DNA of 64,000 nucleotides from Bacillus sp. SKDU12 (GTDB lineage Bacteria > Bacillota > Bacilli > Bacillales > Bacillaceae). The position numbers and the translations under genes are program-made. Where the stretch lies: the NCBI RefSeq assembly GCF_010093085.1, contig NZ_MSRC01000017.1:62001-126000 (forward strand), in the 5' to 3' direction. The notes beneath the pieces were generated by a model that made no database searches, had not been told where the DNA came from, and worked only from the letters and a program-made list of their open reading frames with translations. Positions 1-64,000 of this stretch are shown piece after piece; position 1 is the stretch's first letter, and the number at the start of each line of letters is the position of its first letter.

Positions 1-861
1 TTTTGGGACGCAAATGAAGTATGGCTTTTGACTGGTGCAGGCGCCATTTTCGCAGCGTTTCCGAACTGGTATGCAACGATGCTGAGCGGTTATTACATTC
101 CGTTTGTCGTTGTGCTGCTTGCGTTAATGGGCCGCGGGGTCGCGTTTGAGTTCCGCGGCAAGGTCGAACATTTAAAATGGGTAAAGGTTTGGGACTGGGT
201 TGTTTTCTTCGGCAGTCTGATTCCCCCGTTTGTGCTTGGTGTGCTGTTCACGACATTATTCAGAGGAATGCCGATTGATGCCGATATGAACATTCACGCA
301 CATCTAGCCGATTATATAAATGTATACTCTGTACTTGGCGGTGTGACCGTAACACTTCTTTGCTTCCAGCATGGATTAATGTTTATCACGCTGCGCACGA
401 TTGGTGATTTGCAAAAACGCGCCCGAAAAATGGCGCAAAAGATAATGAGTGTTGTTTTTGTGGCGGTTCTTGCCTTCGCGGCTCTTTCTGCCTATCAGAC
501 AGACATGTTTACTCGCCGCGGCGAGATTACCATCCCGCTCGTTATTTTGATCGTCATCTGCTTTATGCTTGCAGCTGTATTTATCCGTAAGAAAAAAGAC
601 GGCTGGACATTTGGGATGACAGGCGCAGGGCTGGCGCTGACTGTAGGAATGATCTTTATTTCCTTATTCCCTCGGGTCATGGTCAGTTCGCTGCAAAGCG
701 CGTACGATTTAACAGTAGCTAACGCTTCTTCCGGGGATTATTCGCTTAAAGTGATGTCAATTGCAGCATTAACGCTATTGCCGTTTGTCATCGGCAGTCA
801 GATCTGGAGCTACTACGTCTTCCGGAAGCGCGTCAGTCATAAGGAGCCTATGACTTATTAA
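1..861 (+). CDS. cydB: cytochrome bd ubiquinol oxidase subunit II, 5' end cut by window
   Basis: Membrane subunit II of cytochrome bd, which oxidises quinol and reduces O2 to water with high oxygen affinity; it pairs with CydA, which would lie just upstream. The frame is open from base 1 and gives 286 codons. The family is about 338 residues long, so roughly the first 50 are missing. The visible start holds the conserved FWDANEVWLLT segment, followed by long hydrophobic stretches that suggest seven or eight membrane helices. The TTG at base 28 is an internal leucine codon, not a start. The stop codon overlaps the ATG of cydC (TAATG), so the genes are translationally coupled in a cydABCD operon. 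The identity is firm from sequence pattern and context. Confidence 0.95.
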   Translation, partial: FWDANEVWLLTGAGAIFAAFPNWYATMLSGYYIPFVVVLLALMGRGVAFEFRGKVEHLKWVKVWDWVVFFGSLIPPFVLGVLFTTLFRGMPIDADMNIHAHLADYINVYSVLGGVTVTLLCFQHGLMFITLRTIGDLQKRARKMAQKIMSVVFVAVLAFAALSAYQTDMFTRRGEITIPLVILIVICFMLAAVFIRKKKDGWTFGMTGAGLALTVGMIFISLFPRVMVSSLQSAYDLTVANASSGDYSLKVMSIAALTLLPFVIGSQIWSYYVFRKRVSHKEPMTY

Positions 862-2564
862 TGGGAAAAGACCTGTTTCGATATAAAGGAATGAAGCGGA
901 TTCTCACTGTGATTATTTGTTTAACGCTAATTCAGACAGCCGCGATTATTATGCAGGCAGAGTGGCTGAGTAAAGCCGTAACCGGGCTGTTCAACGGGAA
1001 GAGTATAGCCTCCCTGTTCCCGGTGATCGGCTTTTTCCTCATCGCTTTTGTCGCACGGCACGCGGTGACGGTGGCGCGCCAGAAAATGGTCTATCAATAT
1101 GCCGCCCGGACAGGGGCCGATTTGAGAAGAAGTTTTCTTGATCAGCTGTTCCGGTTAGGCCCTCGCTTTGCTAAGAAAGAGGGAACGGGGCAAATGGTGA
1201 CGCTGGCGATGGAAGGCATCAGCCAGTTCCGCCGCTACTTGGAGCTGTTTCTCCCGAAAATGGTCAGCATGGCCATTGTGCCTGCGGCGGTTGTCATTTA
1301 TGTGTTCTTTCAGGACCGGACATCAGCTGTCATCTTAGTCGCTGCTTTGCCGATTCTGATCATCTTTATGATTCTCCTCGGCCTTGTCGCACAGAGAAAG
1401 GCGGATCGTCAGTGGAAATCCTATCAGAGACTTTCCAACCATTTTGTTGATTCTCTTCGCGGGCTGGAGACATTGCGTTTCCTAGGTTTGAGCAAGTCGC
1501 ACAGCAAAAATATTTTCTACGTGAGTGAGCGATATCGCAAAGCAATGATGAGCACGCTTCGAGTGGCATTTTTATCTTCCTTTGCACTCGATTTTTTTAC
1601 AATGCTGTCGGTGGCGACAGTCGCAGTATTTTTGGGCCTGCGTCTCATTGAAGGAGATATTTTGCTTGGTCCCGCTTTAACGGCGCTTATTCTCGCGCCT
1701 GAATATTTTCTGCCAGTACGGGAAGTGGGGAATGATTATCATGCAACGCTGAACGGGCAGGAAGCAGGCAAAGCTATTCAAGAGATTTTGTCGCAGCCTG
1801 GCTTTAAAGAAGAAGCGCCGCTTCAGCTTGGGGCATGGTCTAATCGAGATGAGTTGAAGCTGTCAGGCGTGTCAGTCGGCCGATCGGTGTCCGATATTGA
1901 TCTATCATTCAAAGGGAAGAAAAAAATCGGCATCATCGGAGCAAGCGGTGCCGGAAAATCAACATTAATTGATATTCTCGGCGGTTTTTTGGAACCAAAT
2001 GGCGGTACGATAGAAGTTAATGGTTCAGGCAGGTCCCATTTGCAGGACGGCAGCTGGCAGAAAAACCTTCTCTATATCCCGCAGCATCCGTACATTTTTG
2101 ATGATACGCTGGCGAACAACATTCGCTTTTATCATCCAAGCGCTTCTGCTGAGGATACAGCCCACGCCGCTGCCGCGGCGGGGCTGACGGAGATGATGGA
2201 CAAGCTTCCGAATGGGTTAGAGGGACGAATTGGGGAAGGCGGCCGGGCGCTCAGCGGCGGCCAGGCGCAGCGTGTCGCACTTGCCCGCGCCTTTTTGGGA
2301 AACCGCCCGATTCTGCTGCTGGATGAGCCGACTGCCCACCTTGATATCGAAACAGAATATGAAATAAAAGAAACGATGCTGGATTTATTTGAGGATAAGC
2401 TCGTCTTTCTCGCGACTCACCGCCTTCACTGGATGCTCGATATGGACGAAATTATCGTGCTGGATGGGGGCAGGGTTACGGAAATCGGGACTCACGATGA
2501 ATTGCTGAAGAAAAATGGTGTGTATACCAAACTCGTGGAGGCACAACTGGGGGAAAGAGCATGA
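861..2564 (+). CDS. cydC: CydDC-type ABC transporter, subunit CydC
   Basis: Half-transporter of 567 residues with an N-terminal membrane domain of about six helices (residues 1-300) and a C-terminal ATPase domain. The Walker A motif GASGAGKST lies at about residues 360-368, the signature LSGGQ at about 464, and Walker B ILLLDEP at about 484. CydC and CydD form a heterodimer needed to assemble cytochrome bd; the E. coli pair exports thiols and has been linked to haem. The start ATG shares its A with the cydB stop, and the end overlaps cydD by four bases (ATGA). The tight coupling to cydB distinguishes it from other exporters of this family. Confidence 0.94.
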   Translation: MGKDLFRYKGMKRILTVIICLTLIQTAAIIMQAEWLSKAVTGLFNGKSIASLFPVIGFFLIAFVARHAVTVARQKMVYQYAARTGADLRRSFLDQLFRLGPRFAKKEGTGQMVTLAMEGISQFRRYLELFLPKMVSMAIVPAAVVIYVFFQDRTSAVILVAALPILIIFMILLGLVAQRKADRQWKSYQRLSNHFVDSLRGLETLRFLGLSKSHSKNIFYVSERYRKAMMSTLRVAFLSSFALDFFTMLSVATVAVFLGLRLIEGDILLGPALTALILAPEYFLPVREVGNDYHATLNGQEAGKAIQEILSQPGFKEEAPLQLGAWSNRDELKLSGVSVGRSVSDIDLSFKGKKKIGIIGASGAGKSTLIDILGGFLEPNGGTIEVNGSGRSHLQDGSWQKNLLYIPQHPYIFDDTLANNIRFYHPSASAEDTAHAAAAAGLTEMMDKLPNGLEGRIGEGGRALSGGQAQRVALARAFLGNRPILLLDEPTAHLDIETEYEIKETMLDLFEDKLVFLATHRLHWMLDMDEIIVLDGGRVTEIGTHDELLKKNGVYTKLVEAQLGERA

Positions 2565-4288
2565 AGAAAGAAGAATGGATTCTGCCGTATATCAAGCAAA
2601 ATGCCCGTCTGTTCGTTCTGGTCATCTTTTTGGGTGCGGTGACGATTTTTTCTGCTGCTTTTCTTATGTTCACCTCAGGATTTTTGATCTCTAAGGCGGC
2701 GACAAGACCGGAGAATATTCTCCTCATTTATGTGCCGATTGTCGCTGTGCGCACCTTTGGGATTGCGCGGTCTGTGTCACGATATGTGGAACGCCTCGTT
2801 GGGCACCATATTATTTTGAAAATCGTGTCCGACATGCGTGTCCGTCTTTACAACATGCTTGAGCCAGGCGCCTTGATGCTGCGTTCCCGTTTTCGCACAG
2901 GAGATATGCTCGGCATTTTGTCTGAGGATATTGAGCATTTGCAGGATGCCTTCTTAAAAACGATTTTTCCTGCTGTTTCTGCCTTGCTTCTGTACGCTGT
3001 TTCTGTGATTGCGCTCGGGTTCTTCTCATGGCCGTTTGCTATATTGCTTGCGCTTTATTTATTTGTTCTTGTGGTGCTGTTTCCGATTGTGTCTTTGCTT
3101 GTCACAAGGGCCAAAAATGCGAAGCTGAAAAGCGGGCGTAATATGCTGTACAGTCGTCTGACAGATGCTGTGATGGGTGTCAGCGACTGGATGTTCAGCG
3201 GCCGCCGTCATGCATTTATTGATTCCTATGAAAAAGAGGAACATGATTGGTTTGAGCTTGAACGGAAAAAGCAACACTTTATCAGGTGGCGGGACTTTGC
3301 TGCACAATGTCTTGTCGCCGGTCTTATTTTGATGATGCTGTTTTGGACGGCGGGTCAGCATGCAGACGGCGGCCTTGCTAAAACAATGATTGCTGCTTTT
3401 GTTCTTGTGGTCTTCCCGCTGACGGAAGCCTTTCTTCCTCTTTCAGATGCTTTGGGCGAAGTGCCCGGCTATCAGGATTCCATCAGACGAATGAATAGAG
3501 TGGCTGCTCAGCCGGAGGCATCACAACCGGAATTAGCAGCTGAAGCATTAGATCTTCAAGATGTCACACTGTCATTTCACGATGTGACGTTTTCTTATGA
3601 TGACAGCAGCTGGGTGCTGCACAATTTTTCCTTCACTCTGCGCCAAGGGGAAAAAATGGCGCTGCTCGGCCGAAGCGGGTCTGGAAAATCAACCTCGCTC
3701 GCTTTAATTGAAGGCGTCCTGAAACCTGATGCAGGATTTGTGACGTTAAACGGAGTAGAGACAGCGCTGTTAAAGGATCAGATTGCTGACGCGGTGGCTG
3801 TGTTAAACCAAAAGCCGCATCTGTTCGATACAAGCATTCTGAACAACATCAGGCTTGGAAACGGAGAGGCAAGCGACGAAGATGTGCGCCGCGCCGCAAA
3901 ACAGGTGAAGCTGCATGACTATATTGAATCACTGCCTGACGGCTATCATACCTCCGTTCAAGAAACCGGCATCCGGTTTTCCGGAGGAGAGCGCCAGCGA
4001 ATCGCACTCGCTCGGATTTTGCTGCAGGATACGCCGATCATCATCCTTGATGAGCCGACAGTCGGCCTCGACCCTATCACTGAACGCGAGCTGATGGAAA
4101 CGGTGTTTGAAGTGTTGAAAGGAAAAACGATCTTATGGATTACGCATCACCTCGCAGGAGTGGAAGCGGCCGATAAAATCGTGTTTCTTGAAAATGGAAA
4201 AACAGAAATGGAAGGAACGCATGAGGAACTGCTGGCAGGAAATGAACGATATCGCCGCCTGTATCATCTTGATGTTCCTGTAAAATAA
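2561..4288 (+). CDS. cydD: CydDC-type ABC transporter, subunit CydD
   Basis: Second half-transporter of the pair, 575 residues. About six hydrophobic helices precede an ATPase domain with Walker A GRSGSGKST at about residue 370, signature FSGGERQR at about 473 and Walker B IIILDEP near 497. It is expected to work with CydC in the inner membrane during cytochrome bd maturation. It starts at an ATG overlapping the cydC stop and is the last gene of the operon, since a strong hairpin terminator follows directly. Which member is called C or D follows the B. subtilis gene order from memory. Confidence 0.93.
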   Translation: MKKEEWILPYIKQNARLFVLVIFLGAVTIFSAAFLMFTSGFLISKAATRPENILLIYVPIVAVRTFGIARSVSRYVERLVGHHIILKIVSDMRVRLYNMLEPGALMLRSRFRTGDMLGILSEDIEHLQDAFLKTIFPAVSALLLYAVSVIALGFFSWPFAILLALYLFVLVVLFPIVSLLVTRAKNAKLKSGRNMLYSRLTDAVMGVSDWMFSGRRHAFIDSYEKEEHDWFELERKKQHFIRWRDFAAQCLVAGLILMMLFWTAGQHADGGLAKTMIAAFVLVVFPLTEAFLPLSDALGEVPGYQDSIRRMNRVAAQPEASQPELAAEALDLQDVTLSFHDVTFSYDDSSWVLHNFSFTLRQGEKMALLGRSGSGKSTSLALIEGVLKPDAGFVTLNGVETALLKDQIADAVAVLNQKPHLFDTSILNNIRLGNGEASDEDVRRAAKQVKLHDYIESLPDGYHTSVQETGIRFSGGERQRIALARILLQDTPIIILDEPTVGLDPITERELMETVFEVLKGKTILWITHHLAGVEAADKIVFLENGKTEMEGTHEELLAGNERYRRLYHLDVPVK

Positions 4289-4290
4289 AA

Positions 4291-4316
4291 GACAGCCCTT
4301 CAGGCTGTCTTTTTTG
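4291..4316 (+). terminator. cydABCD intrinsic terminator
   Basis: The arms GACAGCC and GGCTGTC form a 7-bp stem followed by a T run, directly after the cydD stop. Confidence 0.85.
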
Positions 4317-4372
4317 TTTGAAATAGAAAAGGTACAGGAAAAATAGGAAGAGAAAACAGAGGAGGGATAGAG

Positions 4373-5203
4373 ATGAATGTTCCAGTCTGGAGTGAAGAGC
4401 ATGTGAGGGCATCACTCCCTGAAAGAAAGGCGGAGAGCCATAAAGGTACATTCGGTACAGCTTTGCTGCTGGCGGGAAGCGACGACATGCCGGGCGCGTC
4501 GATTCTTGCGGGGCTTGGGGCGATGCGCAGCGGTCTCGGAAAGCTGGTCATTGGTACATCTGAAAGCGTGATCCCGCTGATTGTGCCTGTTCTGCCTGAG
4601 GCGACCTATTGGCGTGACGGCTGGAAAAAAACGGCTGATTCTCAGCTTGAAGAGGCGTACCGAGCCATCGCCATTGGACCGGGTCTGCCGCAAACCGAAA
4701 GCGTACAGCAGGCAGTTGATCATGTTCTTGCGGCGGATTGCCCCGTCATTTTGGATGCCGGAGCGCTGGTAAAGCGCACATACCCGAAACGAGAGGCGCC
4801 CATTATCCTCACACCGCACCCGGGTGAGTTTTCTCGCATGACGGGGGTGCCGGTGAAAGAATTACAAAACAAAAGAGCAGAATACGCGAAGGAATGGGCG
4901 GCTCAGCTGCAAGCTGTCATTGTATTAAAGGGAAATCAAACCGTTATCGCGTTTCCCGACGGTGATTGCTGGCTTAACCAAACTGGAAGCGGGGCACTCG
5001 CCAAGGGCGGAACCGGTGATACGCTGACGGGCATGATATTGGGCATGCTCTGCTGTCATCATGATCCGAAACACGCGATATTAAACGCAGTCTATCTGCA
5101 CGGTGTGTGCGCTGAGCTTTGGACGGATGAGCATTCCGCTCATACGCTGCTCGCACACGAGCTTTCTGACATGCTGCCTCGCGTATGGAAACGATTTGAA
5201 TGA
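4373..5203 (+). CDS. nnrD: ADP-dependent (S)-NAD(P)H-hydrate dehydratase
   Basis: Protein of 276 residues (YxkO) of the carbohydrate-kinase fold NnrD family. It repairs damaged NADHX/NADPHX to NADH/NADPH using ADP. The glycine-rich motif GGTGD at residues 212-216 holds the catalytic aspartate, followed by TLTGM as in other members. The N-terminal segment GTFGTALLLAGSDDMPGA is also characteristic. A GAGGAGGG ribosome site lies a few bases before the ATG at 4373. The gene sits between two terminators, so it is likely transcribed alone. Only the dehydratase half is present; the epimerase domain fused to it in E. coli YjeF is missing, as in B. subtilis. Confidence 0.92.
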   Translation: MNVPVWSEEHVRASLPERKAESHKGTFGTALLLAGSDDMPGASILAGLGAMRSGLGKLVIGTSESVIPLIVPVLPEATYWRDGWKKTADSQLEEAYRAIAIGPGLPQTESVQQAVDHVLAADCPVILDAGALVKRTYPKREAPIILTPHPGEFSRMTGVPVKELQNKRAEYAKEWAAQLQAVIVLKGNQTVIAFPDGDCWLNQTGSGALAKGGTGDTLTGMILGMLCCHHDPKHAILNAVYLHGVCAELWTDEHSAHTLLAHELSDMLPRVWKRFE

Positions 5204-5205
5204 TA

Positions 5206-5237
5206 AAAAGCTGTCTTCATAGAGAAGACAGCTTTTC
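5206..5237. terminator. bidirectional terminator between nnrD and yxlA
   Basis: Perfect arms AAAAGCTGTCTTC and GAAGACAGCTTTT serve both converging genes. The hairpin extends into the last codons of yxlA. Confidence 0.85.
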
Positions 5238-6590
5238 TTGATAGCCCGCCTGTTTTTTCAGACGAGGTTTCATTAATACATAGTAAAGCACAGAAGGCAC
5301 GGCCAAGCCGACAATCCATGCGATGTCTCCGCCCCCAAACATTTTGGCCAGCGGCCCAATGTAAAAGGACGTATTGATAAACGGAATTTCTAGCAAGATG
5401 GACAGGACGAACGCAATCGTGGTAATCCAATTGACCTTTCCGTACGGCCCGTTCATATCGAACATGGCTTTGACTTGATAGCTCCCGTGGCGAACGAAGT
5501 AGTAATCGACTAAATTGATTGCCGTCCAAGGAATTAAGAAGTAGCTGATGAAAAAGATAAAATTCAAAAACAGCTCCATAAAATTACTTTGCCCGAGAAG
5601 GCTTAAAACTGTACCGACAAGCGTGACGCCGAGGATCATGATGATTCTGACGTTGGGCGTGACCTTTAGCTTCAGAAACGGCTCCAGCGTTGTTGTCGTC
5701 GACATGAAAGCGCCATACAGGTTAAAGACATTGATCGCCATTTGTCCAAATAACACAATGATCAGCATAATGAACGAGAAGGGTCCGAACAACTGCACAA
5801 TCTGGCTGCCTGAGTTTGCTGTAAAGTCAGGCAGTGCTGTTGTCAGCAAAGCACCGAGCAGCATCATCCAGATGGAGCTGACAGATGTACCTGCATAGCT
5901 GTACCAAAATGTTTTAGACGCTGATGTTTTAATTGGCAGATATCTTGAATAATCGGCAACATACGGTGCATAGGCAAGCTGCCATGTTGCGACTGCGCTG
6001 ACTGCCACTAAGAAAACTGGCAGATTAATCGCACCGGGAATCCAGCTGCCTGCCGGGATCGGCAGTTGAAAAATGAGTATTGTTGCAGCAAAAAACACAG
6101 CAAAAGAGGTCCAAGAAAGGATTTTTTGCATTTTGTGAATTAAATCATGGCCAAAAATCGTGAGTAAAAAACATACGGCGCTTAAGCCTATAATGCTCCA
6201 TGAGCCCGGGATGGGGATAAAGCTGCTTAAGGTTCCAGCCGCCAGAATCGTGCTGCTTGCGAAGAAACCAAGGTAGATAAACATAACTAAGAAGAGGGGA
6301 AGAATCGCTCCGATTACGCCGAATTGGGCACGGCTTTGAATCATTTGCGGGATGCCGAGCTGAGGGCCTTGCGCGGAATGAGAAGCCATAAATATGGCAC
6401 CGATTAAGGTTCCGCAAATAATAGCGGCAACACTCCAAAATAGATTAAGTCCCATTGCAACGGGAATCGTACCGGTCACCAACGTTGTGATATGCATATT
6501 AGCCCCGAACCATACGGGAAATAAATCTTTTGCTTTACCATGTCTTTCTTCATTCGGAATATATTCAATCGTTCGCCTTTCTACTTTCAA
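5217..6590 (-). CDS. yxlA: purine/cytosine permease family transporter
   Basis: Integral membrane protein with about twelve hydrophobic helices of the NCS1 (purine-cytosine permease) family. The substrate cannot be read from the sequence. An upstream TTG at 6623 would give 468 residues. I prefer the TTG at 6590 (MKVERRTIEY, 457 residues) because GGAGG lies eight bases before it, and 457 is the length I recall for YxlA. Family-typical segments include FPVWFGANMHITT near the N terminus and YAPYVADYSRYLP in the middle, where NCS1 proteins bind substrate and Na+. It is transcribed alone, divergent from sigY. Confidence 0.85.
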   Translation of the reverse strand: MKVERRTIEYIPNEERHGKAKDLFPVWFGANMHITTLVTGTIPVAMGLNLFWSVAAIICGTLIGAIFMASHSAQGPQLGIPQMIQSRAQFGVIGAILPLFLVMFIYLGFFASSTILAAGTLSSFIPIPGSWSIIGLSAVCFLLTIFGHDLIHKMQKILSWTSFAVFFAATILIFQLPIPAGSWIPGAINLPVFLVAVSAVATWQLAYAPYVADYSRYLPIKTSASKTFWYSYAGTSVSSIWMMLLGALLTTALPDFTANSGSQIVQLFGPFSFIMLIIVLFGQMAINVFNLYGAFMSTTTTLEPFLKLKVTPNVRIIMILGVTLVGTVLSLLGQSNFMELFLNFIFFISYFLIPWTAINLVDYYFVRHGSYQVKAMFDMNGPYGKVNWITTIAFVLSILLEIPFINTSFYIGPLAKMFGGGDIAWIVGLAVPSVLYYVLMKPRLKKQAGYQEKLSSL

Positions 6591-6737
6591 TGCATTGTCC
6601 TCCATATTGGATGTTATTTTCAAATCGACATAAAGTCATAGCTTAACAGACTATAAGGGGGTTTACAAATGCAGATGTACAGCCAAACGGCCGTGGAGAT
6701 TGATCTGTCAATGGGTTGAAAAGAATTGTAAAAAAGC
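6591..6737. promoter_or_regulatory. yxlA-sigY divergent intergenic region
   Basis: Short region between the yxlA start and the SigY promoter. It must carry the yxlA promoter on the minus strand, but I could not place it with confidence. Confidence 0.4.
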
Positions 6738-6763
6738 TGAACGCTTTTGAATCCGGTGTCGTC
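6738..6763 (+). promoter_or_regulatory. SigY-type autoregulatory promoter
   Basis: TGAACGC (6738-6744) and CGTC (6760-6763) with a 15-base spacer match the SigY promoter sequence known for this operon (-35 TGAACGC, -10 CGTC). The site lies about 40 bases upstream of sigY, so the factor should drive its own operon. Confidence 0.8.
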
Positions 6764-6802
6764 TCATAAGACAGAAGAACAAAAAAAGGGGGATCGCGGC
6801 CA

Positions 6803-7339
6803 TTGGATGCATATGAAGAACAGCAGCTGATTCAGCAGGCGAAAGAGGGAAACGACGAGGCGTTTACAGCCCTTTTCCATTATCATTATTCATTTTTATA
6901 TAAATACTTGTTAAAGCTTTCCCTCCATCCAGATCTCAGCGAGGAACTTGTTCAGGAAACCTTTCTGAAAGGGTACATTCACTTAGGAAGCTTCCAGGGC
7001 CGTTCCAAATTCTCCACCTGGCTGATCTCCATTGCATCGAGACTCTACCTTGATTACCAGAAAAAGAGAAAGAGAGAATGGAAACGGAATCAGACGGTTG
7101 CGGAGGAAACAATCCGCAAGATCAAGTGGGACGTCTCGGTTAAAGGAGAAGAATGGAGCGAAACGCTCGATCTGTTTTCGATGCTTGACCCTAAAATGCG
7201 CACACCGGTTTTATTAAGGCATTACTACGGCTATACCTACGCCGAAATCGGGCTGATGCTGCGGATTAAAGAAGGCACTGTGAAGTCCAGAGTTCATAAA
7301 GGGCTTAGGCAAATCAGAAAGGAGTGGAACGATGAATAA
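6803..7339 (+). CDS. sigY: ECF-family RNA polymerase sigma factor SigY
   Basis: Sigma-70 family protein of 178 residues with only regions 2 and 4. Region 2 (about 25-90) includes [14 protein letters not shown] and the -10 recognition helix with [13 protein letters not shown]. Region 4 (about 140-174) has the helix-turn-helix [20 protein letters not shown]. The TTG start is preceded by AAAGGGGGA at a slightly long spacing. It heads the operon sigY-yxlCDEFG and has a SigY-like promoter upstream. In B. subtilis SigY responds to nitrogen starvation and is held in check by products of the same operon. The gene overlaps yxlC by eight bases. Confidence 0.93.
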
Positions 7340-7652
7340 AGAACAGCTTTCTCATCATTTAAAATCAGAATGGCAGAAAATAGATCAAGCAGCCAATCCT
7401 TCTGTACCCGATCAAAAAGAACTGCTCCGCCAACTGTTACAAATGAGAGCTGAACGAAGAAAAAAACTGCTGAAAGAGATCATCTTATTTGTACTTTGCG
7501 CCATGATGGTTGTGAGTGCGGCAATTCTAGCGTTCACTCAGGCTTTCACTGTATTTATTGTGCTTCAGGTTTGTGTGCTTACGGTATTACCGATTTTGAT
7601 TATTGCTGAGAAAAAAAGAAATCTCGGCGAATGCGAGGTGGAGCGCCGATGA
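7332..7652 (+). CDS. yxlC: YxlC, negative regulator of SigY activity
   Basis: Small protein of 106 residues with a charged, glutamine- and lysine-rich N-terminal half (1-50). Two adjoining hydrophobic segments (about 52-92) follow, then a short charged tail. This is the layout of a membrane-anchored anti-sigma factor with its N terminus in the cytoplasm. From knowledge of B. subtilis, YxlC, with help from YxlD and YxlE, inhibits SigY. It overlaps both sigY and yxlD. The family is narrow, so the role rests on operon position and recollection rather than a recognised domain. Confidence 0.82.
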
Positions 7653-7855
7653 CACAAACAGAAATTGTCGGGGTTGTGGTGGCTTATCTTATCGTATTGG
7701 CACAGGGAATCTTTTTGTTTATTGATGCCAAAAAACGGGATCGCATGGCATGGGTTTGGGGGATTGTCGGATTGATTCAAGCACCGATGCCGATCATTTG
7801 CTATTACTTTTTTGTCATTAAACCGGACCGGCAGAAAAGGGGGATTAAGCCATGA
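7649..7855 (+). CDS. yxlD: YxlD, small membrane protein of the SigY operon
   Basis: Protein of 68 residues with two hydrophobic helices separated by FIDAKKRDRMAW and a basic C terminus. It resembles phospholipase-D-nuclease N-terminal (PLDc_N-like) membrane anchors in outline. The start is the ATG at 7649, which overlaps the yxlC stop (ATGA). An upstream in-frame ATG at 7631 lies inside yxlC and lacks a good ribosome site. It is reported in B. subtilis to contribute to restraining SigY. Confidence 0.8.
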   Translation: MTQTEIVGVVVAYLIVLAQGIFLFIDAKKRDRMAWVWGIVGLIQAPMPIICYYFFVIKPDRQKRGIKP

Positions 7856-8040
7856 ATATTTCTTGGGAAATGATTTTGCCGCTGATTGTATTACAGTTGG
7901 TTTTGGCAGTGTTTGCGCTTATCAGCTGTATAAAGGAAGAGCGGACAAACGGGCCAAAGTGGATGTGGGCAGCGGTCATTGTGTGTATCAATATTATTGG
8001 ACCGATTTTATTTTTTACCGTCGGCAGAAAGCAAAGGTGA
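7852..8040 (+). CDS. yxlE: YxlE, small membrane protein of the SigY operon
   Basis: Protein of 62 residues made almost entirely of two hydrophobic segments (about 5-25 and 38-58) around a charged turn, SCIKEERTNGPKW. The final residues are basic, GRKQR. The start overlaps the yxlD stop by four bases. It belongs to the same loose family as YxlD (PLDc_N-like). A helper role in SigY control or in the YxlFG transporter is inferred from the operon only. Confidence 0.78.
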   Translation: MNISWEMILPLIVLQLVLAVFALISCIKEERTNGPKWMWAAVIVCINIIGPILFFTVGRKQR

Positions 8041-8046
8041 TCGGGC

Positions 8047-8934
8047 ATGCTGTCTATTGAGTCATTATACAAATCGTACCGGCACCATCAAGCTGTAGAA
8101 AATATCAGTTTTCATGTGAATGAAAACGAGTGTGTCGCACTATTAGGACCAAATGGAGCCGGTAAAACCACAACGCTGCAAATGCTGGCCGGGCTGCTTT
8201 CACCAACTTCTGGAACAATCAAGATGTTAGGAGAGAAAAAAATCGATCGGCGTTTGATTGGCTACCTCCCGCAGTATCCGGCTTTCTATTCGTGGATGAC
8301 GGCAGCCGAATTTTTAACATTTGCGGGGAGACTGTCCGGTCTTTCGAAGAAAAAGTGCCAAGAGGAGATCGGAAGGATGCTGGAATTCGTTGGTTTGCAG
8401 GAAGCAGCGCATACCAGAATCGGCAGTTATTCAGGCGGCATGAAACAAAGACTTGGGCTGGTACAGGCGCTGCTCCATAAGCCGAAGCTGCTGATTTTGG
8501 ATGAACCGGTGTCTGCTCTTGACCCGTCTGGACGGTTCGAAGTGCTGGAGATGATGCGGGAGCTGAAGAAGCATATGGCTGTTCTGTTTTCTACCCATGT
8601 TTTGCACGATGCGGAGCAAGTGTGTGATCAAGTGGTCATCATGAAAGACGGGAAGGTTTCATGGAATGGCGAGTTACAGCAGCTAAAAAAACAGCATCAA
8701 ACGAATGTATTTATCCTTGCTGTAAAAGAAAAGCTTAAGGGCTGGCTTGAAGAGCAGCCTTATGTCTCAGCTATTGTCTATATCAATCCGTCTCAAGCTG
8801 TTTTTGAGCTGCCGGGTATACAAGATGGCCGGACATTGCTGAGTGATTGTATCCGTGCAGGATTGACCATCACTCGGTTTGAACAGAAAACGGAATCTCT
8901 TGAAGACGTCTATTTAAAGGTGGTGCACGCATGA
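8047..8934 (+). CDS. yxlF: ABC transporter ATP-binding protein YxlF
   Basis: ATPase subunit of 295 residues. Walker A GPNGAGKTT is at residues 34-42, the signature YSGGMKQR is near 130, and Walker B LLILDEP is near 155, followed by a switch His in FSTHVLHDAE. The C-terminal 80 residues form a variable accessory part. It pairs with the membrane protein YxlG, whose start overlaps its stop. The substrate is unknown. Its position suggests that the SigY regulon exports or senses an envelope-active compound, but that is inference. Confidence 0.88.
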   Translation: MLSIESLYKSYRHHQAVENISFHVNENECVALLGPNGAGKTTTLQMLAGLLSPTSGTIKMLGEKKIDRRLIGYLPQYPAFYSWMTAAEFLTFAGRLSGLSKKKCQEEIGRMLEFVGLQEAAHTRIGSYSGGMKQRLGLVQALLHKPKLLILDEPVSALDPSGRFEVLEMMRELKKHMAVLFSTHVLHDAEQVCDQVVIMKDGKVSWNGELQQLKKQHQTNVFILAVKEKLKGWLEEQPYVSAIVYINPSQAVFELPGIQDGRTLLSDCIRAGLTITRFEQKTESLEDVYLKVVHA

Positions 8935-9707
8935 AGGTAACGATGACATTATTGCAGAAAGAATGGCTGGAAGGGTGGAAGAGCGGCAAGCTGATCTGGC
9001 TGCCGATTGCGATGATGATTGTAGGACTGACACAGCCGCTGACCATTTATTATCTGCCGGAAATCATTGAACACGGAGGAAACCTTCCTGACGGCATGAA
9101 AATCAGTTTTACGACGCCTTCCGGACCTGAAGTGATGGTCAGCACGCTTTCTCAATTCAACACGCTGGGCATGGCTCTGGTCATCTTTAGTGTAATGGGG
9201 AGCGTGGCGAATGAAAGAAACCAAGGGATAACGTCACTGATCATGTCGCGGCCTGTGAGGGCAGTCCATTATATAATGAGCAAATGGCTCATCCAAAGCG
9301 TGATTGGGATCGTATCGTTTGCAGCTGGATACGGACTTGCTTATTATTACGTCCGGCTGCTGTTTGAGCACACATCATTCAGCCATTTTGCCGAAAGTCT
9401 TGGCCTCTACGCTCTTTGGATCATGTTTATCGTAACTGCCGGCCTTGCCGGAAGCACGATGTTTCGATCTTTAGGAGCAGCCGCGGCTTTTGGAATTGGG
9501 CTGACAGCTGCCGTTTCCTTTGTTGCCTCGCTATTTCCTGAGGGTGCGAAGTGGCTTCCTGCTGAGCTTTGCAAGCAGGCAGAGCATATCCTTCTTCACG
9601 GAGAAAGGGCGGATTATTTCGGGTGGTCACTCGCATTTTCCATTTTGTGTATTCTGCTTCTGGCCATGTTTTCTGTGTGGCGCTTTCGGCGGTATGAAAG
9701 CTATTAA
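8931..9707 (+). CDS. yxlG: ABC transporter permease YxlG
   Basis: Membrane protein of 258 residues with about six hydrophobic helices and a large loop after the first. It is of the ABC-2 / NosY-like permease type, with the segment MGSVANERNQGITSLIMSRP that is typical before the second helix. It overlaps yxlF by four bases and should form the YxlFG exporter. It is the last gene of the sigY operon. No clear hairpin terminator follows it. Confidence 0.86.
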   Translation: MKVTMTLLQKEWLEGWKSGKLIWLPIAMMIVGLTQPLTIYYLPEIIEHGGNLPDGMKISFTTPSGPEVMVSTLSQFNTLGMALVIFSVMGSVANERNQGITSLIMSRPVRAVHYIMSKWLIQSVIGIVSFAAGYGLAYYYVRLLFEHTSFSHFAESLGLYALWIMFIVTAGLAGSTMFRSLGAAAAFGIGLTAAVSFVASLFPEGAKWLPAELCKQAEHILLHGERADYFGWSLAFSILCILLLAMFSVWRFRRYESY

Positions 9708-9715
9708 TTGTTCGT

Positions 9716-9923
9716 TTTGACACGTTTGTGCGAGCAACATATGAAAGGCGGCGAATACCGGATGCCGGCTGCATCGCATGAAAAGTGCAAATATTCTTAC
9801 AGGATTGAAAACCAAAAACAAAATACCATACATAACAAACGGCGCGATCGAAAGGAATGATGTTCTGCTGTAAGGCCATCATTTCTCTCAGCCTTCCTGT
9901 GGAAAGTGCTGCAATACTGGAAA
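9716..9923 (-). pseudogene. possible scrap of a membrane transporter gene (yxlH position)
   Basis: Read on the minus strand, this gap encodes SSIAALSTGRLREMMALQQ and, after one frame change, SIAPFVMYGILFLVFN, which looks like two consecutive helices of a permease. From memory, B. subtilis 168 has a major-facilitator gene, yxlH, between yxlG and katX; no such intact gene is present here. T-rich DNA can mimic membrane helices by chance, so the assignment is tentative. Confidence 0.35.
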
Positions 9924-9953
9924 AAAACAGGACTTAAACAAACGCCCTGTTTC
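9921..9953 (-). terminator. katX terminator
   Basis: On the minus strand AAACAGG and CCTGTTT form a stem followed by a T run, just past the katX stop. Confidence 0.6.
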
Positions 9954-9960
9954 CTGCTTG

Positions 9961-11604
9961 TTAATACGGATCAGACGGGTGACTTTCCTGTTCAGCCTGC
10001 TTTGCGGCCTGTTCAGTCTTAGTTGTGCCGATCGGTCCGTTGTTGTTGGTTTCGGAGACTTTTTTCAATCCTTCCGCTACGCGTTTTCCGTAGTCAGGGT
10101 CAGCTTTTGTAAAGTTCTCAATCATTTGGTCTTGGATTTCCTTTTGACATGTGGAAAGCGTATTCACCAGGTTTGTGATCAATTCGTTTCGTTCAAACTC
10201 AGTGAATCTCCGGTACGTCTCCCCGGCTTGTCCAAAGTTGTTCGTTCTGTCGATCGCTTCACGCTTTACATCACCTTCGACATGGGGCGTATGATCTTTT
10301 CCGTCCTGCTTCGCTTCCTTCAGCCCGCCTGTAATGGAAGGTTCGTAGTTGACGTGCGGGTTTTGTCCTTCTGCTCTATCCATCCGGTACAGCATTTGCC
10401 CGCCTTCCTGGTTGGTGGCAACATGTTTTTTCGGCGAGTTGATCGGAAGCTGCAAGTAATTGGCACCTACACGGTAGCGCTGCGTATCAGAATAGGCAAA
10501 CGTCCGCCCCTGAAGCAGTTTGTCATCTGAAAAATCAAGCCCGTCGACAAGCACACCCGTTCCGAATGAGGCTTGCTCCACTTCCGCATGGTAGTTTTCC
10601 GGATTTTTGTTAAGAACCAATTTACCGATCGGCTTCCATGGGAAATCGTCTTTATACCAAAGCTTTGTCGGATCAAGCGGATCAAAGTCCAGTTCAGGAT
10701 GAGCGTCATCGCTCATGATCTGGGCATACACTTCCCATTCTGGATAATCGCCATTTTCTATCGCGTCATATAAATCCTGTGTTGCATGGTTAAAGTTTTT
10801 CCCTTGGATCTCTTCTGCTTCCTTCTGTGTCAGGTTGCGGATCCCCTGCTTCGGTTCGAAGTGGTATTTCACGAGAACAGCTTTGCCTTCCTCATTCACC
10901 CACCTATAAGCGTGTACACCGGAGCCTTGCATTTGCCGGTAGTTGGCCGGTATGCCCCAAGGTGAAAACAAGAAGGTAATCATATGTGTCGCTTCGGGAG
11001 ACTGAGAAATGAAGTCGAAAATACGTTCACCGTCTTGGATGTTGGTCACTGGATCAGGCTGAAATGCGTGCACAAGATCTGGGAATTTCAGCGGGTCGCG
11101 GATAAAAAAGATTTTCAAGTTGTTCCCGACCAAATCCCAGTTTCCATCTTCGGTATAAAGCTTAATGGCAAAACCGCGCGGGTCTCTCAACGTTTCAGGT
11201 GAGTGTTTTCCGTGATTCACAGTAGAAAAACGGACAAATGCAGGCGTTTTTTTGCCTTTTTCCTGAAAAAGCTTGGCGCGGGTGTACTTTGAAATTGGCT
11301 CGTCTCCAAAGCTTCCATACGTTTCAAAATATCCGTGTGCACCCGCTCCCCTTGCATGTACAACCCGCTCAGGAATACGCTCGCGGTCAAAGTGGCTGAT
11401 TTTTTCGAGAAAATCATAGTTCTCAAGTGTTGTAGGCCCTCTATTCCCGACTGTTCTCACATTTTGGTTGTCAGTTACAGGATGCCCTTGTCTGTTCGTT
11501 AAGGTATCCTCTGACTCGTTTTTCCCTGATGTCTTATGAGAAAGCGCATCCTCGCTGCCCTGTGCATTTGTTCCGTGATGTTTTTTCCGATGATCATCTT
11601 TCAT
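9961..11604 (-). CDS. katX: spore-type haem catalase KatX
   Basis: Monofunctional haem catalase that converts H2O2 to water and oxygen. Starting at the ATG at 11604, which has AAGGAGG before it, it has 547 residues. The active-site signature includes [10 protein letters not shown] with the distal histidine and, further on, NDxxxxFF-like haem-pocket residues ([10 protein letters not shown]). The proximal haem tyrosine region is near [11 protein letters not shown] hydrophilic N terminus of about 50 residues rich in His, Lys and Gly precedes the catalase core. An upstream in-frame start at 11706 lacks a ribosome site. In B. subtilis KatX protects germinating spores and is made in the forespore (SigF) and under SigB. 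Confidence 0.93.
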
Positions 11605-11636
11605 TCGTTGACCCTCCTTTTTTGAACGGTAACAAT

Positions 11637-11663
11637 ATGCCCTGAATGAAAAGTTTTTAAAAC
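11637..11663 (-). promoter_or_regulatory. candidate SigB/SigF promoter of katX
   Basis: On the minus strand GTTTTA, a 15-base spacer and GGGCAT resemble the SigB consensus (GTTTAA, GGGTAT) and are partly compatible with SigF. Both factors are known to transcribe katX. Confidence 0.55.
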
Positions 11664-11732
11664 CGCCGTTTTTTTTCAGCTGCTTCGGGAATGGTACAAT
11701 GTACAAAAAACGGTAAAAGGAGAGGTCGATTC

Positions 11733-12323
11733 GTGACGAGAGAAATAAAGCCGATGCCGATCACGTTTTATCAAAAAAGCGCTCTTGAGCTTGCCCCGTC
11801 GCTTCTCGGCTGCCTTCTAGTAAAAGAAACAGACGAAGGCACAGCGTCAGGTTATATTGTGGAAACAGAGGCCTACATGGGTGCCGAAGATAGAGCGGCT
11901 CACAGCTTTAACAACCGCCGTACGAAGCGGACAGAGATTATGTTTGCAGAAGCTGGGCGGGTGTATACATATGTGATGCACACTCATACATTGCTGAATG
12001 TTGTTGCCGCAGAAACAGATGTCCCGCAAGCGGTATTAATCAGAGCGATTGAGCCGCATGAAGGTCAGCTGTTAATGGAGGAGAGAAGGACAGGCCGCCG
12101 TCCGAGAGAATGGACAAACGGGCCCGGAAAGCTGACGAAAGCGCTTGGCGTCACGATGAATGACTACGGACGCTGGATCACGGAACAGCCGCTTTATATT
12201 GAAAGCGGGTATACACCGGAAGACATCTCAACCGGCCCGCGCATCGGCATCGACAATAGCGGAGAGGCGCGCGATTATCCGTGGCGTTTCTGGGTGACGG
12301 GAAACAGGTACGTCTCGCGTTAG
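11733..12323 (+). CDS. yxlJ: 3-methyladenine DNA glycosylase (AAG/MPG family)
   Basis: Base-excision repair enzyme of 196 residues that removes alkylated purines from DNA. Family segments are [14 protein letters not shown] at the N terminus, [16 protein letters not shown] with the catalytic glutamate, [16 protein letters not shown] in the middle and [12 protein letters not shown]. The start is GTG at 11733, eight bases after GGAGAGG. A possible ATG-like start at 11691 lies in the divergent katX promoter region. It appears to be co-transcribed with the small gene that starts one base after its stop. Confidence 0.93.
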
Positions 12324-12324
12324 C

Positions 12325-12486
12325 ATGTTTAAACAAAAGGCAATCAGGGGAATGGTTGAGAAAAAAGAAGGGAGAATCGGAGCTTTGAAAAAAATGATTA
12401 AAACCGTTATCAAGTGGGCGCCGATCATATATCCGATTGTTCGAAAAATCATGAAGGATCGCAAGGTGTCCAAAACAGCCGGCTGA
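12325..12486 (+). CDS. yxzF: small cationic protein of unknown function (yxzF position)
   Basis: Very short gene starting one base after the yxlJ stop. From ATG 12325 it encodes 53 residues. A TTG at 12385, preceded by AAGGGAGAATCGGAG, would give 33 residues ([17 protein letters not shown] and a basic tail). The peptide is an amphipathic helix with many lysines and ends TAG. In B. subtilis 168 I recall a small gene, yxzF, here. The stop codon lies inside the following terminator hairpin. The start and function are uncertain. Confidence 0.6.
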
Positions 12487-12503
12487 GCCGGCTGTTTTTT
12501 TAT
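12472..12503 (+). terminator. terminator after the small gene
   Basis: AAAACAGCCGGC and GCCGGCTGTTTT form a 12-bp stem around the TGA stop, followed by a T run. Confidence 0.88.
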
Positions 12504-12651
12504 TATGGGTAATTTTCCCTCTCGTCCCGCCGATGTTCATTGACTTGAAATTCTCCCCATTATAGAATTTATATACATTTCGTATTCCTTCTCGATCCTT
12601 TCTGCCTATTCATTTGATCCGTGCATTTCTACTTGATAGGAGGTTTTTCTC

Positions 12652-14571
12652 ATGCTTCATGGGCGACTTCGTGATATTCTGCGCTTGTTGATGGCGGCTG
12701 AAGCCCCGGTGACAAGCTCGTTTTTTGCTGCGCAATTAAACGTGACGACGCGGACAGTCCGCAATGACATAAAGGAACTGCAAAGCGTGCTGAGCAGTCA
12801 TGGCGCCTTTGTCCAATCGGTAAGAGGCTCCGGTTACAAACTCCGCATTCATGACGAGCAGACATTCAGAATGCTTTTGCAAGATGTGTTTCAGCAAAAA
12901 AAAGGCCTGCCGGTGCTGCCGGAGGAGAGAATGGCCTATCTTTTGAAAAGGCTGCTGCTGGCTGAGCATTATCTCAAGCTTGATGAACTGGCTGAAGAAC
13001 TGTATATCTCAAAATCCACACTCCAAGCCGATTTAAAAGAAGTGAAGAAACGGCTGCTTCCTTACCGCATCGTTATGGAAACACGTCCGAATTATGGCTT
13101 TAAGCTGCGCGGGGACGAGGTGCAGATGAGGTATTGTATGGCGGAGTACATCGTCGATGAAAGAGAAACAGAGCTTGATATTCTGAATGAAAAGGCTGAT
13201 ATTTTGCCAACTAAAGAAATCGACATCATCCGTTCCGCCATCCTGACAAAAATCAAAAACGACCGCATTCCTCTGTCCAGCTTAGGTCTGAATAACCTCA
13301 TCATACATATCGCTATCGCCTGTAAACGGATTAGAACGGAAAACTATGTATCTCTTTTCCCGGAAGATATGGATCATATCCTGCATCAAAAAGAATATCA
13401 GGCTGCTGAAGCCATTGTAAAAGAGCTGGAATCAGCGTTAGCTGTTACATTTCCGAAAGACGAGACGGCCTATATCGCTATGCATCTCCTCGGCACAAAA
13501 CGAGTGACACAGCTGCAATGCGGGGAGAACTCATTTTCAATAGACAAAGAAACTGATCAGCTAATATTAACGATGATGGAAGCTGTTGATCGAGAACTGA
13601 AGTTTGGCATTCTGCATGACAACGAGCTGAAAATCGGCTTGGCTTTGCATGTGAAGCCGGCGATCAGCCGCAACCGATACGGCATGAACCTGCGAAACCC
13701 AATGCTGGCAGCAATCAAGGAACATTATCCTCTCGCTTTTGAAGCTGGAATCATTGCGGGAATAGTCATAAAGGAACAAACGGGTATCGATATTCATGAA
13801 AATGAAATTGGGTATTTAGCTCTCCACTTCGGTGCCGCCATTGAACGAAAAAAAACAGAAAGCCCGCCGAAGCGCTGTATCATTGTGTGCGCATCTGGTG
13901 CCGGGAGCGCTCAGCTGCTGCGCGAAAAACTCCGCTCCCATTTCGGCAAGCGGCTCGATATTTTAGGAACCGCTGAGTATTATAGTCTTGACCAAATGTC
14001 CTTTGAATCGATTGATTTGATCCTCAGCACCATCCCAATCAAAAAAGCTCTCCCTGTACCAGTGCTGAAGGTCAATACACTCTTGGGCGGCACCGACTTT
14101 GTAAAAATTGAATCCATCTTAAGTGACGAAAAAGCAAAAGCGGCCCGCTATCTAAAAGAAGAACTTGTTTTTTTTCAGAAGGATATGCGCTCAAAAGAAG
14201 AAGTGATTCAGTTTTTAGGGCAAAAAGCGGTTAATTCCGGCTATGCCAATCACGACATCATAGATTCAATTTTTGAAAGAGAAGACATGTCGCCAACGTG
14301 CTTTGGCAATCTTGTTGCCATTCCGCACCCGCTCGTCCCGCAGACAAAAACAACATTTTGGACCGTCTGTACGTTAAAAAAACCGATAGATTGGGAGAAT
14401 CAGCGTGTTCAATTTGTCTGTTTGCTCTGTGTCGAAAAGGAGAACAAAGCGGATTTGCAAAACATGTATAAACTACTAGGCAGCATTTTGGACGATCCGG
14501 CAGCCGTGAACCAGCTGATCAAAAGCCGTTCGTATCAAGAACTTTTAGAGGTGTTTGACCAAAATCGTTAA
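12652..14571 (+). CDS. licR: PRD-containing transcriptional activator LicR
   Basis: Activator of the lic operon, 639 residues. It carries two N-terminal DNA-binding modules (about 5-60 with TTRTVRNDIKEL, and 95-150 with ISKSTLQADLKEV). Two PTS regulation domains follow (about 180-290 and 295-400), each with conserved histidines (AMHLLGTKR, ALHFGAAIE). A PTS EIIB-like domain has Cys near 413 (VCASGAGSAQLL), and a C-terminal EIIA domain has His559 in AIPHP. Phosphorylation by HPr and by the LicAB enzymes adjusts its activity to sugar supply. AGGAGG precedes the ATG. It stands directly upstream of its target operon. Confidence 0.94.
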   Translation: MLHGRLRDILRLLMAAEAPVTSSFFAAQLNVTTRTVRNDIKELQSVLSSHGAFVQSVRGSGYKLRIHDEQTFRMLLQDVFQQKKGLPVLPEERMAYLLKRLLLAEHYLKLDELAEELYISKSTLQADLKEVKKRLLPYRIVMETRPNYGFKLRGDEVQMRYCMAEYIVDERETELDILNEKADILPTKEIDIIRSAILTKIKNDRIPLSSLGLNNLIIHIAIACKRIRTENYVSLFPEDMDHILHQKEYQAAEAIVKELESALAVTFPKDETAYIAMHLLGTKRVTQLQCGENSFSIDKETDQLILTMMEAVDRELKFGILHDNELKIGLALHVKPAISRNRYGMNLRNPMLAAIKEHYPLAFEAGIIAGIVIKEQTGIDIHENEIGYLALHFGAAIERKKTESPPKRCIIVCASGAGSAQLLREKLRSHFGKRLDILGTAEYYSLDQMSFESIDLILSTIPIKKALPVPVLKVNTLLGGTDFVKIESILSDEKAKAARYLKEELVFFQKDMRSKEEVIQFLGQKAVNSGYANHDIIDSIFEREDMSPTCFGNLVAIPHPLVPQTKTTFWTVCTLKKPIDWENQRVQFVCLLCVEKENKADLQNMYKLLGSILDDPAAVNQLIKSRSYQELLEVFDQNR

Positions 14572-14592
14572 GCGGACAGTCTGTATATACCT

Positions 14593-14615
14593 TTTTTCCG
14601 TTTCTTGCGGAAAAA
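14593..14615 (+). promoter_or_regulatory. candidate LicR operator
   Basis: Inverted repeat TTTTTCCG and CGGAAAAA with a 7-base centre, ending three bases before the -35 box of licB. The position fits an activator site. A weak licR terminator is the alternative reading. Confidence 0.5.
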
Positions 14616-14618
14616 CCT

Positions 14619-14648
14619 TGAGTGTTTATGAAAGCGATTTCATAATAT
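14619..14648 (+). promoter_or_regulatory. licBCAH SigA promoter with cre site
   Basis: TTGAGT (14619-14624), an 18-base spacer and TAATAT (14643-14648) form a SigA promoter. The spacer holds TGAAAGCGATTTCA (14629-14642), a perfect match to the CcpA cre consensus, so bound CcpA would block RNA polymerase when glucose is present. Confidence 0.85.
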
Positions 14649-14704
14649 GATGATATTAACAGCAGGACTTAACAAAATTGATTAAACTCTAGGGGGTCTT
14701 TTAC

Positions 14705-15013
14705 ATGAATATATTACTCGTTTGTGCAGCAGGTATGTCTACAAGTTTACTGGTGAGCAAAATGGAAAAAAGTGCGCAGGAACAAGGGAAAGAATATACC
14801 ATTTGGGCAGTTTCAGGCGATTCTGTACAGAATCATATCGATAAAGCGGATGTGCTGCTTCTCGGCCCGCAAGTCCGTTACATGCTTCCGCAGCTGAAAA
14901 AATTAGGAGAGACAAAGGGGGTTCCGGTAGACGTTATCAATTCCGTCCATTATGGCACGTGCAACGGGGCGGAAGTGCTGAAATCAGCTGAACTGCTTGG
15001 ACAGGTGTCGTAG
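14705..15013 (+). CDS. licB: PTS lichenan/oligo-beta-glucoside EIIB component
   Basis: Cytoplasmic EIIB of the lactose/cellobiose PTS family, 102 residues. The phospho-carrier Cys7 lies in [13 protein letters not shown], followed by family segments [12 protein letters not shown] and [10 protein letters not shown]. It takes phosphate from LicA and passes it to the sugar during transport by LicC. It is the first gene of licBCAH and has an AGGGGG ribosome site. A cre site in its promoter indicates glucose repression. Confidence 0.94.
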
Positions 15014-15028
15014 AGAGGGGCGGGCTAT

Positions 15029-16387
15029 GTGAATAAAATCAATCAATTCTTAGAAGAAAAGGTCATGCCTATAGCGGGGAAAATTGCGGGCCAGCGCCAT
15101 TTGCAGGCGCTTCGTGACGGTATCATTCTCACGATGCCGCTCATTATCATCGGTTCCTTTTTCCTCATCATCGGCAACCTCCCGATACCGGGATATGCTG
15201 AATTTATGGCAAAAACGTTTGGCAGTTCATGGTCTGAAAAGCTGGCTTATCCAGTCGACGCTACCTTTGAAATTATGGGCCTTGTCGCCGCGTTCGGCAT
15301 CGCCTACCGGCTCGCCGAGAAATACGGCGTTGATGCCCTGTCAGCCGGAGCCATTTCACTTGCAGCATTTCTGTTGGCAACACCTTATCAAGTGCCGTTT
15401 ATACCAGACGGTACGACGAAAGAAATCATGGTCGGCGGCGGAATTCCGCTCTCGCTGATGGGAAGCAAAGGCCTGTTTGTCGCCATGATTATCGCGATGG
15501 TGTCGACTGAGATTTACCGACTCATTATCCAGCGCAACTTGGTTTTCAAAATGCCGGATGGCGTTCCCCCGGCAGTCAGTAAATCATTTGTCGCGTTAAT
15601 TCCCGGCTTTGCCGTCATCTTTCTGATTTGGGCAGCCCGGCTTCTTGTGGAAGCAACACCGTTTGAGAGTCTTCATAACATTGTAAGCGTTTTACTGGGG
15701 ACCCCGCTTTCCATTCTTGGCGGAAGCCTCGGAGGAAGCCTTGTTGCAGAAGCTGTCAAAATGCTTTTATGGGCCTGCGGTCTTCACGGCGCAAACATTG
15801 TCGGCGGCGTCATGGCACCGATTTGGTACGGCGCTATGGATATCAACCGGATCGCCTTCCAAGCCGGTGAGGAGCTGCCGAAGATTTTTACCCAGCAGTT
15901 TTTCGATATCTGGGTCAATATCGGTGGAAGCGGCGCTACCTTGGCACTGGTTGTCACGATGTTTCTGCGCGCACGAAGCAAACAAATGAAGCAGCTCGGA
16001 AAGCTTGCGATCGGCCCGGCCGTCTTTAATATTAATGAACCGATTATTTTCGGAATGCCAATCGTTATGAACCCGATGCTTTTGCTTCCGTTTCTCATCA
16101 CCCCGCTTGTCGCAGTGGTCCTTACTTACATCGGGATGAGCACCGGCCTTGTTGCTAAGCCGGCGGGGATCGCGGTTCCGTGGACCATGCCGCCGATCTT
16201 TTCAGGCTATCTGGCGACAGGAGGGAAGGTCTCAGGTGCGGTTATGCAAGTCATTAATATCGCCGTATCCTTTGTCGTCTACTACCCGTTCTTTAGAATG
16301 TGGGATAAACAGAAGCTGAAAGAAGAAAACGATCTAGAGCTGGTTCAAACGCCTGCAGCATCAGATGACAAAGAAGCGGCTTTATAG
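15029..16387 (+). CDS. licC: PTS lichenan/oligo-beta-glucoside permease EIIC
   Basis: Integral membrane EIIC of the lactose/cellobiose class, 452 residues and about ten helices. Typical segments are MPIAGKIAGQRHLQALRDG at the N terminus, FNINEPIIFGMP in the sugar-binding region and AVPWTMPPIFSGYLATGG. It starts at GTG 15029 after GAGAGGGGCGGG. It imports cellobiose and longer beta-glucan fragments such as lichenan products. It is closely similar over its whole length to YwbA at 34826-36160. Confidence 0.93.
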   Translation: MNKINQFLEEKVMPIAGKIAGQRHLQALRDGIILTMPLIIIGSFFLIIGNLPIPGYAEFMAKTFGSSWSEKLAYPVDATFEIMGLVAAFGIAYRLAEKYGVDALSAGAISLAAFLLATPYQVPFIPDGTTKEIMVGGGIPLSLMGSKGLFVAMIIAMVSTEIYRLIIQRNLVFKMPDGVPPAVSKSFVALIPGFAVIFLIWAARLLVEATPFESLHNIVSVLLGTPLSILGGSLGGSLVAEAVKMLLWACGLHGANIVGGVMAPIWYGAMDINRIAFQAGEELPKIFTQQFFDIWVNIGGSGATLALVVTMFLRARSKQMKQLGKLAIGPAVFNINEPIIFGMPIVMNPMLLLPFLITPLVAVVLTYIGMSTGLVAKPAGIAVPWTMPPIFSGYLATGGKVSGAVMQVINIAVSFVVYYPFFRMWDKQKLKEENDLELVQTPAASDDKEAAL

Positions 16388-16405
16388 AGAAAGGAAGTGA
16401 ATCGC

Positions 16406-16738
16406 GTGAATGAAAAAATGGAGCAAATTATTTTTCAAATAATTCTTCACGGAGGAAATGGAAGGAGCTCTGCAATGGAGGCCATTGCCGCTGCGAAAAG
16501 CGGTGATCCAGAAGAAGCGCGGAAAAAGCTTCAAGACGCCGCAGAAGAATTATCAAAAGCCCACCATTATCAGACAGAGCTGATCCAAAATGAAGCGGGC
16601 GGAGAAAAAACGGAAATGACACTTCTGATGGTGCATGCACAGGATCATTTAATGAATGCGATGACAGTGAAGGATCTGGCGGCGGAGTTCATTGAGTTAT
16701 ATGAAAAAATCACCGAACAAAGGGGAGCAAGCATATGA
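16406..16738 (+). CDS. licA: PTS lichenan/oligo-beta-glucoside EIIA component
   Basis: Cytoplasmic EIIA of the lactose/cellobiose class, 110 residues and all alpha-helical. The phosphorylated histidine lies in [14 protein letters not shown] (His77, with His81 nearby). I chose the GTG at 16406 (MNEKMEQ) over the GTG at 16397; it gives the length I recall and better spacing from AAAGGAAG. The stop overlaps the start of licH by four bases. LicA receives phosphate from HPr and also controls LicR. Confidence 0.92.
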
Positions 16739-18063
16739 CAAAAGGATTGAAGATTGTCACGATTGGCGGAGGTTCAAGCTACACGCCTGAGCTAGTGGAA
16801 GGGTTGATTAAACGGTATGATGAGCTGCCTGTCCGAGAATTATGGCTCGTTGACATCCCTGAGGGCGAAGAAAAGCTGAATATTGTCGGTACGCTCGCCA
16901 AACGAATGGTTGAAAAAGCTGGCGTCCCGATCGATATTCACCTTACGCTCGACCGGAGAAAAGCGTTGAAGGGTGCAGACTTTGTCACGACCCAGTTTCG
17001 CGTCGGGCTTCTGCAGGCAAGAGCCAAGGATGAGCGCATCCCTTTAAAATACGGGGTTATCGGCCAGGAAACGAACGGCCCGGGAGGCCTGTTTAAAGGA
17101 TTGCGTACGATTCCGGTTATCCTAGAAATCGCGAAAGACATTGAGGAGCTTTGCCCGGACGCATGGCTCGTCAACTTCACAAATCCTGCCGGCATGGTGA
17201 CAGAAGCCTTGCTTCGCTACTCTAACCTGAAGAAAGTCGTCGGTCTCTGTAACGTTCCAATCGGCATTAAAATGGGTGTTGCCAAAGCGCTTGATGTAGA
17301 TGTGAACCGTGTAGAAGTCCAATTCGCCGGACTGAATCATATGGTGTTCGGGCTCGATGTTTTCTTGGACGGCGTCAGTGTGAAGGATCGAGTCATCGAA
17401 GCGATGGGTGACCCGGAAAACGCGATGACGATGAAAAATATTTCAGGCGCAGAATGGGAGCCGGAATTTTTAAAAGCGCTTGATATCATTCCTTGCGGCT
17501 ACCACCGTTACTATTTCAAAACAAAAGAGATGCTTGAGCACGAGCTGGAAGCATCACAAACAGAAGGCACCCGCGCTGAAGTGGTGCAGAAGGTCGAAAA
17601 AGAGCTGTTTGAGCTTTATAAAGATCCAAACCTTGCGATCAAACCGCCGCAGCTGGAAAAGCGGGGAGGCGCTTACTACAGCGATGCAGCTTGTAATTTA
17701 ATCAGCTCCATTTACAATGATAAACACGATATTCAGCCGGTAAACACGGTGAATAACGGGGCAATCGCCAGCATCCCAGACGATTCAGCGGTTGAAGTAA
17801 ACTGCGTGATGACGAAAAACGGCCCTCAGCCAATTGCTGTCGGTGACTTGCCGGTATCTGTCCGAGGCCTCGTCCAGCAAATTAAATCATTTGAGCGTGT
17901 CGCGGCAGAAGCGGCGGTCACAGGCGACTATCAAACAGCGCTCCTCGCCATGACGATCAATCCGCTCGTCCCATCCGATACTGTGGCCAAACAGATTTTA
18001 GACGAAATGCTGGAGGCGCACAAAGCGTACCTGCCGCAGTTCTTTAACAAAATTGAAGCGTAA
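16735..18063 (+). CDS. licH: 6-phospho-beta-glucosidase, glycoside hydrolase family 4
   Basis: NAD+- and divalent-metal-dependent enzyme of 442 residues that cleaves the phosphorylated beta-glucosides delivered by LicBCA. The NAD-binding loop is [14 protein letters not shown] at residues 8-22. The metal-binding Cys lies in VGLCNVPIG and the His in [10 protein letters not shown], and [12 protein letters not shown] is also typical of family 4. The start overlaps licA, and the gene closes the operon before a strong bidirectional terminator. Confidence 0.94.
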
Positions 18064-18092
18064 AAAAAGCCGGCATTCAGTGCCGGCTTTTT
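18062..18092. terminator. bidirectional terminator between licH and ilvK
   Basis: AAAAAGCCGGCA and TGCCGGCTTTTT form a 12-bp stem with A and T runs on either side, serving both converging genes. Confidence 0.9.
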
Positions 18093-18094
18093 GC

Positions 18095-19186
18095 TTACTT
18101 GCTTTCAGTCAGCGCTGCGACTTCGGTTGTCCATCCGAAGTCGTCTGCGACAGCGCCTTTTTGAATGCCTGTAATTGTGTCATATAGTTTTTTCGCGATT
18201 TCTCCTGTTTCACCGTTGTTAATCGACAGTGTTTCATCCTGCCAGATCAGCTCGCCAACTGGGGAAATAACAGCTGCTGTTCCTGTTCCGAAGGCTTCTT
18301 CCAGAATGCCGTCTTTATGGGCTTGGATGACCTCATCGATTGTAATCTTTCGTTCTGAAACTTGCAGGCCCCAATGCTTAAGCAAAGCGATGACGGAATT
18401 GCGTGTAATGCCTTCAAGGATGCTTCCGTTTAGCATCGGTGTTACAATTTCTCCGTTGATTTTGAAAAAGATGTTCATGCTTCCGACTTCTTCGATGTAT
18501 TTTTTCTCAACGCCGTCCAGCCAGAGTACTTGAGAAAATCCTTTCTCTTCAGCAACCTGCTGAGCTTTTAAGCTTGAAGCATAATTCCCTGCGGTTTTGG
18601 CATTTCCCGTTCCGCCTTTTACCGCGCGGACAAATTCACTTTCAACGGCGATTTTGACTGGTTTGATGCCTTCTTTATAATAAGAACCGACCGGAGAGAG
18701 AATGATAAAGAGCTTATACGTATGAGATGCCGCAACGCCGAGGAAAGGCTCGGTTGCAATGATGAACGGACGGATGTAAAGAGATGTGCCCTCTGCATTC
18801 GGAATCCAGTCTTTATCGATGGCAACAAGCTGTTTTAAACCTTCCAGAACTTGTTCTTCATCGATTTGCGGGATGCAAAGGCGGTCGTTTGATTGATTCA
18901 GGCGTTCCATATTTTTTTCCGGTCTGAAAAGCAGGACATGGTCATTCTCCGACACGTAAGCCTTTAACCCTTCAAACACGGTTTGGCCGTAGTGATATAC
19001 CATTGCCGCCGGGTCCATTGAAAAGGGTTGATAAGGAATGATTCTTGGGTCGTACCATCCTTTATCCGCCGCATAGTCCATTACAAACATGTGGTCTGTA
19101 AACACTCTTCCGAACGAAAGCTGATTTGGATCTGGTTTTGGTTTTTTAGTTGATGTCAATTCAACGCGAATCGTTTGTTTAGTCAT
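18095..19186 (-). CDS. ilvK: branched-chain amino acid aminotransferase
   Basis: Pyridoxal-phosphate enzyme of 363 residues (YwaA). It transaminates the keto acids of isoleucine, leucine and valine, and also ketomethiobutyrate in methionine salvage. The cofactor lysine is Lys197 in [15 protein letters not shown], with fold-IV segments [11 protein letters not shown] and [13 protein letters not shown]. The start is ATG 19186, seven bases after GGGAG; a TTG two codons upstream is less likely. It is a single gene. Regulation by CodY is known for this gene in B. subtilis, but I could only see weak AT-rich matches upstream. Confidence 0.93.
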
Positions 19187-19310
19187 GGTCAATCTCCCTG
19201 TTGTTAAATTGTTTATATTATCAAACTTATTTGAAAATAATTTATATTCTATTGTATACCTTCAACAAATATTCGCAATAGGTTTACGTAAATTTGCAAG
19301 AAATTCATAA

Positions 19311-19342
19311 GAAAAAAGCAGGAGAAATTAATTCTCCTGCGT
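19311..19342 (-). terminator. dlt operon terminator
   Basis: GCAGGAGAA and TTCTCCTGC arms overlap the end of dltE and are followed on the minus strand by a T run. Confidence 0.8.
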
Positions 19343-20086
19343 GTTCATTTGCTCGAACACCTTGTCATAATCAGCGCGAGTGGCATTCCGAAGTCCTTCG
19401 ACGCGTTCATTTGTAATTTCTTGTTTGCCTTCCTTTAGACCGTCCAAGAAATACTGAACATATTCTTCAGTTGAAAGGCCGCGGTACGTCAGACCTTGTT
19501 TATCACGTGATTTTTGGTTTAATGCTGTGTCCACCATAGGAGGCGCCATTTCTATTACTTCCACGCTCGTCTTGCGAAGCTGGTGTCTCAGCGTAAGCGA
19601 GAATGAGTGAAGCGCCGCTTTCGTTGCGCAGTACACCGGATAAACTGCTAACGGGTTAAACGCAAGCCCAGATGTGACCTGAACAATTGCCGCCTCGGAA
19701 TGCTTCATCAAATGAGGAGTAAAAAGGGCTGATAAATGGACAGGCGCTTGAAAATTGAGTTCTATTTCATCTCCGTCCACGAAAAGCTCCTCTGTCCCTT
19801 TTCTGAAGTCAATTTCCTTTTGAATGCCTGCATTGTTGACGAGAACATTCAGATTCGGAAATTCCTTTAGAACCCATTCAGATAATGCTTCACGTTCAGA
19901 AAGGTCCGCAACATCACACTGCTTAGTATGGATGTTCGGGAGCTGCTGTTTCGCTTCGGTTAGACGTGTTTCGCTGCGTCCGCAAATAATGACTTCATTG
20001 CCGAGCTCCAGCAGCCTTTTGGCCAGTTCAAGCCCAATGCCGGCGGAACCGCCTGTAATTAACACCGTATTGCCTGTCATCTTCAT
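19328..20086 (-). CDS. dltE: short-chain dehydrogenase/reductase DltE
   Basis: SDR-family oxidoreductase of 252 residues. The cofactor loop TGGSAGIG is at 11-18, NNAG near 84-87, and the catalytic residues are Ser139, Tyr152 and Lys156 (YCATK). It is the last gene of the dlt operon but, from published work, is not needed for D-alanylation; its substrate is unknown. There is about 90 bp between dltD and this start, so it may be translated independently. Confidence 0.88.
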   Translation of the reverse strand: MKMTGNTVLITGGSAGIGLELAKRLLELGNEVIICGRSETRLTEAKQQLPNIHTKQCDVADLSEREALSEWVLKEFPNLNVLVNNAGIQKEIDFRKGTEELFVDGDEIELNFQAPVHLSALFTPHLMKHSEAAIVQVTSGLAFNPLAVYPVYCATKAALHSFSLTLRHQLRKTSVEVIEMAPPMVDTALNQKSRDKQGLTYRGLSTEEYVQYFLDGLKEGKQEITNERVEGLRNATRADYDKVFEQMNTQEN

Positions 20087-20173
20087 AGATGTAACACCTC
20101 TTATCTGTTGGCTGTGATTCCTTTACTATTTCAAATCTTAGCAGGAAATATGCAACCGCGTCCTAAGAGATGC

Positions 20174-21352
20174 TCAGGATGAAGTGACTTTTCCGGTTTT
20201 GTAAAACTCGTCGATTGCTTTATCGACATGCACCCAGCCTTTCCAGCCGATGTGAATGGTATCTTTCATGAAATACGGATCATATTCATGTCCTGAAAAG
20301 TCAGCAACCTGGAAGCCCTTGGCTCTGATCTGTTTATTCACCTTTTTGTAATAGTCAGTGCGTCCTTTTTTCGGGAAGCCGGTATAGTCGTACCATTTTC
20401 CGTTAACAGGAATGGTGACAAACATAGGCTCTGCACCCGCATCCTTCAGGATATCAAGCATCATCTCAAAATCCTTGTATTCCGGTGACACTGCATACGA
20501 TTTTCTTTTGTTTGTCCCTTTTAGCTTAGGCACTTTCGGCTTTAGCTTTTTATAAATGGGGTTGTCGATGTGAAAATCGTTAGATCCGGAGTGGCGTTTG
20601 CCTGATTGATCTGCGAGTTTATTTAATTCAGACCATGACTTGTCCTTTACCGACTGCGAGATATAACGCTTTGGCCCGGAGGATTCCATCGTTGAATAAT
20701 ACATGTCTTTCTTTTCCAGCATGCTGTAGTAGACTTTTGCCGCCGGTTTCAGCGCGTTCACTTTCCATGTCTGGTCGTTTATCATTGCTTTATACAGCTC
20801 GGAAAGAACCGCGTCGTTTTTCACGACTTTAAAGCGCAGCATGCGTTTCATCATGTACTTTTTCACATCGGGATCGATCTGCTCGTTAAATGCCAAATCA
20901 AGCCCTTGCAGCGCGGAAAAATTCGGCGCGAAATGCTGTTCATCAGATCCGCGCTTAATAAACCATTGCGGGGACACGATGAATACGATTTTTTTGCCCT
21001 TCAGCTGATCCTTATGGGCAGCGAAGTTTAAGGAATGAATCAACGACTGGGAGCCGCCTTTGCCGACAAGGTATGGCGTGAACCCTTCATTGTTTACTTG
21101 AAAGTAATTAGATGGGTGGAATTCATCCAGCCGAGAAAGCTCAGAAGATCCGTAAATCGGAAGATATGCCGGATCTTCGAGTGCTTGATCTTGTAAATAA
21201 AGCCCTTGAAACATGCTTGGATTCAAGGCTGTTGCTGACTCCTTCACCCGTTTATCGGTAATGAAGCCTGTCAGCCATGAAGATGGAATTGCGATGGCGC
21301 CTGCGAATAGAATAAACGCCAAAATAATTGGACCGAAAAAACGCTTTTTCAT
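20174..21352 (-). CDS. dltD: teichoic acid D-alanyl transfer protein DltD
   Basis: Protein of 392 residues with one N-terminal membrane helix (about 5-27) and an extracytoplasmic SGNH-hydrolase-like domain. The catalytic serine lies in YGSSELSRLDE, and Asp/His lie in the late segment MKDTIHIGWKG. It acts in the last steps of moving D-alanine from DltC to lipoteichoic and wall teichoic acid. Its ATG overlaps the dltC stop (TAATG), so the two are coupled. Confidence 0.92.
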   Translation of the reverse strand: MKKRFFGPIILAFILFAGAIAIPSSWLTGFITDKRVKESATALNPSMFQGLYLQDQALEDPAYLPIYGSSELSRLDEFHPSNYFQVNNEGFTPYLVGKGGSQSLIHSLNFAAHKDQLKGKKIVFIVSPQWFIKRGSDEQHFAPNFSALQGLDLAFNEQIDPDVKKYMMKRMLRFKVVKNDAVLSELYKAMINDQTWKVNALKPAAKVYYSMLEKKDMYYSTMESSGPKRYISQSVKDKSWSELNKLADQSGKRHSGSNDFHIDNPIYKKLKPKVPKLKGTNKRKSYAVSPEYKDFEMMLDILKDAGAEPMFVTIPVNGKWYDYTGFPKKGRTDYYKKVNKQIRAKGFQVADFSGHEYDPYFMKDTIHIGWKGWVHVDKAIDEFYKTGKVTSS

Positions 21353-21588
21353 TATTTCAACTCAGACAGCTGGTTTACAATGTTATTAGGCGTATTCCAA
21401 ACATCCCGATCAAATTCAGTGATCGGCACTAAAATATCAAAACGGTTTTCAATCGCAAGCAGCAATTCTACTGTTCCAAAAGAATCAAGCAAACCTTCTT
21501 CAAAAATATCAATATCAGGATTTTCCTTTACGATGTCATCCTGGCAAACCTCTGCTAAAACGTCTAATACCTCTTGTTTAAATTCCAT
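21352..21588 (-). CDS. dltC: D-alanyl carrier protein
   Basis: Acyl-carrier-like protein of 78 residues. The phosphopantetheine attachment site is Ser36 in [12 protein letters not shown]. DltA loads D-alanine onto its pantetheine thiol, and DltB/DltD use it at the membrane. An AGGAGA ribosome site precedes the ATG at 21588. It is mostly acidic, as expected for a carrier protein. Confidence 0.94.
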
Positions 21589-21604
21589 AGCTTTCTAATC
21601 TCCT

Positions 21605-22789
21605 TTAATGATGATGAAATAGTTTTCCTGAGAAAATATAAAATCCAAAGCAAACGAAATGGAACGTGATCACAATCGCAAGAACCGTTGTCCACCGGTT
21701 GGACGGCAGCCATTTGTATTTCTTATTCCATTTCTCGAAAAAGTTGTAGCACGTCATCAGCACGGCATGATAGAGGCCGTAGATGATATATTGCGGCGCA
21801 AGCCCGTGCCAAACCCCCATCAGCATAAACAGCAGGAAATACCCGATGTTTGAGGTGGCCATACGGTTTTTGATCCACTTTTTCTTTGTCATCCAAAATA
21901 CGAATCTCATGAACACATAATCTCTGAACCAGAATGACAGAGACATATGCCAGCGATTCCAGAAATCTTTAATATTTTTACTGATAAACGGTTTATTAAA
22001 GTTTTCCGGTGATTTAATACCCATGATATAGCTGACCCCGACGGCAAACATGGTGTAGCCGGCGAAATCAAAGAACAAATACAGGCTGTAGCCGTACATG
22101 TACAGCAAGTTCCCGAGAATCTTATTGTGCGTGATCGCGGGAAGATTCATGATGAAGTACGTATTGATCGCATAACCGATTATAAACTTATACAGGAAAC
22201 CGATAAAGATTTTATGTATTCCAGTATACAATAGGTCGGCGTATTCTTCTTTTGTCCAAGCCTTCTGTTCATCCTTGACGAATCGGCGGTATCTGTCGAT
22301 CGGGCCGGAAGAAATCGTCGGGAAAAACAGGATGAAATACAGCAAGCGGTGCAGCGGCAGCTGTTCTTTCAGCAGGCCGTCTCTTGCCTCCATAATCAGC
22401 TGAACGCCTTTAAAGGTTAAATACGAAATCCCTAAAAAGCTGATCAGGTTAAGTGTCGGCTGATGCGGCTGCGGGTGTGAAAGAAACGGCCATATTTTTG
22501 ACAAGAATAAAGGCAGAATCGACGCGATAACAGCTCCGCAAAAAACAAAGCCGCTATTCGCTTTCTGCCGGTATGCCAGATAGCCGCTGATCAGGAGCAC
22601 CTGCCATACCGTAAACAGGCATAGCGCGATGGCCCCGTGTAAGTCGTGCGAAAAAATCAAAGCCAATATAACGATAGATATGAACATGTTGTATGCTTGA
22701 AATCTTTTTCCGTTCAAGCCGAGTATGATTGTCGGCAGAAGAAGAATGCCAAGCAGTATAAAAAATAAAAACGAGCTGTAAGGCGTCAT
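21605..22789 (-). CDS. dltB: D-alanyl transfer membrane O-acyltransferase DltB
   Basis: Polytopic MBOAT-family protein of 394 residues with about eleven hydrophobic segments. The invariant histidine lies in [18 protein letters not shown], and the upstream asparagine region is [16 protein letters not shown]. It transfers D-alanine from DltC across or at the membrane towards teichoic acid. Its start overlaps the dltA stop by four bases. Confidence 0.93.
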
Positions 22790-24291
22790 ACAAGAACCTC
22801 TTCACCGATGCGTTTTCGGTCAATTTTGCCGTTAGCCGTCATTTGAATGTGATCCTGATAAATGAATTTTCTCGGGATCATATACGCCGGAAGGGAAGCG
22901 GCAAGCTCTTTTTTAATGGCGCTTGTCAGCTGGAATTCCTTCTGGAACTCATGCTTCTCAGGCACAATAGCTGCGATCAGATACTCAACGGTTCCGTTTG
23001 GCTGATACGGGATCACGACAGCAGAGCGAACGTATTGAGACTGTCTGACATGGACCTCAATTTCCTCCAGCTCCATTCGGTAGCCGTGAAGTTTAATTTG
23101 GAAATCCAAACGCCCTTGGCAGAAAATCTGACCATCTTGGATAAAGCCGGCATCGCCAGTTCGGTACGCCCACTCGCCTTCATAAGAGAAAAACGCTTTA
23201 TCAGTCAGCTCGGGCTCTCCAAGGTAGCCTTGGCTTACACTAGGCCCTGCAATGATGATTTCTCCTTTTTCTCCATCAGGAAGCGGCTGTCCCTGATCAT
23301 CCATAATGATAATGTTCATATCTGGCTTCGCGTAGCCTACTGGCAGCGATTCGCTGCGGCTGATGATGTCCTCTGTAATTTCAACAGATGTGACAGCCAC
23401 TGTCGCTTCAGTCGGACCGTACGTATTAAAGATTTTTGCTTTCGGAAAACGCTCAAGCAGCGCTTTTGCAACAGAAACCGGCAGAACCTCTCCGCAAAAC
23501 ATAAATGTGTCTGCTTCAGGCAGCAGCTCCTGTGAAAACCCTGGGTCCATCAGGCACATCTGTGCAAAGGAAGGGGTTGATGTCCACACATTCAGCCCGG
23601 ATTTTTTCAGCTCTTCGAATAAGATTTTCGGCTTATTCACAGCGTCCTTTGTTACACAGTGTAAAGTCCCGCCTGATTGAAGGCACGGATAAAGATCCAT
23701 GACAGATAAATCAAATGAAAACGGTGCTTGGTTTAAAAATGTTTTTCCTCCGTTAACTGGAAAGTCAGCACAAATCCAGTCTGTAAAGCTTTGAAGGTTC
23801 GCAGCGGAAATCTGCACGCCTTTAGGATTTCCTGTGCTTCCGGAAGTGTAAATGATATAAAACGTCTCGTGTTCCTTGACCCATTGATCTTGGCTGACAG
23901 GGCCGTCCGTGTTTTCCAGCAGTTCTTCCGCAGAAACCGTCTGAATATCTGCATCAATTGGAAGTCCGGCTGTATGGATCAGCAATTCTGCTCCAGAACT
24001 TTCGATAATTTTCGCAATCCGCTCGGACGGAATGGACATATCAACCGGAATATAAGGGTGTCCTGCCTTAACGCTCCCTAAGAAGGAAACGATCATGTGC
24101 GGCTCCATATGGCCGTACACAAGGATAGGAGATTTCTTTTCTCCGGATATGCGTTTTTGGATCGCGGCAGCCGCGCGGTCAGACTGCTCCCATAATTCCA
24201 GATATGTGAGCGACTGGCCTTGAGAGCGGAAGGCATCCGATTGCGGATAAGATTCCGCATTTGTTTGAATAGCATGTAAAAGTTTCATCAT
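22786..24291 (-). CDS. dltA: D-alanine--[D-alanyl carrier protein] ligase
   Basis: Adenylating enzyme of 501 residues that activates D-alanine with ATP and loads it on DltC. The P-loop-like motif [11 protein letters not shown] is at about 148-158. [15 protein letters not shown] and the catalytic lysine in NGKIDRK near the C terminus complete the set. Two ATGs lie in tandem (24291 and 24288) after GGAGAGAG; either fits. D-alanylation lowers the negative charge of the wall and gives resistance to cationic peptides. Confidence 0.94.
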
Positions 24292-24305
24292 TATTCTCTC
24301 TCCAT

Positions 24306-24455
24306 TTAGAAATCGTTATAAATATATGAACCGGTATTCGCGGTGTGAAAACCATACATAAAAAACAAAACGAGCAGTATCATCAAATAAAATCCTGTAT
24401 GACATGCCCACTTGACAGCGGGTTTTTCATACAGCTGTTTCATCAATTGCAGCAT
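24306..24455 (-). CDS. dltX: DltX, small membrane protein leading the dlt operon
   Basis: Protein of 49 residues directly upstream of dltA: a short basic N terminus, one hydrophobic helix (about 20-36) and the conserved tail [12 protein letters not shown]. DltX proteins of Gram-positive dlt operons have this size and C-terminal motif, and the C terminus is thought to act as an acyl carrier intermediate in D-alanyl transfer. The ATG at 24455 follows AAGGGA by eight bases. It lies 14 bases before dltA. Confidence 0.85.
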
Positions 24456-24499
24456 ATCAAAAATTCCCTTCCCGTTTTTTCGACAATTACATGAGTATT

Positions 24500-24525
24500 G
24501 ACGAATAAATCATCAAAAAGTTTCA
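24500..24525 (-). promoter_or_regulatory. ECF (SigX-type) promoter of the dlt operon
   Basis: On the minus strand TGAAAC, a 16-base spacer and CGTC match ECF promoters of the SigX/SigM type. SigX control of dlt is established in B. subtilis. Confidence 0.72.
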
Positions 24526-24553
24526 TTTTTTCCCTAATCTCCCTCAGATTAAT

Positions 24554-24561
24554 ATATCGGC
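24554..24561 (-). promoter_or_regulatory. SigD-like -10 element upstream of dltX
   Basis: The minus strand reads GCCGATAT, a perfect SigD -10 box, although the -35 partner is poor. A SigD-dependent dlt promoter has been described in B. subtilis. Confidence 0.45.
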
Positions 24562-24800
24562 GTCTTCTTTTGAAAGTGAATCTTTATCATACGGGAGCTT
24601 CTTGCTGATCATAAAGGGAAAGATCACTGGAGTCAAAAGATCTTTCTTTAACTTTTAAAAAGCGTAATGCATTTAAAAAAATTTTTCTGTACCTATTTGT
24701 TCAGGTGAGAGCGGAAACCTAATGATATCGGGACAGAAAGCGTATAATAAGAAAGAAAACGCCTTCTTGCGGTATCTTGTGAAATGGGGGAGAAGTCATT
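24562..24800. other. dltX-menA divergent intergenic region
   Basis: AT-rich stretch without a gene. A weak hairpin (AAAGATC / GATCTTT near 24619-24644) is present, and TATAAT around 24746 is a possible -10 box for menA without a good -35. Nothing else was recognised. Confidence 0.4.
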
Positions 24801-24848
24801 ATGATAGATAAGGAAGCAAAAGGAGTTTTTATCAAAGCTGCCGGCTGA
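24801..24848 (+). CDS. possible 15-codon leader peptide upstream of menA
   Basis: ATG at 24801 follows GGGGGAG by eight bases, an excellent ribosome site, and opens a 15-codon frame (MIDKEAKGVFIKAAG) that ends 36 bases before menA. No family is known to me. It may be a leader peptide influencing menA translation, or a remnant of a longer gene; the strong ribosome site is what makes it worth recording. Confidence 0.4.
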   Translation: MIDKEAKGVFIKAAG

Positions 24849-24884
24849 AAAAAAGTAAGCCTTTTAATAGAAAGGAAGAGGAAG

Positions 24885-25814
24885 ATGAACCAAACAAATA
24901 AGGGTCAGACAGCGCCGGAAAAAGAAAGCATGGGGCAGATCCTTTGGCAGTTAACCCGTCCTCATACGTTAACCGCATCGTTTGTGCCTGTGCTGCTCGG
25001 AACGGTTTTGGCGATGTTTTATGTGAAAGTTGATCTGCTGCTGTTTCTGGCTATGCTGTTTTCTTGCTTATGGATTCAGATCGCGACGAACTTATTTAAT
25101 GAATACTATGATTTTAAACGCGGGTTGGATACAGCAGAGTCTGTCGGAATCGGAGGAGCCATTGTACGTCACGGAATGAAGCCTAAGACGATTTTGCAAT
25201 TAGCTCTCGCGTCATACGGGATTGCCATCCTGCTCGGCGTCTATATTTGCGCGAACAGCAGCTGGTGGCTCGCTGTGATCGGCCTTGTCGGCATGGCGAT
25301 TGGCTACCTGTATACAGGCGGACCGCTGCCGATTGCATACACGCCGTTCGGTGAGTTATTCTCAGGCATTTGCATGGGTTCGATGTTTGTGCTGATTTCG
25401 TTTTTTATTCAGACTGATAAGATCTATATGCAAAGCATTTTGATTTCAATCCCAATTGCCATTCTTGTCGGCGCGATTAACCTGTCGAACAACATTCGCG
25501 ATATTGAAGAGGACAAAAAAGGCGGGCGCAAAACATTGGCAATTTTGATGGGGCATAAGGGAGCTGTTACTCTCTTGGCTGCGTCGTTTGCTGTCGCTTA
25601 TATTTGGGTTGTCGGCTTGGTCATCACCGGTGCCGCAAGCCCATGGCTGTTTGTTGTCTTTTTGAGCGTGCCTAAGCCGGTTCAGGCAGTGAAGGGCTTC
25701 GTCCAAAAAGAAATGCCGATGAATATGATTATCGCAATGAAATCAACAGCCCAAACAAATACATTTTTCGGATTCCTGCTCTCGATCGGATTATTGATCA
25801 GTTACTTCCGATGA
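24885..25814 (+). CDS. menA: 1,4-dihydroxy-2-naphthoate polyprenyltransferase
   Basis: Membrane enzyme of 309 residues (formerly ywaB) that attaches the heptaprenyl chain to dihydroxynaphthoate in menaquinone synthesis. The two aspartate-rich prenyltransferase motifs are visible as NLFNEYYDFKRGLD and NNIRDIEEDKKGGR, separated by about four helices. About nine helices are predicted. AGGAAGAGG precedes the ATG. Menaquinol is the electron donor for the two oxidases encoded elsewhere in this window (cyd and qox). It is transcribed alone. Confidence 0.93.
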   Translation: MNQTNKGQTAPEKESMGQILWQLTRPHTLTASFVPVLLGTVLAMFYVKVDLLLFLAMLFSCLWIQIATNLFNEYYDFKRGLDTAESVGIGGAIVRHGMKPKTILQLALASYGIAILLGVYICANSSWWLAVIGLVGMAIGYLYTGGPLPIAYTPFGELFSGICMGSMFVLISFFIQTDKIYMQSILISIPIAILVGAINLSNNIRDIEEDKKGGRKTLAILMGHKGAVTLLAASFAVAYIWVVGLVITGAASPWLFVVFLSVPKPVQAVKGFVQKEMPMNMIIAMKSTAQTNTFFGFLLSIGLLISYFR

Positions 25815-25818
25815 AAAG

Positions 25819-25849
25819 AAAGATCGCTCGTTTGGGCGATCTTTTTTTG
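25819..25849 (+). terminator. menA terminator
   Basis: AAAGATCGC and GCGATCTTT form a 9-bp stem followed by a T run. Confidence 0.85.
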
Positions 25850-25885
25850 TTACATTTGATTGCATTTTGTGAAGAAAAATTCACA

Positions 25886-25910
25886 AAACCTTGCAGCAGC
25901 CAGACACGTC
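25886..25910 (+). promoter_or_regulatory. candidate ECF promoter of ywaC
   Basis: AAAC, a 17-base spacer and CGTC (25907-25910) lie about 45 bases before ywaC. The gene is known to respond to SigM and SigW during cell-wall stress. Confidence 0.6.
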
Positions 25911-25956
25911 TAGTACATGGACAGCGGATAAATATCCGTTAAAGGAGATGATGAAA

Positions 25957-26589
25957 ATGGATTTATCTGTAACGCATATGGACGATTTAAAAACAGTAAT
26001 GGAAGATTGGAAAAATGAATTATTAGTTTATAAATTTGCGCTGGATGCCTTGGATACAAAGTTTTCAATTATCAGCCAGGAATATAACCTTATACACGGT
26101 CACAATCCGATTGAACATACGAAATCCCGTGTCAAAAGCTTTGAGAGTATTGTGAATAAGTTAATGAGAAAGGGCTGTGAGATTACGACGAAGGAAATGA
26201 AGGAGCACATTAATGACATTGCCGGTGTACGCATTATTTGTTCCTTTATTTCAGATATTTATAATGTCGTGAATGTTTTAAAGCAGCATGAAGATTTGAG
26301 AATTGTAAAAGTGAAAGATTATATCCAGACGCCTAAACCGAACGGCTACCGAAGTCTGCATTTAATTATTGAGATGCCTGTGAATTTAACGAACCGCGTG
26401 GAATATGTCAAAGCAGAAATTCAAATTCGGACGATCGCGATGGATTTCTGGGCGAGCCTTGAACATAAAATTTACTACAAATTGAACAATGACGTTCCTA
26501 AGCAATTAACAGATGAGCTGAAGGAAGCCGCGGAGATCGCCCATTACTTAGACGAGAAAATGCTGGGGATTAAGAAAGAAGTAGATTAG
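25957..26589 (+). CDS. ywaC: small alarmone (ppGpp/pGpp) synthetase, RelP/SAS2 type
   Basis: Stand-alone synthetase of 210 residues that transfers pyrophosphate from ATP to GDP or GTP, also named sasA. It has the RelA/SpoT synthetase domain only: IAGVRIICSFISDIY, the G-loop-like KPNGYRSLHLII and EIQIRTIAMDFWASLEHK with catalytic glutamate. No hydrolase, TGS or ACT domain is present. ATG 25957 follows AAAGGAGATG. The upstream in-frame start at 25891 would overlap the promoter. In B. subtilis it is induced by cell-wall antibiotics and alkaline shock. Confidence 0.94.
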   Translation: MDLSVTHMDDLKTVMEDWKNELLVYKFALDALDTKFSIISQEYNLIHGHNPIEHTKSRVKSFESIVNKLMRKGCEITTKEMKEHINDIAGVRIICSFISDIYNVVNVLKQHEDLRIVKVKDYIQTPKPNGYRSLHLIIEMPVNLTNRVEYVKAEIQIRTIAMDFWASLEHKIYYKLNNDVPKQLTDELKEAAEIAHYLDEKMLGIKKEVD

Positions 26590-26604
26590 AGAAATATCAC
26601 GCTG

Positions 26605-26634
26605 AAAAGACGGCAGATGCGCCGTCTTTTTTTA
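26605..26634. terminator. terminator between ywaC and ywaD
   Basis: AAAAGACGGC and GCCGTCTTTT arms followed by T's; the reverse direction also has a T run, so it can serve both converging genes. Confidence 0.8.
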
Positions 26635-27999
26635 TTTGATATCTTCATAAATATCAGAGGTTTCCGCCTTCGTTTGTTTCTTAATGGTTTTCGGTTTCTT
26701 CTCTTTTTTCACAGCTTGATAGACAGCGTTTGTTACAAGATCACCCGCTTGCTGGAGGCGTTCTTTGCTGACATGCTCGATCGAGTCTTCCGGGGTATGA
26801 TACCATGGCTCGACTTCTCCAGTTTCCGGGTCACCCCATATAAAGTTAGCCGAATCAATGCCGGCTTCGTGGAACGGCACATGATCAGAAGATCCTCCCC
26901 GTGTGAGAGACAGGCTGTCAAATCCAATTTTTTCAGCAGCGGTATGGCTGGATGCCCAAACCTCGTTCGGTTGGCCGTCCAATGTGTTGACATACAGCTC
27001 AGACGCTTTCTCCCAGCTTGTGCCTACCATGTCTAAGTTGAAGTTCACTTCGCTTTTTTTCAGCTCTTTTCCAGATAGGTGATCTACATAATGAGAGGAG
27101 CCGAGCAGACCGAGCTCTTCAGCGCCAAAAGCGATAAAGCGGATTTCTTTATCAGAAGGAATACTTTTTAAGACACGCGCCATTTCCAGCACGACAGAGG
27201 TTCCCGAGGCGTTGTCATTTGCTCCGGGTGAAAAAGGCACACTATCGTAATGGGCTGTCACATACACAATGTTTGGATGTTTGATATTTTTGGGCTTTTT
27301 GATTCCGATGATGTTTTGGGAGGTTTGGTTAGTGATTGCTTTTAGTTTTAAGGTGGCTTCTTTCTGCTGAGTAAGGGTTTCACCGTCTTCTTTTTTAATA
27401 CCGACCACAGGGATGCCAATCTTATTTCCTGACAGATTTGGCGTCACAGGCACGAGGCTTTCTTTGTTGTTATAAATGATGACGGCCTTCGCTCCGGCGT
27501 CTTCGGCATTTTTGGCTTTTTCGTAAAATGTCAGGTCTCCTCTGGAGATTAAGGCGATTTTGCCCTTAATGTCAGCGGTGAAGTCCTTTGGATAACCTAA
27601 GCCGGCATTGTAAAGCGGCGCCGTCAGCCCTTGTTTCTCAGTTGGGGCTGACCCGGATGCCGCTCGAAGAAGAATATCATGTCCTTCTGAAGAAAGTGTT
27701 CCCTCAAGCCTGTCAGGAATACTGAATCGTTGAACCTTCACATCCAGATTTAGTGTTCTCAAGGCCGAGGCGATAAATAGGGCACTCTTTTTTTCAGCGG
27801 CAGTTCCGGCTATTCTGGGACCGATTGCTTCACTGAGCTGGGAAATGGTGGAGTACGCCCGCTTTGCTTGGAATGGAAGCTCCTGCTCACTATCTGCTAT
27901 TTGAACAGCGCGGGCAGCAGGGGTGACACTTTGTGTCGGCGTGAAAATCGTGCCGGCAGTTACAACGGCCATTGTCATTACAGTCAAAAGCTTTTTCAT
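26632..27999 (-). CDS. ywaD: secreted double-zinc aminopeptidase, M28 family
   Basis: Protein of 455 residues. A Sec signal peptide (about 1-31, ending AARA) leads to a PA domain (about 130-230) inserted ahead of the peptidase domain. Zinc ligands and catalytic residues appear in order: HYDSVPFSPGANDN, FGAEELGLLGS, FNLDMVG and WYHTPEDSIEH. It removes N-terminal residues, such as leucine, from extracellular peptides. ATG 27999 has GGGGAGG upstream. The long upstream extension of the open frame to 28194 has no ribosome site. A lysine-rich tail ends the protein. Confidence 0.92.
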   Translation of the reverse strand: MKKLLTVMTMAVVTAGTIFTPTQSVTPAARAVQIADSEQELPFQAKRAYSTISQLSEAIGPRIAGTAAEKKSALFIASALRTLNLDVKVQRFSIPDRLEGTLSSEGHDILLRAASGSAPTEKQGLTAPLYNAGLGYPKDFTADIKGKIALISRGDLTFYEKAKNAEDAGAKAVIIYNNKESLVPVTPNLSGNKIGIPVVGIKKEDGETLTQQKEATLKLKAITNQTSQNIIGIKKPKNIKHPNIVYVTAHYDSVPFSPGANDNASGTSVVLEMARVLKSIPSDKEIRFIAFGAEELGLLGSSHYVDHLSGKELKKSEVNFNLDMVGTSWEKASELYVNTLDGQPNEVWASSHTAAEKIGFDSLSLTRGGSSDHVPFHEAGIDSANFIWGDPETGEVEPWYHTPEDSIEHVSKERLQQAGDLVTNAVYQAVKKEKKPKTIKKQTKAETSDIYEDIK

Positions 28000-28207
28000 C
28001 AGAATAAAACCTCCCCTAATGTATGGATGGGGAATATTTCGGGATGCTAAAGGAATTCCCTGCAAGATAGGAGTGTTTTTGAAAAGATCATTCTTTATAC
28101 CTGTAAAAAGTGCTTTAAGGGCGGACAGGTCGAGTATCGTTATTGATTGAATAAAAAAAGCCCGAATAACGCCAAAATAAACAAAAACCCGCAAATGGGG
28201 TGCAGTC

Positions 28208-28921
28208 TTGCAAAAATATGTTCAATCCGTCTATAAACATGACCCATTCCAGCTTTTTTCAGCAGAGCACGTGGTGACATTGTCGATCATCACCCTTTTG
28301 GCCGTGCTGTTGTTTCTGTTCCGAGGGATGGTCCAACGCTTTAAGATCAGCCGTTTTTTACGTCATTTGCTGGTGGTTCTGCTGCTTGGTTCGCAAATCG
28401 GTTATCATATATGGATGATCGCCGCAGGCATGTGGTCGGTGCGCACTTCATTGCCCCTCCAGCTCAGTGACCTGTCGGTGTATTTGTCAGCCATCATGCT
28501 GTTGACCAAGAGCAGGGTGCTGTTTGTATTTTTGTATTTTGCCGGCATCAGCAGCTCAATTCAGGCGCTTGCCACTCCTGATCTCGGGATGTTTTCATTT
28601 CCGCATATCCGTTATATCCTCTTTTTTATTTCGCATGGATCCGTGTTTCTGTCTTGTCTGCTGATGTCGGTAATTGGGACGTTCAGGCTCAGGCAGCGTT
28701 CTTTATGGAAGACAGTTCTCATTGTTAATGTGTACGGAGTCTGTATTTATCTGCTTGACCGGTGGCTTGACGCGAATTATATGTATTTGACGAAAAAACC
28801 GAGCGGAGCTTCTCTTTTGGATGTTCTCGGGACTTGGCCGTGGTATATTCCCGTTGCTGAAGCGATTATGCTCGTAAGTTTTTTTGCCCTTTTTTGGCTT
28901 TATCGGATGTTCAAGACATGA
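28208..28921 (+). CDS. ywaF: integral membrane protein YwaF (TIGR02206-type)
   Basis: Membrane protein of 237 residues with about seven hydrophobic helices and almost no soluble domain. It belongs to the YwaF/TMEM164-like family, with the pattern [16 protein letters not shown] near the N terminus and CDxYLxxxANYMYL-like [11 protein letters not shown] towards the end. The biochemical role is unknown. The TTG start at 28208 follows GGGGTG. From memory, B. subtilis 168 has tyrZ and ywaE between ywaD and ywaF; here only about 200 bases separate the two. Confidence 0.83.
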
Positions 28922-28973
28922 CACCCTTTTTGTTGTACAGCACATTCTATCAAAAAATTTTTGGATGAATGGT

Positions 28974-28997
28974 GTTTATTTTTTTGAAATCGGGAAT
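28974..28997 (+). promoter_or_regulatory. SigB promoter of gspA
   Basis: GTTTAT, a 12-base spacer and GGGAAT fit the SigB consensus. gspA is a classic SigB general-stress gene. Confidence 0.7.
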
Positions 28998-29031
28998 GTA
29001 ACTTGTACAACACAAAGGGAGATGAATACCA

Positions 29032-29892
29032 TTGAAGAAAGATGAAGTTATGCATATCGTGTCATGCGCAGATGATAATTATGCTCGTCATTTAGGTGGA
29101 ATGTTCGTTTCTTTATTGACAAATATGGATCAGGAGAGAGCGGTAAAATTATACGTCATTGATGGCGGAATTGAACCTGATAACAAAAAGAGATTGGAAG
29201 AAACCACTTTGAAATTCGGCGTGCCAATTGAGTTTTTAGAAGTGGACCCCAATATGTATGAATATGCGGTAGAGAGCACCCATATTACAAAAGCGGCGTA
29301 TTACCGCATTTCAATTCCTGACTTAATTAAGGATGAGAACATCAAACGAATGATTTATATCGACTGTGATGCGCTGATTCTTGAGGATGTTTCAAAACTG
29401 TGGGACTTGGATATTGCGCCGTATACTGTTGCTGCTGTTGAGGATGCAGGACAGCATGAACGCTTGAAAGAAATGAACGTCAGTGATACAGGGAAGTATT
29501 TTAACTCAGGTATCATGATTATCGACTTTGAACCTTGGAGAAAGCAAAACATCACAGAAAAAGTTATCGACTTTATCAATGAACACCCTGACGAAGATTT
29601 TCTTGTGCTGCATGACCAAGATGCACTGAATGCGATCTTGTATGATAAGTGGTATGAACTTCATCCGCGTTGGAACGCTCAAACTTATATCATTTTAAAA
29701 CAAAAAAAGCCTGCGACACTGTCAGGCCAGAAGCAATATAGAGAAACGAGAGAGAACCCAGCTATTGTTCACTTCTGCGGCGGAGAAAAGCCTTGGAATT
29801 CCAATACGAAACACCCGTATCGCGATCAATATTTCCACTACATGTCATATACGAAGTGGAGTACGATCAGCAATCCGGCAATGAACCAATAA
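29032..29892 (+). CDS. gspA: general stress glycosyltransferase GspA, family 8
   Basis: Cytoplasmic protein of 286 residues of glycosyltransferase family 8 (galactosyltransferase-like, retaining). The metal-binding DxD motif is DCDALI in MIYIDCDAL, and later motifs are FNSGIMIIDFEPW, HDQDALNAIL and IVHFCGGEKPW. Acceptor and donor are not known. TTG 29032 follows AAAGGGAGATG. It is made strongly under SigB in B. subtilis and is reported to affect motility. It is a single gene with its own terminator. Confidence 0.9.
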   Translation: MKKDEVMHIVSCADDNYARHLGGMFVSLLTNMDQERAVKLYVIDGGIEPDNKKRLEETTLKFGVPIEFLEVDPNMYEYAVESTHITKAAYYRISIPDLIKDENIKRMIYIDCDALILEDVSKLWDLDIAPYTVAAVEDAGQHERLKEMNVSDTGKYFNSGIMIIDFEPWRKQNITEKVIDFINEHPDEDFLVLHDQDALNAILYDKWYELHPRWNAQTYIILKQKKPATLSGQKQYRETRENPAIVHFCGGEKPWNSNTKHPYRDQYFHYMSYTKWSTISNPAMNQ

Positions 29893-29896
29893 ATGT

Positions 29897-29934
29897 AAAA
29901 ACGCTTTTGATCATCTCAAAAGCGTTTTTGTTTT
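29897..29934 (+). terminator. gspA terminator (possibly bidirectional)
   Basis: AAAAACGCTTTTGA and TCAAAAGCGTTTTT form a perfect 14-bp stem between gspA and sacY. Confidence 0.88.
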
Positions 29935-29937
29935 GTC

Positions 29938-30780
29938 TCAGCGTGCAACTGACCGCTGGTAAAACCGCTGAATATGCATGGCGATATAACATAATTCTTT
30001 TTCAGGAAACTCAAAGCCGTACTCCTTCTTCACAAATGTGCCGATGCTTAGGGCACACAGGAAGGCATCTTTAAACCTCTCTTTAATAATGTCGATCATT
30101 TCCGCATCCAGCTCGTAAATGGATTCGCCCGCTTTGATATGCTGAATGGCAAAGCGGAGATGGGTCACAAGCCGTTCATAAGAGATGGTATCCTCCACAA
30201 TATTGATCGACAGCTGAATTTCAATAATCCCGATAATATCACGGATCATCGTTGTAATATCAAGCGTCTGTGTCATATCCCCTGCATTGTTTCTTGCTGT
30301 ATGGATGTGCATGGCGATATTGCCGATTTCATCATCGGGAATGTGAATCCCTGTTTTCTCTTTAATCAGGGCTCTGGCCCACAAGCCGATCTGGAATTCC
30401 TTCGGGTAAAGAACTTTGATCTCATTTAACAGCGGGTTTTTAATGATCATTCCCTTGCTCAGGCGTTCGATCGCAAAGGAAAGATGGTCTGAAAAGGCGA
30501 CGTGAATTCGCTCGTTGATTTTGATGTTCAGCTCTTTTTCAGCATGGGAAATAATTTGCGCGGACATCTGAATATGATCCTCCGGCAATGTTTCTAAAAT
30601 CTCTTCGAACTGCTTATAGTCATCTGTATCTTTTCTGACAAACGTTTTTTCTATTTTTGACTGGTCGACAATATCATTCTTCCTTTTGTCGAACGCGATT
30701 CCTGCACCTAAGAGAATCTTCTCTGTATTTTGATCCTTTACGACGATAGCATTATGATTTAAAATTCTTTTAATTTTCAT
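29938..30780 (-). CDS. sacY: BglG-family transcriptional antiterminator SacY
   Basis: RNA-binding antiterminator of 280 residues. It has an N-terminal CAT RNA-binding domain (1-55, with [10 protein letters not shown] and [13 protein letters not shown]) and two PTS regulation domains with conserved histidines ([27 protein letters not shown]). It binds the RAT hairpin in sucrose-inducible leaders, mainly sacB for levansucrase, and stops terminator formation. SacX inactivates it by phosphorylation when sucrose is scarce. All key motifs are intact, in contrast to the ruined paralogue sacT at 61900-62563. Confidence 0.94.
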
Positions 30781-30833
30781 AGCTTTTTTGTCCTTTCATC
30801 CCCCGTTTTATGAATGAAAACGAATAAATCCAG

Positions 30834-32213
30834 TTATTCTGTCTCTTCTTTAAACCCGAGAAACAATGTAGCTATAAAAGCAGAGACGGCTGCGATCAAA
30901 ATACCGATTATATAATGAACAAAATTGGCGGCGCCGAACGGCAGCACGATCGAAATCATCGGAATGCCTGTCAGCCCATAGGAATTCGAAACGACATGAG
31001 CTGCAACCACGTATGCTCCGCCAATAGAGCCGCCGATGGCGGCTCCGATAAAGGGACGGATCAGTTTGACATTTACTCCGAATATAATCGGTTCTACAAT
31101 GCCTAAAAACGCGGTCAGGGAAGCGGGGAGCGCAATTTTCTTCAAATTTGATTGTTTTGTTTTGAAGAAAACCGCAAGGCCCGCTCCGCCTTGAGCCACA
31201 TTCGCCATCGACCATATCGGCACTAAAAAGTTCACGCCGACATGCGGATCAGCAAGCAGCGTTGCCTCAATCGCATAAAAGCTATGATGCAGGCCAGACA
31301 GAACGATAGTGGAGTAAATGCCGCCGAACAGGGCTCCGGCAACAATGCCGGCGTGATCATAAATATAGACAATCGACTGTGTCATGATCTGACCGATGAT
31401 GGACGCAACGGGATTCATCATTATCAGTGAGAGGCACCCTGTCACCATAACTGTAATAAAAGGAATGATGACGACATCAAGCGACTTCGGCACAATCAAT
31501 TTTAAGAGCTTCTCAATTTGGCTCATGACATAAACGGAGAGAAGAATCGGTATAATGGAACCCTGATAGCCCATCAACGGAATATGCAGCCCTCCCATGT
31601 CTAAGAAAGCGGGAGTTTTACTGCCGAGCATAGATGGGTCCAGCAAATCAGGATGCGTCAGGAGCCCTGCCAGCACTGCCCCTAAATAAGGGTTGCTGCC
31701 AAATTGCCGTGCGGCACTGAAGCCGACCAAAATCGGCAGCAAAATAAAGGCTGTGCTGGACACGAGATCAAGTATTTTGATCCACGGACTTCCCGCTGCG
31801 AACCAGTGAAACACCTTAATCATCCCGATCAGCCCCATGAGCAGGCCGCTTGCCGTTATTGCAGGGATGATCGGCACAAAGATATCGGATAGTGTTTTTG
31901 CAAATGCTGCGACAGGGTTCAGCTTTCGGCTGGCCTTTTTCTGTTGAACAGGTTCTTTAGAAGGCATGGCCTCCCACATCTGAACGACTTCTTTATATAT
32001 TTTATGAACGACGCCCGCTCCAAAGATAATCTGGAATAGCCCATATCGAAAAAAGGTGCCCTGTACGCCTTGCAGGTTTTCTATGGCTTGTATATCGATT
32101 TTCGTCTCGTCTTTTATATTAAAACGAAGACGAGTCGTACAATGGCTGATGCTGATAATATTGCTTTTTCCTCCTGCGAGGAGCACTAGTTCTTTTGCGA
32201 TTTCTTTTTGCAA
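30834..32213 (-). CDS. sacX: sucrose PTS-type sensor permease EIIBC SacX
   Basis: Protein of 459 residues with an EIIB domain at the N terminus (Cys25 in ISHCTTRLRF) and a ten-helix EIIC domain with GIVEPIIFGVNVKL. It acts as a negative regulator of SacY and as a low-efficiency sucrose transporter. It starts at TTG 32213 after AAAGGAGG. It is encoded just upstream of sacY with a 53-bp gap. With sacP absent from the normal locus in this window, it may be the only sucrose-type PTS permease left nearby. Confidence 0.93.
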   Translation of the reverse strand: MQKEIAKELVLLAGGKSNIISISHCTTRLRFNIKDETKIDIQAIENLQGVQGTFFRYGLFQIIFGAGVVHKIYKEVVQMWEAMPSKEPVQQKKASRKLNPVAAFAKTLSDIFVPIIPAITASGLLMGLIGMIKVFHWFAAGSPWIKILDLVSSTAFILLPILVGFSAARQFGSNPYLGAVLAGLLTHPDLLDPSMLGSKTPAFLDMGGLHIPLMGYQGSIIPILLSVYVMSQIEKLLKLIVPKSLDVVIIPFITVMVTGCLSLIMMNPVASIIGQIMTQSIVYIYDHAGIVAGALFGGIYSTIVLSGLHHSFYAIEATLLADPHVGVNFLVPIWSMANVAQGGAGLAVFFKTKQSNLKKIALPASLTAFLGIVEPIIFGVNVKLIRPFIGAAIGGSIGGAYVVAAHVVSNSYGLTGIPMISIVLPFGAANFVHYIIGILIAAVSAFIATLFLGFKEETE

Positions 32214-32619
32214 GCAATCAAAACCTCCTTTGCAGAAGAAAAGTCGGCTTGTTTATCGTATCAAATGAAAAGTTGACAATCAAAGTGAAAAAAGTGAGAA
32301 ATACCGGCTGAAAATGACAAAACGTGCAGGAACAGCACAAAAAATGCCCGCATCGGTGACGGAGCATGAGAATAAGGGGGTATCCATGGCGCCGTTATGA
32401 GTCCAACACGAAAAGAAGAGTTGAAAATGCCCTGTTTTTAGGCATTTATACTCCCTTTGCATCATTGGGGCTTGCCTGCCTGCCAGTCACAATCCCTCCA
32501 TATGTGGTGATAACTGTAATAACGTTCATTTTATGATGTTCATCGCTTGATAGCAATAGTAGAAAAAGCCTGCGGGTAAAATGGGAAAAAGGTTGCGTAT
32601 GGTTGTTTTTTTGAATAAA
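32214..32619. other. sacX-epr intergenic region
   Basis: About 400 bases without a credible gene. On the minus strand TTGTCA with ATAAAC 17 bases downstream (near 32255-32275) is a weak candidate sacX promoter. DegU is known to act here in B. subtilis, but I could not pick out its sites. Confidence 0.35.
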
Positions 32620-32663
32620 AAAAAGCCTCTAAGACCCTAAAATATAAGTCTTACAGGCTTTTT
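32620..32663 (-). terminator. epr terminator
   Basis: AAAAAGCCTCTAAGAC and GTCTTACAGGCTTTTT form a long stem with one mismatch and T runs, directly after the epr stop. Confidence 0.85.
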
Positions 32664-32665
32664 GG

Positions 32666-34603
32666 TTACTTCTTCGGTTTAACGGCATTCAGCCGTTTTT
32701 GCAGCTTTGTTTTTTCATTGGATGCTTTTAACTGATTCACTGCGGATTGAGCGGATTTCTTTGATTTTTTTGTTTTGTCTTTTTCCGCTTTCTTAACTTT
32801 GGTTTTGGCAGTTTCGATATGTTTTGCTTTGGCTGCTGCCGCTTTTTTCTTCACTTTATCTACCCGTTTTTGCAATGACGTTTTGTCTTTGCCGGATTGT
32901 AGCTGATTGACTGCTGATTGTGCTTTTGCCGCATTTGCATCGGTTGGCTTCTTTTCAGCCGCAGATACAGATTGCTGCGCTGTTTTCAAATTGGCGCTCT
33001 TCACTTTGTTCAGGCGTTTTTGCAGGCCCGTTTTTTCTGAACCTGCCGGAAGCTTGCTGACTGTTGATTGTGCGCTGTCAACATCTGGTTTCCTTTTGCT
33101 TTTTTCCGCTTTCGCCACTTTCTCTTTCGCCTGCTTTGATGCGATGTAGCGTTTTACTTGGTCTAAGCGTTTTTGCAGATTCTTTTTATCTGTTCCGTTT
33201 GAAAGCTTATTAATAGGAGTTTGTGCTGTATCAACGGTCTGCTGTGTTTTATATTTTTCCGCCTTTGCCACTTTGTCTTTCGCATCTTTTACATCTCTGT
33301 ATGACTGTACTTTATCCAGTCTTTTTTGCAGGGCTGTTTTGGCATTGGAATTCGGAAGCTTGCTGACGAGCTTTCTCGCTTTGTCGATATCGGTTTGTGC
33401 TTTTGTTTGTTCCGCTTTTTTTACTGCTTGTTCTGTCGTCGTGTACCCTGAGTCTGATTTCTGCACTTTATACTGGATTAAGCCATAGCCAAATTGCTGA
33501 TCGCGGCCTGGAGCTCCCGGATCAAAGATATTTTTCTGCATATCCGCTCGAAGCTGCACATTTGTCTTGGCAGGATCACGCTGTTTTAACAAAGCAAACA
33601 TGGCAGCGGCGTGAGGTGTCGCTTGTGATGTTCCGCTCCCAGTCGCATAATATTGGTTTAAGTAAGTGCTCGTGATATTTGTTCCCGGCGCTGAAAATTC
33701 AACTTCATTCCCAGTCGTTGAGAAGGAGGCAAGCCGATTATTTTCATTTGTTGCTGAAACCGCAACGACACTGCTGTACGCGGCCGGATAGTTCACTGGC
33801 TTGCTGTTTCCGTCATTTCCGCTTGCGGCAACAAGCAGAATGCCTTGCTCATATGCTTTGTCCACGGCGTCATGGAGGATGTTGCTGTCTGCCGTCGTGC
33901 CAAGGCTCATATTGATAATATCCATCCTGTTTGTGATCGACCAGTCGATTCCTTGAAGAAGGCTTTGAAGATCCCCCGAACCGTTCCGATCAAGCGCTTT
34001 AACCGCGTATATTTGTGCTTCAGGTGCGATGCCGTCAATTCCGTAGCCATTATGCTTAGCTCCGATAATCCCTGCGACATGTGTTCCGTGGCCGTTATCA
34101 TCTTTGTAAGAAGAGGTATAGCTGACAGCTGAAAACCCACCGGCAATCGACAGGTCATCATGGGGGGAGATCCCGCTGTCGATGACTGCAATTTTGACAT
34201 TCTTGCCTGTCAGTCCCGCTTTCCAAGCCTGTTTTACTTGAATTGGTTCAAGGTTCCACTGCCCGAAGTTGTCAGAGGCCTTAGTGCTGCCTGAAAGCAC
34301 TTTGATATCTGTGCCGCCCGCTGCGGTCAATGAAACATTGTTTTCAACATACAAAATATCAGGGTCTTGTTTTAATTCTTTTACTGTCTCCTGATCTGCT
34401 GTGACTGCTACAGCTGGAAGGTGCTTATACTGCTGTTCAACCTCAGCATCGCTGTCAAGGACGGTATCTTTGACGGCTTTATTTTTATAAACCACAATAA
34501 CTTCTTTCTCGCTGCTTGTTTGCGCGTGAGCGAGAGGGCCTATGGCGAGAAAACTGAAAAACAGAGTGACTGATACAACAAGTTTGCAAGACATGTTTTT
34601 CAT
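32666..34603 (-). CDS. epr: minor extracellular serine protease Epr
   Basis: Secreted subtilase of 645 residues. It has a signal peptide (1-27, ending AHA), an I9 inhibitor propeptide (about 34-93) and a catalytic domain with Asp142 (VIDSGIS), His172 (NGHGTHVAG), oxyanion Asn263 and Ser326 (GTSQATPHA). After about residue 395 comes a 250-residue lysine-rich tail. It is built of five or six degenerate repeats of about 45 residues, each containing LQKRLxxV. The tail is thought to be cleaved or to bind the wall. Epr is SigD-dependent in B. subtilis and affects swarming. GGAG lies seven bases before the ATG. Confidence 0.93.
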   Translation of the reverse strand: MKNMSCKLVVSVTLFFSFLAIGPLAHAQTSSEKEVIVVYKNKAVKDTVLDSDAEVEQQYKHLPAVAVTADQETVKELKQDPDILYVENNVSLTAAGGTDIKVLSGSTKASDNFGQWNLEPIQVKQAWKAGLTGKNVKIAVIDSGISPHDDLSIAGGFSAVSYTSSYKDDNGHGTHVAGIIGAKHNGYGIDGIAPEAQIYAVKALDRNGSGDLQSLLQGIDWSITNRMDIINMSLGTTADSNILHDAVDKAYEQGILLVAASGNDGNSKPVNYPAAYSSVVAVSATNENNRLASFSTTGNEVEFSAPGTNITSTYLNQYYATGSGTSQATPHAAAMFALLKQRDPAKTNVQLRADMQKNIFDPGAPGRDQQFGYGLIQYKVQKSDSGYTTTEQAVKKAEQTKAQTDIDKARKLVSKLPNSNAKTALQKRLDKVQSYRDVKDAKDKVAKAEKYKTQQTVDTAQTPINKLSNGTDKKNLQKRLDQVKRYIASKQAKEKVAKAEKSKRKPDVDSAQSTVSKLPAGSEKTGLQKRLNKVKSANLKTAQQSVSAAEKKPTDANAAKAQSAVNQLQSGKDKTSLQKRVDKVKKKAAAAKAKHIETAKTKVKKAEKDKTKKSKKSAQSAVNQLKASNEKTKLQKRLNAVKPKK

Positions 34604-34637
34604 GATGAATCTCCTCTTTCTATGATGTTTGATATAT

Positions 34638-34645
34638 ATATCGGA
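34638..34645 (-). promoter_or_regulatory. SigD-like -10 element of epr
   Basis: The minus strand reads TCCGATAT, one base from the SigD -10 consensus GCCGATAT, with TAAA 12 bases upstream (shorter than the usual 15). Confidence 0.4.
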
Positions 34646-34748
34646 GAAAAAACAGGGTTTAATAGTAAGGGGAATATTTTTAATGAACAGGGTTGTTTAG
34701 CAGCATTTAGATTTTTTCCGGAGAAAGAGGAAATTTTTCGAATGAATA

Positions 34749-34762
34749 TGTAAGCGTTTACA
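34749..34762 (+). promoter_or_regulatory. cre site upstream of ywbA
   Basis: TGTAAGCGTTTACA is a fully palindromic, perfect match to the CcpA cre consensus, 64 bases before the ywbA start. It predicts glucose control of ywbA. Confidence 0.85.
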
Positions 34763-34825
34763 AAATAAGATAAAGAAAACATTGCGAAGGTTGTTCACAA
34801 AGCAATGAAAAAGGGGGCTATTCAG

Positions 34826-36160
34826 ATGACCGCATTCACTCGGGTGATGGAAGAAAAAATAATGCCGGTCGCCGGGAAAATTGCCGGACAGCGGCATCTC
34901 AGCGCATTGCGTGACGGAATTATCCTAACCATGCCGCTGATTATTATCGGGTCTGTCTTTTTGATTTTAACGAGCCTGCCGATTCCGGGTTATGCAGATT
35001 TCATGGCGAGTGTGTTTGGGGAAGAGTGGGCGGATAAGCTCAGTTATCCCGTTAATGCTTCATTTGATATTATGGCGATGATCGCCGCTTTTGGCATCGC
35101 TTATCGTCTTGCGGAAAGCTATGGCGTTGATGCTCTTTCGGCTGGCGCGATATCAATTGCAGCATTTCTATTGGCAACACCGTTTGAGGTGCCGTTTACG
35201 CCGGATGGTTCAACCGAATCCACATTAGTCGGCGGCGGAATCCCAATTACACTGCTTGGCAGCAAAGGTTTATTTGTCGCTATGCTGATCGCTTTGTTTT
35301 CAACGGAAATGTACCGGTACATTATTCAAATAAATATCGTTTTCAAAATGCCAGACGGCGTGCCGCCGGCGGTAAGTAAATCATTTGTCGCGCTGATTCC
35401 CGGCTTTATCATTGTGTTTTTCGTATGGCTGGCACGTCTGTTGATTGAAATGACGCCATTTCAGAGCCTGCACAATGTCGTAGGAGATCTGCTTGGCACA
35501 CCGCTTTCGATTCTTGGCGGCAGTCTCGGCGGAAGCCTGATCGCTGAATTTGTACAGATGCTGCTTTGGTCATGCGGGATTCACGGAGCTTCCATCATCG
35601 GCGGAATTATGGCGCCGATTTGGTATGGCGCGATGGATGCTAACCGTCTCGCGTTTCAGGCGGGTGAGGCACTGCCAAGTATTTTTACGACTCAATTTTT
35701 TCAAATCTGGATCAATGTCGGCGGAAGCGGAGCGACGCTTGCGCTTGTCCTGACTATGCTGGTACGCTCACGGAGCAAACAAATGAAGCAGCTTGGCCGC
35801 TTGGGGATTGGCCCTGCGCTATTTAATATTAACGAGCCGATCATTTTCGGCATGCCGCTTGTCATGAACCCGCTTCTTATCGTTCCGTTCATCATCGCAC
35901 CGCTCCTTACAATAACCGCAACTTATATCGGCATGAGCACTGGACTGGTGGCTAGGCCGGCCGGCATCGCCGTGCCATGGACAATGCCGCCGCTCATATC
36001 AGGCTACCTGGCGACAGGCGGAAAAGTATCAGGCGCCGTTATGCAGCTGGTGAATCTGCTGATCACCTGCGTCCTCTACTATCCGTTTTTCAGAATATGG
36101 GACTATCAAAAATGGAAGGAAGAGAGTGCGGCTGAAGCAGGGGAGAAGAATGTTATGTGA
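34826..36160 (+). CDS. ywbA: PTS EIIC permease, lactose/cellobiose class, orphan
   Basis: Membrane protein of 444 residues and about ten helices, aligning end to end with LicC. Shared segments include MPVAGKIAGQRHLSALRDG, FNINEPIIFGMP and AVPWTMPPLISGYLATGG. No EIIA or EIIB gene is adjacent, so it must borrow phosphate carriers, perhaps LicA/LicB, or act without them. ATG 34826 follows AAAAAGGGGG; an upstream ATG at 34805 has no ribosome site. The sugar is unknown but is probably a beta-glucoside oligomer. Confidence 0.88.
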   Translation: MTAFTRVMEEKIMPVAGKIAGQRHLSALRDGIILTMPLIIIGSVFLILTSLPIPGYADFMASVFGEEWADKLSYPVNASFDIMAMIAAFGIAYRLAESYGVDALSAGAISIAAFLLATPFEVPFTPDGSTESTLVGGGIPITLLGSKGLFVAMLIALFSTEMYRYIIQINIVFKMPDGVPPAVSKSFVALIPGFIIVFFVWLARLLIEMTPFQSLHNVVGDLLGTPLSILGGSLGGSLIAEFVQMLLWSCGIHGASIIGGIMAPIWYGAMDANRLAFQAGEALPSIFTTQFFQIWINVGGSGATLALVLTMLVRSRSKQMKQLGRLGIGPALFNINEPIIFGMPLVMNPLLIVPFIIAPLLTITATYIGMSTGLVARPAGIAVPWTMPPLISGYLATGGKVSGAVMQLVNLLITCVLYYPFFRIWDYQKWKEESAAEAGEKNVM

Positions 36161-36231
36161 TCGAAAAAAAAATAAGGGGAAAAGGCAATCTGTTTCATGT
36201 AAGGGAAATATGTCCTCTAGCTGTTTTCCGA

Positions 36232-36411
36232 ACATAACTGAGTCGAACTTGCAGACAGATTTGATATTGCTGTCACAGAGTTCATCTTGACTGATAAAAA
36301 GGACTTTGTGTTTATGGGTGTTAAAGGTGAAAACATCAATGAATTGATTCTGCGTATGGGCTGGGGAGCCATGATTTGCGATGAGTCAACGTATATGAGC
36401 TGGTATAGATG
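36232..36411 (+). pseudogene. fragment of a decayed gene after ywbA (ywbB position)
   Basis: A frame with one internal stop (36237-36239) encodes a protein-like end: VELADRFDIAVTEF, ILTDKKDFVFMGVKGENIN, ELILRMGWGAMICDE, STYMSWYR, then TGA. It has no start codon or ribosome site and no family I recognise. From memory, 168 has an uncharacterised gene, ywbB, between ywbA and ywbC, so this may be its remaining 3' end. Confidence 0.4.
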
Positions 36412-36414
36412 AAA

Positions 36415-36446
36415 AAAGAACGTACATCTCAGCATGTACGTTCTTT
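36415..36446 (-). terminator. ywbC terminator
   Basis: AAAGAACGTACAT and ATGTACGTTCTTT form a perfect 13-bp stem followed on the minus strand by T's. Confidence 0.88.
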
Positions 36447-36450
36447 ATTT

Positions 36451-36831
36451 TTAACGCTGAAAGAGCTCAATCCACTCACCATCAGGACCTTCGATATAAA
36501 AATAACGGTATCCGTTTGGAAGTGTTGTGATCTCTTTATCGATAAATTTCGCGTTCATTCTTTCCGCTTTTGTATATTCAGCCGCGATGTCATCCGTCAG
36601 CAGGGCGATGTGATGTACTTTTCCTTCGGCGGGAAGCTCGCTGCTGTAGCCTTGAATCAGTTCAATTTCTGTTTCCGGGCCGTCTTCAAAGCCGAGAAAA
36701 GCAAGCTCGATCACACCGTTCGTATGTGTGATGCGATCCTTCAATTTCATGCCGAGAACCTCTTCATAAAATGTGATGGACGCGTTCATATCTCTTACCA
36801 TAATGCCTGTATGATCAATTCGTTTTGCCAT
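36451..36831 (-). CDS. ywbC: VOC-superfamily (glyoxalase I-like) protein YwbC
   Basis: Protein of 126 residues with two betaalphabetabetabeta modules. All four expected metal ligands are visible: His7 in RIDHTGIMV, the Glu in GVIELAFLG, the His in KVHHIALLTDD and the final Glu in GEWIELFQ. This agrees with a functional glyoxalase-like lyase, perhaps acting on methylglyoxal adducts, though the substrate is unproven. It is a single gene with an AGGAGG ribosome site, divergent from ywbD. Confidence 0.87.
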   Translation of the reverse strand: MAKRIDHTGIMVRDMNASITFYEEVLGMKLKDRITHTNGVIELAFLGFEDGPETEIELIQGYSSELPAEGKVHHIALLTDDIAAEYTKAERMNAKFIDKEITTLPNGYRYFYIEGPDGEWIELFQR

Positions 36832-36953
36832 GCTGTTCCTCCTCGTAACTCTTATTTGTCTATCGTAGAAAAACCTTTCCTTTCTGTCAATGCAGACATC
36901 TTGGCGTTTTGTGGTACGATAAGGGAAAGCAAACAGAAAGAGGACGAACAGAT

Positions 36954-38141
36954 ATGAAGCTACTCACCTTAAAGAAAGCACACGCTGCAAAAATCAAAAA
37001 AGGCTATCCGCTCATCGATAAGGAAGCTCTCGCAGGGAGTGCGGGACATGTGAAAGAAGGAGACCTCATTGATATCGTGTCAGAAAGCGGCGAGTTTCTC
37101 GCGCGAGGCTATTATGGTCTGCAAAACAAAGGGGTCGGCTGGACGCTCACCCGCAACAAAGATGAACAGATTGACCAAGCATTTTTTCTCGGCAAATTAA
37201 CAAAAGCGGTTCAAGCGCGCGCCAAACTATTCACCGCCCAAGATACAACGGCTTTCCGCCTGTTCAATGGCGAAGGCGACGGCATCGGCGGCGTCACAAT
37301 CGACTATTATGGCGGCTACCTGCTGGTTCAGTGGTACAGCAAAGGCATTTACACTTTTAAAGACATGCTGATTTCCGCTTTGGATGAACTGAATCTTGAT
37401 TATAAAGCGGTTTACGAGAAAAAGCGCTTCGACACGGCTGGACAGTATGTTGAAGATGATGATTTCTTGAAAGGGACAAGAGGCGAATTCCCGCTCATTA
37501 TTCAGGAAAACGGCATTCAATACGCGGTTGATCTAAATGAAGGCGCCATGACGGGTATCTTTTTGGATCAGAGACATGTGCGCAAGGCGATCAGAGACCG
37601 GTATGCTAAAGGAAAAACAGTGTTAAATACGTTTTCTTATACGGGTGCATTCTCCGTGGCAGCGGCGCTTGGCGGAGCGGAAAAAACAACAAGCGTGGAC
37701 GTGGCAAACCGAAGCCTGGCCAAAACGATCGAGCAATTCAGCGTGAACAAGCTCGATTACGAGGCACACGATATTAAGGTAATGGACGTGTTTAACTATT
37801 TTTCATACGCGGCGAAAAAGAATCTCCGTTTTGATTTAATTATTCTCGACCCGCCTTCCTTTGCACGGACAAAAAAGCGCACCTTCAGCGCGGCCAAGGA
37901 TTACAAAAACCTGTTAAAGGAAACGATCGCGATCACAGCTGACAAGGGCATCATCGTTGCTTCCACAAACAGCAGCGCCTTCGGCATGAAGAAATTCAAA
38001 GGCTTTATTGATGCTGCCTTTAAAGAAACAAATGAACGCTACACCATCATTGAGGAATTTACACTGCCAGAGGATTTCAAAACAACTTCGGCATTTCCGG
38101 AAGGCAACTATTTAAAAGTGGTCTTTCTCCAGAAAAAATAA
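36954..38141 (+). CDS. ywbD: PUA-domain SAM-dependent RNA methyltransferase, RlmI-like
   Basis: Protein of 395 residues with an N-terminal PUA domain (about 1-75, KKGYPLIDKEALAG), a middle domain and a Rossmann methyltransferase domain. The motif TFSYTGAFSVAAALGG is motif I, and LDPPSFARTKK is the DPP catalytic loop. The family includes E. coli RlmI, which makes 5-methylcytosine in 23S rRNA; the exact target here is inferred. ATG 36954 follows AAAGAGG. The open frame extends upstream to 36909 without a ribosome site. Confidence 0.88.
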   Translation: MKLLTLKKAHAAKIKKGYPLIDKEALAGSAGHVKEGDLIDIVSESGEFLARGYYGLQNKGVGWTLTRNKDEQIDQAFFLGKLTKAVQARAKLFTAQDTTAFRLFNGEGDGIGGVTIDYYGGYLLVQWYSKGIYTFKDMLISALDELNLDYKAVYEKKRFDTAGQYVEDDDFLKGTRGEFPLIIQENGIQYAVDLNEGAMTGIFLDQRHVRKAIRDRYAKGKTVLNTFSYTGAFSVAAALGGAEKTTSVDVANRSLAKTIEQFSVNKLDYEAHDIKVMDVFNYFSYAAKKNLRFDLIILDPPSFARTKKRTFSAAKDYKNLLKETIAITADKGIIVASTNSSAFGMKKFKGFIDAAFKETNERYTIIEEFTLPEDFKTTSAFPEGNYLKVVFLQKK

Positions 38142-38145
38142 AGCA

Positions 38146-38178
38146 AAAAGCTGCCCGTTTTAGGAGCAGCTTTTTTTA
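38146..38178. terminator. terminator between ywbD and ywbE
   Basis: AAAAAGCTGC and GCAGCTTTTTTT form the stem; the end of ywbE overlaps the right arm. Confidence 0.82.
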
Positions 38179-38373
38179 TGTGGAAATGATTTTCTGGACG
38201 CGGCCGATGCGGCCGTCTTCAAGCCGGACTTTAATGCCGTGCGGATGAAAGCTTGATTTCGTCAAAATATCCTTCACTGTCCCTCTCGTCAGTTTTCCTG
38301 TTTTTTGATCTGCTTTCAATACAATATCAACCTGTACTCCTTTTGAAATGCTGTTTCGCTCTTGTCCGTTCAT
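38176..38373 (-). CDS. ywbE: YwbE, DUF2196 family small protein
   Basis: Protein of 65 residues, basic and predicted to form small beta-strands (VDIVLKADQKTGKLTRG, HGIKVRLEDGRIGRVQ). The pattern resembles an S1/KOW-like RNA-binding fold, and the family DUF2196 has no proven function. I chose ATG 38373 because GAGAGAGG stands about ten bases before it; the ATG at 38382 is too close to that site. It lies upstream of and in the same direction as nothing else, since ywbF ends after its own gap. Confidence 0.8.
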   Translation of the reverse strand: MNGQERNSISKGVQVDIVLKADQKTGKLTRGTVKDILTKSSFHPHGIKVRLEDGRIGRVQKIIST

Positions 38374-38406
38374 CGTGCACATCCTCTCTCTTTTTCATTA
38401 TCGTCA

Positions 38407-39609
38407 TTATGGTTTAAAAGTAACAGCTTGATGATGAAGAGTATGTTTGTTTTTTTCAGCCTTCATTAAATATAATGTCAGTCCAAAGCCTGCTATGCTC
38501 AGAATGCCAAAAAGCAAGTAAACTGCAAAGATTGACACGTAGTCAAAAATATATCCGCCTGCAAATGTGCAGAACCAGTTGCCGAATCCATTGCCGATAG
38601 CGGCGTACATGGTCAGCGCCGTCGCTTCCACGTGGCTTGGGGTAATTTTTTTCACATATTGAAGCGCCGCCGGGATAAATAAACCGATGGCGGCTCCTTG
38701 AAGAAAAACTGTCGCATAAATGATCCATAATGAAGGCGCAGTGAAATAGAGCACCCACCTGAATAATGAAATTCCGCCTGACAGCATAATGATGTTGAGC
38801 AGCCCCATTTTATCTATCAATGTTTGGGCAAATCGCATAAATGGAATTTCCGAAATCACGCCAATGAAAAATAAAACGCCGATAGCGGAAAGTGATGCGC
38901 CGCTTTCGTCCAGAAAAAGACTGAAATACGTATTGTTCGCTAAGTTTGGAGCAAATGTCGTAAAGGTGATGATCATAAAGATGAGGAACGTTTTGTTACT
39001 GATAAGCTCCCGGAATCCTTTGCGGATATTGGCCTTTGTTTTTGATTTCTGCTGGCCAGGCATTTGGGAGGCCAATATGGCGGCAACGCACAGAAAGACA
39101 CAGGCAAAGATAAAGATCACGTGAAGGGGATACAGCTGATTTGTTACCTGCCCCATGACAAACACTGCGAGTCCGAAACCGAGAGAACCAAACAGGCGGA
39201 TTCCGCCGTAGTTTCCGTTTGTTTCGTGTGTGTACCTTAGCGAAATGCTGTCCGATAACGGAATAATTGTGCTTTGAAAGGCTGCAAAACAGGCCGCTAT
39301 CAAAATAAGCAGCGGAAAGCCGTCAAATGCAATATAGCCTAAACCAATGATACCCGTAATCGATGTGCAAACCGCAAGCAGGCTTTTTGTTTTTTGCGTA
39401 TAATCGCTCAGCATGCCCCAAAATGGCTGAAAGAAAATCATCACAATCGGGCCGAGGGACATAATCAAACCAACCTGTGATCCGCTCAAATGCTGTTCTT
39501 TCGTTAAATACATACTGAGTAAAGGGATAATGCTGCCTGTGCCAAGAAACGCAAACAAATAAAATCCCTTTAACGCGGCGTAATGCCGTCTCACCTGCAA
39601 GTTGTGCAT
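38407..39609 (-). CDS. ywbF: major facilitator superfamily transporter YwbF
   Basis: Protein of 400 residues with twelve predicted helices, of the MFS_1-like / nucleoside:H+ symporter-related group. It has the loop FQPFWGMLSDYTQKTK after helix 2 and a related loop (FAQTLIDKMG) after helix 8. The substrate is unknown; related proteins carry sugars or nucleosides. ATG 39609 follows AAAGGAGG, and an in-frame upstream start at 39633 would overlap that site. It may be co-transcribed with ywbE (33-bp gap). Confidence 0.83.
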   Translation of the reverse strand: MHNLQVRRHYAALKGFYLFAFLGTGSIIPLLSMYLTKEQHLSGSQVGLIMSLGPIVMIFFQPFWGMLSDYTQKTKSLLAVCTSITGIIGLGYIAFDGFPLLILIAACFAAFQSTIIPLSDSISLRYTHETNGNYGGIRLFGSLGFGLAVFVMGQVTNQLYPLHVIFIFACVFLCVAAILASQMPGQQKSKTKANIRKGFRELISNKTFLIFMIITFTTFAPNLANNTYFSLFLDESGASLSAIGVLFFIGVISEIPFMRFAQTLIDKMGLLNIIMLSGGISLFRWVLYFTAPSLWIIYATVFLQGAAIGLFIPAALQYVKKITPSHVEATALTMYAAIGNGFGNWFCTFAGGYIFDYVSIFAVYLLFGILSIAGFGLTLYLMKAEKNKHTLHHQAVTFKP

Positions 39610-39685
39610 GGGGGTGCCTCCTTTAGTATCCACAAATACATTATATTGGAATTCTGCAGCTTTTCAATAAGGAGAAGCACATAAA

Positions 39686-39715
39686 AAAAACTGTCCTTGA
39701 AAAGGACAGTTTTTA
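39686..39715 (-). terminator. ywbHG terminator
   Basis: AAAAACTGTCCTT and AAGGACAGTTTTT form a 13-bp stem that overlaps the ywbG stop and ends in T's on the minus strand. Confidence 0.88.
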
Positions 39716-40390
39716 CATAAACGAAAGTAAAATCGGCGCCGCACAAAGCGTCATGATCGCAGCTAAGATCATCGACACACTGGAAATCGTGCCGGACACA
39801 GAGCTGAGTTCAAATGCTTTAGACGTTCCTGCTCCATGTGCGCTTGTGCCGAGCAGCACGCCCCGCGCAATTTCGTTATCGATGCGGAAATAGCGGATGA
39901 CCATTGGGCCGATCATTGTGCCGAGCAAAGCGGTTAAAATGACAAACACTGCTGTTACGGCAGGCATACCGCCGATCATTTCAGATACGTTCATAGCAAT
40001 CGGCGTTGTCACTGATCTTGGAACGAGGCTGTCAATTAAGCCTGTGCCAAGGTGAAGCCATTTTGCAATAAGAGCGGTTGAAATAATCGCGATGCATGAG
40101 CCGACGGCCACGTTCAAAATAATTTCCACTGCGTATTTCTTTAAAACAGGGAAATATTTATATAGCGGGATCGCGAATGCCACGGTGGCAGGCTGAAGCA
40201 TATCGGTCAGAAAGCCGCCGCCAAGATTATATGACTCGTACGGAACATTCACTACCAGCAGCAGACCGACTAACACAGCAGGTGTCACCAATAGCGGCGA
40301 TGTATAGACACGCGGAAAGCGTTGATATACCTTTTTAGCACCTACATATACCAAAACCGTTAAAAACAAACTTACAATTCCGATGAACAC
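39713..40390 (-). CDS. ywbG: LrgB/CidB family membrane protein
   Basis: Protein of 225 residues with six or seven helices and the LrgB-family segments SLVPRSVTTPIAMNVSE and LGTSAHGAGTSKAFE. In this family LrgB/CidB acts with a small holin-like partner in export of metabolites, in lysis control, or in pyruvate/acetoin handling. It starts at GTG 40390 after AAAGGAG, inside the end of ywbH (19-bp overlap), so it is translationally coupled to its partner. Confidence 0.9.
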   Translation of the reverse strand: MFIGIVSLFLTVLVYVGAKKVYQRFPRVYTSPLLVTPAVLVGLLLVVNVPYESYNLGGGFLTDMLQPATVAFAIPLYKYFPVLKKYAVEIILNVAVGSCIAIISTALIAKWLHLGTGLIDSLVPRSVTTPIAMNVSEMIGGMPAVTAVFVILTALLGTMIGPMVIRYFRIDNEIARGVLLGTSAHGAGTSKAFELSSVSGTISSVSMILAAIMTLCAAPILLSFM

Positions 40391-40758
40391 GTATGCTTAT
40401 TCTCCTTTCTTTTTGCAATGATTTGTGTAAGCGTTCCTGTAGACACCATCACGACAAACGTACTGATGATGACAACAAGCAGAATGCTGACACCAAATTT
40501 CGACATAATGTCTCCGTATTCAATCACTCCGACGGCAGACGGGATAAAAAATAAAAGCAGCTCCCCGAGAAGCCACGCAGCGCCAAGCTCTACCCATTCA
40601 AGCTTGATGATCTTAAAGTGCAATAATGTGAAAAGGATCACAATCCCAATTATACTGCCGGGAATATTTATATGAAGAAGGGCTGTCACCCAATTAATCA
40701 GCCGAGCAAATATAAATAACAGAGCGATTTGAATAACGGTTAGCAACAGTTTTTTCAT
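40372..40758 (-). CDS. ywbH: LrgA/CidA family holin-like protein
   Basis: Protein of 128 residues with four helices. The family motif region is LHINIPGSIIGIVILF, followed by LGELLLFFIPSAVGVIEY. It is the small holin-like partner of YwbG. ATG 40758 follows GGGAGG; the open frame extends far upstream into ywbI without a ribosome site. The divergent LysR gene ywbI is its likely activator, by analogy with cidR-cidAB of staphylococci. Confidence 0.9.
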   Translation of the reverse strand: MKKLLLTVIQIALLFIFARLINWVTALLHINIPGSIIGIVILFTLLHFKIIKLEWVELGAAWLLGELLLFFIPSAVGVIEYGDIMSKFGVSILLVVIISTFVVMVSTGTLTQIIAKRKENKHTCSSEL

Positions 40759-40821
40759 ATTGATGCCTCCCTTATATTCATATTGTACATAATGTCTCGC
40801 TATAGGTAAAATATATATAAA

Positions 40822-40836
40822 GAATAATAAGTATTC
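40822..40836. promoter_or_regulatory. candidate YwbI operator
   Basis: Inverted repeat GAATA-N5-TATTC in the gap between the divergent ywbH and ywbI genes, the usual place and shape of a LysR-type site. Confidence 0.4.
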
Positions 40837-40863
40837 CTTTTGTCTATAGAAAGGGTGAAGTAC

Positions 40864-41769
40864 ATGGATATCCGCCATTTAACATATTTTTTGGAAGTCG
40901 CCCGTTTAAAAAGCTTTACGAAGGCTTCCCAATCCCTTTATGTATCTCAGCCGACGATATCAAAAATGATCAAAAATTTAGAAGAAGAGCTTGGGATCGA
41001 ACTGTTTTACCGAAACGGCAGACAGGTGGAACTGACTGACGCCGGCCAAAGTATGTATGTACAGGCGCAGGAAATTATTAAATCATTTCAAAACCTGACA
41101 TCAGAACTAAATGATATTATGGAGGTCAAGAAAGGACACGTTCGGATTGGACTGCCGCCGATGATCGGGTCGGGATTTTTCCCGCGAGTGCTCGGCAATT
41201 TCCGCGAAAATTATCCGAATATCACTTTTCAGCTGGTCGAAGACGGTTCTATAAAAGTTCAAGAAGGCGTCGGGGACGGCTCTCTTGATATCGGTGTTGT
41301 CGTTCTTCCCGCAAACGAAGATATCTTTCATTCGTTTACAATCGTAAAAGAAACCTTAATGCTTGTCGTTCACCCTTCCCACCGGCTGGCTGACGAAAAA
41401 GAGTGCCGGCTCTGGGAGCTGAAGGACGAGCCCTTTATTTTCTTCAGGGAGGATTTTGTCCTGCACAATCGAATTATGACGGAATGTATCAAGGCTGGGT
41501 TCCGGCCTCATATCATTTATGAAACCTCGCAATGGGATTTTATCAGTGAGATGGTGTCAGCCAACCTTGGAATCGGGCTTTTACCGGAACGAATCTGCCG
41601 CGGGCTTGACCCGGAAAAAGTGAAGATCATTCCGCTTATTGATCCAGTCATTCCTTGGCACCTGGCCATTATATGGAGAAAGGACCGCTACTTGCCCTTT
41701 GCGGCCAGAGCTTGGCTCGACCATACGAAATCGTATTTATGGGACTCGAAAAAAGAGAGTGAAGGATGA
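40864..41769 (+). CDS. ywbI: LysR-family transcriptional regulator YwbI
   Basis: Protein of 301 residues. The N-terminal winged helix-turn-helix (1-60) has ARLKSFTKASQSLYVSQPTI, typical of LysR proteins, and the C-terminal effector domain begins near 90 (GHVRIGLPPMIGSG). It likely senses a small metabolite, such as acetate or pyruvate, and activates ywbHG. ATG 40864 follows AAAGGGTG; an upstream start at 40840 lacks a ribosome site. Only a few bases separate it from thiM, so thiME may be read from the same transcript. Confidence 0.9.
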   Translation: MDIRHLTYFLEVARLKSFTKASQSLYVSQPTISKMIKNLEEELGIELFYRNGRQVELTDAGQSMYVQAQEIIKSFQNLTSELNDIMEVKKGHVRIGLPPMIGSGFFPRVLGNFRENYPNITFQLVEDGSIKVQEGVGDGSLDIGVVVLPANEDIFHSFTIVKETLMLVVHPSHRLADEKECRLWELKDEPFIFFREDFVLHNRIMTECIKAGFRPHIIYETSQWDFISEMVSANLGIGLLPERICRGLDPEKVKIIPLIDPVIPWHLAIIWRKDRYLPFAARAWLDHTKSYLWDSKKESEG

Positions 41770-41775
41770 TGAAAA

Positions 41776-43259
<1,484 letters not shown>

Positions 43260-43294
43260 ATGTCAGAGATTGCAAATGTGCTATAAAAGGAATT

Positions 43295-43396
43295 TTGGAA
43301 CAGCATGAACAACAAATTCAAAGACGCGACTTCCTCAAATGAGGAGCGTTGGCGGGGGCGGCCGTTGAGATGGGCTTAGACGGTCTGTCTCAACGC
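43295..43396 (+). pseudogene. ywbN: 5' scrap of ywbN/efeB (Tat-exported haem peroxidase)
   Basis: A TTG at 43295, five bases after AAAGGA, opens a frame reading LEQHEQQIQRRDFLK, then a TGA, then GALAGAAVEMGLDGLS. My recollection of the B. subtilis YwbN signal is EQIHRRDILKWGAMAGAAVAIG, so the twin-arginine motif RRDFLK and the hydrophobic core are recognisable, with Trp changed to a stop. About 35 codons remain of a gene that normally has about 415. In 168 the order is thiE-ywbL-ywbM-ywbN-ywbO-ywcA, so a deletion removed the iron-uptake genes ywbLM, most of ywbN, and ywbO. Confidence 0.72.
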
Positions 43397-43404
43397 CGCC
43401 GCCC
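43356..43404. repeat. long imperfect inverted repeat at the thiE-ywcA junction
   Basis: GGGCGGC-CGTTGAGA pairs with TCTCAACG-C-CGCCC around a 17-base loop. It is GC-rich and not followed by a clear T run. It may act as a transcript end for ywcA or thiE, or be a by-product of the deletion that created the ywbN scrap. Confidence 0.55.
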
Positions 43405-43420
43405 ACATCCTGCTCTCATT

Positions 43421-44962
43421 TTACTCCTGCTCCATATGAATACCCGTATGCGCCTTCACCTGTATTTCCGCAAACGTCTCTTCATCAACCATTTTATGTG
43501 GCGACAGCACTGTTCCGAGCCACGCGCCGAGGAAGCCTAGCGGGATAGAAATAATGCCCGGATTAGAAAGCGGGATAAGCGGGTCTCCGGTAAAAATGGC
43601 ACCTCCGGACGGATCCCACACACTAGGACTCATCGACACAAGCACAAGCGCGCTGATCAGGCCTGTCAGGCTGCCACACAAAGCGCCTGAGGCATTGAAT
43701 CTCTTCCAGAAGACCGTAAACACAATCAGCGGGAGATTAGCGCTTGCCGCTACCGCAAATGCAAGTGCGACAAGGAATGCCACATTTAATGATTGTGCAA
43801 AAATCGCGAGGAGAATCGAGAGCACTGACACGGTGACAGAAGCCCATCTGGCCGCTTTCATCTGTTCTTTTTCAGTTGCTTCTCCCTTTCTGATGATCTG
43901 GCTGTAAATATCATGAGCAAATGCTGAGGCCGCCGACAGCACCAATCCTGTCACGACCGCTAAAATGGTGGCAAAAGCGATGGCTGACACGAATGCGAAC
44001 AGAAAATCTCCCCCGAGCGCTTTTGCCAAAAGAGGCGCCGCCATATTTCCCGCTTGATCTGCCGCCGTAATCGCTTCATAACCGACAAAAGCAGCGGCGC
44101 CGAAGCCGAGAAACACCGTCATAATGTAAAATACACCGATAATCCATGTCGCTGATACAACAGATGTCCGGGCGGTCTTGGCATCCTTAACGGTATAAAA
44201 CCGGATCAAAATATGCGGAAGGCCGGCGGTTCCCAGCACGAGTGCTAAGTTTAATGACAGGGTCTCAAGCGGCACCTTGTATTTATTTCCGGGGTTTAAG
44301 AAATCAGCGCCAAGCGGAGTTGCCGTTTTCATCTGCTCAAACATGGTATTAAGGCTAAAGCCAAATTTTGAAAACACGATGATTGAAATGACGAGTGTGC
44401 CGGCCATCAGTAAAACAGCTTTAATTATTTGAACCCAGCTTGTCGCAATCATGCCGCCGAACACGACATAAATGGTCATTAGCACTCCGACAATGAGGAC
44501 GGCCACGGTATAATCCAATCCAAGCAGCAGCTTGATCAGCGCACCCGCTCCCACAAGCTGGGCGATCATATAAAAAGTGGAGATGGCAATGGTATTGAGA
44601 GCTGCGACACCGCGGATTTTCTTTTCTTTAAAACGAGCAGCGATCATGTCCGCCATGGTGTACTTCCCAAGATTCCGCAGCGGTTCCGCCACGATATATA
44701 AGACAACGAGGTAAGCCACCAAAAAACCAATGCTGTAAAAGAACCCATCAAACCCATATAACGCAATCATTCCGGCAATCCCGAGAAAAGAGGCAGCGGA
44801 CATGTAGTCGCCGGCAATTGCCAGTCCATTCTGAACACCGGTGAGCCCGCCGCCTGCTGTATAAAACTCACTCGTCGTTTTCGTCTGTTTCGCGGCAAAA
44901 TACGTGATAATAAGCGTCAGAGCGACAATCGCTAAAAATAAAAGAAAAGCCGTCATATTCAT
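43421..44962 (-). CDS. ywcA: sodium:solute (acetate-type) symporter YwcA
   Basis: Protein of 513 residues of the SSS family with about thirteen helices, closest in pattern to acetate permease ActP. Family segments are FYTAGGGLTGVQNGLAIAGD near the N terminus, GTAGLPHILIRFYTVKDAK and ATILAVVTGLVLSAASAFAHD. It likely imports acetate or another short monocarboxylate with Na+. The start overlaps the ywcB stop by four bases. The pair ywcB-ywcA is the usual DUF485/symporter arrangement. Confidence 0.9.
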   Translation of the reverse strand: MNMTAFLLFLAIVALTLIITYFAAKQTKTTSEFYTAGGGLTGVQNGLAIAGDYMSAASFLGIAGMIALYGFDGFFYSIGFLVAYLVVLYIVAEPLRNLGKYTMADMIAARFKEKKIRGVAALNTIAISTFYMIAQLVGAGALIKLLLGLDYTVAVLIVGVLMTIYVVFGGMIATSWVQIIKAVLLMAGTLVISIIVFSKFGFSLNTMFEQMKTATPLGADFLNPGNKYKVPLETLSLNLALVLGTAGLPHILIRFYTVKDAKTARTSVVSATWIIGVFYIMTVFLGFGAAAFVGYEAITAADQAGNMAAPLLAKALGGDFLFAFVSAIAFATILAVVTGLVLSAASAFAHDIYSQIIRKGEATEKEQMKAARWASVTVSVLSILLAIFAQSLNVAFLVALAFAVAASANLPLIVFTVFWKRFNASGALCGSLTGLISALVLVSMSPSVWDPSGGAIFTGDPLIPLSNPGIISIPLGFLGAWLGTVLSPHKMVDEETFAEIQVKAHTGIHMEQE

Positions 44963-45267
44963 GTTTGCTCACCCTTCAGACTTGATTTTAAAGCGCTTAC
45001 ATAACGATCGAAATGAGCTGCTCTTCGGGAATATACCGTACTCAGGATCCAGGTCATCGCGAATTGGGTGATGGCAAACAGCCAAGCCCATGAAACAGCT
45101 CCGATGGCCGGAGCATTCAAAAAGGTAAAATAAGACGTCAAAACAGGAAGTGAAAAATAAAAAACAAAAAAGAAAATCGCAGAAGGAACAATAAAAGCGC
45201 GTTTCTGCTTTAAAAAAGCTTGAAAAGCCGGTGTTGCAGCAATCTGTTTGTAATCAGTTTTGTTCAT
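44959..45267 (-). CDS. ywcB: DUF485 membrane protein YwcB
   Basis: Protein of 102 residues with two hydrophobic helices (about 30-50 and 62-82) and the DUF485 pattern FYFSLPVLTSYF then AWLFAITQFAMTWILSTVYSRRA. DUF485 proteins are almost always encoded next to acetate-type SSS symporters and are assumed to be accessory subunits. GGGAGGATAGCC precedes the ATG. It is the first gene of the ywcBA operon. Confidence 0.88.
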   Translation of the reverse strand: MNKTDYKQIAATPAFQAFLKQKRAFIVPSAIFFFVFYFSLPVLTSYFTFLNAPAIGAVSWAWLFAITQFAMTWILSTVYSRRAAHFDRYVSALKSSLKGEQT

Positions 45268-45660
45268 GGCTATCCTCCCTTACATTCGCTAAAAGTAAGT
45301 AAAAAGGTACACCAATAGGTATGTACTGAAAGTCTGGTTTATGCGTTGATAATGAGTATCTGGAGAATGATAAAGGAAGTCGTAAGCTAGGAATGCGAGT
45401 GTATGAAGACAGACGAAGGTTTTCCAACTCGGCCGCATATAAACGTAGCTGCTATCAAAACCTCACCGAATGCAGCTTGTTCTCAGCGAAGCTGCTGTTT
45501 GCCAGAGCCCGGTTATACATCACCGGCTGTCTGTCGTAGAGGAGCTGACACACCGTTCTCTAAGCCCGGCGGCGCAGCATTCGCTTTCGAATAGAGGATA
45601 TGGTGAAAACTCAGATCAGATGATAGAAAAGCCAGAGGTGATAGATCCGCCTGTTCGGAG
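45268..45660. other. ywcB-slrA intergenic region
   Basis: About 390 bases without a recognisable gene. Two overlapping plus-strand open frames of about 63 codons (45403-45594 and 45470-45664) have no ribosome site and a cysteine- and proline-rich, unprotein-like composition. The promoter of ywcB must lie at the left end. Nothing else was recognised. Confidence 0.4.
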
Positions 45661-45819
45661 TTAGTCTTGGCGGACGGTTTTTTTAGGATAATTTTTTATT
45701 GATGCTGTCTCAGATTCCAAAAACTGTCTCACATCATGAATGCCTAACCCAATGGATCTAGCTTCTTGCATTAACATATGCCAATCTTTGTCCAATTCTT
45801 TTTTAATATGAGTTTTCAT
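45661..45819 (-). CDS. slrA: SlrA, small SinR-antagonist controlling biofilm genes
   Basis: Protein of 52 residues (MKTHIKKELDKDW start, VRQD end) with a SinI-like helical dimerisation segment, EARSIGLGIHDVRQFLESE. It binds and inhibits the master repressor SinR, which releases slrR and the matrix operons and turns off motility. ATG 45819 follows GGAGG-like GTTACTATG context (AATTGGAGGTTACT). Several substitutions separate it from the 168 protein as I remember it, but the core helix is unchanged. Its repressor gene slrC, divergent and just upstream, is broken here. Confidence 0.9.
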   Translation of the reverse strand: MKTHIKKELDKDWHMLMQEARSIGLGIHDVRQFLESETASIKNYPKKTVRQD

Positions 45820-46016
45820 AGTAACCTCCAATTGTATAAAATGTTCTCCTGCAACATGCGGGCATATTGATAAGCCGGCGCGATGATGAGGCGAGTACAA
45901 CAAATTTCACACATAGTTGCTCGGTATTCACAAACTGAAGGAAAAACCACCTACCTATTCCCTAAAAAATTGACTAATATAACCAATGAATCTTATTTAT
46001 AATAATAAACAATTAA
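45820..46016. promoter_or_regulatory. slrA upstream region
   Basis: AT-rich DNA between slrA and the palindrome at 46017. It must hold the slrA promoter on the minus strand, which I could not assign with confidence. TTGACT at 45970 and TATAAT near 45997 are plus-strand promoter-like elements with an overlong spacer. Confidence 0.35.
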
Positions 46017-46034
46017 ATACTGACTGGATAGTAT
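46017..46034. promoter_or_regulatory. TetR-type operator candidate (SlrC site)
   Basis: ATACT-N8-AGTAT, read as ATACTGACTGGATAGTAT, is a palindrome typical of TetR-family operators. The left half recurs as ATACTGTCTGG at 46152-46162, close to the slrC start. The location between slrA and slrC fits dual control by SlrC. Confidence 0.5.
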
Positions 46035-46169
46035 GTAAATGAAAATAAATCAATTAGCCTATTAAAAATGACCTCGGCGAAACCGATTAGCATAGCCGTT
46101 TAAAGAAATAAATACCGCTAAAGATTGATCCGGTGTAAGATAAGGATAATCATACTGTCTGGAGAAAAT

Positions 46170-46658
46170 ATGAAAAAAACTTTCAAATGTAAAGGGAAGC
46201 AACATTTGAAAGTTTTTTAGATGCTGGCCTGAGTTTGTTGATTAACCGAGCGTATGATCCGGTTTCTGTAGAGGATATCAGCAGAGCTGCTTTATTCCTA
46301 TTACATCAATAAGCCGTTTTGGGACATTACGTCTTTTGCTATGAATATGCCGACATATAAAGTCCTTTAGACGTGCAAGGCCTATGTCCGGCTGTACGAA
46401 TTGTGGGTGGAAGAAAATGCGTTATATATGAAGTGGCTGAAGGAGAGAAAGCTGATTGACTCCTGTATTGAACCGGGATATACGGCTAAAATAATATGTG
46501 CAGTGCTCGACGGAATCATCAAGCGATCATACGTATTGGGCAAGCCCGCCGCCTTTCGCAGTTTTTCAGACGCACTTTCTGTCTTCATTACGCCTGAAAG
46601 AGAGCACACGAGCCCGAAAATGTTGAAAAGTTTTTCAGAAAGCGAGGAACATCAGTGA
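46170..46658 (+). pseudogene. slrC: broken slrC (ywcC), TetR repressor of slrA
   Basis: ATG 46170 follows GGAGAAAAT but the frame hits a stop after 16 codons. A shift near 46190, where a single lost base would explain it, restores REATFESFLDAGLSLLINRA and VSVEDISRAA, the TetR N-terminal helices. A second shift then gives YSYYINKPFWDIT, followed by an in-frame TAG after MPTYKVL. The remaining frame is intact to the end: TCKAYVRLYELWVEENAL, then LIDSCIEPGYTAKIICAVL and KMLKSFSESEEHQ. Part of the helix-turn-helix is missing. The protein cannot be made in one piece, so slrA should be derepressed. Confidence 0.85.
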
Positions 46659-47059
46659 AGTATAGAGAAATGATTATGTATATCATTATGGGGGTTTTCA
46701 CTACCATTGTGAATATCGCCAGCTTTTATATTTTTGCAGAGGTCATAGATATGGATTACAAAGCCGCTACTGTTGTCGCTTGGATCTTGTCCGTGCTGTT
46801 TGCATACATTACAAATAAATTATATGTGTTTCAGCAAAAAACACATGACCTGCAGAGCCTGTTGAAAGAAATCACTGCTTTTTTCAGTGTTCGCGTCCTG
46901 TCTCTCGGTATAGATTTAGGCATGATGATCATTCTTGTCAGCCTGTTCAACACAAATGAAACCTTGGCAAAAATACTCGACAACGCGGTCATTGTTGTCG
47001 TGAACTATGTGGCAAGTAAATGGATTGTCTTTAAAAAGACAAAAGAAGAAGGGGTATGA
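46655..47059 (+). CDS. gtcA: GtrA-like membrane protein
   Basis: Protein of 134 residues with four helices, of the GtrA family, which helps move polyprenyl-linked sugars across the membrane for teichoic acid or polysaccharide glycosylation. Signature segments are MGVFTTIVNIASFYIF, ILSVLFAYITNKLYVF and NYVASKWIVFKK. It starts at GTG 46655 after GAGGAACATCA, overlapping the stop of the slrC ruin. It may be linked functionally to galactose metabolism downstream, but that is inference. Confidence 0.87.
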   Translation: MKYREMIMYIIMGVFTTIVNIASFYIFAEVIDMDYKAATVVAWILSVLFAYITNKLYVFQQKTHDLQSLLKEITAFFSVRVLSLGIDLGMMIILVSLFNTNETLAKILDNAVIVVVNYVASKWIVFKKTKEEGV

Positions 47060-47140
47060 GAGGGTCATCAGTATAAAAGACCGTTTTCCCTGAAGAAATA
47101 GGGGGAAATAATAAATAAAAACCATGAAAGGTGATTGTGC

Positions 47141-48313
47141 ATGCAGGCAGAGCTAGAGGGGATATTTTCCAGTGTATTCGGAGAAAAAGAGGGGTTGCGG
47201 TTTTTTTTCGCACCTGGAAGAGTGAATCTGATTGGCGAACATACAGACTATAACGGCGGGCATGTGTTTCCATGCGCGCTTACAATAGGTACATATGCTG
47301 CTGTTGCAGAGAGAAACGACAGGATGGTCAGGATGTATTCAGACAACTTTAAGGCCGCAAGTATCAAGGAATGCAGCCTTGATGACATCCGCTATCAAAA
47401 AGAAGACGACTGGGCGAATTATCCGAAAGGCGTCATTTATGAATTTCAGCAAAGAGGCTACTCCATCCCCCGCGGCTTTGACATTGTATTTTCAGGGAAT
47501 ATTCCAAATGGGGCGGGACTTTCATCTTCCGCTTCTATTGAGCTGCTGATGGGAGTCGTGCTCCAAAGCCTTTTTCATTCTGAAGTGGGTACGCTGGAGC
47601 TTGTCAAAATGGCGCAGCATGCGGAAAATTCATTCATCGGTGTCAATTGCGGGATTATGGACCAATTCGCAATCGGAATGGGGAAAAAACATCATGCGAT
47701 ACTTCTGAATTGCGACACACTCGACTATGAATATAGCAAACTCGATGTCTCTGATCTCACGATGGTCATCGCAAACACCAACAAAAAAAGGACATTGGCA
47801 GACTCGAGCTATAATAAGAGACGCAAAGAATGCAGCGACGCCTTGCTTGATCTGCAAAAAGCACTTGATATTGCCTCATTGGGCGACATCAAGCCCGCTG
47901 ATTTCTTCGCCCATTCCAGCCTGATTCAAAATGAAACGAACAGGCGCCGTGCAAAGCACGCCGTATATGAAAATCAACGTGCCATCAAGACAGCCCGTAT
48001 GTTCAGAGAAAACAATATAGACGAAATTGGGCGGTTAATGAAGGAATCCCACCTTTCATTAAAGGAGGATTATGAAGTGACCTGCCCAGAGCTTGATGAG
48101 CTTGTGTTTGCGGCATGGGGACATGAAGGCGCAATTGGATCAAGAATGACGGGAGCGGGCTTCGGCGGCTGCACCATCAGCATTGTAAAGGATGCGTTTG
48201 TGGATGATTTTATCCAGCAGGTTGGAGATAGATATCAAGAAAAAACAGGACTCAAAGCGGATTTTTATGTCGCTGATATCGGAGAGGGAGCGAGAGAACT
48301 GAAGGGGGAATGA
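47141..48313 (+). CDS. galK: galactokinase
   Basis: GHMP kinase of 390 residues that phosphorylates galactose at C1, the first step of the Leloir pathway. It has the galactokinase signature GRVNLIGEHTDYNGG, the ATP-binding loop PNGAGLSSSASIE and the C-terminal GAGFGGCTISIV. I chose ATG 47141 after AAAGGTGATTG; a TTG two codons earlier is less likely. The gap to galT is three bases, so they form one operon; galE is elsewhere. Confidence 0.94.
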   Translation: MQAELEGIFSSVFGEKEGLRFFFAPGRVNLIGEHTDYNGGHVFPCALTIGTYAAVAERNDRMVRMYSDNFKAASIKECSLDDIRYQKEDDWANYPKGVIYEFQQRGYSIPRGFDIVFSGNIPNGAGLSSSASIELLMGVVLQSLFHSEVGTLELVKMAQHAENSFIGVNCGIMDQFAIGMGKKHHAILLNCDTLDYEYSKLDVSDLTMVIANTNKKRTLADSSYNKRRKECSDALLDLQKALDIASLGDIKPADFFAHSSLIQNETNRRRAKHAVYENQRAIKTARMFRENNIDEIGRLMKESHLSLKEDYEVTCPELDELVFAAWGHEGAIGSRMTGAGFGGCTISIVKDAFVDDFIQQVGDRYQEKTGLKADFYVADIGEGARELKGE

Positions 48314-48316
48314 CAT

Positions 48317-49864
48317 ATGAGCATCGTTGAACATCTGGAACAGCTGTTGGAATATGGGCTGGAACGAAAACTGATTTCGATCTGGGATCAGGCATATACG
48401 AGAAACCGTCTTTATGAAGCATTGGACATTAAACCTCCCGCGCCGGTCTCTCGCACATCGATCAAACAGGCGCAACGCCTGCCGGATTTGCTTGCTCCTA
48501 TTTACAAATGGGCTGTGGAAACCGGGAGAATGGAAGCGGATACAGATACATACCGCGACCTGCTCAGCGCAAAGCTGATGGGATGTTTTGTGCCTGCGCC
48601 ATCTGAGGTCATCCGCAAATTTGAAGAGACAAAAGCATTATACGGGCCAAAACAGGCGACAAAGGAATTTTATCAATATTCAGAGGATATCTATTATATC
48701 CGGTCTGACAGGATCGCCAAAAACGTTCATTGGACGGTGTCGACCGAATATGGTGAGCTGGAAATGACTATTAATCTGTCAAAACCTGAAAAGGACCCTA
48801 AAGCGATTGCCGCTGCAAAAGAGCAGAAGCAGGTAAATTATCCACTGTGTTTGCTGTGTAAAGAAAATGTCGGGTATGAGGGAAGCGTGGATCACCCAGC
48901 TCGGCAAAACCACAGAATCATTCCGGTCATCCTTAAAGGCGAACAATGGTACTTGCAGTTCTCGCCATATGTTTATTATCAGGAGCATTGCATCGTCTTA
49001 AAGGGTGAGCATGAACCGATGGAGATCAGCAGAAAAACATTTGAAAGGCTGCTGTCATTTCTCAGGCAATATCCGCATTACTTTATCGGTTCGAATGCGG
49101 ATTTGCCGATTGTCGGCGGCAGCATCCTAAGCCATGACCATTTCCAAGGCGGGGCGCACGATTTTCCGATGGCGCGTGCACAAGCAGAAGACGTTTATGA
49201 ATTAAATGATTATCCCGGCGTGACGCTGGGCTTAGTGAAGTGGCCGATGTCCGTGCTCAGACTCCAAGGAAACAATCCGGATTGTATCGCCGAAGCTGCT
49301 GATCATATATTCCGCACATGGAAAACGTATTCCGATGAAAAAGCAGGCATCGCCTCATCTACAGGCGATACGCCCCATAATACGGTCACACCGATTGCGC
49401 GGCGCAGGGGAGACTTGTACGAGCTCGATATCGTGCTGAGAAACAACCGGACGGATGAGGAGCATCCATTAGGAATATTTCATCCTCATCAGGAAGTCCA
49501 CCATATTAAAAAGGAAAATATCGGCCTGATTGAAGTCATGGGATTGGCAATATTGCCGGGGCGTTTACAGGAAGAAATGAAAGAAACGGCAGCGGCGCTC
49601 TGCTCTGCTGATCCGAAAACAGCTTTAGAGCAAAACCCGCTCACAGCAAAGCATAAGGAATGGGCTCTTCAGTTGAGGGGAAAAAGAACAATAACAAAAG
49701 AGAATGCGGATCTTGTCGTAAAGGAAGAGCTTGGACACGTATTCACGCGCATTCTTGAACACGCAGGTGTATTTAAACAGACACCGGAGGGCAAACAGGC
49801 CTTCAAAAGGTTTATCAATCATTTAGGCGTCAAACGAGTCAAAAGCCTCAGCCATGAAAGCTGA
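48317..49864 (+). CDS. galT: UDP-glucose--hexose-1-phosphate uridylyltransferase, class II
   Basis: Enzyme of 515 residues that exchanges UMP between UDP-glucose and galactose 1-phosphate. It belongs to the Firmicute-type (GalT-2) branch, longer than the E. coli form. The active-site region is GGSILSHDHFQGGAHDFPM, and DHPARQNHRIIP is also typical. GAAGGGGGAATGACAT precedes the ATG. The end of the coding region runs into the following terminator hairpin. Confidence 0.94.
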   Translation: MSIVEHLEQLLEYGLERKLISIWDQAYTRNRLYEALDIKPPAPVSRTSIKQAQRLPDLLAPIYKWAVETGRMEADTDTYRDLLSAKLMGCFVPAPSEVIRKFEETKALYGPKQATKEFYQYSEDIYYIRSDRIAKNVHWTVSTEYGELEMTINLSKPEKDPKAIAAAKEQKQVNYPLCLLCKENVGYEGSVDHPARQNHRIIPVILKGEQWYLQFSPYVYYQEHCIVLKGEHEPMEISRKTFERLLSFLRQYPHYFIGSNADLPIVGGSILSHDHFQGGAHDFPMARAQAEDVYELNDYPGVTLGLVKWPMSVLRLQGNNPDCIAEAADHIFRTWKTYSDEKAGIASSTGDTPHNTVTPIARRRGDLYELDIVLRNNRTDEEHPLGIFHPHQEVHHIKKENIGLIEVMGLAILPGRLQEEMKETAAALCSADPKTALEQNPLTAKHKEWALQLRGKRTITKENADLVVKEELGHVFTRILEHAGVFKQTPEGKQAFKRFINHLGVKRVKSLSHES

Positions 49865-49871
49865 GGCTTTT
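49841..49871 (+). terminator. galKT terminator
   Basis: AAAAGCCTCAGC and GCTGAGGCTTTT form a 12-bp stem that includes the galT stop. Confidence 0.88.
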
Positions 49872-49890
49872 CTGGTTTTCTCGCAAAACA

Positions 49891-49920
49891 AATGCCCAAA
49901 GCGCTGACACTTTGGGCATC
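49891..49920 (-). terminator. ywzA terminator
   Basis: ATGCCCAAAG and CTTTGGGCAT form a 10-bp stem just past the ywzA stop, with T-rich sequence following on the minus strand. Confidence 0.75.
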
Positions 49921-49927
49921 GTTATTT

Positions 49928-50176
49928 TTAGCCTTTTCTTCTGGTTAATAGACTTACTAGAAATACAACAATTGCTGCGCCGATTACCGCAGGAATGATC
50001 GCAAATCCTCCTAGATGCGGCCCCCATGTTCCAAGAAGCCCATGTCCAATCCAGGCACCAATAAGGCCTGCGATCATAGACCCAATAATTCCTCCGGGCA
50101 TATCTCCTTTCACAAACAGGCTGCCAAGCCAACCGATAATAATAGCGACAATAAGAGAAATAATGAAACTCATCAT
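49928..50176 (-). CDS. ywzA: GlsB/YeaQ/YmgE-family membrane stress protein
   Basis: Protein of 82 residues with three hydrophobic helices and the family pattern GWLGSLFVKGDMPGGIIGSM, followed by AGLIGAWIGHGLLGTWGP. Its molecular role is unknown; it is annotated in B. subtilis as a general stress protein. Two ATGs in tandem (50176, 50173) follow AGGATG; the ATG at 50185 is upstream of that site. A SigB-like promoter precedes it. Confidence 0.85.
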   Translation of the reverse strand: MMSFIISLIVAIIIGWLGSLFVKGDMPGGIIGSMIAGLIGAWIGHGLLGTWGPHLGGFAIIPAVIGAAIVVFLVSLLTRRKG

Positions 50177-50210
50177 ATAACACATCCTATTTCGATTTAT
50201 TTGTTTATAT

Positions 50211-50237
50211 CATTCCACTGTTTGATATTTGATAAAC
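50211..50237 (-). promoter_or_regulatory. candidate SigB promoter of ywzA
   Basis: On the minus strand GTTTAT, a 15-base spacer and GGAATG resemble the SigB consensus at a sensible distance from ywzA. Confidence 0.5.
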
Positions 50238-50683
50238 ATTTGAATGCTTTCATAAAAAATGGAAACAATTCAGAGCATATCGACGCTTTACTAAGCCTTT
50301 TTTTTCAAAAATGGTTGCGTTAAAATGGTAACTGTGTGAAATGGTACTAGACAAGGAAAAATCATTTCTATCTAAAAAGTTTAACAAAATGAAACTTTTG
50401 ATTGACCTAGGTTTTTTATTATGGTAAACCTTTACTTGTCAGAAATAATTCTTCACTATCTTTCTTTACTTATATGCGGAAATATCTAAAAACTTTTCAT
50501 CTTAAGCGATAGATGTGAATAAAGTTGGAGCATTTTTTGTCGATTTTATGACATTTAAGCGAAAAAGGGATGAAGTTTAGAAAAAAATAAAGCTAATATG
50601 TGAACTTTTTGATAGCATAACAAAGTAAAGAAAAGATTTTGAGGAAGTTGCACTTCAGATTTATTACACCAATAGGAAGGATG
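50238..50683 (+). promoter_or_regulatory. qoxA upstream region
   Basis: About 450 AT-rich bases without a gene. TTGACC near 50403 with TAAACC about 17 bases on is a possible SigA promoter for the qox operon. No cre match, hairpin or other site stood out. Confidence 0.35.
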
Positions 50684-51649
50684 GTGATCTTCTTGTTCAG
50701 AGCATTAAAACCGTTGCTTGTATTAGCGCTGTTAACTGTGGTTTTCGTCCTTGGGGGATGCAGCAATGCTTCAGTATTAGATCCAAAAGGACCTGTAGCT
50801 GAACAGCAAAGTGATTTAATCCTGTTATCTATCGGATTTATGCTGTTTATTGTCGGGGTTGTCTTTGTTCTATTTACCATTATCTTAGTAAAATACCGCG
50901 ACCGTAAAGGCAAAGATAATGGATCTTATAACCCAAAAATTCATGGTAACACGTTCTTAGAAGTAGTCTGGACAGTGATCCCAATTTTAATCGTCATTGC
51001 ACTTTCTGTGCCAACCGTACAGACGATATATTCATTAGAAAAAGCTCCTGAAGCAACAAAGGACAAAGAGCCTCTTGTTGTTTATGCTACTTCGGTAGAC
51101 TGGAAATGGGTATTTAGCTACCCGGAACAAGATATTGAAACGGTCAACTACTTAAACATTCCTGTCGACCGCCCGATCTTGTTCAAAATTGCATCTGCAG
51201 ATTCTATGGCTTCGCTATGGATTCCTCAGCTTGGAGGACAAAAATACGCGATGGCAGGCATGCTGATGGATCAATACTTACAGGCCGATAAAGTGGGAAC
51301 TTACGAAGGCCGCAACGCGAACTTCACAGGTGAACATTTTGCAGACCAAGAGTTTGATGTAAATGCAGTCACGCAAAAAGACTTTAACAGCTGGGTGAAA
51401 AAGACTCAGAAAGAGTCTCCTAAGCTGACAAAAGAGAAGTATGATGAATTGATGCTTCCTGAAAATGTGGACGAATTAACGTTCTCTTCCACTCACTTAA
51501 AATACGTTGATCACGGACAAGATGCTGAGTACGCGATGGAAGCGCGCAAACGCCTAGGCTATCAAGCTGTTTCTCCGCACTCTAAAACAGATCCGTTTGA
51601 AAACGTAAAGAAAAATGAATTTAAGAAGTCTGATGATACAGAAGAATGA
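50684..51649 (+). CDS. qoxA: cytochrome aa3-600 menaquinol oxidase subunit II
   Basis: Lipoprotein subunit of 321 residues. A lipobox LGGCSNAS (Cys near residue 27) follows the signal helix, then two membrane helices and an extracellular cupredoxin-like domain (WKWVFSYPEQD, SLWIPQLGGQKYAM). The Cys/His/Met set of a CuA site is missing, as expected for a quinol rather than cytochrome c oxidase. I placed the start at GTG 50684 to match the 321-residue length I recall. ATG 50681 is an equal choice, and the ribosome site AGGAAGG lies very close to both. Confidence 0.92.
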   Translation: MIFLFRALKPLLVLALLTVVFVLGGCSNASVLDPKGPVAEQQSDLILLSIGFMLFIVGVVFVLFTIILVKYRDRKGKDNGSYNPKIHGNTFLEVVWTVIPILIVIALSVPTVQTIYSLEKAPEATKDKEPLVVYATSVDWKWVFSYPEQDIETVNYLNIPVDRPILFKIASADSMASLWIPQLGGQKYAMAGMLMDQYLQADKVGTYEGRNANFTGEHFADQEFDVNAVTQKDFNSWVKKTQKESPKLTKEKYDELMLPENVDELTFSSTHLKYVDHGQDAEYAMEARKRLGYQAVSPHSKTDPFENVKKNEFKKSDDTEE

Positions 51650-51677
51650 TATTTGATCAGGAAAGGAGGAAGCCCGC

Positions 51678-53627
51678 ATGAAAATGAGATGGGACGAATT
51701 TTTCGTAACTGGTGACCCATTAATTTTGGGCGCACAAGTTTCCATTGCGCTTTCAACCATTGCCATCATCTTTGTACTGACTTACTTCAAAAAATGGAAA
51801 TGGCTCTGGTCTGAATGGATAACTACCGTTGACCATAAAAAACTCGGAATTATGTATATTATATCTGCTGTAATTATGTTTTTCCGCGGTGGTGTCGACG
51901 GCGTGATGATGCGCGCCCAGCTAGCGCTTCCGAATAACAGTTTTTTAGACTCAAACCACTATAATGAAATTTTTACAACACACGGTACAATCATGATCAT
52001 CTTCATGGCGATGCCGTTCTTAATCGGTCTTATCAACGTTGTTGTACCTCTTCAAATCGGTGCGCGCGACGTTGCGTTCCCTTACTTGAACAACCTAAGC
52101 TTCTGGACGTTCTTCGTAGGGGCGATGCTTTTCAATATTTCTTTCGTTATCGGAGGTTCTCCGAATGCAGGCTGGACAAGTTACATGCCGCTTGCAAGTA
52201 ACGACATGAGCCCTGGGCCGGGTGAGAACTATTACCTCCTCGGACTTCAGATTGCAGGTATCGGTACCCTGATGACAGGGATCAACTTTATGGTAACAAT
52301 CTTAAAAATGAGAACAAAAGGCATGACATTAATGCGTATGCCAATGTTCACTTGGACAACACTGATCACAATGGTTATTATCGTGTTTGCGTTCCCTGTT
52401 CTTACAGTAGCATTAGCACTTTTATCTTTTGATCGTTTGTTCGGCGCTCACTTTTTCACATTGGAAGCGGGCGGTATGCCAATGCTTTGGGCTAACTTGT
52501 TCTGGATTTGGGGACATCCTGAAGTATATATCGTTATTCTTCCGGCGTTCGGTATTTTCTCAGAAATCATCTCAAGCTTTGCAAGAAAACAATTGTTTGG
52601 TTACAAAGCGATGGTTGGTTCTATTATCGCCATCTCCGTATTGAGTTTCTTAGTTTGGACTCACCATTTCTTCACAATGGGGAACAGTGCGTCCGTTAAC
52701 TCATTCTTCTCAATTACGACAATGGCAATCTCAATCCCGACCGGGGTTAAAATCTTTAACTGGCTCTTTACAATGTATAAAGGCCGAATTAGCTTTACAA
52801 CGCCTATGCTGTGGGCGCTTGCGTTCATTCCGAACTTCGTGATCGGCGGGGTTACAGGGGTTATGCTTGCGATGGCAGCAGCGGATTATCAATATCATAA
52901 TACGTACTTCCTTGTATCTCACTTCCACTATGTGCTGATTGCGGGTACTGTATTTGCTTGTTTCGCAGGATTTATTTTCTGGTATCCAAAAATGTTCGGT
53001 CACAAGCTGAACGAAAGAATCGGAAAATGGTTCTTCTGGATCTTTATGATCGGTTTCAATGTATGTTTCTTCCCTCAATATTTCTTGGGGCTTCAAGGCA
53101 TGCCTCGCCGTATTTACACATACGGACCGAATGACGGCTGGACAACATTGAACTTTATCTCAACTGTCGGAGCTTTCATGATGGGTATAGGATTCTTAAT
53201 CCTTTGCTATAACATCTACTACAGCTTCCGTTACTCTACTCGTGAAATCAGCGGAGATTCATGGGGTGTGGGACGTACGCTTGATTGGGCGACTTCTTCT
53301 GCGATTCCGCCGCATTACAACTTTGCGGTGCTTCCTGAAGTTAAATCTCAAGATGCATTCCTGCATATGAAAGAAGAAAAAACTGAATTATACCCTGAAA
53401 GCAAATTCAAGAAAATTCATATGCCAAGCAACTCAGGCAGACCGTTCTTTATGTCTGTTGCCTTCGGTCTCGCCGGCTTTGGACTTGTCTTTGAATGGTA
53501 CTGGATGGGCGTAGTCGGATTGATTGGAGTCTTGCTCTGCATGGTTCTGCGTTCATTCGAATACGACAACGGCTACTACGTTAGTGTTGATGAAATAAAA
53601 GAGACGGAAAGAAAGATTTCCGAATAA
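51678..53627 (+). CDS. qoxB: cytochrome aa3-600 menaquinol oxidase subunit I
   Basis: Catalytic haem-copper subunit of 649 residues with about fourteen helices. Haem and CuB ligands are visible: [43 protein letters not shown] and [11 protein letters not shown]. The proton-channel glutamate lies in GHPEVY. It oxidises menaquinol, reduces O2 and pumps protons. AAAGGAGG precedes the ATG. With cydABCD in the same window, both quinol oxidase systems are represented. Confidence 0.96.
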
Positions 53628-53640
53628 GGAGGCGTGAGTT

Positions 53641-54255
53641 ATGGAACATGCAGAACACGGCAATTCTAACGCGCCTATGGAATATCAATCTGAAACCGGC
53701 AGACTTAATATTCTCGGGTTTTGGATCTTTTTAGGGGCAGAAATTGTGTTGTTCTCAACACTATTTGCAACCTTCTTCGTTCTTAAAAACAGAACAGCAG
53801 GAGGTGTCTTACCGGACGAACTGTTTGAAGTCAATCTGGTAATGATTATGACGTTCTTGCTGCTTATCAGCAGCTTCACCTGCGGGATCGCTGTTCATGA
53901 AATGCGCCGCGGAAGTTTAAAAGGCGTAGTCATTTGGACAATTATCACTCTTCTTCTCGGTGCTGGCTTCGTCGGATGCGAGATCAACGAGTTTGTCCAC
54001 TATGTACATGAAGGAGCATCTCTCGGTACAAGTGCGTTCTGGTCTGGATTCTTTGTATTACTTGGAACTCACGGAACTCACGTAACAATCGGTATTTTCT
54101 GGATTGCAGGAATTCTGATTCAGTTGAAGAAACGCGGCTTAACTCCGCAAACTTCATCTAAAATCTTTATCTCAAGCTTGTACTGGCACTTCTTAGATGT
54201 TGTATGGATTTTCATCTTTACAGGTGTCTATCTCATGGGATTGGGGGGTCTGTAA
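53641..54255 (+). CDS. qoxC: cytochrome aa3-600 menaquinol oxidase subunit III
   Basis: Subunit III of 204 residues with five helices and the family segments LGFWIFLGAEIVLFSTLFAT, SGFFVLLGTHGTHVTIG and LYWHFLDVVWIFIF. It carries no redox centre and stabilises the complex. The gap to qoxB is 13 bases with an AAGGAGG site, and only one base separates its stop from the qoxD start. Confidence 0.95.
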   Translation: MEHAEHGNSNAPMEYQSETGRLNILGFWIFLGAEIVLFSTLFATFFVLKNRTAGGVLPDELFEVNLVMIMTFLLLISSFTCGIAVHEMRRGSLKGVVIWTIITLLLGAGFVGCEINEFVHYVHEGASLGTSAFWSGFFVLLGTHGTHVTIGIFWIAGILIQLKKRGLTPQTSSKIFISSLYWHFLDVVWIFIFTGVYLMGLGGL

Positions 54256-54256
54256 A

Positions 54257-54631
54257 ATGGCAAACAAATCTGCTGAACACAGTCACTTTCCATGGAAGCA
54301 CGTTGTAGGTTTTGCACTTTCTATCGTTTTGACCCTGCTGGCTCTTTGGATTGCAGTGTATACTGAATTGAGTCCATCAGCTAAACTTTGGATCATTTTC
54401 GGCTTCGCATTTATTCAGGCGGCGCTGCAGCTTCTCATGTTTATGCACATGAGAGAGAGCGAAAACGGCACGATTCAAGTCGGAAACACGCTGTTCGGAT
54501 TTTTCGGCGCGATTGTTATCGTACTTGGCTCAATCTGGATTTTCGCGGCTCACTATCATCATGGTGACCATATGGACGGAAATCCTCCTGGAGGCACTGA
54601 ACACTCAGAGCACTCTGGCCATAACGAATAA
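54257..54631 (+). CDS. qoxD: cytochrome aa3-600 menaquinol oxidase subunit IV
   Basis: Subunit IV of 124 residues with three helices and a histidine-rich tail (HYHHGDHMDG). The segment FAFIQAALQLLMFMHMRESE is diagnostic for this family. ATG 54257 follows GGGGGG at the end of qoxC; an upstream in-frame start at 54197 lies inside qoxC. It closes the operon before a strong terminator. Confidence 0.95.
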   Translation: MANKSAEHSHFPWKHVVGFALSIVLTLLALWIAVYTELSPSAKLWIIFGFAFIQAALQLLMFMHMRESENGTIQVGNTLFGFFGAIVIVLGSIWIFAAHYHHGDHMDGNPPGGTEHSEHSGHNE

Positions 54632-54634
54632 TAC

Positions 54635-54665
54635 AAAAACCCTCTTCGTTAGAAGAGGGTTTTTT
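54635..54665. terminator. qoxABCD terminator (bidirectional with ywcE)
   Basis: AAAAACCCTCTTC and GAAGAGGGTTTTTT form a 13-bp stem between the converging genes qoxD and ywcE. Confidence 0.9.
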
Positions 54666-54672
54666 GCTGTTT

Positions 54673-54933
54673 TCAGCTGCTTCGCTTTCTGCGAAGATAC
54701 GGAAGTCCGTAAATGATAAATGCGGCGATATGAGCGACAATGACGTTGACGGCAAACAAGACAATCATGAGAGTGTGTCCGAGTGGAGAAAGGCTTTCTG
54801 TTGCGTAAAAATAGAAGAAAACCCACATTAAAATGATTGGCGGAATGGCTGAGAGTGCGACTTTTTTGTTATCAAGCCAAATAAAGAGGGGGGTTGCGCT
54901 GGCAACCAGTAAATAAGCAAAAAACATGTCCAT
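54673..54933 (-). CDS. ywcE: holin-like spore protein YwcE
   Basis: Protein of 86 residues with three hydrophobic helices and a basic end (PYLRRKRSS), shaped like a class I holin. From B. subtilis work, YwcE is needed for proper spore coat/cortex morphology and germination and is repressed by AbrB during growth. AAAGGAGAC precedes the ATG. It is transcribed alone. The function here is inferred by close similarity. Confidence 0.86.
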
Positions 54934-54956
54934 TATACCCGTCTCCTTTCATTTTT

Positions 54957-54970
54957 TGATAACGTTTACA
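54957..54970. promoter_or_regulatory. cre-like site upstream of ywcE
   Basis: TGATAACGTTTACA matches the cre consensus at all but one fixed position. It lies 24 bases upstream of the ywcE start, so it could mediate carbon control of ywcE. Confidence 0.45.
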
Positions 54971-55170
54971 AAAATGAAATAGAGGAACTGAGTTGTGTCT
55001 GTTTTGTGATTGTTTTTTGAACATTCTGTTACAATTATTATACCATGTTTTCCAAAAATTGATATACGCTTTTGCGGAAAAGGTCTGGACCTATCGTCTT
55101 ATTTTTAGAGAGACATTTGGCAGGAGAATGTATAGATGCTGAAGTTTTAATGAATTCGCATAGTTTATAT
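54971..55170. other. ywcE-rodA intergenic region, left part
   Basis: AT-rich DNA without a gene. TTGAAC near 55017 and TATACC 16 bases on could be a SigA promoter reading toward the hairpin at 55176. A short palindrome AGGTCTGGACCT lies at 55081-55092. Confidence 0.35.
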
Positions 55171-55175
55171 CACAG

Positions 55176-55198
55176 AACCTCCTTTAAGGAGGTTTTTA
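55176..55198 (+). promoter_or_regulatory. hairpin that is either a terminator or a mask of a Shine-Dalgarno site
   Basis: AACCTCC-TTTAA-GGAGGTT is followed by TTTATTT. It is shaped like an intrinsic terminator, yet no gene precedes it. The right arm is also the ribosome site AAGGAGG of a 20-codon frame that starts seven bases later, so the structure could hide that site. Confidence 0.5.
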
Positions 55199-55199
55199 T

Positions 55200-55262
55200 T
55201 TGAAAAGTTTTGTGTCAATCGAAACATTTCAGTTTATGATACGTCATATTTCGTGTAGCTGA
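55200..55262 (+). CDS. possible 20-codon small ORF upstream of rodA
   Basis: TTG 55200 lies seven bases after AAGGAGG and opens a frame of 20 codons beginning MKSFVSIETFQFM and ending CS before TGA. It has no known relatives. It may be a leader peptide, a sORF or chance; the near-ideal ribosome site argues for a second look. Confidence 0.3.
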   Translation: MKSFVSIETFQFMIRHISCS

Positions 55263-55381
55263 AAAAGCGCCACAAATGCGCAAAAAACATAAATGGAAAC
55301 GAGCTTCACGTGTCATCTTGAAGATGGTTCATGTATAATAAACATTAGTGATTTTCCGATGAAAATGTAAGGCGGGATAGA

Positions 55382-56560
55382 ATGAGTCGATATAAGAAAC
55401 AGCAAAACCCCTTTTATCAGGGGGATTTGATTTTTATATTTAGTGTTTTTTTTATTATAAGTGTAGTATCAATTTATGCTGCCGGTCAATTTGGGCAGTA
55501 TGGGAGCTCAGACTGGATACAGCAGCTTGTGTTTTATCTGTTAGGGGCTATTGCCATCACAGTGATTTTGTACTTTGATTTAGAACAGCTTGAAAAATTA
55601 AGTTTATATATTTTTATCATTGGTATTTTATCTTTGATTATTTTGAAAATCAGCCCTGAGTCCATTGCACCGGTCATTAAAGGAGCAAAAAGTTGGTTTA
55701 GATTTGGGAGGCTAACCATACAGCCTTCAGAGTTCATGAAGGTCGGTTTGATTATGATGATTGCCTCAGTCATCGGAAAAGCTAATCCTAAAGGAGTTCG
55801 GACGCTAAGAGATGATATATACCTCTTATTAAAGATCGCGGGTGTTGCAGTTGTCCCAGTTGTTCTTATTTTGATGCAAGATGCGGGGACAGCGGGTATT
55901 TGTATGTTTATCGTTCTTGTAATGGTTTTTATGTCGGGGATCAATTGGAAGCTGATTACAATCATTGCTGGTTCAGGTATCTTACTCATTTCAATCGTTT
56001 TATTAGTAATGATAAACTTTCCCGACGCTGCTCAATCAGTCGGAATACAGGAATATCAAATTAAGAGGGTCACTTCTTGGGTTTCTAATTCAAATGATAC
56101 ACAGAATGATGATAGCGGATGGCAAGTTGATCAAGCTGTCATGGCTATAGGATCTGGGGGCATTTTAGGAAATGGTATTTCTCATTTAAAGGTTTATGTT
56201 CCAGAAAGTACGACTGACTTCATTTTCTCTATAATAGGTGAATCTTTTGGATTTTTAGGCTGTGCTTTTGTCGTTATCATGTTCTTCTTCTTAATTTACA
56301 GACTTGTCGTATTGATTGATAAGATACATCCGTATAACCGTTTTGCATCTTTCTTTTGCGTTGGATTTACGGCGTTAATTGTGATTCATACATTTCAAAA
56401 TATCGGAATGAACATCGGCATCATGCCTGTTACCGGGATTCCGTTGCTGTTTATCAGCTACGGGGGAAGCTCGACACTCTCTACGCTAATCGGCTTCGGG
56501 ATTGTGTATAACGCGAGTGTGCAGCTGACGAAATACAGAAGTTATCTTTTTAATTCTTAA
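55382..56560 (+). CDS. rodA: SEDS-family peptidoglycan glycosyltransferase RodA
   Basis: Membrane enzyme of 392 residues with ten helices (also ywcF). It polymerises lipid II in the elongasome together with class B PBPs. Family segments are [19 protein letters not shown], the catalytic-region [18 protein letters not shown] and [16 protein letters not shown] near the C terminus. TATAAT at about 55334 is a possible -10 box. AAGGCGGG precedes the ATG by seven bases. It is essential for rod shape in B. subtilis. Confidence 0.94.
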
Positions 56561-56563
56561 TGC

Positions 56564-56594
56564 AGACAGCCTTTTTGGAGGCTGTCTTTTTTTA
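56564..56594 (+). terminator. rodA terminator
   Basis: AGACAGCC and GGCTGTCT form an 8-bp stem followed by seven T's. Confidence 0.88.
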
Positions 56595-56664
56595 TTGCAG
56601 AGCATTTTGCTTTTGAGTTTCGTTTTTTTCGGATATGATAAAAAGAGATAAGGAGGTTCTTATG

Positions 56665-57414
56665 ATGAATAACACAATTGAAACCATTTTGAACCACCGG
56701 TCAATTCGGTCATTTACTGATCAGCTTTTGACAGGTGAAGAAATTGATACATTAGTAAAAAGTGCGCAGGCTGCGTCTACGTCCAGCTATGTGCAGGCGT
56801 ATTCCATTATCGGTGTTTCCGATCCTGAGAAGAAACATGAGCTGTCTGTGCTTGCAGGACCGCAGCCTTACGTTGAGAACAACGGACACTTTTTCGTATT
56901 TTGTGCGGACTTGTACCGTCATCAACAACTGGCTGCAGAAAAAGGCGAAGATATTTCTGAACTGCTTGAGAATACGGAAATGTTTATGGTCAGCTCGATT
57001 GACGCGGCGCTGGCAGCGCAAAATATGAGCATTGCCGCTGAATCGATGGGACTCGGTATTTGCTATATCGGTGGTATTCGGAATGACCTGGACAAGGTGG
57101 CAGAGGTGCTGCAAACACCTGACCATGTGCTCCCGCTTTTCGGACTGGCAGTAGGCCACCCTGCGAACGTATCCGGCAAAAAGCCGAGATTGCCAAAGCA
57201 GGCTGTCTATCATGAGAATACGTATAATAAGAACATAGACGATTTCCGTGAAACCATGAATGCGTATGATCAAACAATCTCTGATTATTACAGAGAAAGA
57301 ACAAACGGAAAACGAGAAGAAACATGGTCTGATCAAATTCTGAACTTTATGAAGCAGAAGCCGCGTACGTATTTAAATGATTATGTGAAAGAAAAAGGCT
57401 TTAATAAAAACTAA
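56665..57414 (+). CDS. nfrA1: FMN-containing NADPH nitro/flavin oxidoreductase NfrA1
   Basis: Nitroreductase-family flavoprotein of 249 residues (YwcG). The FMN-binding N terminus is NHRSIRSFTDQLL, and the middle holds AAESMGLGICYIGGIRND and FGLAVGHPA. It reduces FMN, nitro compounds and chromate with NADPH. Tandem ATGs at 56662 and 56665 follow AAGGAGG; the second gives the remembered length. In B. subtilis it responds to heat and disulphide stress through Spx. Confidence 0.92.
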   Translation: MNNTIETILNHRSIRSFTDQLLTGEEIDTLVKSAQAASTSSYVQAYSIIGVSDPEKKHELSVLAGPQPYVENNGHFFVFCADLYRHQQLAAEKGEDISELLENTEMFMVSSIDAALAAQNMSIAAESMGLGICYIGGIRNDLDKVAEVLQTPDHVLPLFGLAVGHPANVSGKKPRLPKQAVYHENTYNKNIDDFRETMNAYDQTISDYYRERTNGKREETWSDQILNFMKQKPRTYLNDYVKEKGFNKN

Positions 57415-57417
57415 AAT

Positions 57418-57445
57418 AAACCTCTCCGCTTTGGAGAGGTTTTTT
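57418..57445 (+). terminator. terminator between nfrA1 and ywcH
   Basis: AAACCTCTCC and GGAGAGGTTTTTT form a 10-bp stem with T run. In B. subtilis nfrA1 and ywcH are partly co-transcribed, so it may be leaky. Confidence 0.82.
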
Positions 57446-57590
57446 ATGTTTCACGTGTAACATATTCCGACAAATAGAGACATGCTGTCACAAATAAATG
57501 ACAAATAATCGGGAGACACTGATAAGCAGAGTGAGCGGTTTTGGAGAAAAAATAAGGAATCAGTGATACGATGGTGAGGAGGTGGTAGCG

Positions 57591-58592
57591 ATGATTTCAT
57601 TAAGTATATTAGATCAGTCCCCAGTGACAGAGGGCAGCAGTGCAGAAACCGCTTTACAGCAAACTGTTGCGCTGGCGCAAGCTGCTGAGGACTTTGGATA
57701 TAAGAGGTTTTGGGTGTCTGAACATCACTTTTCAAAGCGGTTGGCAGGGTCAAGCCCCGAGGTACTGATTAGTCATATCGCGGCGAAAACAAAGCGAATT
57801 CGCGTTGGATCAGGCGGGGTCATGCTGCCGCATTACAGCGCCTATAAAGTCGCTGAGAATTTCCGGGTGCTGGAAGGGTTGACTCCGGGAAGAATAGATC
57901 TTGGACTTGGCAGGGCACCGGGCGGAATGCCGATCGCATCATGGGCGCTGAATGACGGCGGAAAGCGGAATGCCGATCAGTATCCGCAGCAAATCAAGGA
58001 GCTGACCATGTATTTGCATGATTTGGCGGATGATAAACACCGTTTTCCGAATCTCACGGCTGCACCGCATATTTCAACCGCACCGGATGTGTGGCTGCTC
58101 GGCTCATCGGGAGAAAGCGCGTTGCTTGCCGCTGATTCAGGCGCTGGCTATATGTTTGCCCACTTTATCAATGGAGAGGGCGGCGAGGATACAGTCAGAC
58201 AGTATCATAGACGATTTAAACCGTCTGTATTGGGGGATGCGCCCCGAGCGGCAGTCGCTGTTTTTGTTCTTTGTGCTGACACGGAGAAGAAGGCAGAAGA
58301 GCTTGCGGCTGTGCTTGATTTTACACTTCTGGCTGGAGAGCAGGGCATTCCTTTAGAAGGAGTTCCTTCATTCGAAGCTGTTCGGGGAAATACATATTCC
58401 TCGTATGAACAGAGACGAATTGCAGATAATCGAAATCGCATGATTGTCGGCACGAAAGAACAGGTGAAGGAGCAGCTGTTAGCTTTGAGTCATGCGTATG
58501 GAACAGAGGAAATAATGGCGGTGACCATTACGCATCATTTTGAAGATAAGCTTCATTCTTACCGCTTGCTGCAGGAGGCATTTGCGAAATAA
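57591..58592 (+). CDS. ywcH: luciferase-like flavin monooxygenase YwcH
   Basis: TIM-barrel protein of 333 residues of the bacterial luciferase family (LLM class, MsnO8-type). It has LSILDQSPVTEGSS at the N terminus, FWVSEHHFSKRLAGSSPEV and GRIDLGLGRAPGG. It uses reduced flavin, which the adjacent NfrA1 could supply. The substrate is unknown. ATG 57591 follows GAGGAGGTGG; an in-frame ATG three codons earlier overlaps the site. Confidence 0.87.
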   Translation: MISLSILDQSPVTEGSSAETALQQTVALAQAAEDFGYKRFWVSEHHFSKRLAGSSPEVLISHIAAKTKRIRVGSGGVMLPHYSAYKVAENFRVLEGLTPGRIDLGLGRAPGGMPIASWALNDGGKRNADQYPQQIKELTMYLHDLADDKHRFPNLTAAPHISTAPDVWLLGSSGESALLAADSGAGYMFAHFINGEGGEDTVRQYHRRFKPSVLGDAPRAAVAVFVLCADTEKKAEELAAVLDFTLLAGEQGIPLEGVPSFEAVRGNTYSSYEQRRIADNRNRMIVGTKEQVKEQLLALSHAYGTEEIMAVTITHHFEDKLHSYRLLQEAFAK

Positions 58593-58596
58593 CCTG

Positions 58597-58626
58597 AAAA
58601 GCCCTGCCGGTCGGCAGGGCTTCTTC
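58597..58626. terminator. terminator between ywcH and vpr
   Basis: AAGCCCTGCC and GGCAGGGCTT form a 10-bp stem shared by the converging genes. Confidence 0.85.
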
Positions 58627-61047
58627 TTATTCAACAGTAAACGGCTCTTCAGTCAGAATCTGGCTTGATTTGCCTTTGTTCGCGGCATAGGCTAGCAAGT
58701 AGTATTCTCCGGCAGAAAGCTTAGTTCCGCCATTGATTGTGCCGTCCCAGTCAGCGTACTGATAGCCTTTATCTTGGTTTTTGTAGATGCCGGCTTGGCC
58801 TGCAAAGTCAAGGTTGCTGTCATAGACGAGGAAGGCCAGCTCGTCTGCTCCCGCAGGAAGGTAGGTTTCAATTTGATAGGTGCCTTGTACAGACCCTTCG
58901 GTGACGGAGACAGATGTGACTCTCGGGTAATCCGGCTCTTTGACAATAAGCAATGTAGGCACCTTGGCGACTGTTTTTCCGCCTTCTCTGACGATAATCG
59001 TTCCTTCATAGGTGCCGGCTTTTGTTTTCTTCGTATTAACCTTTACTTTTGCAGTGGCTTTTCCGGTTTTATGCGCGGGTATCACAACACGGCTTGTGCC
59101 GGATGCGGTGATTCCGCTATCGGTAAATGAGTATTCAAGTGTGTATGATTTTCTAATAGAAGATTGGTTCTCAATCGTAAATGTTTCTTTTTTCGTTTCG
59201 CTTCCACTTTCCTTCAAGAATGTGCCGTATGAATAGCTTCCAGGCGAGACGAGCGAGTCAGCCTTGATCGCATTCATAATTCTTGCACTGCCTGCGCCTT
59301 GGGCGTTATGCGGATACAATTCTCCGTCGCCATCCTTTAAGGTGACAGCGGTATTCATGATGGCGGCTTTGATCTGTTCAACGCTCCACTTCGGTTTGGC
59401 TTGTTTGATCACGGCAACCGCTCCGGCGATATGAGGCGATGCCATACTTGTTCCTTGTTTTGATCCGTAGCCATATGGGTTTTGAGGATCGTGTGTCGGA
59501 ATCGTGCTGACGATATTGACGCCTGGCGCAGAAATATCAGGCTTAATCATCCACGTATCCATCACAGGGCCGCGGGATGAGAAATCAGCCACTTGTTCAC
59601 CGAGAGATTTTGAGATGCTTAGCCCGAATGTTGCTTTCGTCTCGCCGGCTTTCATGGCGCTGACGAGTTTCTCACCGTCCTCTAATGAAAGCTTAATGGT
59701 TGGCACAGACATGCCAGGCACATTGGATTCAATTTCTCCAGTGAGATTGTTATACACAACCATGCCGATGGCGCCTGCTTTTTTCGCATAATCGGCTTTA
59801 TCCACAAAGGCAATGCTGCCTCGTTTGACAACAGCAACTTTGCCTGTCAGATCTTTTCCTTCAAAATCCTTTGCTTCACCGATTCCTGCTTCAACAAGCT
59901 CAACTTCTTTGTTATTCAGCGCTTTGACATCGTCCTCTTTGTTATAGCCCATCATTTTTGCTGAAGAGTAGGATCCGAAATTGACGGCGTATTCGTTGAG
60001 CGGCAGCTGAGTCGCACCGACAGAAATTGCTTCTCGTGATGTGCCAGGTGATCCGACTGTCCAGTTGTTCGGACCGCTGTTGCCATTTGACGTAACGGCG
60101 ACAACGCCTTCTGACATGGCCCAATCAAGCGCTGTACTCGTCGCCCAGTCCGGGTTGTTTAAAGAGTTTCCGAGAGACAGGTTCATCACATCTGCTCCAT
60201 CCTGCACAGCGCGTTCCACGCCGGCAATGACGTTTTCCGTTGTACCGCTTCCGCCAGGGCCCAGCACGCGGTAAGCAAGAAGTGTGGCATCAGGCGCAAC
60301 GCCTTTAATCGTTCCGTTTGCGGCCACAGTACCGGCTACGTGTGTGCCATGGTCAGTTGCTCCGCCTCTAGAATCGCCGGTTGGAGTTTCTCTAGGATCG
60401 TAATCATTGTCTACAAAATCGTATCCTTTATATTGTCCGAAGTTTTTCTTTAAGTCTGGATGATGATATTCCACACCAGTATCGATAATTGCCACCTTGA
60501 CGCCTTTTCCTGTGTAGCCTAAATTCCATGCGTCGTTTGCTCCGATATAAGGTGCGCTGTCATCCATTTGTGGGGATACGGCATCTTTGGCAATCGTCAC
60601 ATCCTTACCCTTTAGGTTGTCTGTATGATACGTGACATTCGGATATACTGCTTTTACGTTTTTTACCGCGAGAAGTTTTGGAATTTCATTCGCTGGGAGC
60701 TTTATAGAAAAACCTGAGAATACCTGCTCATATTCCCGATTTACTTTCCCGTTTTTCACCGCTTTGAGAGCTTTGTTTTTTGCTGTGGTGCGAGCAGTTT
60801 GCAGCTTTCGTTTCGTTTGGCTTTCTCCAGCCTCTTTCGCCTCTGCCAAGGATTTTTCTTTTAATTCCACGATAACGGTTGTTTTTTTGCTTGTCGTCAT
60901 GTCAATATCACCGAATATCTCGGCTTTTTCTAGGTCAGCTGATGTTTTTGAAGAATTCGGAGCTGCCTGCACGCCTGTCATACCTGTGGATAAGGCAAAA
61001 AATAAAACAAAACTTAGAAGCAGAAAGCGAATGATCTCCTTTTTCAA
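58627..61047 (-). CDS. vpr: extracellular serine protease Vpr
   Basis: Secreted subtilase of 806 residues. It has a signal peptide (1-28), an I9 propeptide to about 160 and a mature start near MDDSAPYIGA. The catalytic triad is Asp189 (IIDTGVE), His233 (DHGTHVAG) and Ser near 534 (GTSMASPHIAG). A PA domain is inserted between His and Ser (about 380-470), and an Fn3-like beta domain ends the protein. The start is TTG 61047 with GGGGGAAACACA before it; the frame stays open to 61113 without a ribosome site. The gene is controlled by phosphate and CodY in B. subtilis. Confidence 0.94.
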   Translation of the reverse strand: MKKEIIRFLLLSFVLFFALSTGMTGVQAAPNSSKTSADLEKAEIFGDIDMTTSKKTTVIVELKEKSLAEAKEAGESQTKRKLQTARTTAKNKALKAVKNGKVNREYEQVFSGFSIKLPANEIPKLLAVKNVKAVYPNVTYHTDNLKGKDVTIAKDAVSPQMDDSAPYIGANDAWNLGYTGKGVKVAIIDTGVEYHHPDLKKNFGQYKGYDFVDNDYDPRETPTGDSRGGATDHGTHVAGTVAANGTIKGVAPDATLLAYRVLGPGGSGTTENVIAGVERAVQDGADVMNLSLGNSLNNPDWATSTALDWAMSEGVVAVTSNGNSGPNNWTVGSPGTSREAISVGATQLPLNEYAVNFGSYSSAKMMGYNKEDDVKALNNKEVELVEAGIGEAKDFEGKDLTGKVAVVKRGSIAFVDKADYAKKAGAIGMVVYNNLTGEIESNVPGMSVPTIKLSLEDGEKLVSAMKAGETKATFGLSISKSLGEQVADFSSRGPVMDTWMIKPDISAPGVNIVSTIPTHDPQNPYGYGSKQGTSMASPHIAGAVAVIKQAKPKWSVEQIKAAIMNTAVTLKDGDGELYPHNAQGAGSARIMNAIKADSLVSPGSYSYGTFLKESGSETKKETFTIENQSSIRKSYTLEYSFTDSGITASGTSRVVIPAHKTGKATAKVKVNTKKTKAGTYEGTIIVREGGKTVAKVPTLLIVKEPDYPRVTSVSVTEGSVQGTYQIETYLPAGADELAFLVYDSNLDFAGQAGIYKNQDKGYQYADWDGTINGGTKLSAGEYYLLAYAANKGKSSQILTEEPFTVE

Positions 61048-61154
61048 TGTGTTTCCCCCTTTGTGGATAGAAAAAAATATGAATGATCCAGTATATATTT
61101 CTTGAAAATTCAATAAATTCCTTGTGTCATTTGAACCATTTAATGGATTTTAAT

Positions 61155-61323
61155 TGTGTATAAAGAAGGAGTTATACACAGAACCCTGTGTATAAGTGAA
61201 TAAAACTGTGTATATATATAGTTGGGAATATATGTTCGTATACAAAATATAGATATAGTTTGTGGACATGTGGATATCTCTTGTGATTAAGCTGTTCTTA
61301 ACTTTGGGATAACTTGTGTATAA
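61155..61323. other. DnaA-box cluster between vpr and ywcI
   Basis: Four exact matches to the B. subtilis DnaA box TTATNCACA or its complement lie at 61155-61163, 61172-61180, 61187-61195 and 61315-61323. One-mismatch copies are at 61207-61215 and 61269-61277. The first three are spaced by 8 and 6 bases and alternate in direction. From memory, the ywcI-vpr region is one of the few stable DnaA-binding sites outside oriC in B. subtilis. The site may titrate DnaA or affect vpr transcription. Confidence 0.8.
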
Positions 61324-61574
61324 CATTTTAAAATGATTCTCCAATTTTCACTTCATTTTTTTCAGCTTTCAACAAAACTTCTGAAAACTAGTTGGTTTTT
61401 TCACTCATATTGTGACAAAGAATTTCCTTTCCAAGGTCTATCATAGAGTCATGAGTTTGCTAGAGCCGCTAGTTTGCGAGAAAAGAAATCGGCCGTCTTT
61501 TCCCGCAGGCTGCTGCTGAGAAAATGGGCTGCTAAAAGGCTGCCTGCCAAAAAGAAGCGGAGGGATGTTTTTAT
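61324..61574. other. remaining vpr-ywcI intergenic DNA
   Basis: Carries the ywcI upstream region. AAGCGGAGGGATG close to 61561 is the ribosome site. An imperfect repeat of CTGCCTGCCAAAAAG type lies at 61530-61560. No promoter was assigned. Confidence 0.35.
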
Positions 61575-61952
61575 ATGAAACGTTTGCTTGTATCGTTACG
61601 GGTGTGGATGGTCTTTTTGATGAACTGGGTGACGCCGGACAGAACAACTTCGGCTGCTGCGGTCTATTCGGCTCAGCGTACATACCAAAGAAAAGCGGCT
61701 ATGCAGGCCGCGGGACTTGTTTCGTTTTATGAATGGCGGATGGCGGTGAATGACGAAGAAAAGCAGAAAGCAAAAGCCGCCGCGCTTTATAAAAGAAGAT
61801 GTTTGCAAGCTTTCAAGGAATCACCAAAACAGGAGAGAGCTGGCCCGCACCTTTACATGGAAGCAAACTTCAGTCAAAAGCAAATTGGCGAAAGGGATCG
61901 CCTCTTGAAGAAGGCGCTCTTAAGAAAAGAAGTGGTCAGGAAAAAATCATAA
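61575..61952 (+). CDS. ywcI: YwcI, small basic protein with a run-on C terminus
   Basis: Protein of 125 residues. One hydrophobic N-terminal helix (about 4-19, [16 protein letters not shown]) precedes a basic, alanine-rich helical region. No function is known. I recall the 168 protein as about 100 residues. Here the frame appears to run past the natural end into the damaged start of sacT, since the last 20 residues ([13 protein letters not shown]) lie where sacT codons begin in another frame. GGAGGGATG precedes the ATG 61575 by about eleven bases. Confidence 0.7.
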
Positions 61953-62563
61953 TGGGGCCGGGAATTGCTTTTCAAAAAAAGAAAAATGATCTCATCCCTA
62001 TAAATAAAATGGAAAATGAAAAGTTCAAATAGATCCGACGCAGCTGGAGAGCATAAGAAATAGCTGAGAATATCATCAGCGATGCAGAAGGAGAGCTCGC
62101 GGCGCCGCCGAGCGATCACATTTATAGTCGATCGAAAGAGTTGGCAGAATAAATTGTAAAGCGCTTTTTAAAAAGGGGCCTATAGGTGATCGGTCACGTA
62201 AAACAAACATGGGGACGTGTCCCTGACTGAAGATTGATGGATTCAGCGGAAGCATACGACTAATAAAATGATAGAGAAAATAAATACATACTTTAATCGA
62301 AAGGAGGATGAAAATAGCCCTTCCTATCAATGCCTTGTCACGCATTTGCGATACGCGGTCAGTCGGTTGGAATCAAATGAAGCGCTCCATCATATGGTCG
62401 AGGAGGAGATGCTTTATTTCATCCAAAATAAGTATTCATTTGCCTATCAATGTGTGCTAAAGCTGGCGGAGTTTTGAAAAATGAATATCAATTATGTTTG
62501 CTGGTACCCGAGGCCGGCTAAATCACGCTGCGTGCCCAGCGTCTTCAAGATCTCTCGGAATAA
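61900..62563 (+). pseudogene. sacT: decayed sacT, antiterminator of the sucrose operon
   Basis: Successive frames recover pieces of the SacT antiterminator. [17 protein letters not shown] belongs to the CAT RNA-binding domain and is followed by stops. [62 protein letters not shown] and [12 protein letters not shown] come from the PRDs. After a one-base loss EYQL and QRLQDLSE finish at 62563. At least two internal deletions, several stops and frameshifts are present, including loss of most of PRD1. No functional antiterminator can result. SacY at 29938-30780 is the intact relative. Confidence 0.9.
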
Positions 62564-62806
62564 CCGTTTATACTTGCAGGGAGTGATCTCTGGAAGTTTC
62601 TTTATTGATCGGGATTCAGCGTGTAGCCATCATATACGATATATTTTGTTTTTTCAAAGCGTACTGTTCAACCTTTTGCAATGCTTGTTTTTCCCGCTTT
62701 CTTAGATGATTAAGCATATTATAGCGATGGTATTGTAAAGTATTTCGCAATACCATGTTGCGAATTTTTGTCTATATGTTTTATCAAACAGCATAATTGA
62801 AAAATG
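62564..62806. other. DNA between the sacT ruin and the sacPA promoter
   Basis: AT-rich sequence without a gene. A hairpin with arms ATGGTATTG and CAATACCAT lies at about 62727-62755 and may be an old sacT terminator or a protein site. Confidence 0.4.
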
Positions 62807-62807
62807 G

Positions 62808-62836
62808 TTGACGAAAGCGATATCATAATTTATGAT
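62808..62836 (+). promoter_or_regulatory. orphan sacPA promoter with cre site
   Basis: TTGACG (62808-62813), a 17-base spacer and TATGAT (62831-62836) form a strong SigA promoter. CGAAAGCGATATCA (62812-62825) differs from cre at one fixed position and lies between the boxes. Confidence 0.75.
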
Positions 62837-62861
62837 AAGAGCGTATTCAATCTGAATAAGC

Positions 62862-62958
62862 GGGATTGTAACTGGTAAAGCAGGCAAGACCTAAAATTCG
62901 CGTACATGAAAAAGGATCGCTGTACCCTTTATTCATTGGCGAATTTTAGGTCTTTTTT
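62862..62958 (+). promoter_or_regulatory. orphan sacPA leader: RAT antiterminator and terminator
   Basis: GGGATTGTAACTGGTAAAGC followed by AGGCAAGACC (62862-62891) matches the RAT element bound by SacT and SacY. It overlaps the left arm of a terminator, AAGACCTAAAATTCGC (62886-62901), whose right arm is GCGAATTTTAGGTCTT (62939-62954) before six T's. This mutually exclusive RAT/terminator layout is the same as in sacB and sacPA. The structural genes that it controlled are missing. Confidence 0.85.
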
Positions 62959-63050
62959 GTTTGCATAAAAGATAAAATGCCTTATTGAGCTTCTGAGGGG
63001 ATTAGCGCGGATACGGCTATGTTTTTGCTTTTTCACTGGAGTGAACGGGC

Positions 63051-63155
63051 TTCAACGCATTTGTGGAAATCTTTATCGATAAACGGGAAGAGGTCTTCGG
63101 TGTGAGATACTTTTCTTTCCCGGGAAATGACGGCGAGTTCGACAGAAAAATCTGA
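63051..63155 (+). pseudogene. sacA: C-terminal scrap of sacA (sucrose-6-phosphate hydrolase)
   Basis: The frame reads FNAFVEIFIDKREEVFGVRY and SFPGNDGEFDRKI before a stop. It fits the C-terminal beta-sandwich of family 32 glycosidases, where a VEIFIDxGxEVFxxR pattern is usual. The remaining 440 or so residues of SacA and all of the permease SacP are absent between the leader terminator and this scrap. Confidence 0.6.
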
Positions 63156-63279
63156 ATTTAGCGTCGTGATTTGGACGTTTATGCAGAAAATACTCCTATT
63201 TTCTTATGTGAAATCCGTGTCATATGTGCTATTCTTCAACGATAACCTACTATTTTTTACTGTAAAAGGAGTTGTTTTC

Positions 63280-63528
63280 TTGAATATACATGAGCAGAAG
63301 ATAACACCAGAATGTTTGGAAAAGGCAGCGGACCAAGTTGAAGATAAGCGTGAAGAGTATAAAGATGTGCTGCTGCAGATGAAAAAAATGCTGGACGAGG
63401 CAGCGCCGTACAGTGAAACGGCAGAAGTTCTTACGCGAGCATATGAACAAATGAAAGAATATTCACTTTTTGTTCAGTCGATTGAAGCATTTTTGAGGAA
63501 ATCTGCGAATAACATGAAAATCAAATAA
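63280..63528 (+). CDS. ywdA: YwdA, small uncharacterised protein
   Basis: Protein of 82 residues (MNIHEQKITPECLEKAA start, KSANNMKIK end), highly charged and predicted all helical, possibly coiled coil over 10-75. The function is unknown. The start is TTG 63280, eight bases after AAAAGGAG; the frame stays open upstream to 63127 through the sacA ruin. In B. subtilis it follows sacA, possibly in the same transcript. Here it would depend on its own promoter or on read-through of the sacPA leader. Confidence 0.85.
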   Translation: MNIHEQKITPECLEKAADQVEDKREEYKDVLLQMKKMLDEAAPYSETAEVLTRAYEQMKEYSLFVQSIEAFLRKSANNMKIK

Positions 63529-63571
63529 ACAGGCTGTCGATGGGATTTGGCAGTGAAAAGTCTTCGGTCAT

Positions 63572-63607
63572 AAAAAATGCTGCCTCTCTATAAGGCAGCA
63601 TTTTTTT
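63572..63607. terminator. bidirectional terminator between ywdA and pdxK
   Basis: AAAAAATGCTGCC and GGCAGCATTTTTTT form a 13-bp stem serving both converging genes. Confidence 0.9.
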
Positions 63608-63615
63608 GTTTATGA

Positions 63616-64000
63616 TTATTTATTCAGACGCAGCGCGGAATGCTTCGTTGGTCCTACATACTGGTTGAGTGGGAATGATTCTTTAATGGCAGCGGTAATA
63701 AATTCTTTCGCTGCATAAATGGCTTCTTTGACTTCCGCACCTTTGGCGAGCTCCGCTGTCACGGCAGCCGAGAAGGTACAGCCTGCGCCATGGGTATATG
63801 GTGTATCGATCATTTCACTTTCTAGAACTTCCGCGGTTTCTCCGTCATAGAGAACATCAACGGCTTTTTCGTGTTTGAGTTTGCCTCCGCCTGTAATGAC
63901 AACATATTGAGCGCCGAGTGCATGAATTTTTTTCGCGGCTTCGATCATATCGTCAACTGTTTTTAATTCATCCATTCCGCTGAGCTGGCTGGCCTCAAAT
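63616..64000 (-). CDS. pdxK: pyridoxal/hydroxymethylpyrimidine kinase PdxK, 5' part outside window
   Basis: C-terminal 127 codons of a ThiD-like ribokinase-fold enzyme, also called thiD or ywdB. The family is about 271 residues long, so over half lies beyond base 64000. Visible motifs are YVVITGGGKLKHEKAVDVLY and the catalytic TPYTHGAGCTFSAAVTAELA with its Asp/Cys-type ATP loop. In B. subtilis this locus encodes a kinase for pyridoxine, pyridoxal and pyridoxamine; a hydroxymethylpyrimidine kinase reading is the alternative. The frame is open to the window edge. Confidence 0.9.
   Translation of the reverse strand, partial: FEASQLSGMDELKTVDDMIEAAKKIHALGAQYVVITGGGKLKHEKAVDVLYDGETAEVLESEMIDTPYTHGAGCTFSAAVTAELAKGAEVKEAIYAAKEFITAAIKESFPLNQYVGPTKHSALRLNK

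Follow-up and report, generated by a model that had tools for sequence, protein, structure and literature searches.

A decayed sacT-ywcJ-sacP-sacA-ywdA locus that retains the sacP leader in a subtilis-clade Bacillus

When the genes of an operon decay and the RNA switch that controlled them stays behind, is the switch kept by selection or is it decaying with the rest? We have examined this question in a window, i.e., the whole stretch of 64 kb analysed here, of a Bacillus genome in which the initial annotation had described a sucrose operon reduced to its leader. That annotation correctly spotted a relic, but its interpretation went beyond what the sequence allows, so that it is only partly supported. 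We consider it probable that the locus is an ordinary relic of reductive evolution of sacT-ywcJ-sacP-sacA-ywdA, in which SacY may still allow read-through into ywdA.

The genome (G000) is a draft of 3.46 Mb in 26 contigs from the subtilis clade. The window comprises bases 62001-126000 of contig 9. Its flanking genes assign it to the B. subtilis/spizizenii cluster, where it sits on a relatively long branch whose exact position is weakly supported. The relatives named in the comparison are B. spizizenii TU-B-10, Bacillus sp. N13C7, B. tequilensis, B. inaquosorum, B. mojavensis, B. halotolerans and B. atrophaeus. The order vpr-ywcI-sacT-sacP-sacA-ywdA-thiD is common to 11 relatives and ywcJ, where found, lies on the opposite strand between sacT and sacP; in B. 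atrophaeus an extra gene separates sacA from ywdA. All 11 have an intact sacT (276 aa) and an intact sacP, and sacA was found in 10 by script, the remaining one (G005) being also open when the frames were read. A literature search on sacPA pseudogenes returned no papers.

The lineage has a shrinking genome (3.46 Mb vs about 4.2 Mb), and the 64 kb window corresponds to some 75 kb of the B. subtilis 168-like genome G035, with further gene losses. Stretches of the 168-like genome are absent at window positions 28109-28141, 43259-43419 and 9774-9921; going by the translations, what is missing resembles tyrZ-ywaE, the iron genes ywbLMN (efeUOB) and one MFS gene.

What is left of the operon genes

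Table 1. Features of the decayed locus and of the sacX-sacY region in the window.
Feature	Position	Strand	Description
sacY antiterminator	29938..30780	-	Intact, 280 aa, 95% identity to 168-like genome G035
sacX, sucrose EIIBC-type sensor	30834..32213	-	Intact, 91% over 459 aa to 168-like genome
RAT-like sequence in sacX leader	32467..32496	-	Read from sequence
ywcI-like ORF	61575..61952	+	ORF list and alignment with relatives; 3' end now enters eroded sacT 5' sequence
sacT remnant	61900..62626	+	Start eroded, many deletions and frameshifts
ywcJ N-terminus remnant	62639..62720	-	Remainder of ywcJ deleted
Sigma-A type promoter TTGACG-17-TATGAT	62808..62836	+	Hexamers identical in 11 relatives
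cre-like site CGAAAGCGATATCA	62812-62825	+	13/14 match
RAT antiterminator element	62862..62891	+	One G-to-A change at 62870
Intrinsic terminator	62886..62958	+	-29.7 kcal/mol, z -7.9; overlaps RAT
sacP 5' coding end	62976..62997	+	About 20 nt; sacP RBS and ATG deleted
sacA 3' remnant (GH32 C-terminal tail)	63051..63187	+	Indels; stop TAG -> CAG
Conserved element upstream of ywdA	63190..63279	+	About 90 bases; probably own promoter/5' UTR
ywdA	63280..63528	+	Intact; 82 aa from a TTG start; closes the ancestral sacPA-ywdA operon

The sac genes that are open in the 11 relatives are relics in the window (Table 1), which bears out the description of an operon reduced to its leader. The sacT gene, described as wrecked, retains fragments of the CAT_RBD (E 2.7e-8) and PRD (E 1.3e-8) domains and differs from the consensus by 17 gap runs and 2 insertions. 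Nearly the whole of sacP has been deleted at the locus, as the initial annotation had it, and the end of sacA recognized downstream is a true homology that extends over about 45 codons rather than the 35 or so first given. These losses of sacT, sacP and sacA were thus rightly listed, while the deletion of ywcJ between sacT and sacP had been overlooked. A functional sacPA operon was not found at the locus, since intact sacP and sacA are missing downstream of the leader. As a side observation, the lost stop codon joins the reading frame of the sacA tail to that of ywdA (133 codons, 63127-63528); this frame is probably not translated from its first ATG, because no good ribosome site lies upstream of that ATG.

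The genome being a draft, an assembly or sequencing artefact over a really intact operon could be suspected. We have discarded it as extremely improbable, because the locus is deep inside a contig of 360 kb and sacT carries many independent substitutions and indels; moreover, the closest match to SacP in the genome is SacX, at 56%. Relocated copies of sacP or sacA, which the initial annotation had proposed to look for, were rejected as well: the genome-wide search found no SacP orthologue and, among the four GH32 genes of the genome, the one of the scrB family belongs to a cluster with a LacY-type permease (see below).

Structure of the leader and its rate of change

Aligned with the sacP leaders of the relatives, the leader is 87-92% identical to all 11 of them, and the elements first described in it (promoter, cre-like site, RAT and overlapping terminator) are all present. 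It occupies the same position as the SacT-regulated leader of the B. subtilis sacPA-ywdA operon, has in common with it the promoter hexamers, the cre-like site and the RAT with its overlapping terminator, and is likewise followed by ywdA; it differs from it in the wrecked sacT, in the absence of ywcJ, sacP and most of sacA, in the deletion of the sacP RBS and start codon, and in 7 changes at otherwise invariant columns. The cre-like site scores as those of the relatives, a cre match by itself being weak evidence, with 14 matches of at least 13/14 within the window. The change in the RAT affects a column on which the 11 relatives all agree, although A is found there in some other natural RATs. 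The fold of the element is that seen in B. subtilis (-9.0 vs -8.8 kcal/mol), a hairpin interrupted by two internal loops that retains the conserved side CAGGCAARACC, and its core CAGGCAAGACC is the same as in the SacY-regulated leader of sacB. RAT and terminator overlap and are therefore mutually exclusive forms. In a focused search the Rfam family RF03530 (bglG-cis-reg) matched positions 62849-62976 over the full length of the model (E 3.4e-4) with 34.1 bits, under the gathering score of 80 bits; the Rfam search at the gathering threshold gave no match.

In order to estimate whether selection had spared this switch, as was first suggested, we counted the changes of the window at columns that are invariant in the 11 relatives. 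The leader has changed at 7 of 135 such columns (RAT plus terminator, 4/89) and the sacT relic at 26/341 in codon positions 1+2 and 6/114 in position 3, the two classes of sacT positions changing alike in the window lineage (p=0.53). The corresponding values for positions 1+2 are 4/132 in ywdA and 0/233 in the intact thiD. The rate of the leader is hence indistinguishable from that of the sacT relic (p=0.43) and different from that of thiD (p=0.0008). Among changes private to a single species, the window accounts for 7 of 18 in the leader vs 16 of 115 in the flanking genes (odds ratio 3.9, p=0.017), and 26 of 48 in sacT (p=3e-7). The leader is also the most changed among the relatives, with 16 differences from B. 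atrophaeus vs 8-13 in the others. With a rate close to that of the dead sacT and unlike that of thiD, and with an excess over the flanks, the leader seems to have been released from constraint together with the genes; the first proposal, of a switch spared by selection, is not clearly supported.

The folds give a somewhat different picture. RAT and terminator have suffered no indel and both structures are kept, whereas the same number of random changes placed on the consensus kept both as observed in 1% of the trials. Simulated drift at rates of 4.5-7% without indels retained the folds in 2-8%, and with the indel rate of sacT in nearly none. These simulations are post hoc, having been designed after the result was seen, and about 7% of the 99-nt segments of the sacT relic show no more events than this, for which reasons we take fold retention as a hint only of residual constraint on RAT plus terminator. 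Still, with the folds kept, no indel and such a low simulated retention, passive drift by itself may not fully account for the leader. We regard it as unlikely that selection kept the leader after the loss of sacT, sacP and sacA, whether to let SacY control ywdA only or to serve as an independent RNA that binds SacY.

The initial annotation had also suggested that the leader RNA could be a decoy titrating SacY; the leaders from which it would withdraw SacY are those of sacB and sacX. For a decoy it may be said that the RAT fold is intact, and so are SacY and the RAT of sacB in this genome. However, all the relatives have the same leader, which would bind the antiterminator there as well; the window copy shows no sign of strengthening or of higher conservation, and one of its RAT columns, constant elsewhere, has changed; and repression through the cre-like site would be expected on good carbon sources. 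We have found no sign in the sequence in favour of this role and consider it very improbable.

ywdA, SacY and the remaining sucrose genes

The next gene after the leader is ywdA, about 320 bases 3' of it, and the terminator scan found no further terminator in between. Its expression under sucrose, raised in the initial annotation, is possible, but would be inherited rather than new wiring, because ywdA is already the third gene of the B. subtilis sacPA operon (PMC6148471, PMC4796004), where expression data group it with sacP and sacA (PMC4796004). The element upstream of ywdA, TTATGTGAAA..CT.TGCCATCTGTGCTATTCTTC..AAAAGGAGTTGTTTTC, shows high conservation across 15 other Bacillus genomes, the window copy having a few changes. 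It accompanies ywdA also in B. atrophaeus, where sacA is not adjacent, suggesting that ywdA probably has its own promoter. We know of no function for ywdA.

As first reported, SacY is intact in the window. sacX, sacY and sacB-levB are all retained in the genome, as is the RAT of sacB, and the leaders of sacB and sacX still precede intact genes, unlike the window leader. The intact CAT_RBD antiterminators that remain are GlcT and SacY (named from context), which appear to be the only intact ones of the BglG family: SacT is a remnant and no LicT orthologue was found in the genome. Among the matches listed for G000 there is none to a BglP- or TreP-like PTS. A cognate antiterminator is therefore available in SacY; published reports disagree on the strength of its action on sacPA (PMC6148471). 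With SacT and LicT missing and the reports split, SacY-dependent read-through at the window leader is plausible.

The leader could then be selected for as the region through which SacY controls a sucrose operon of a single gene, ywdA. This would agree with an intact ywdA under some codon constraint (4/132 vs 4/32, p=0.047), with the folds of RAT and terminator kept and no other terminator before the gene, and with the reported ability of SacY to act on sacPA (PMC6148471). On the other hand, the substitution rate of the leader is indistinguishable from that of the sacT relic, and the conserved element that travels with ywdA perhaps makes the leader unneeded. We consider such a one-gene operon quite unlikely.

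Sucrose could enter this organism by another route. At G000:C25:141012-149068 (L078:3513-11569) we have found a cluster that encodes a LacI regulator, a three-gene ABC transporter, a LacY-type permease, a scrB-family GH32 and a fructokinase-like PfkB. The permease scores 568 bits against the galactoside permease model and 456 against that of the oligosaccharide MFS family, and the GH32 scores 504 bits and has the motifs NDPNG/RDP/EC. The set of LacY-family permease, GH32 and fructokinase is what we take to be the csc type of non-PTS sucrose cluster. With the csc type clusters it shares the LacY-type permease, the scrB-family GH32 and the PfkB fructokinase, here beside a LacI regulator; it differs in containing also a three-gene ABC transporter. 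It is a candidate non-PTS cluster for sucrose or oligosaccharides and could take the place of sacPA in sucrose use. The cluster is also present in G005, with DNA about 94% identical, but no kinase was seen there. Since G005 also has an intact sacPA, the cluster is not by itself the cause of the sacPA loss, which it may have made tolerable. An association between SacP loss and the LacY cluster over 44 genomes was rejected, being not significant (3/4 vs 12/40, p=0.11) and with both systems present in G005. A plasmid origin of the cluster was rejected too, the match on a Priestia plasmid reaching no more than 74%.

Decay of an antitermination-controlled operon

Taken as the relic that we favour, the locus is read as follows. 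sacT lost constraint and ywcJ, sacP and most of sacA were deleted, leaving behind ywdA and the sacP leader with its promoter, cre, RAT and terminator. The promoter would still fire, and as long as no antiterminator is bound to the RAT most transcripts would end at the terminator. After the loss of SacT, the only sucrose antiterminator left would be SacY, and the read-through that it allows would reach ywdA. The leader probably drifts for the most part as a passive remnant, at most under weak constraint via ywdA. Sucrose use is probably covered by the secreted levansucrase and levanases and by the LacI-ABC-LacY-GH32-fructokinase cluster.

This looks like ordinary gene decay of a well-known operon and not like a new regulatory RNA. 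It provides a clean example of how an antitermination-controlled operon decays, with the genes lost first and the cis-acting switch lingering, and a caution that such a lingering leader should not be termed conserved without a test of its rate. If the leader is used, ywdA would be the only gene left under its control. In this lineage sucrose use may have moved to a non-PTS route, with the levansucrase branch of the SacX/SacY circuit being kept.
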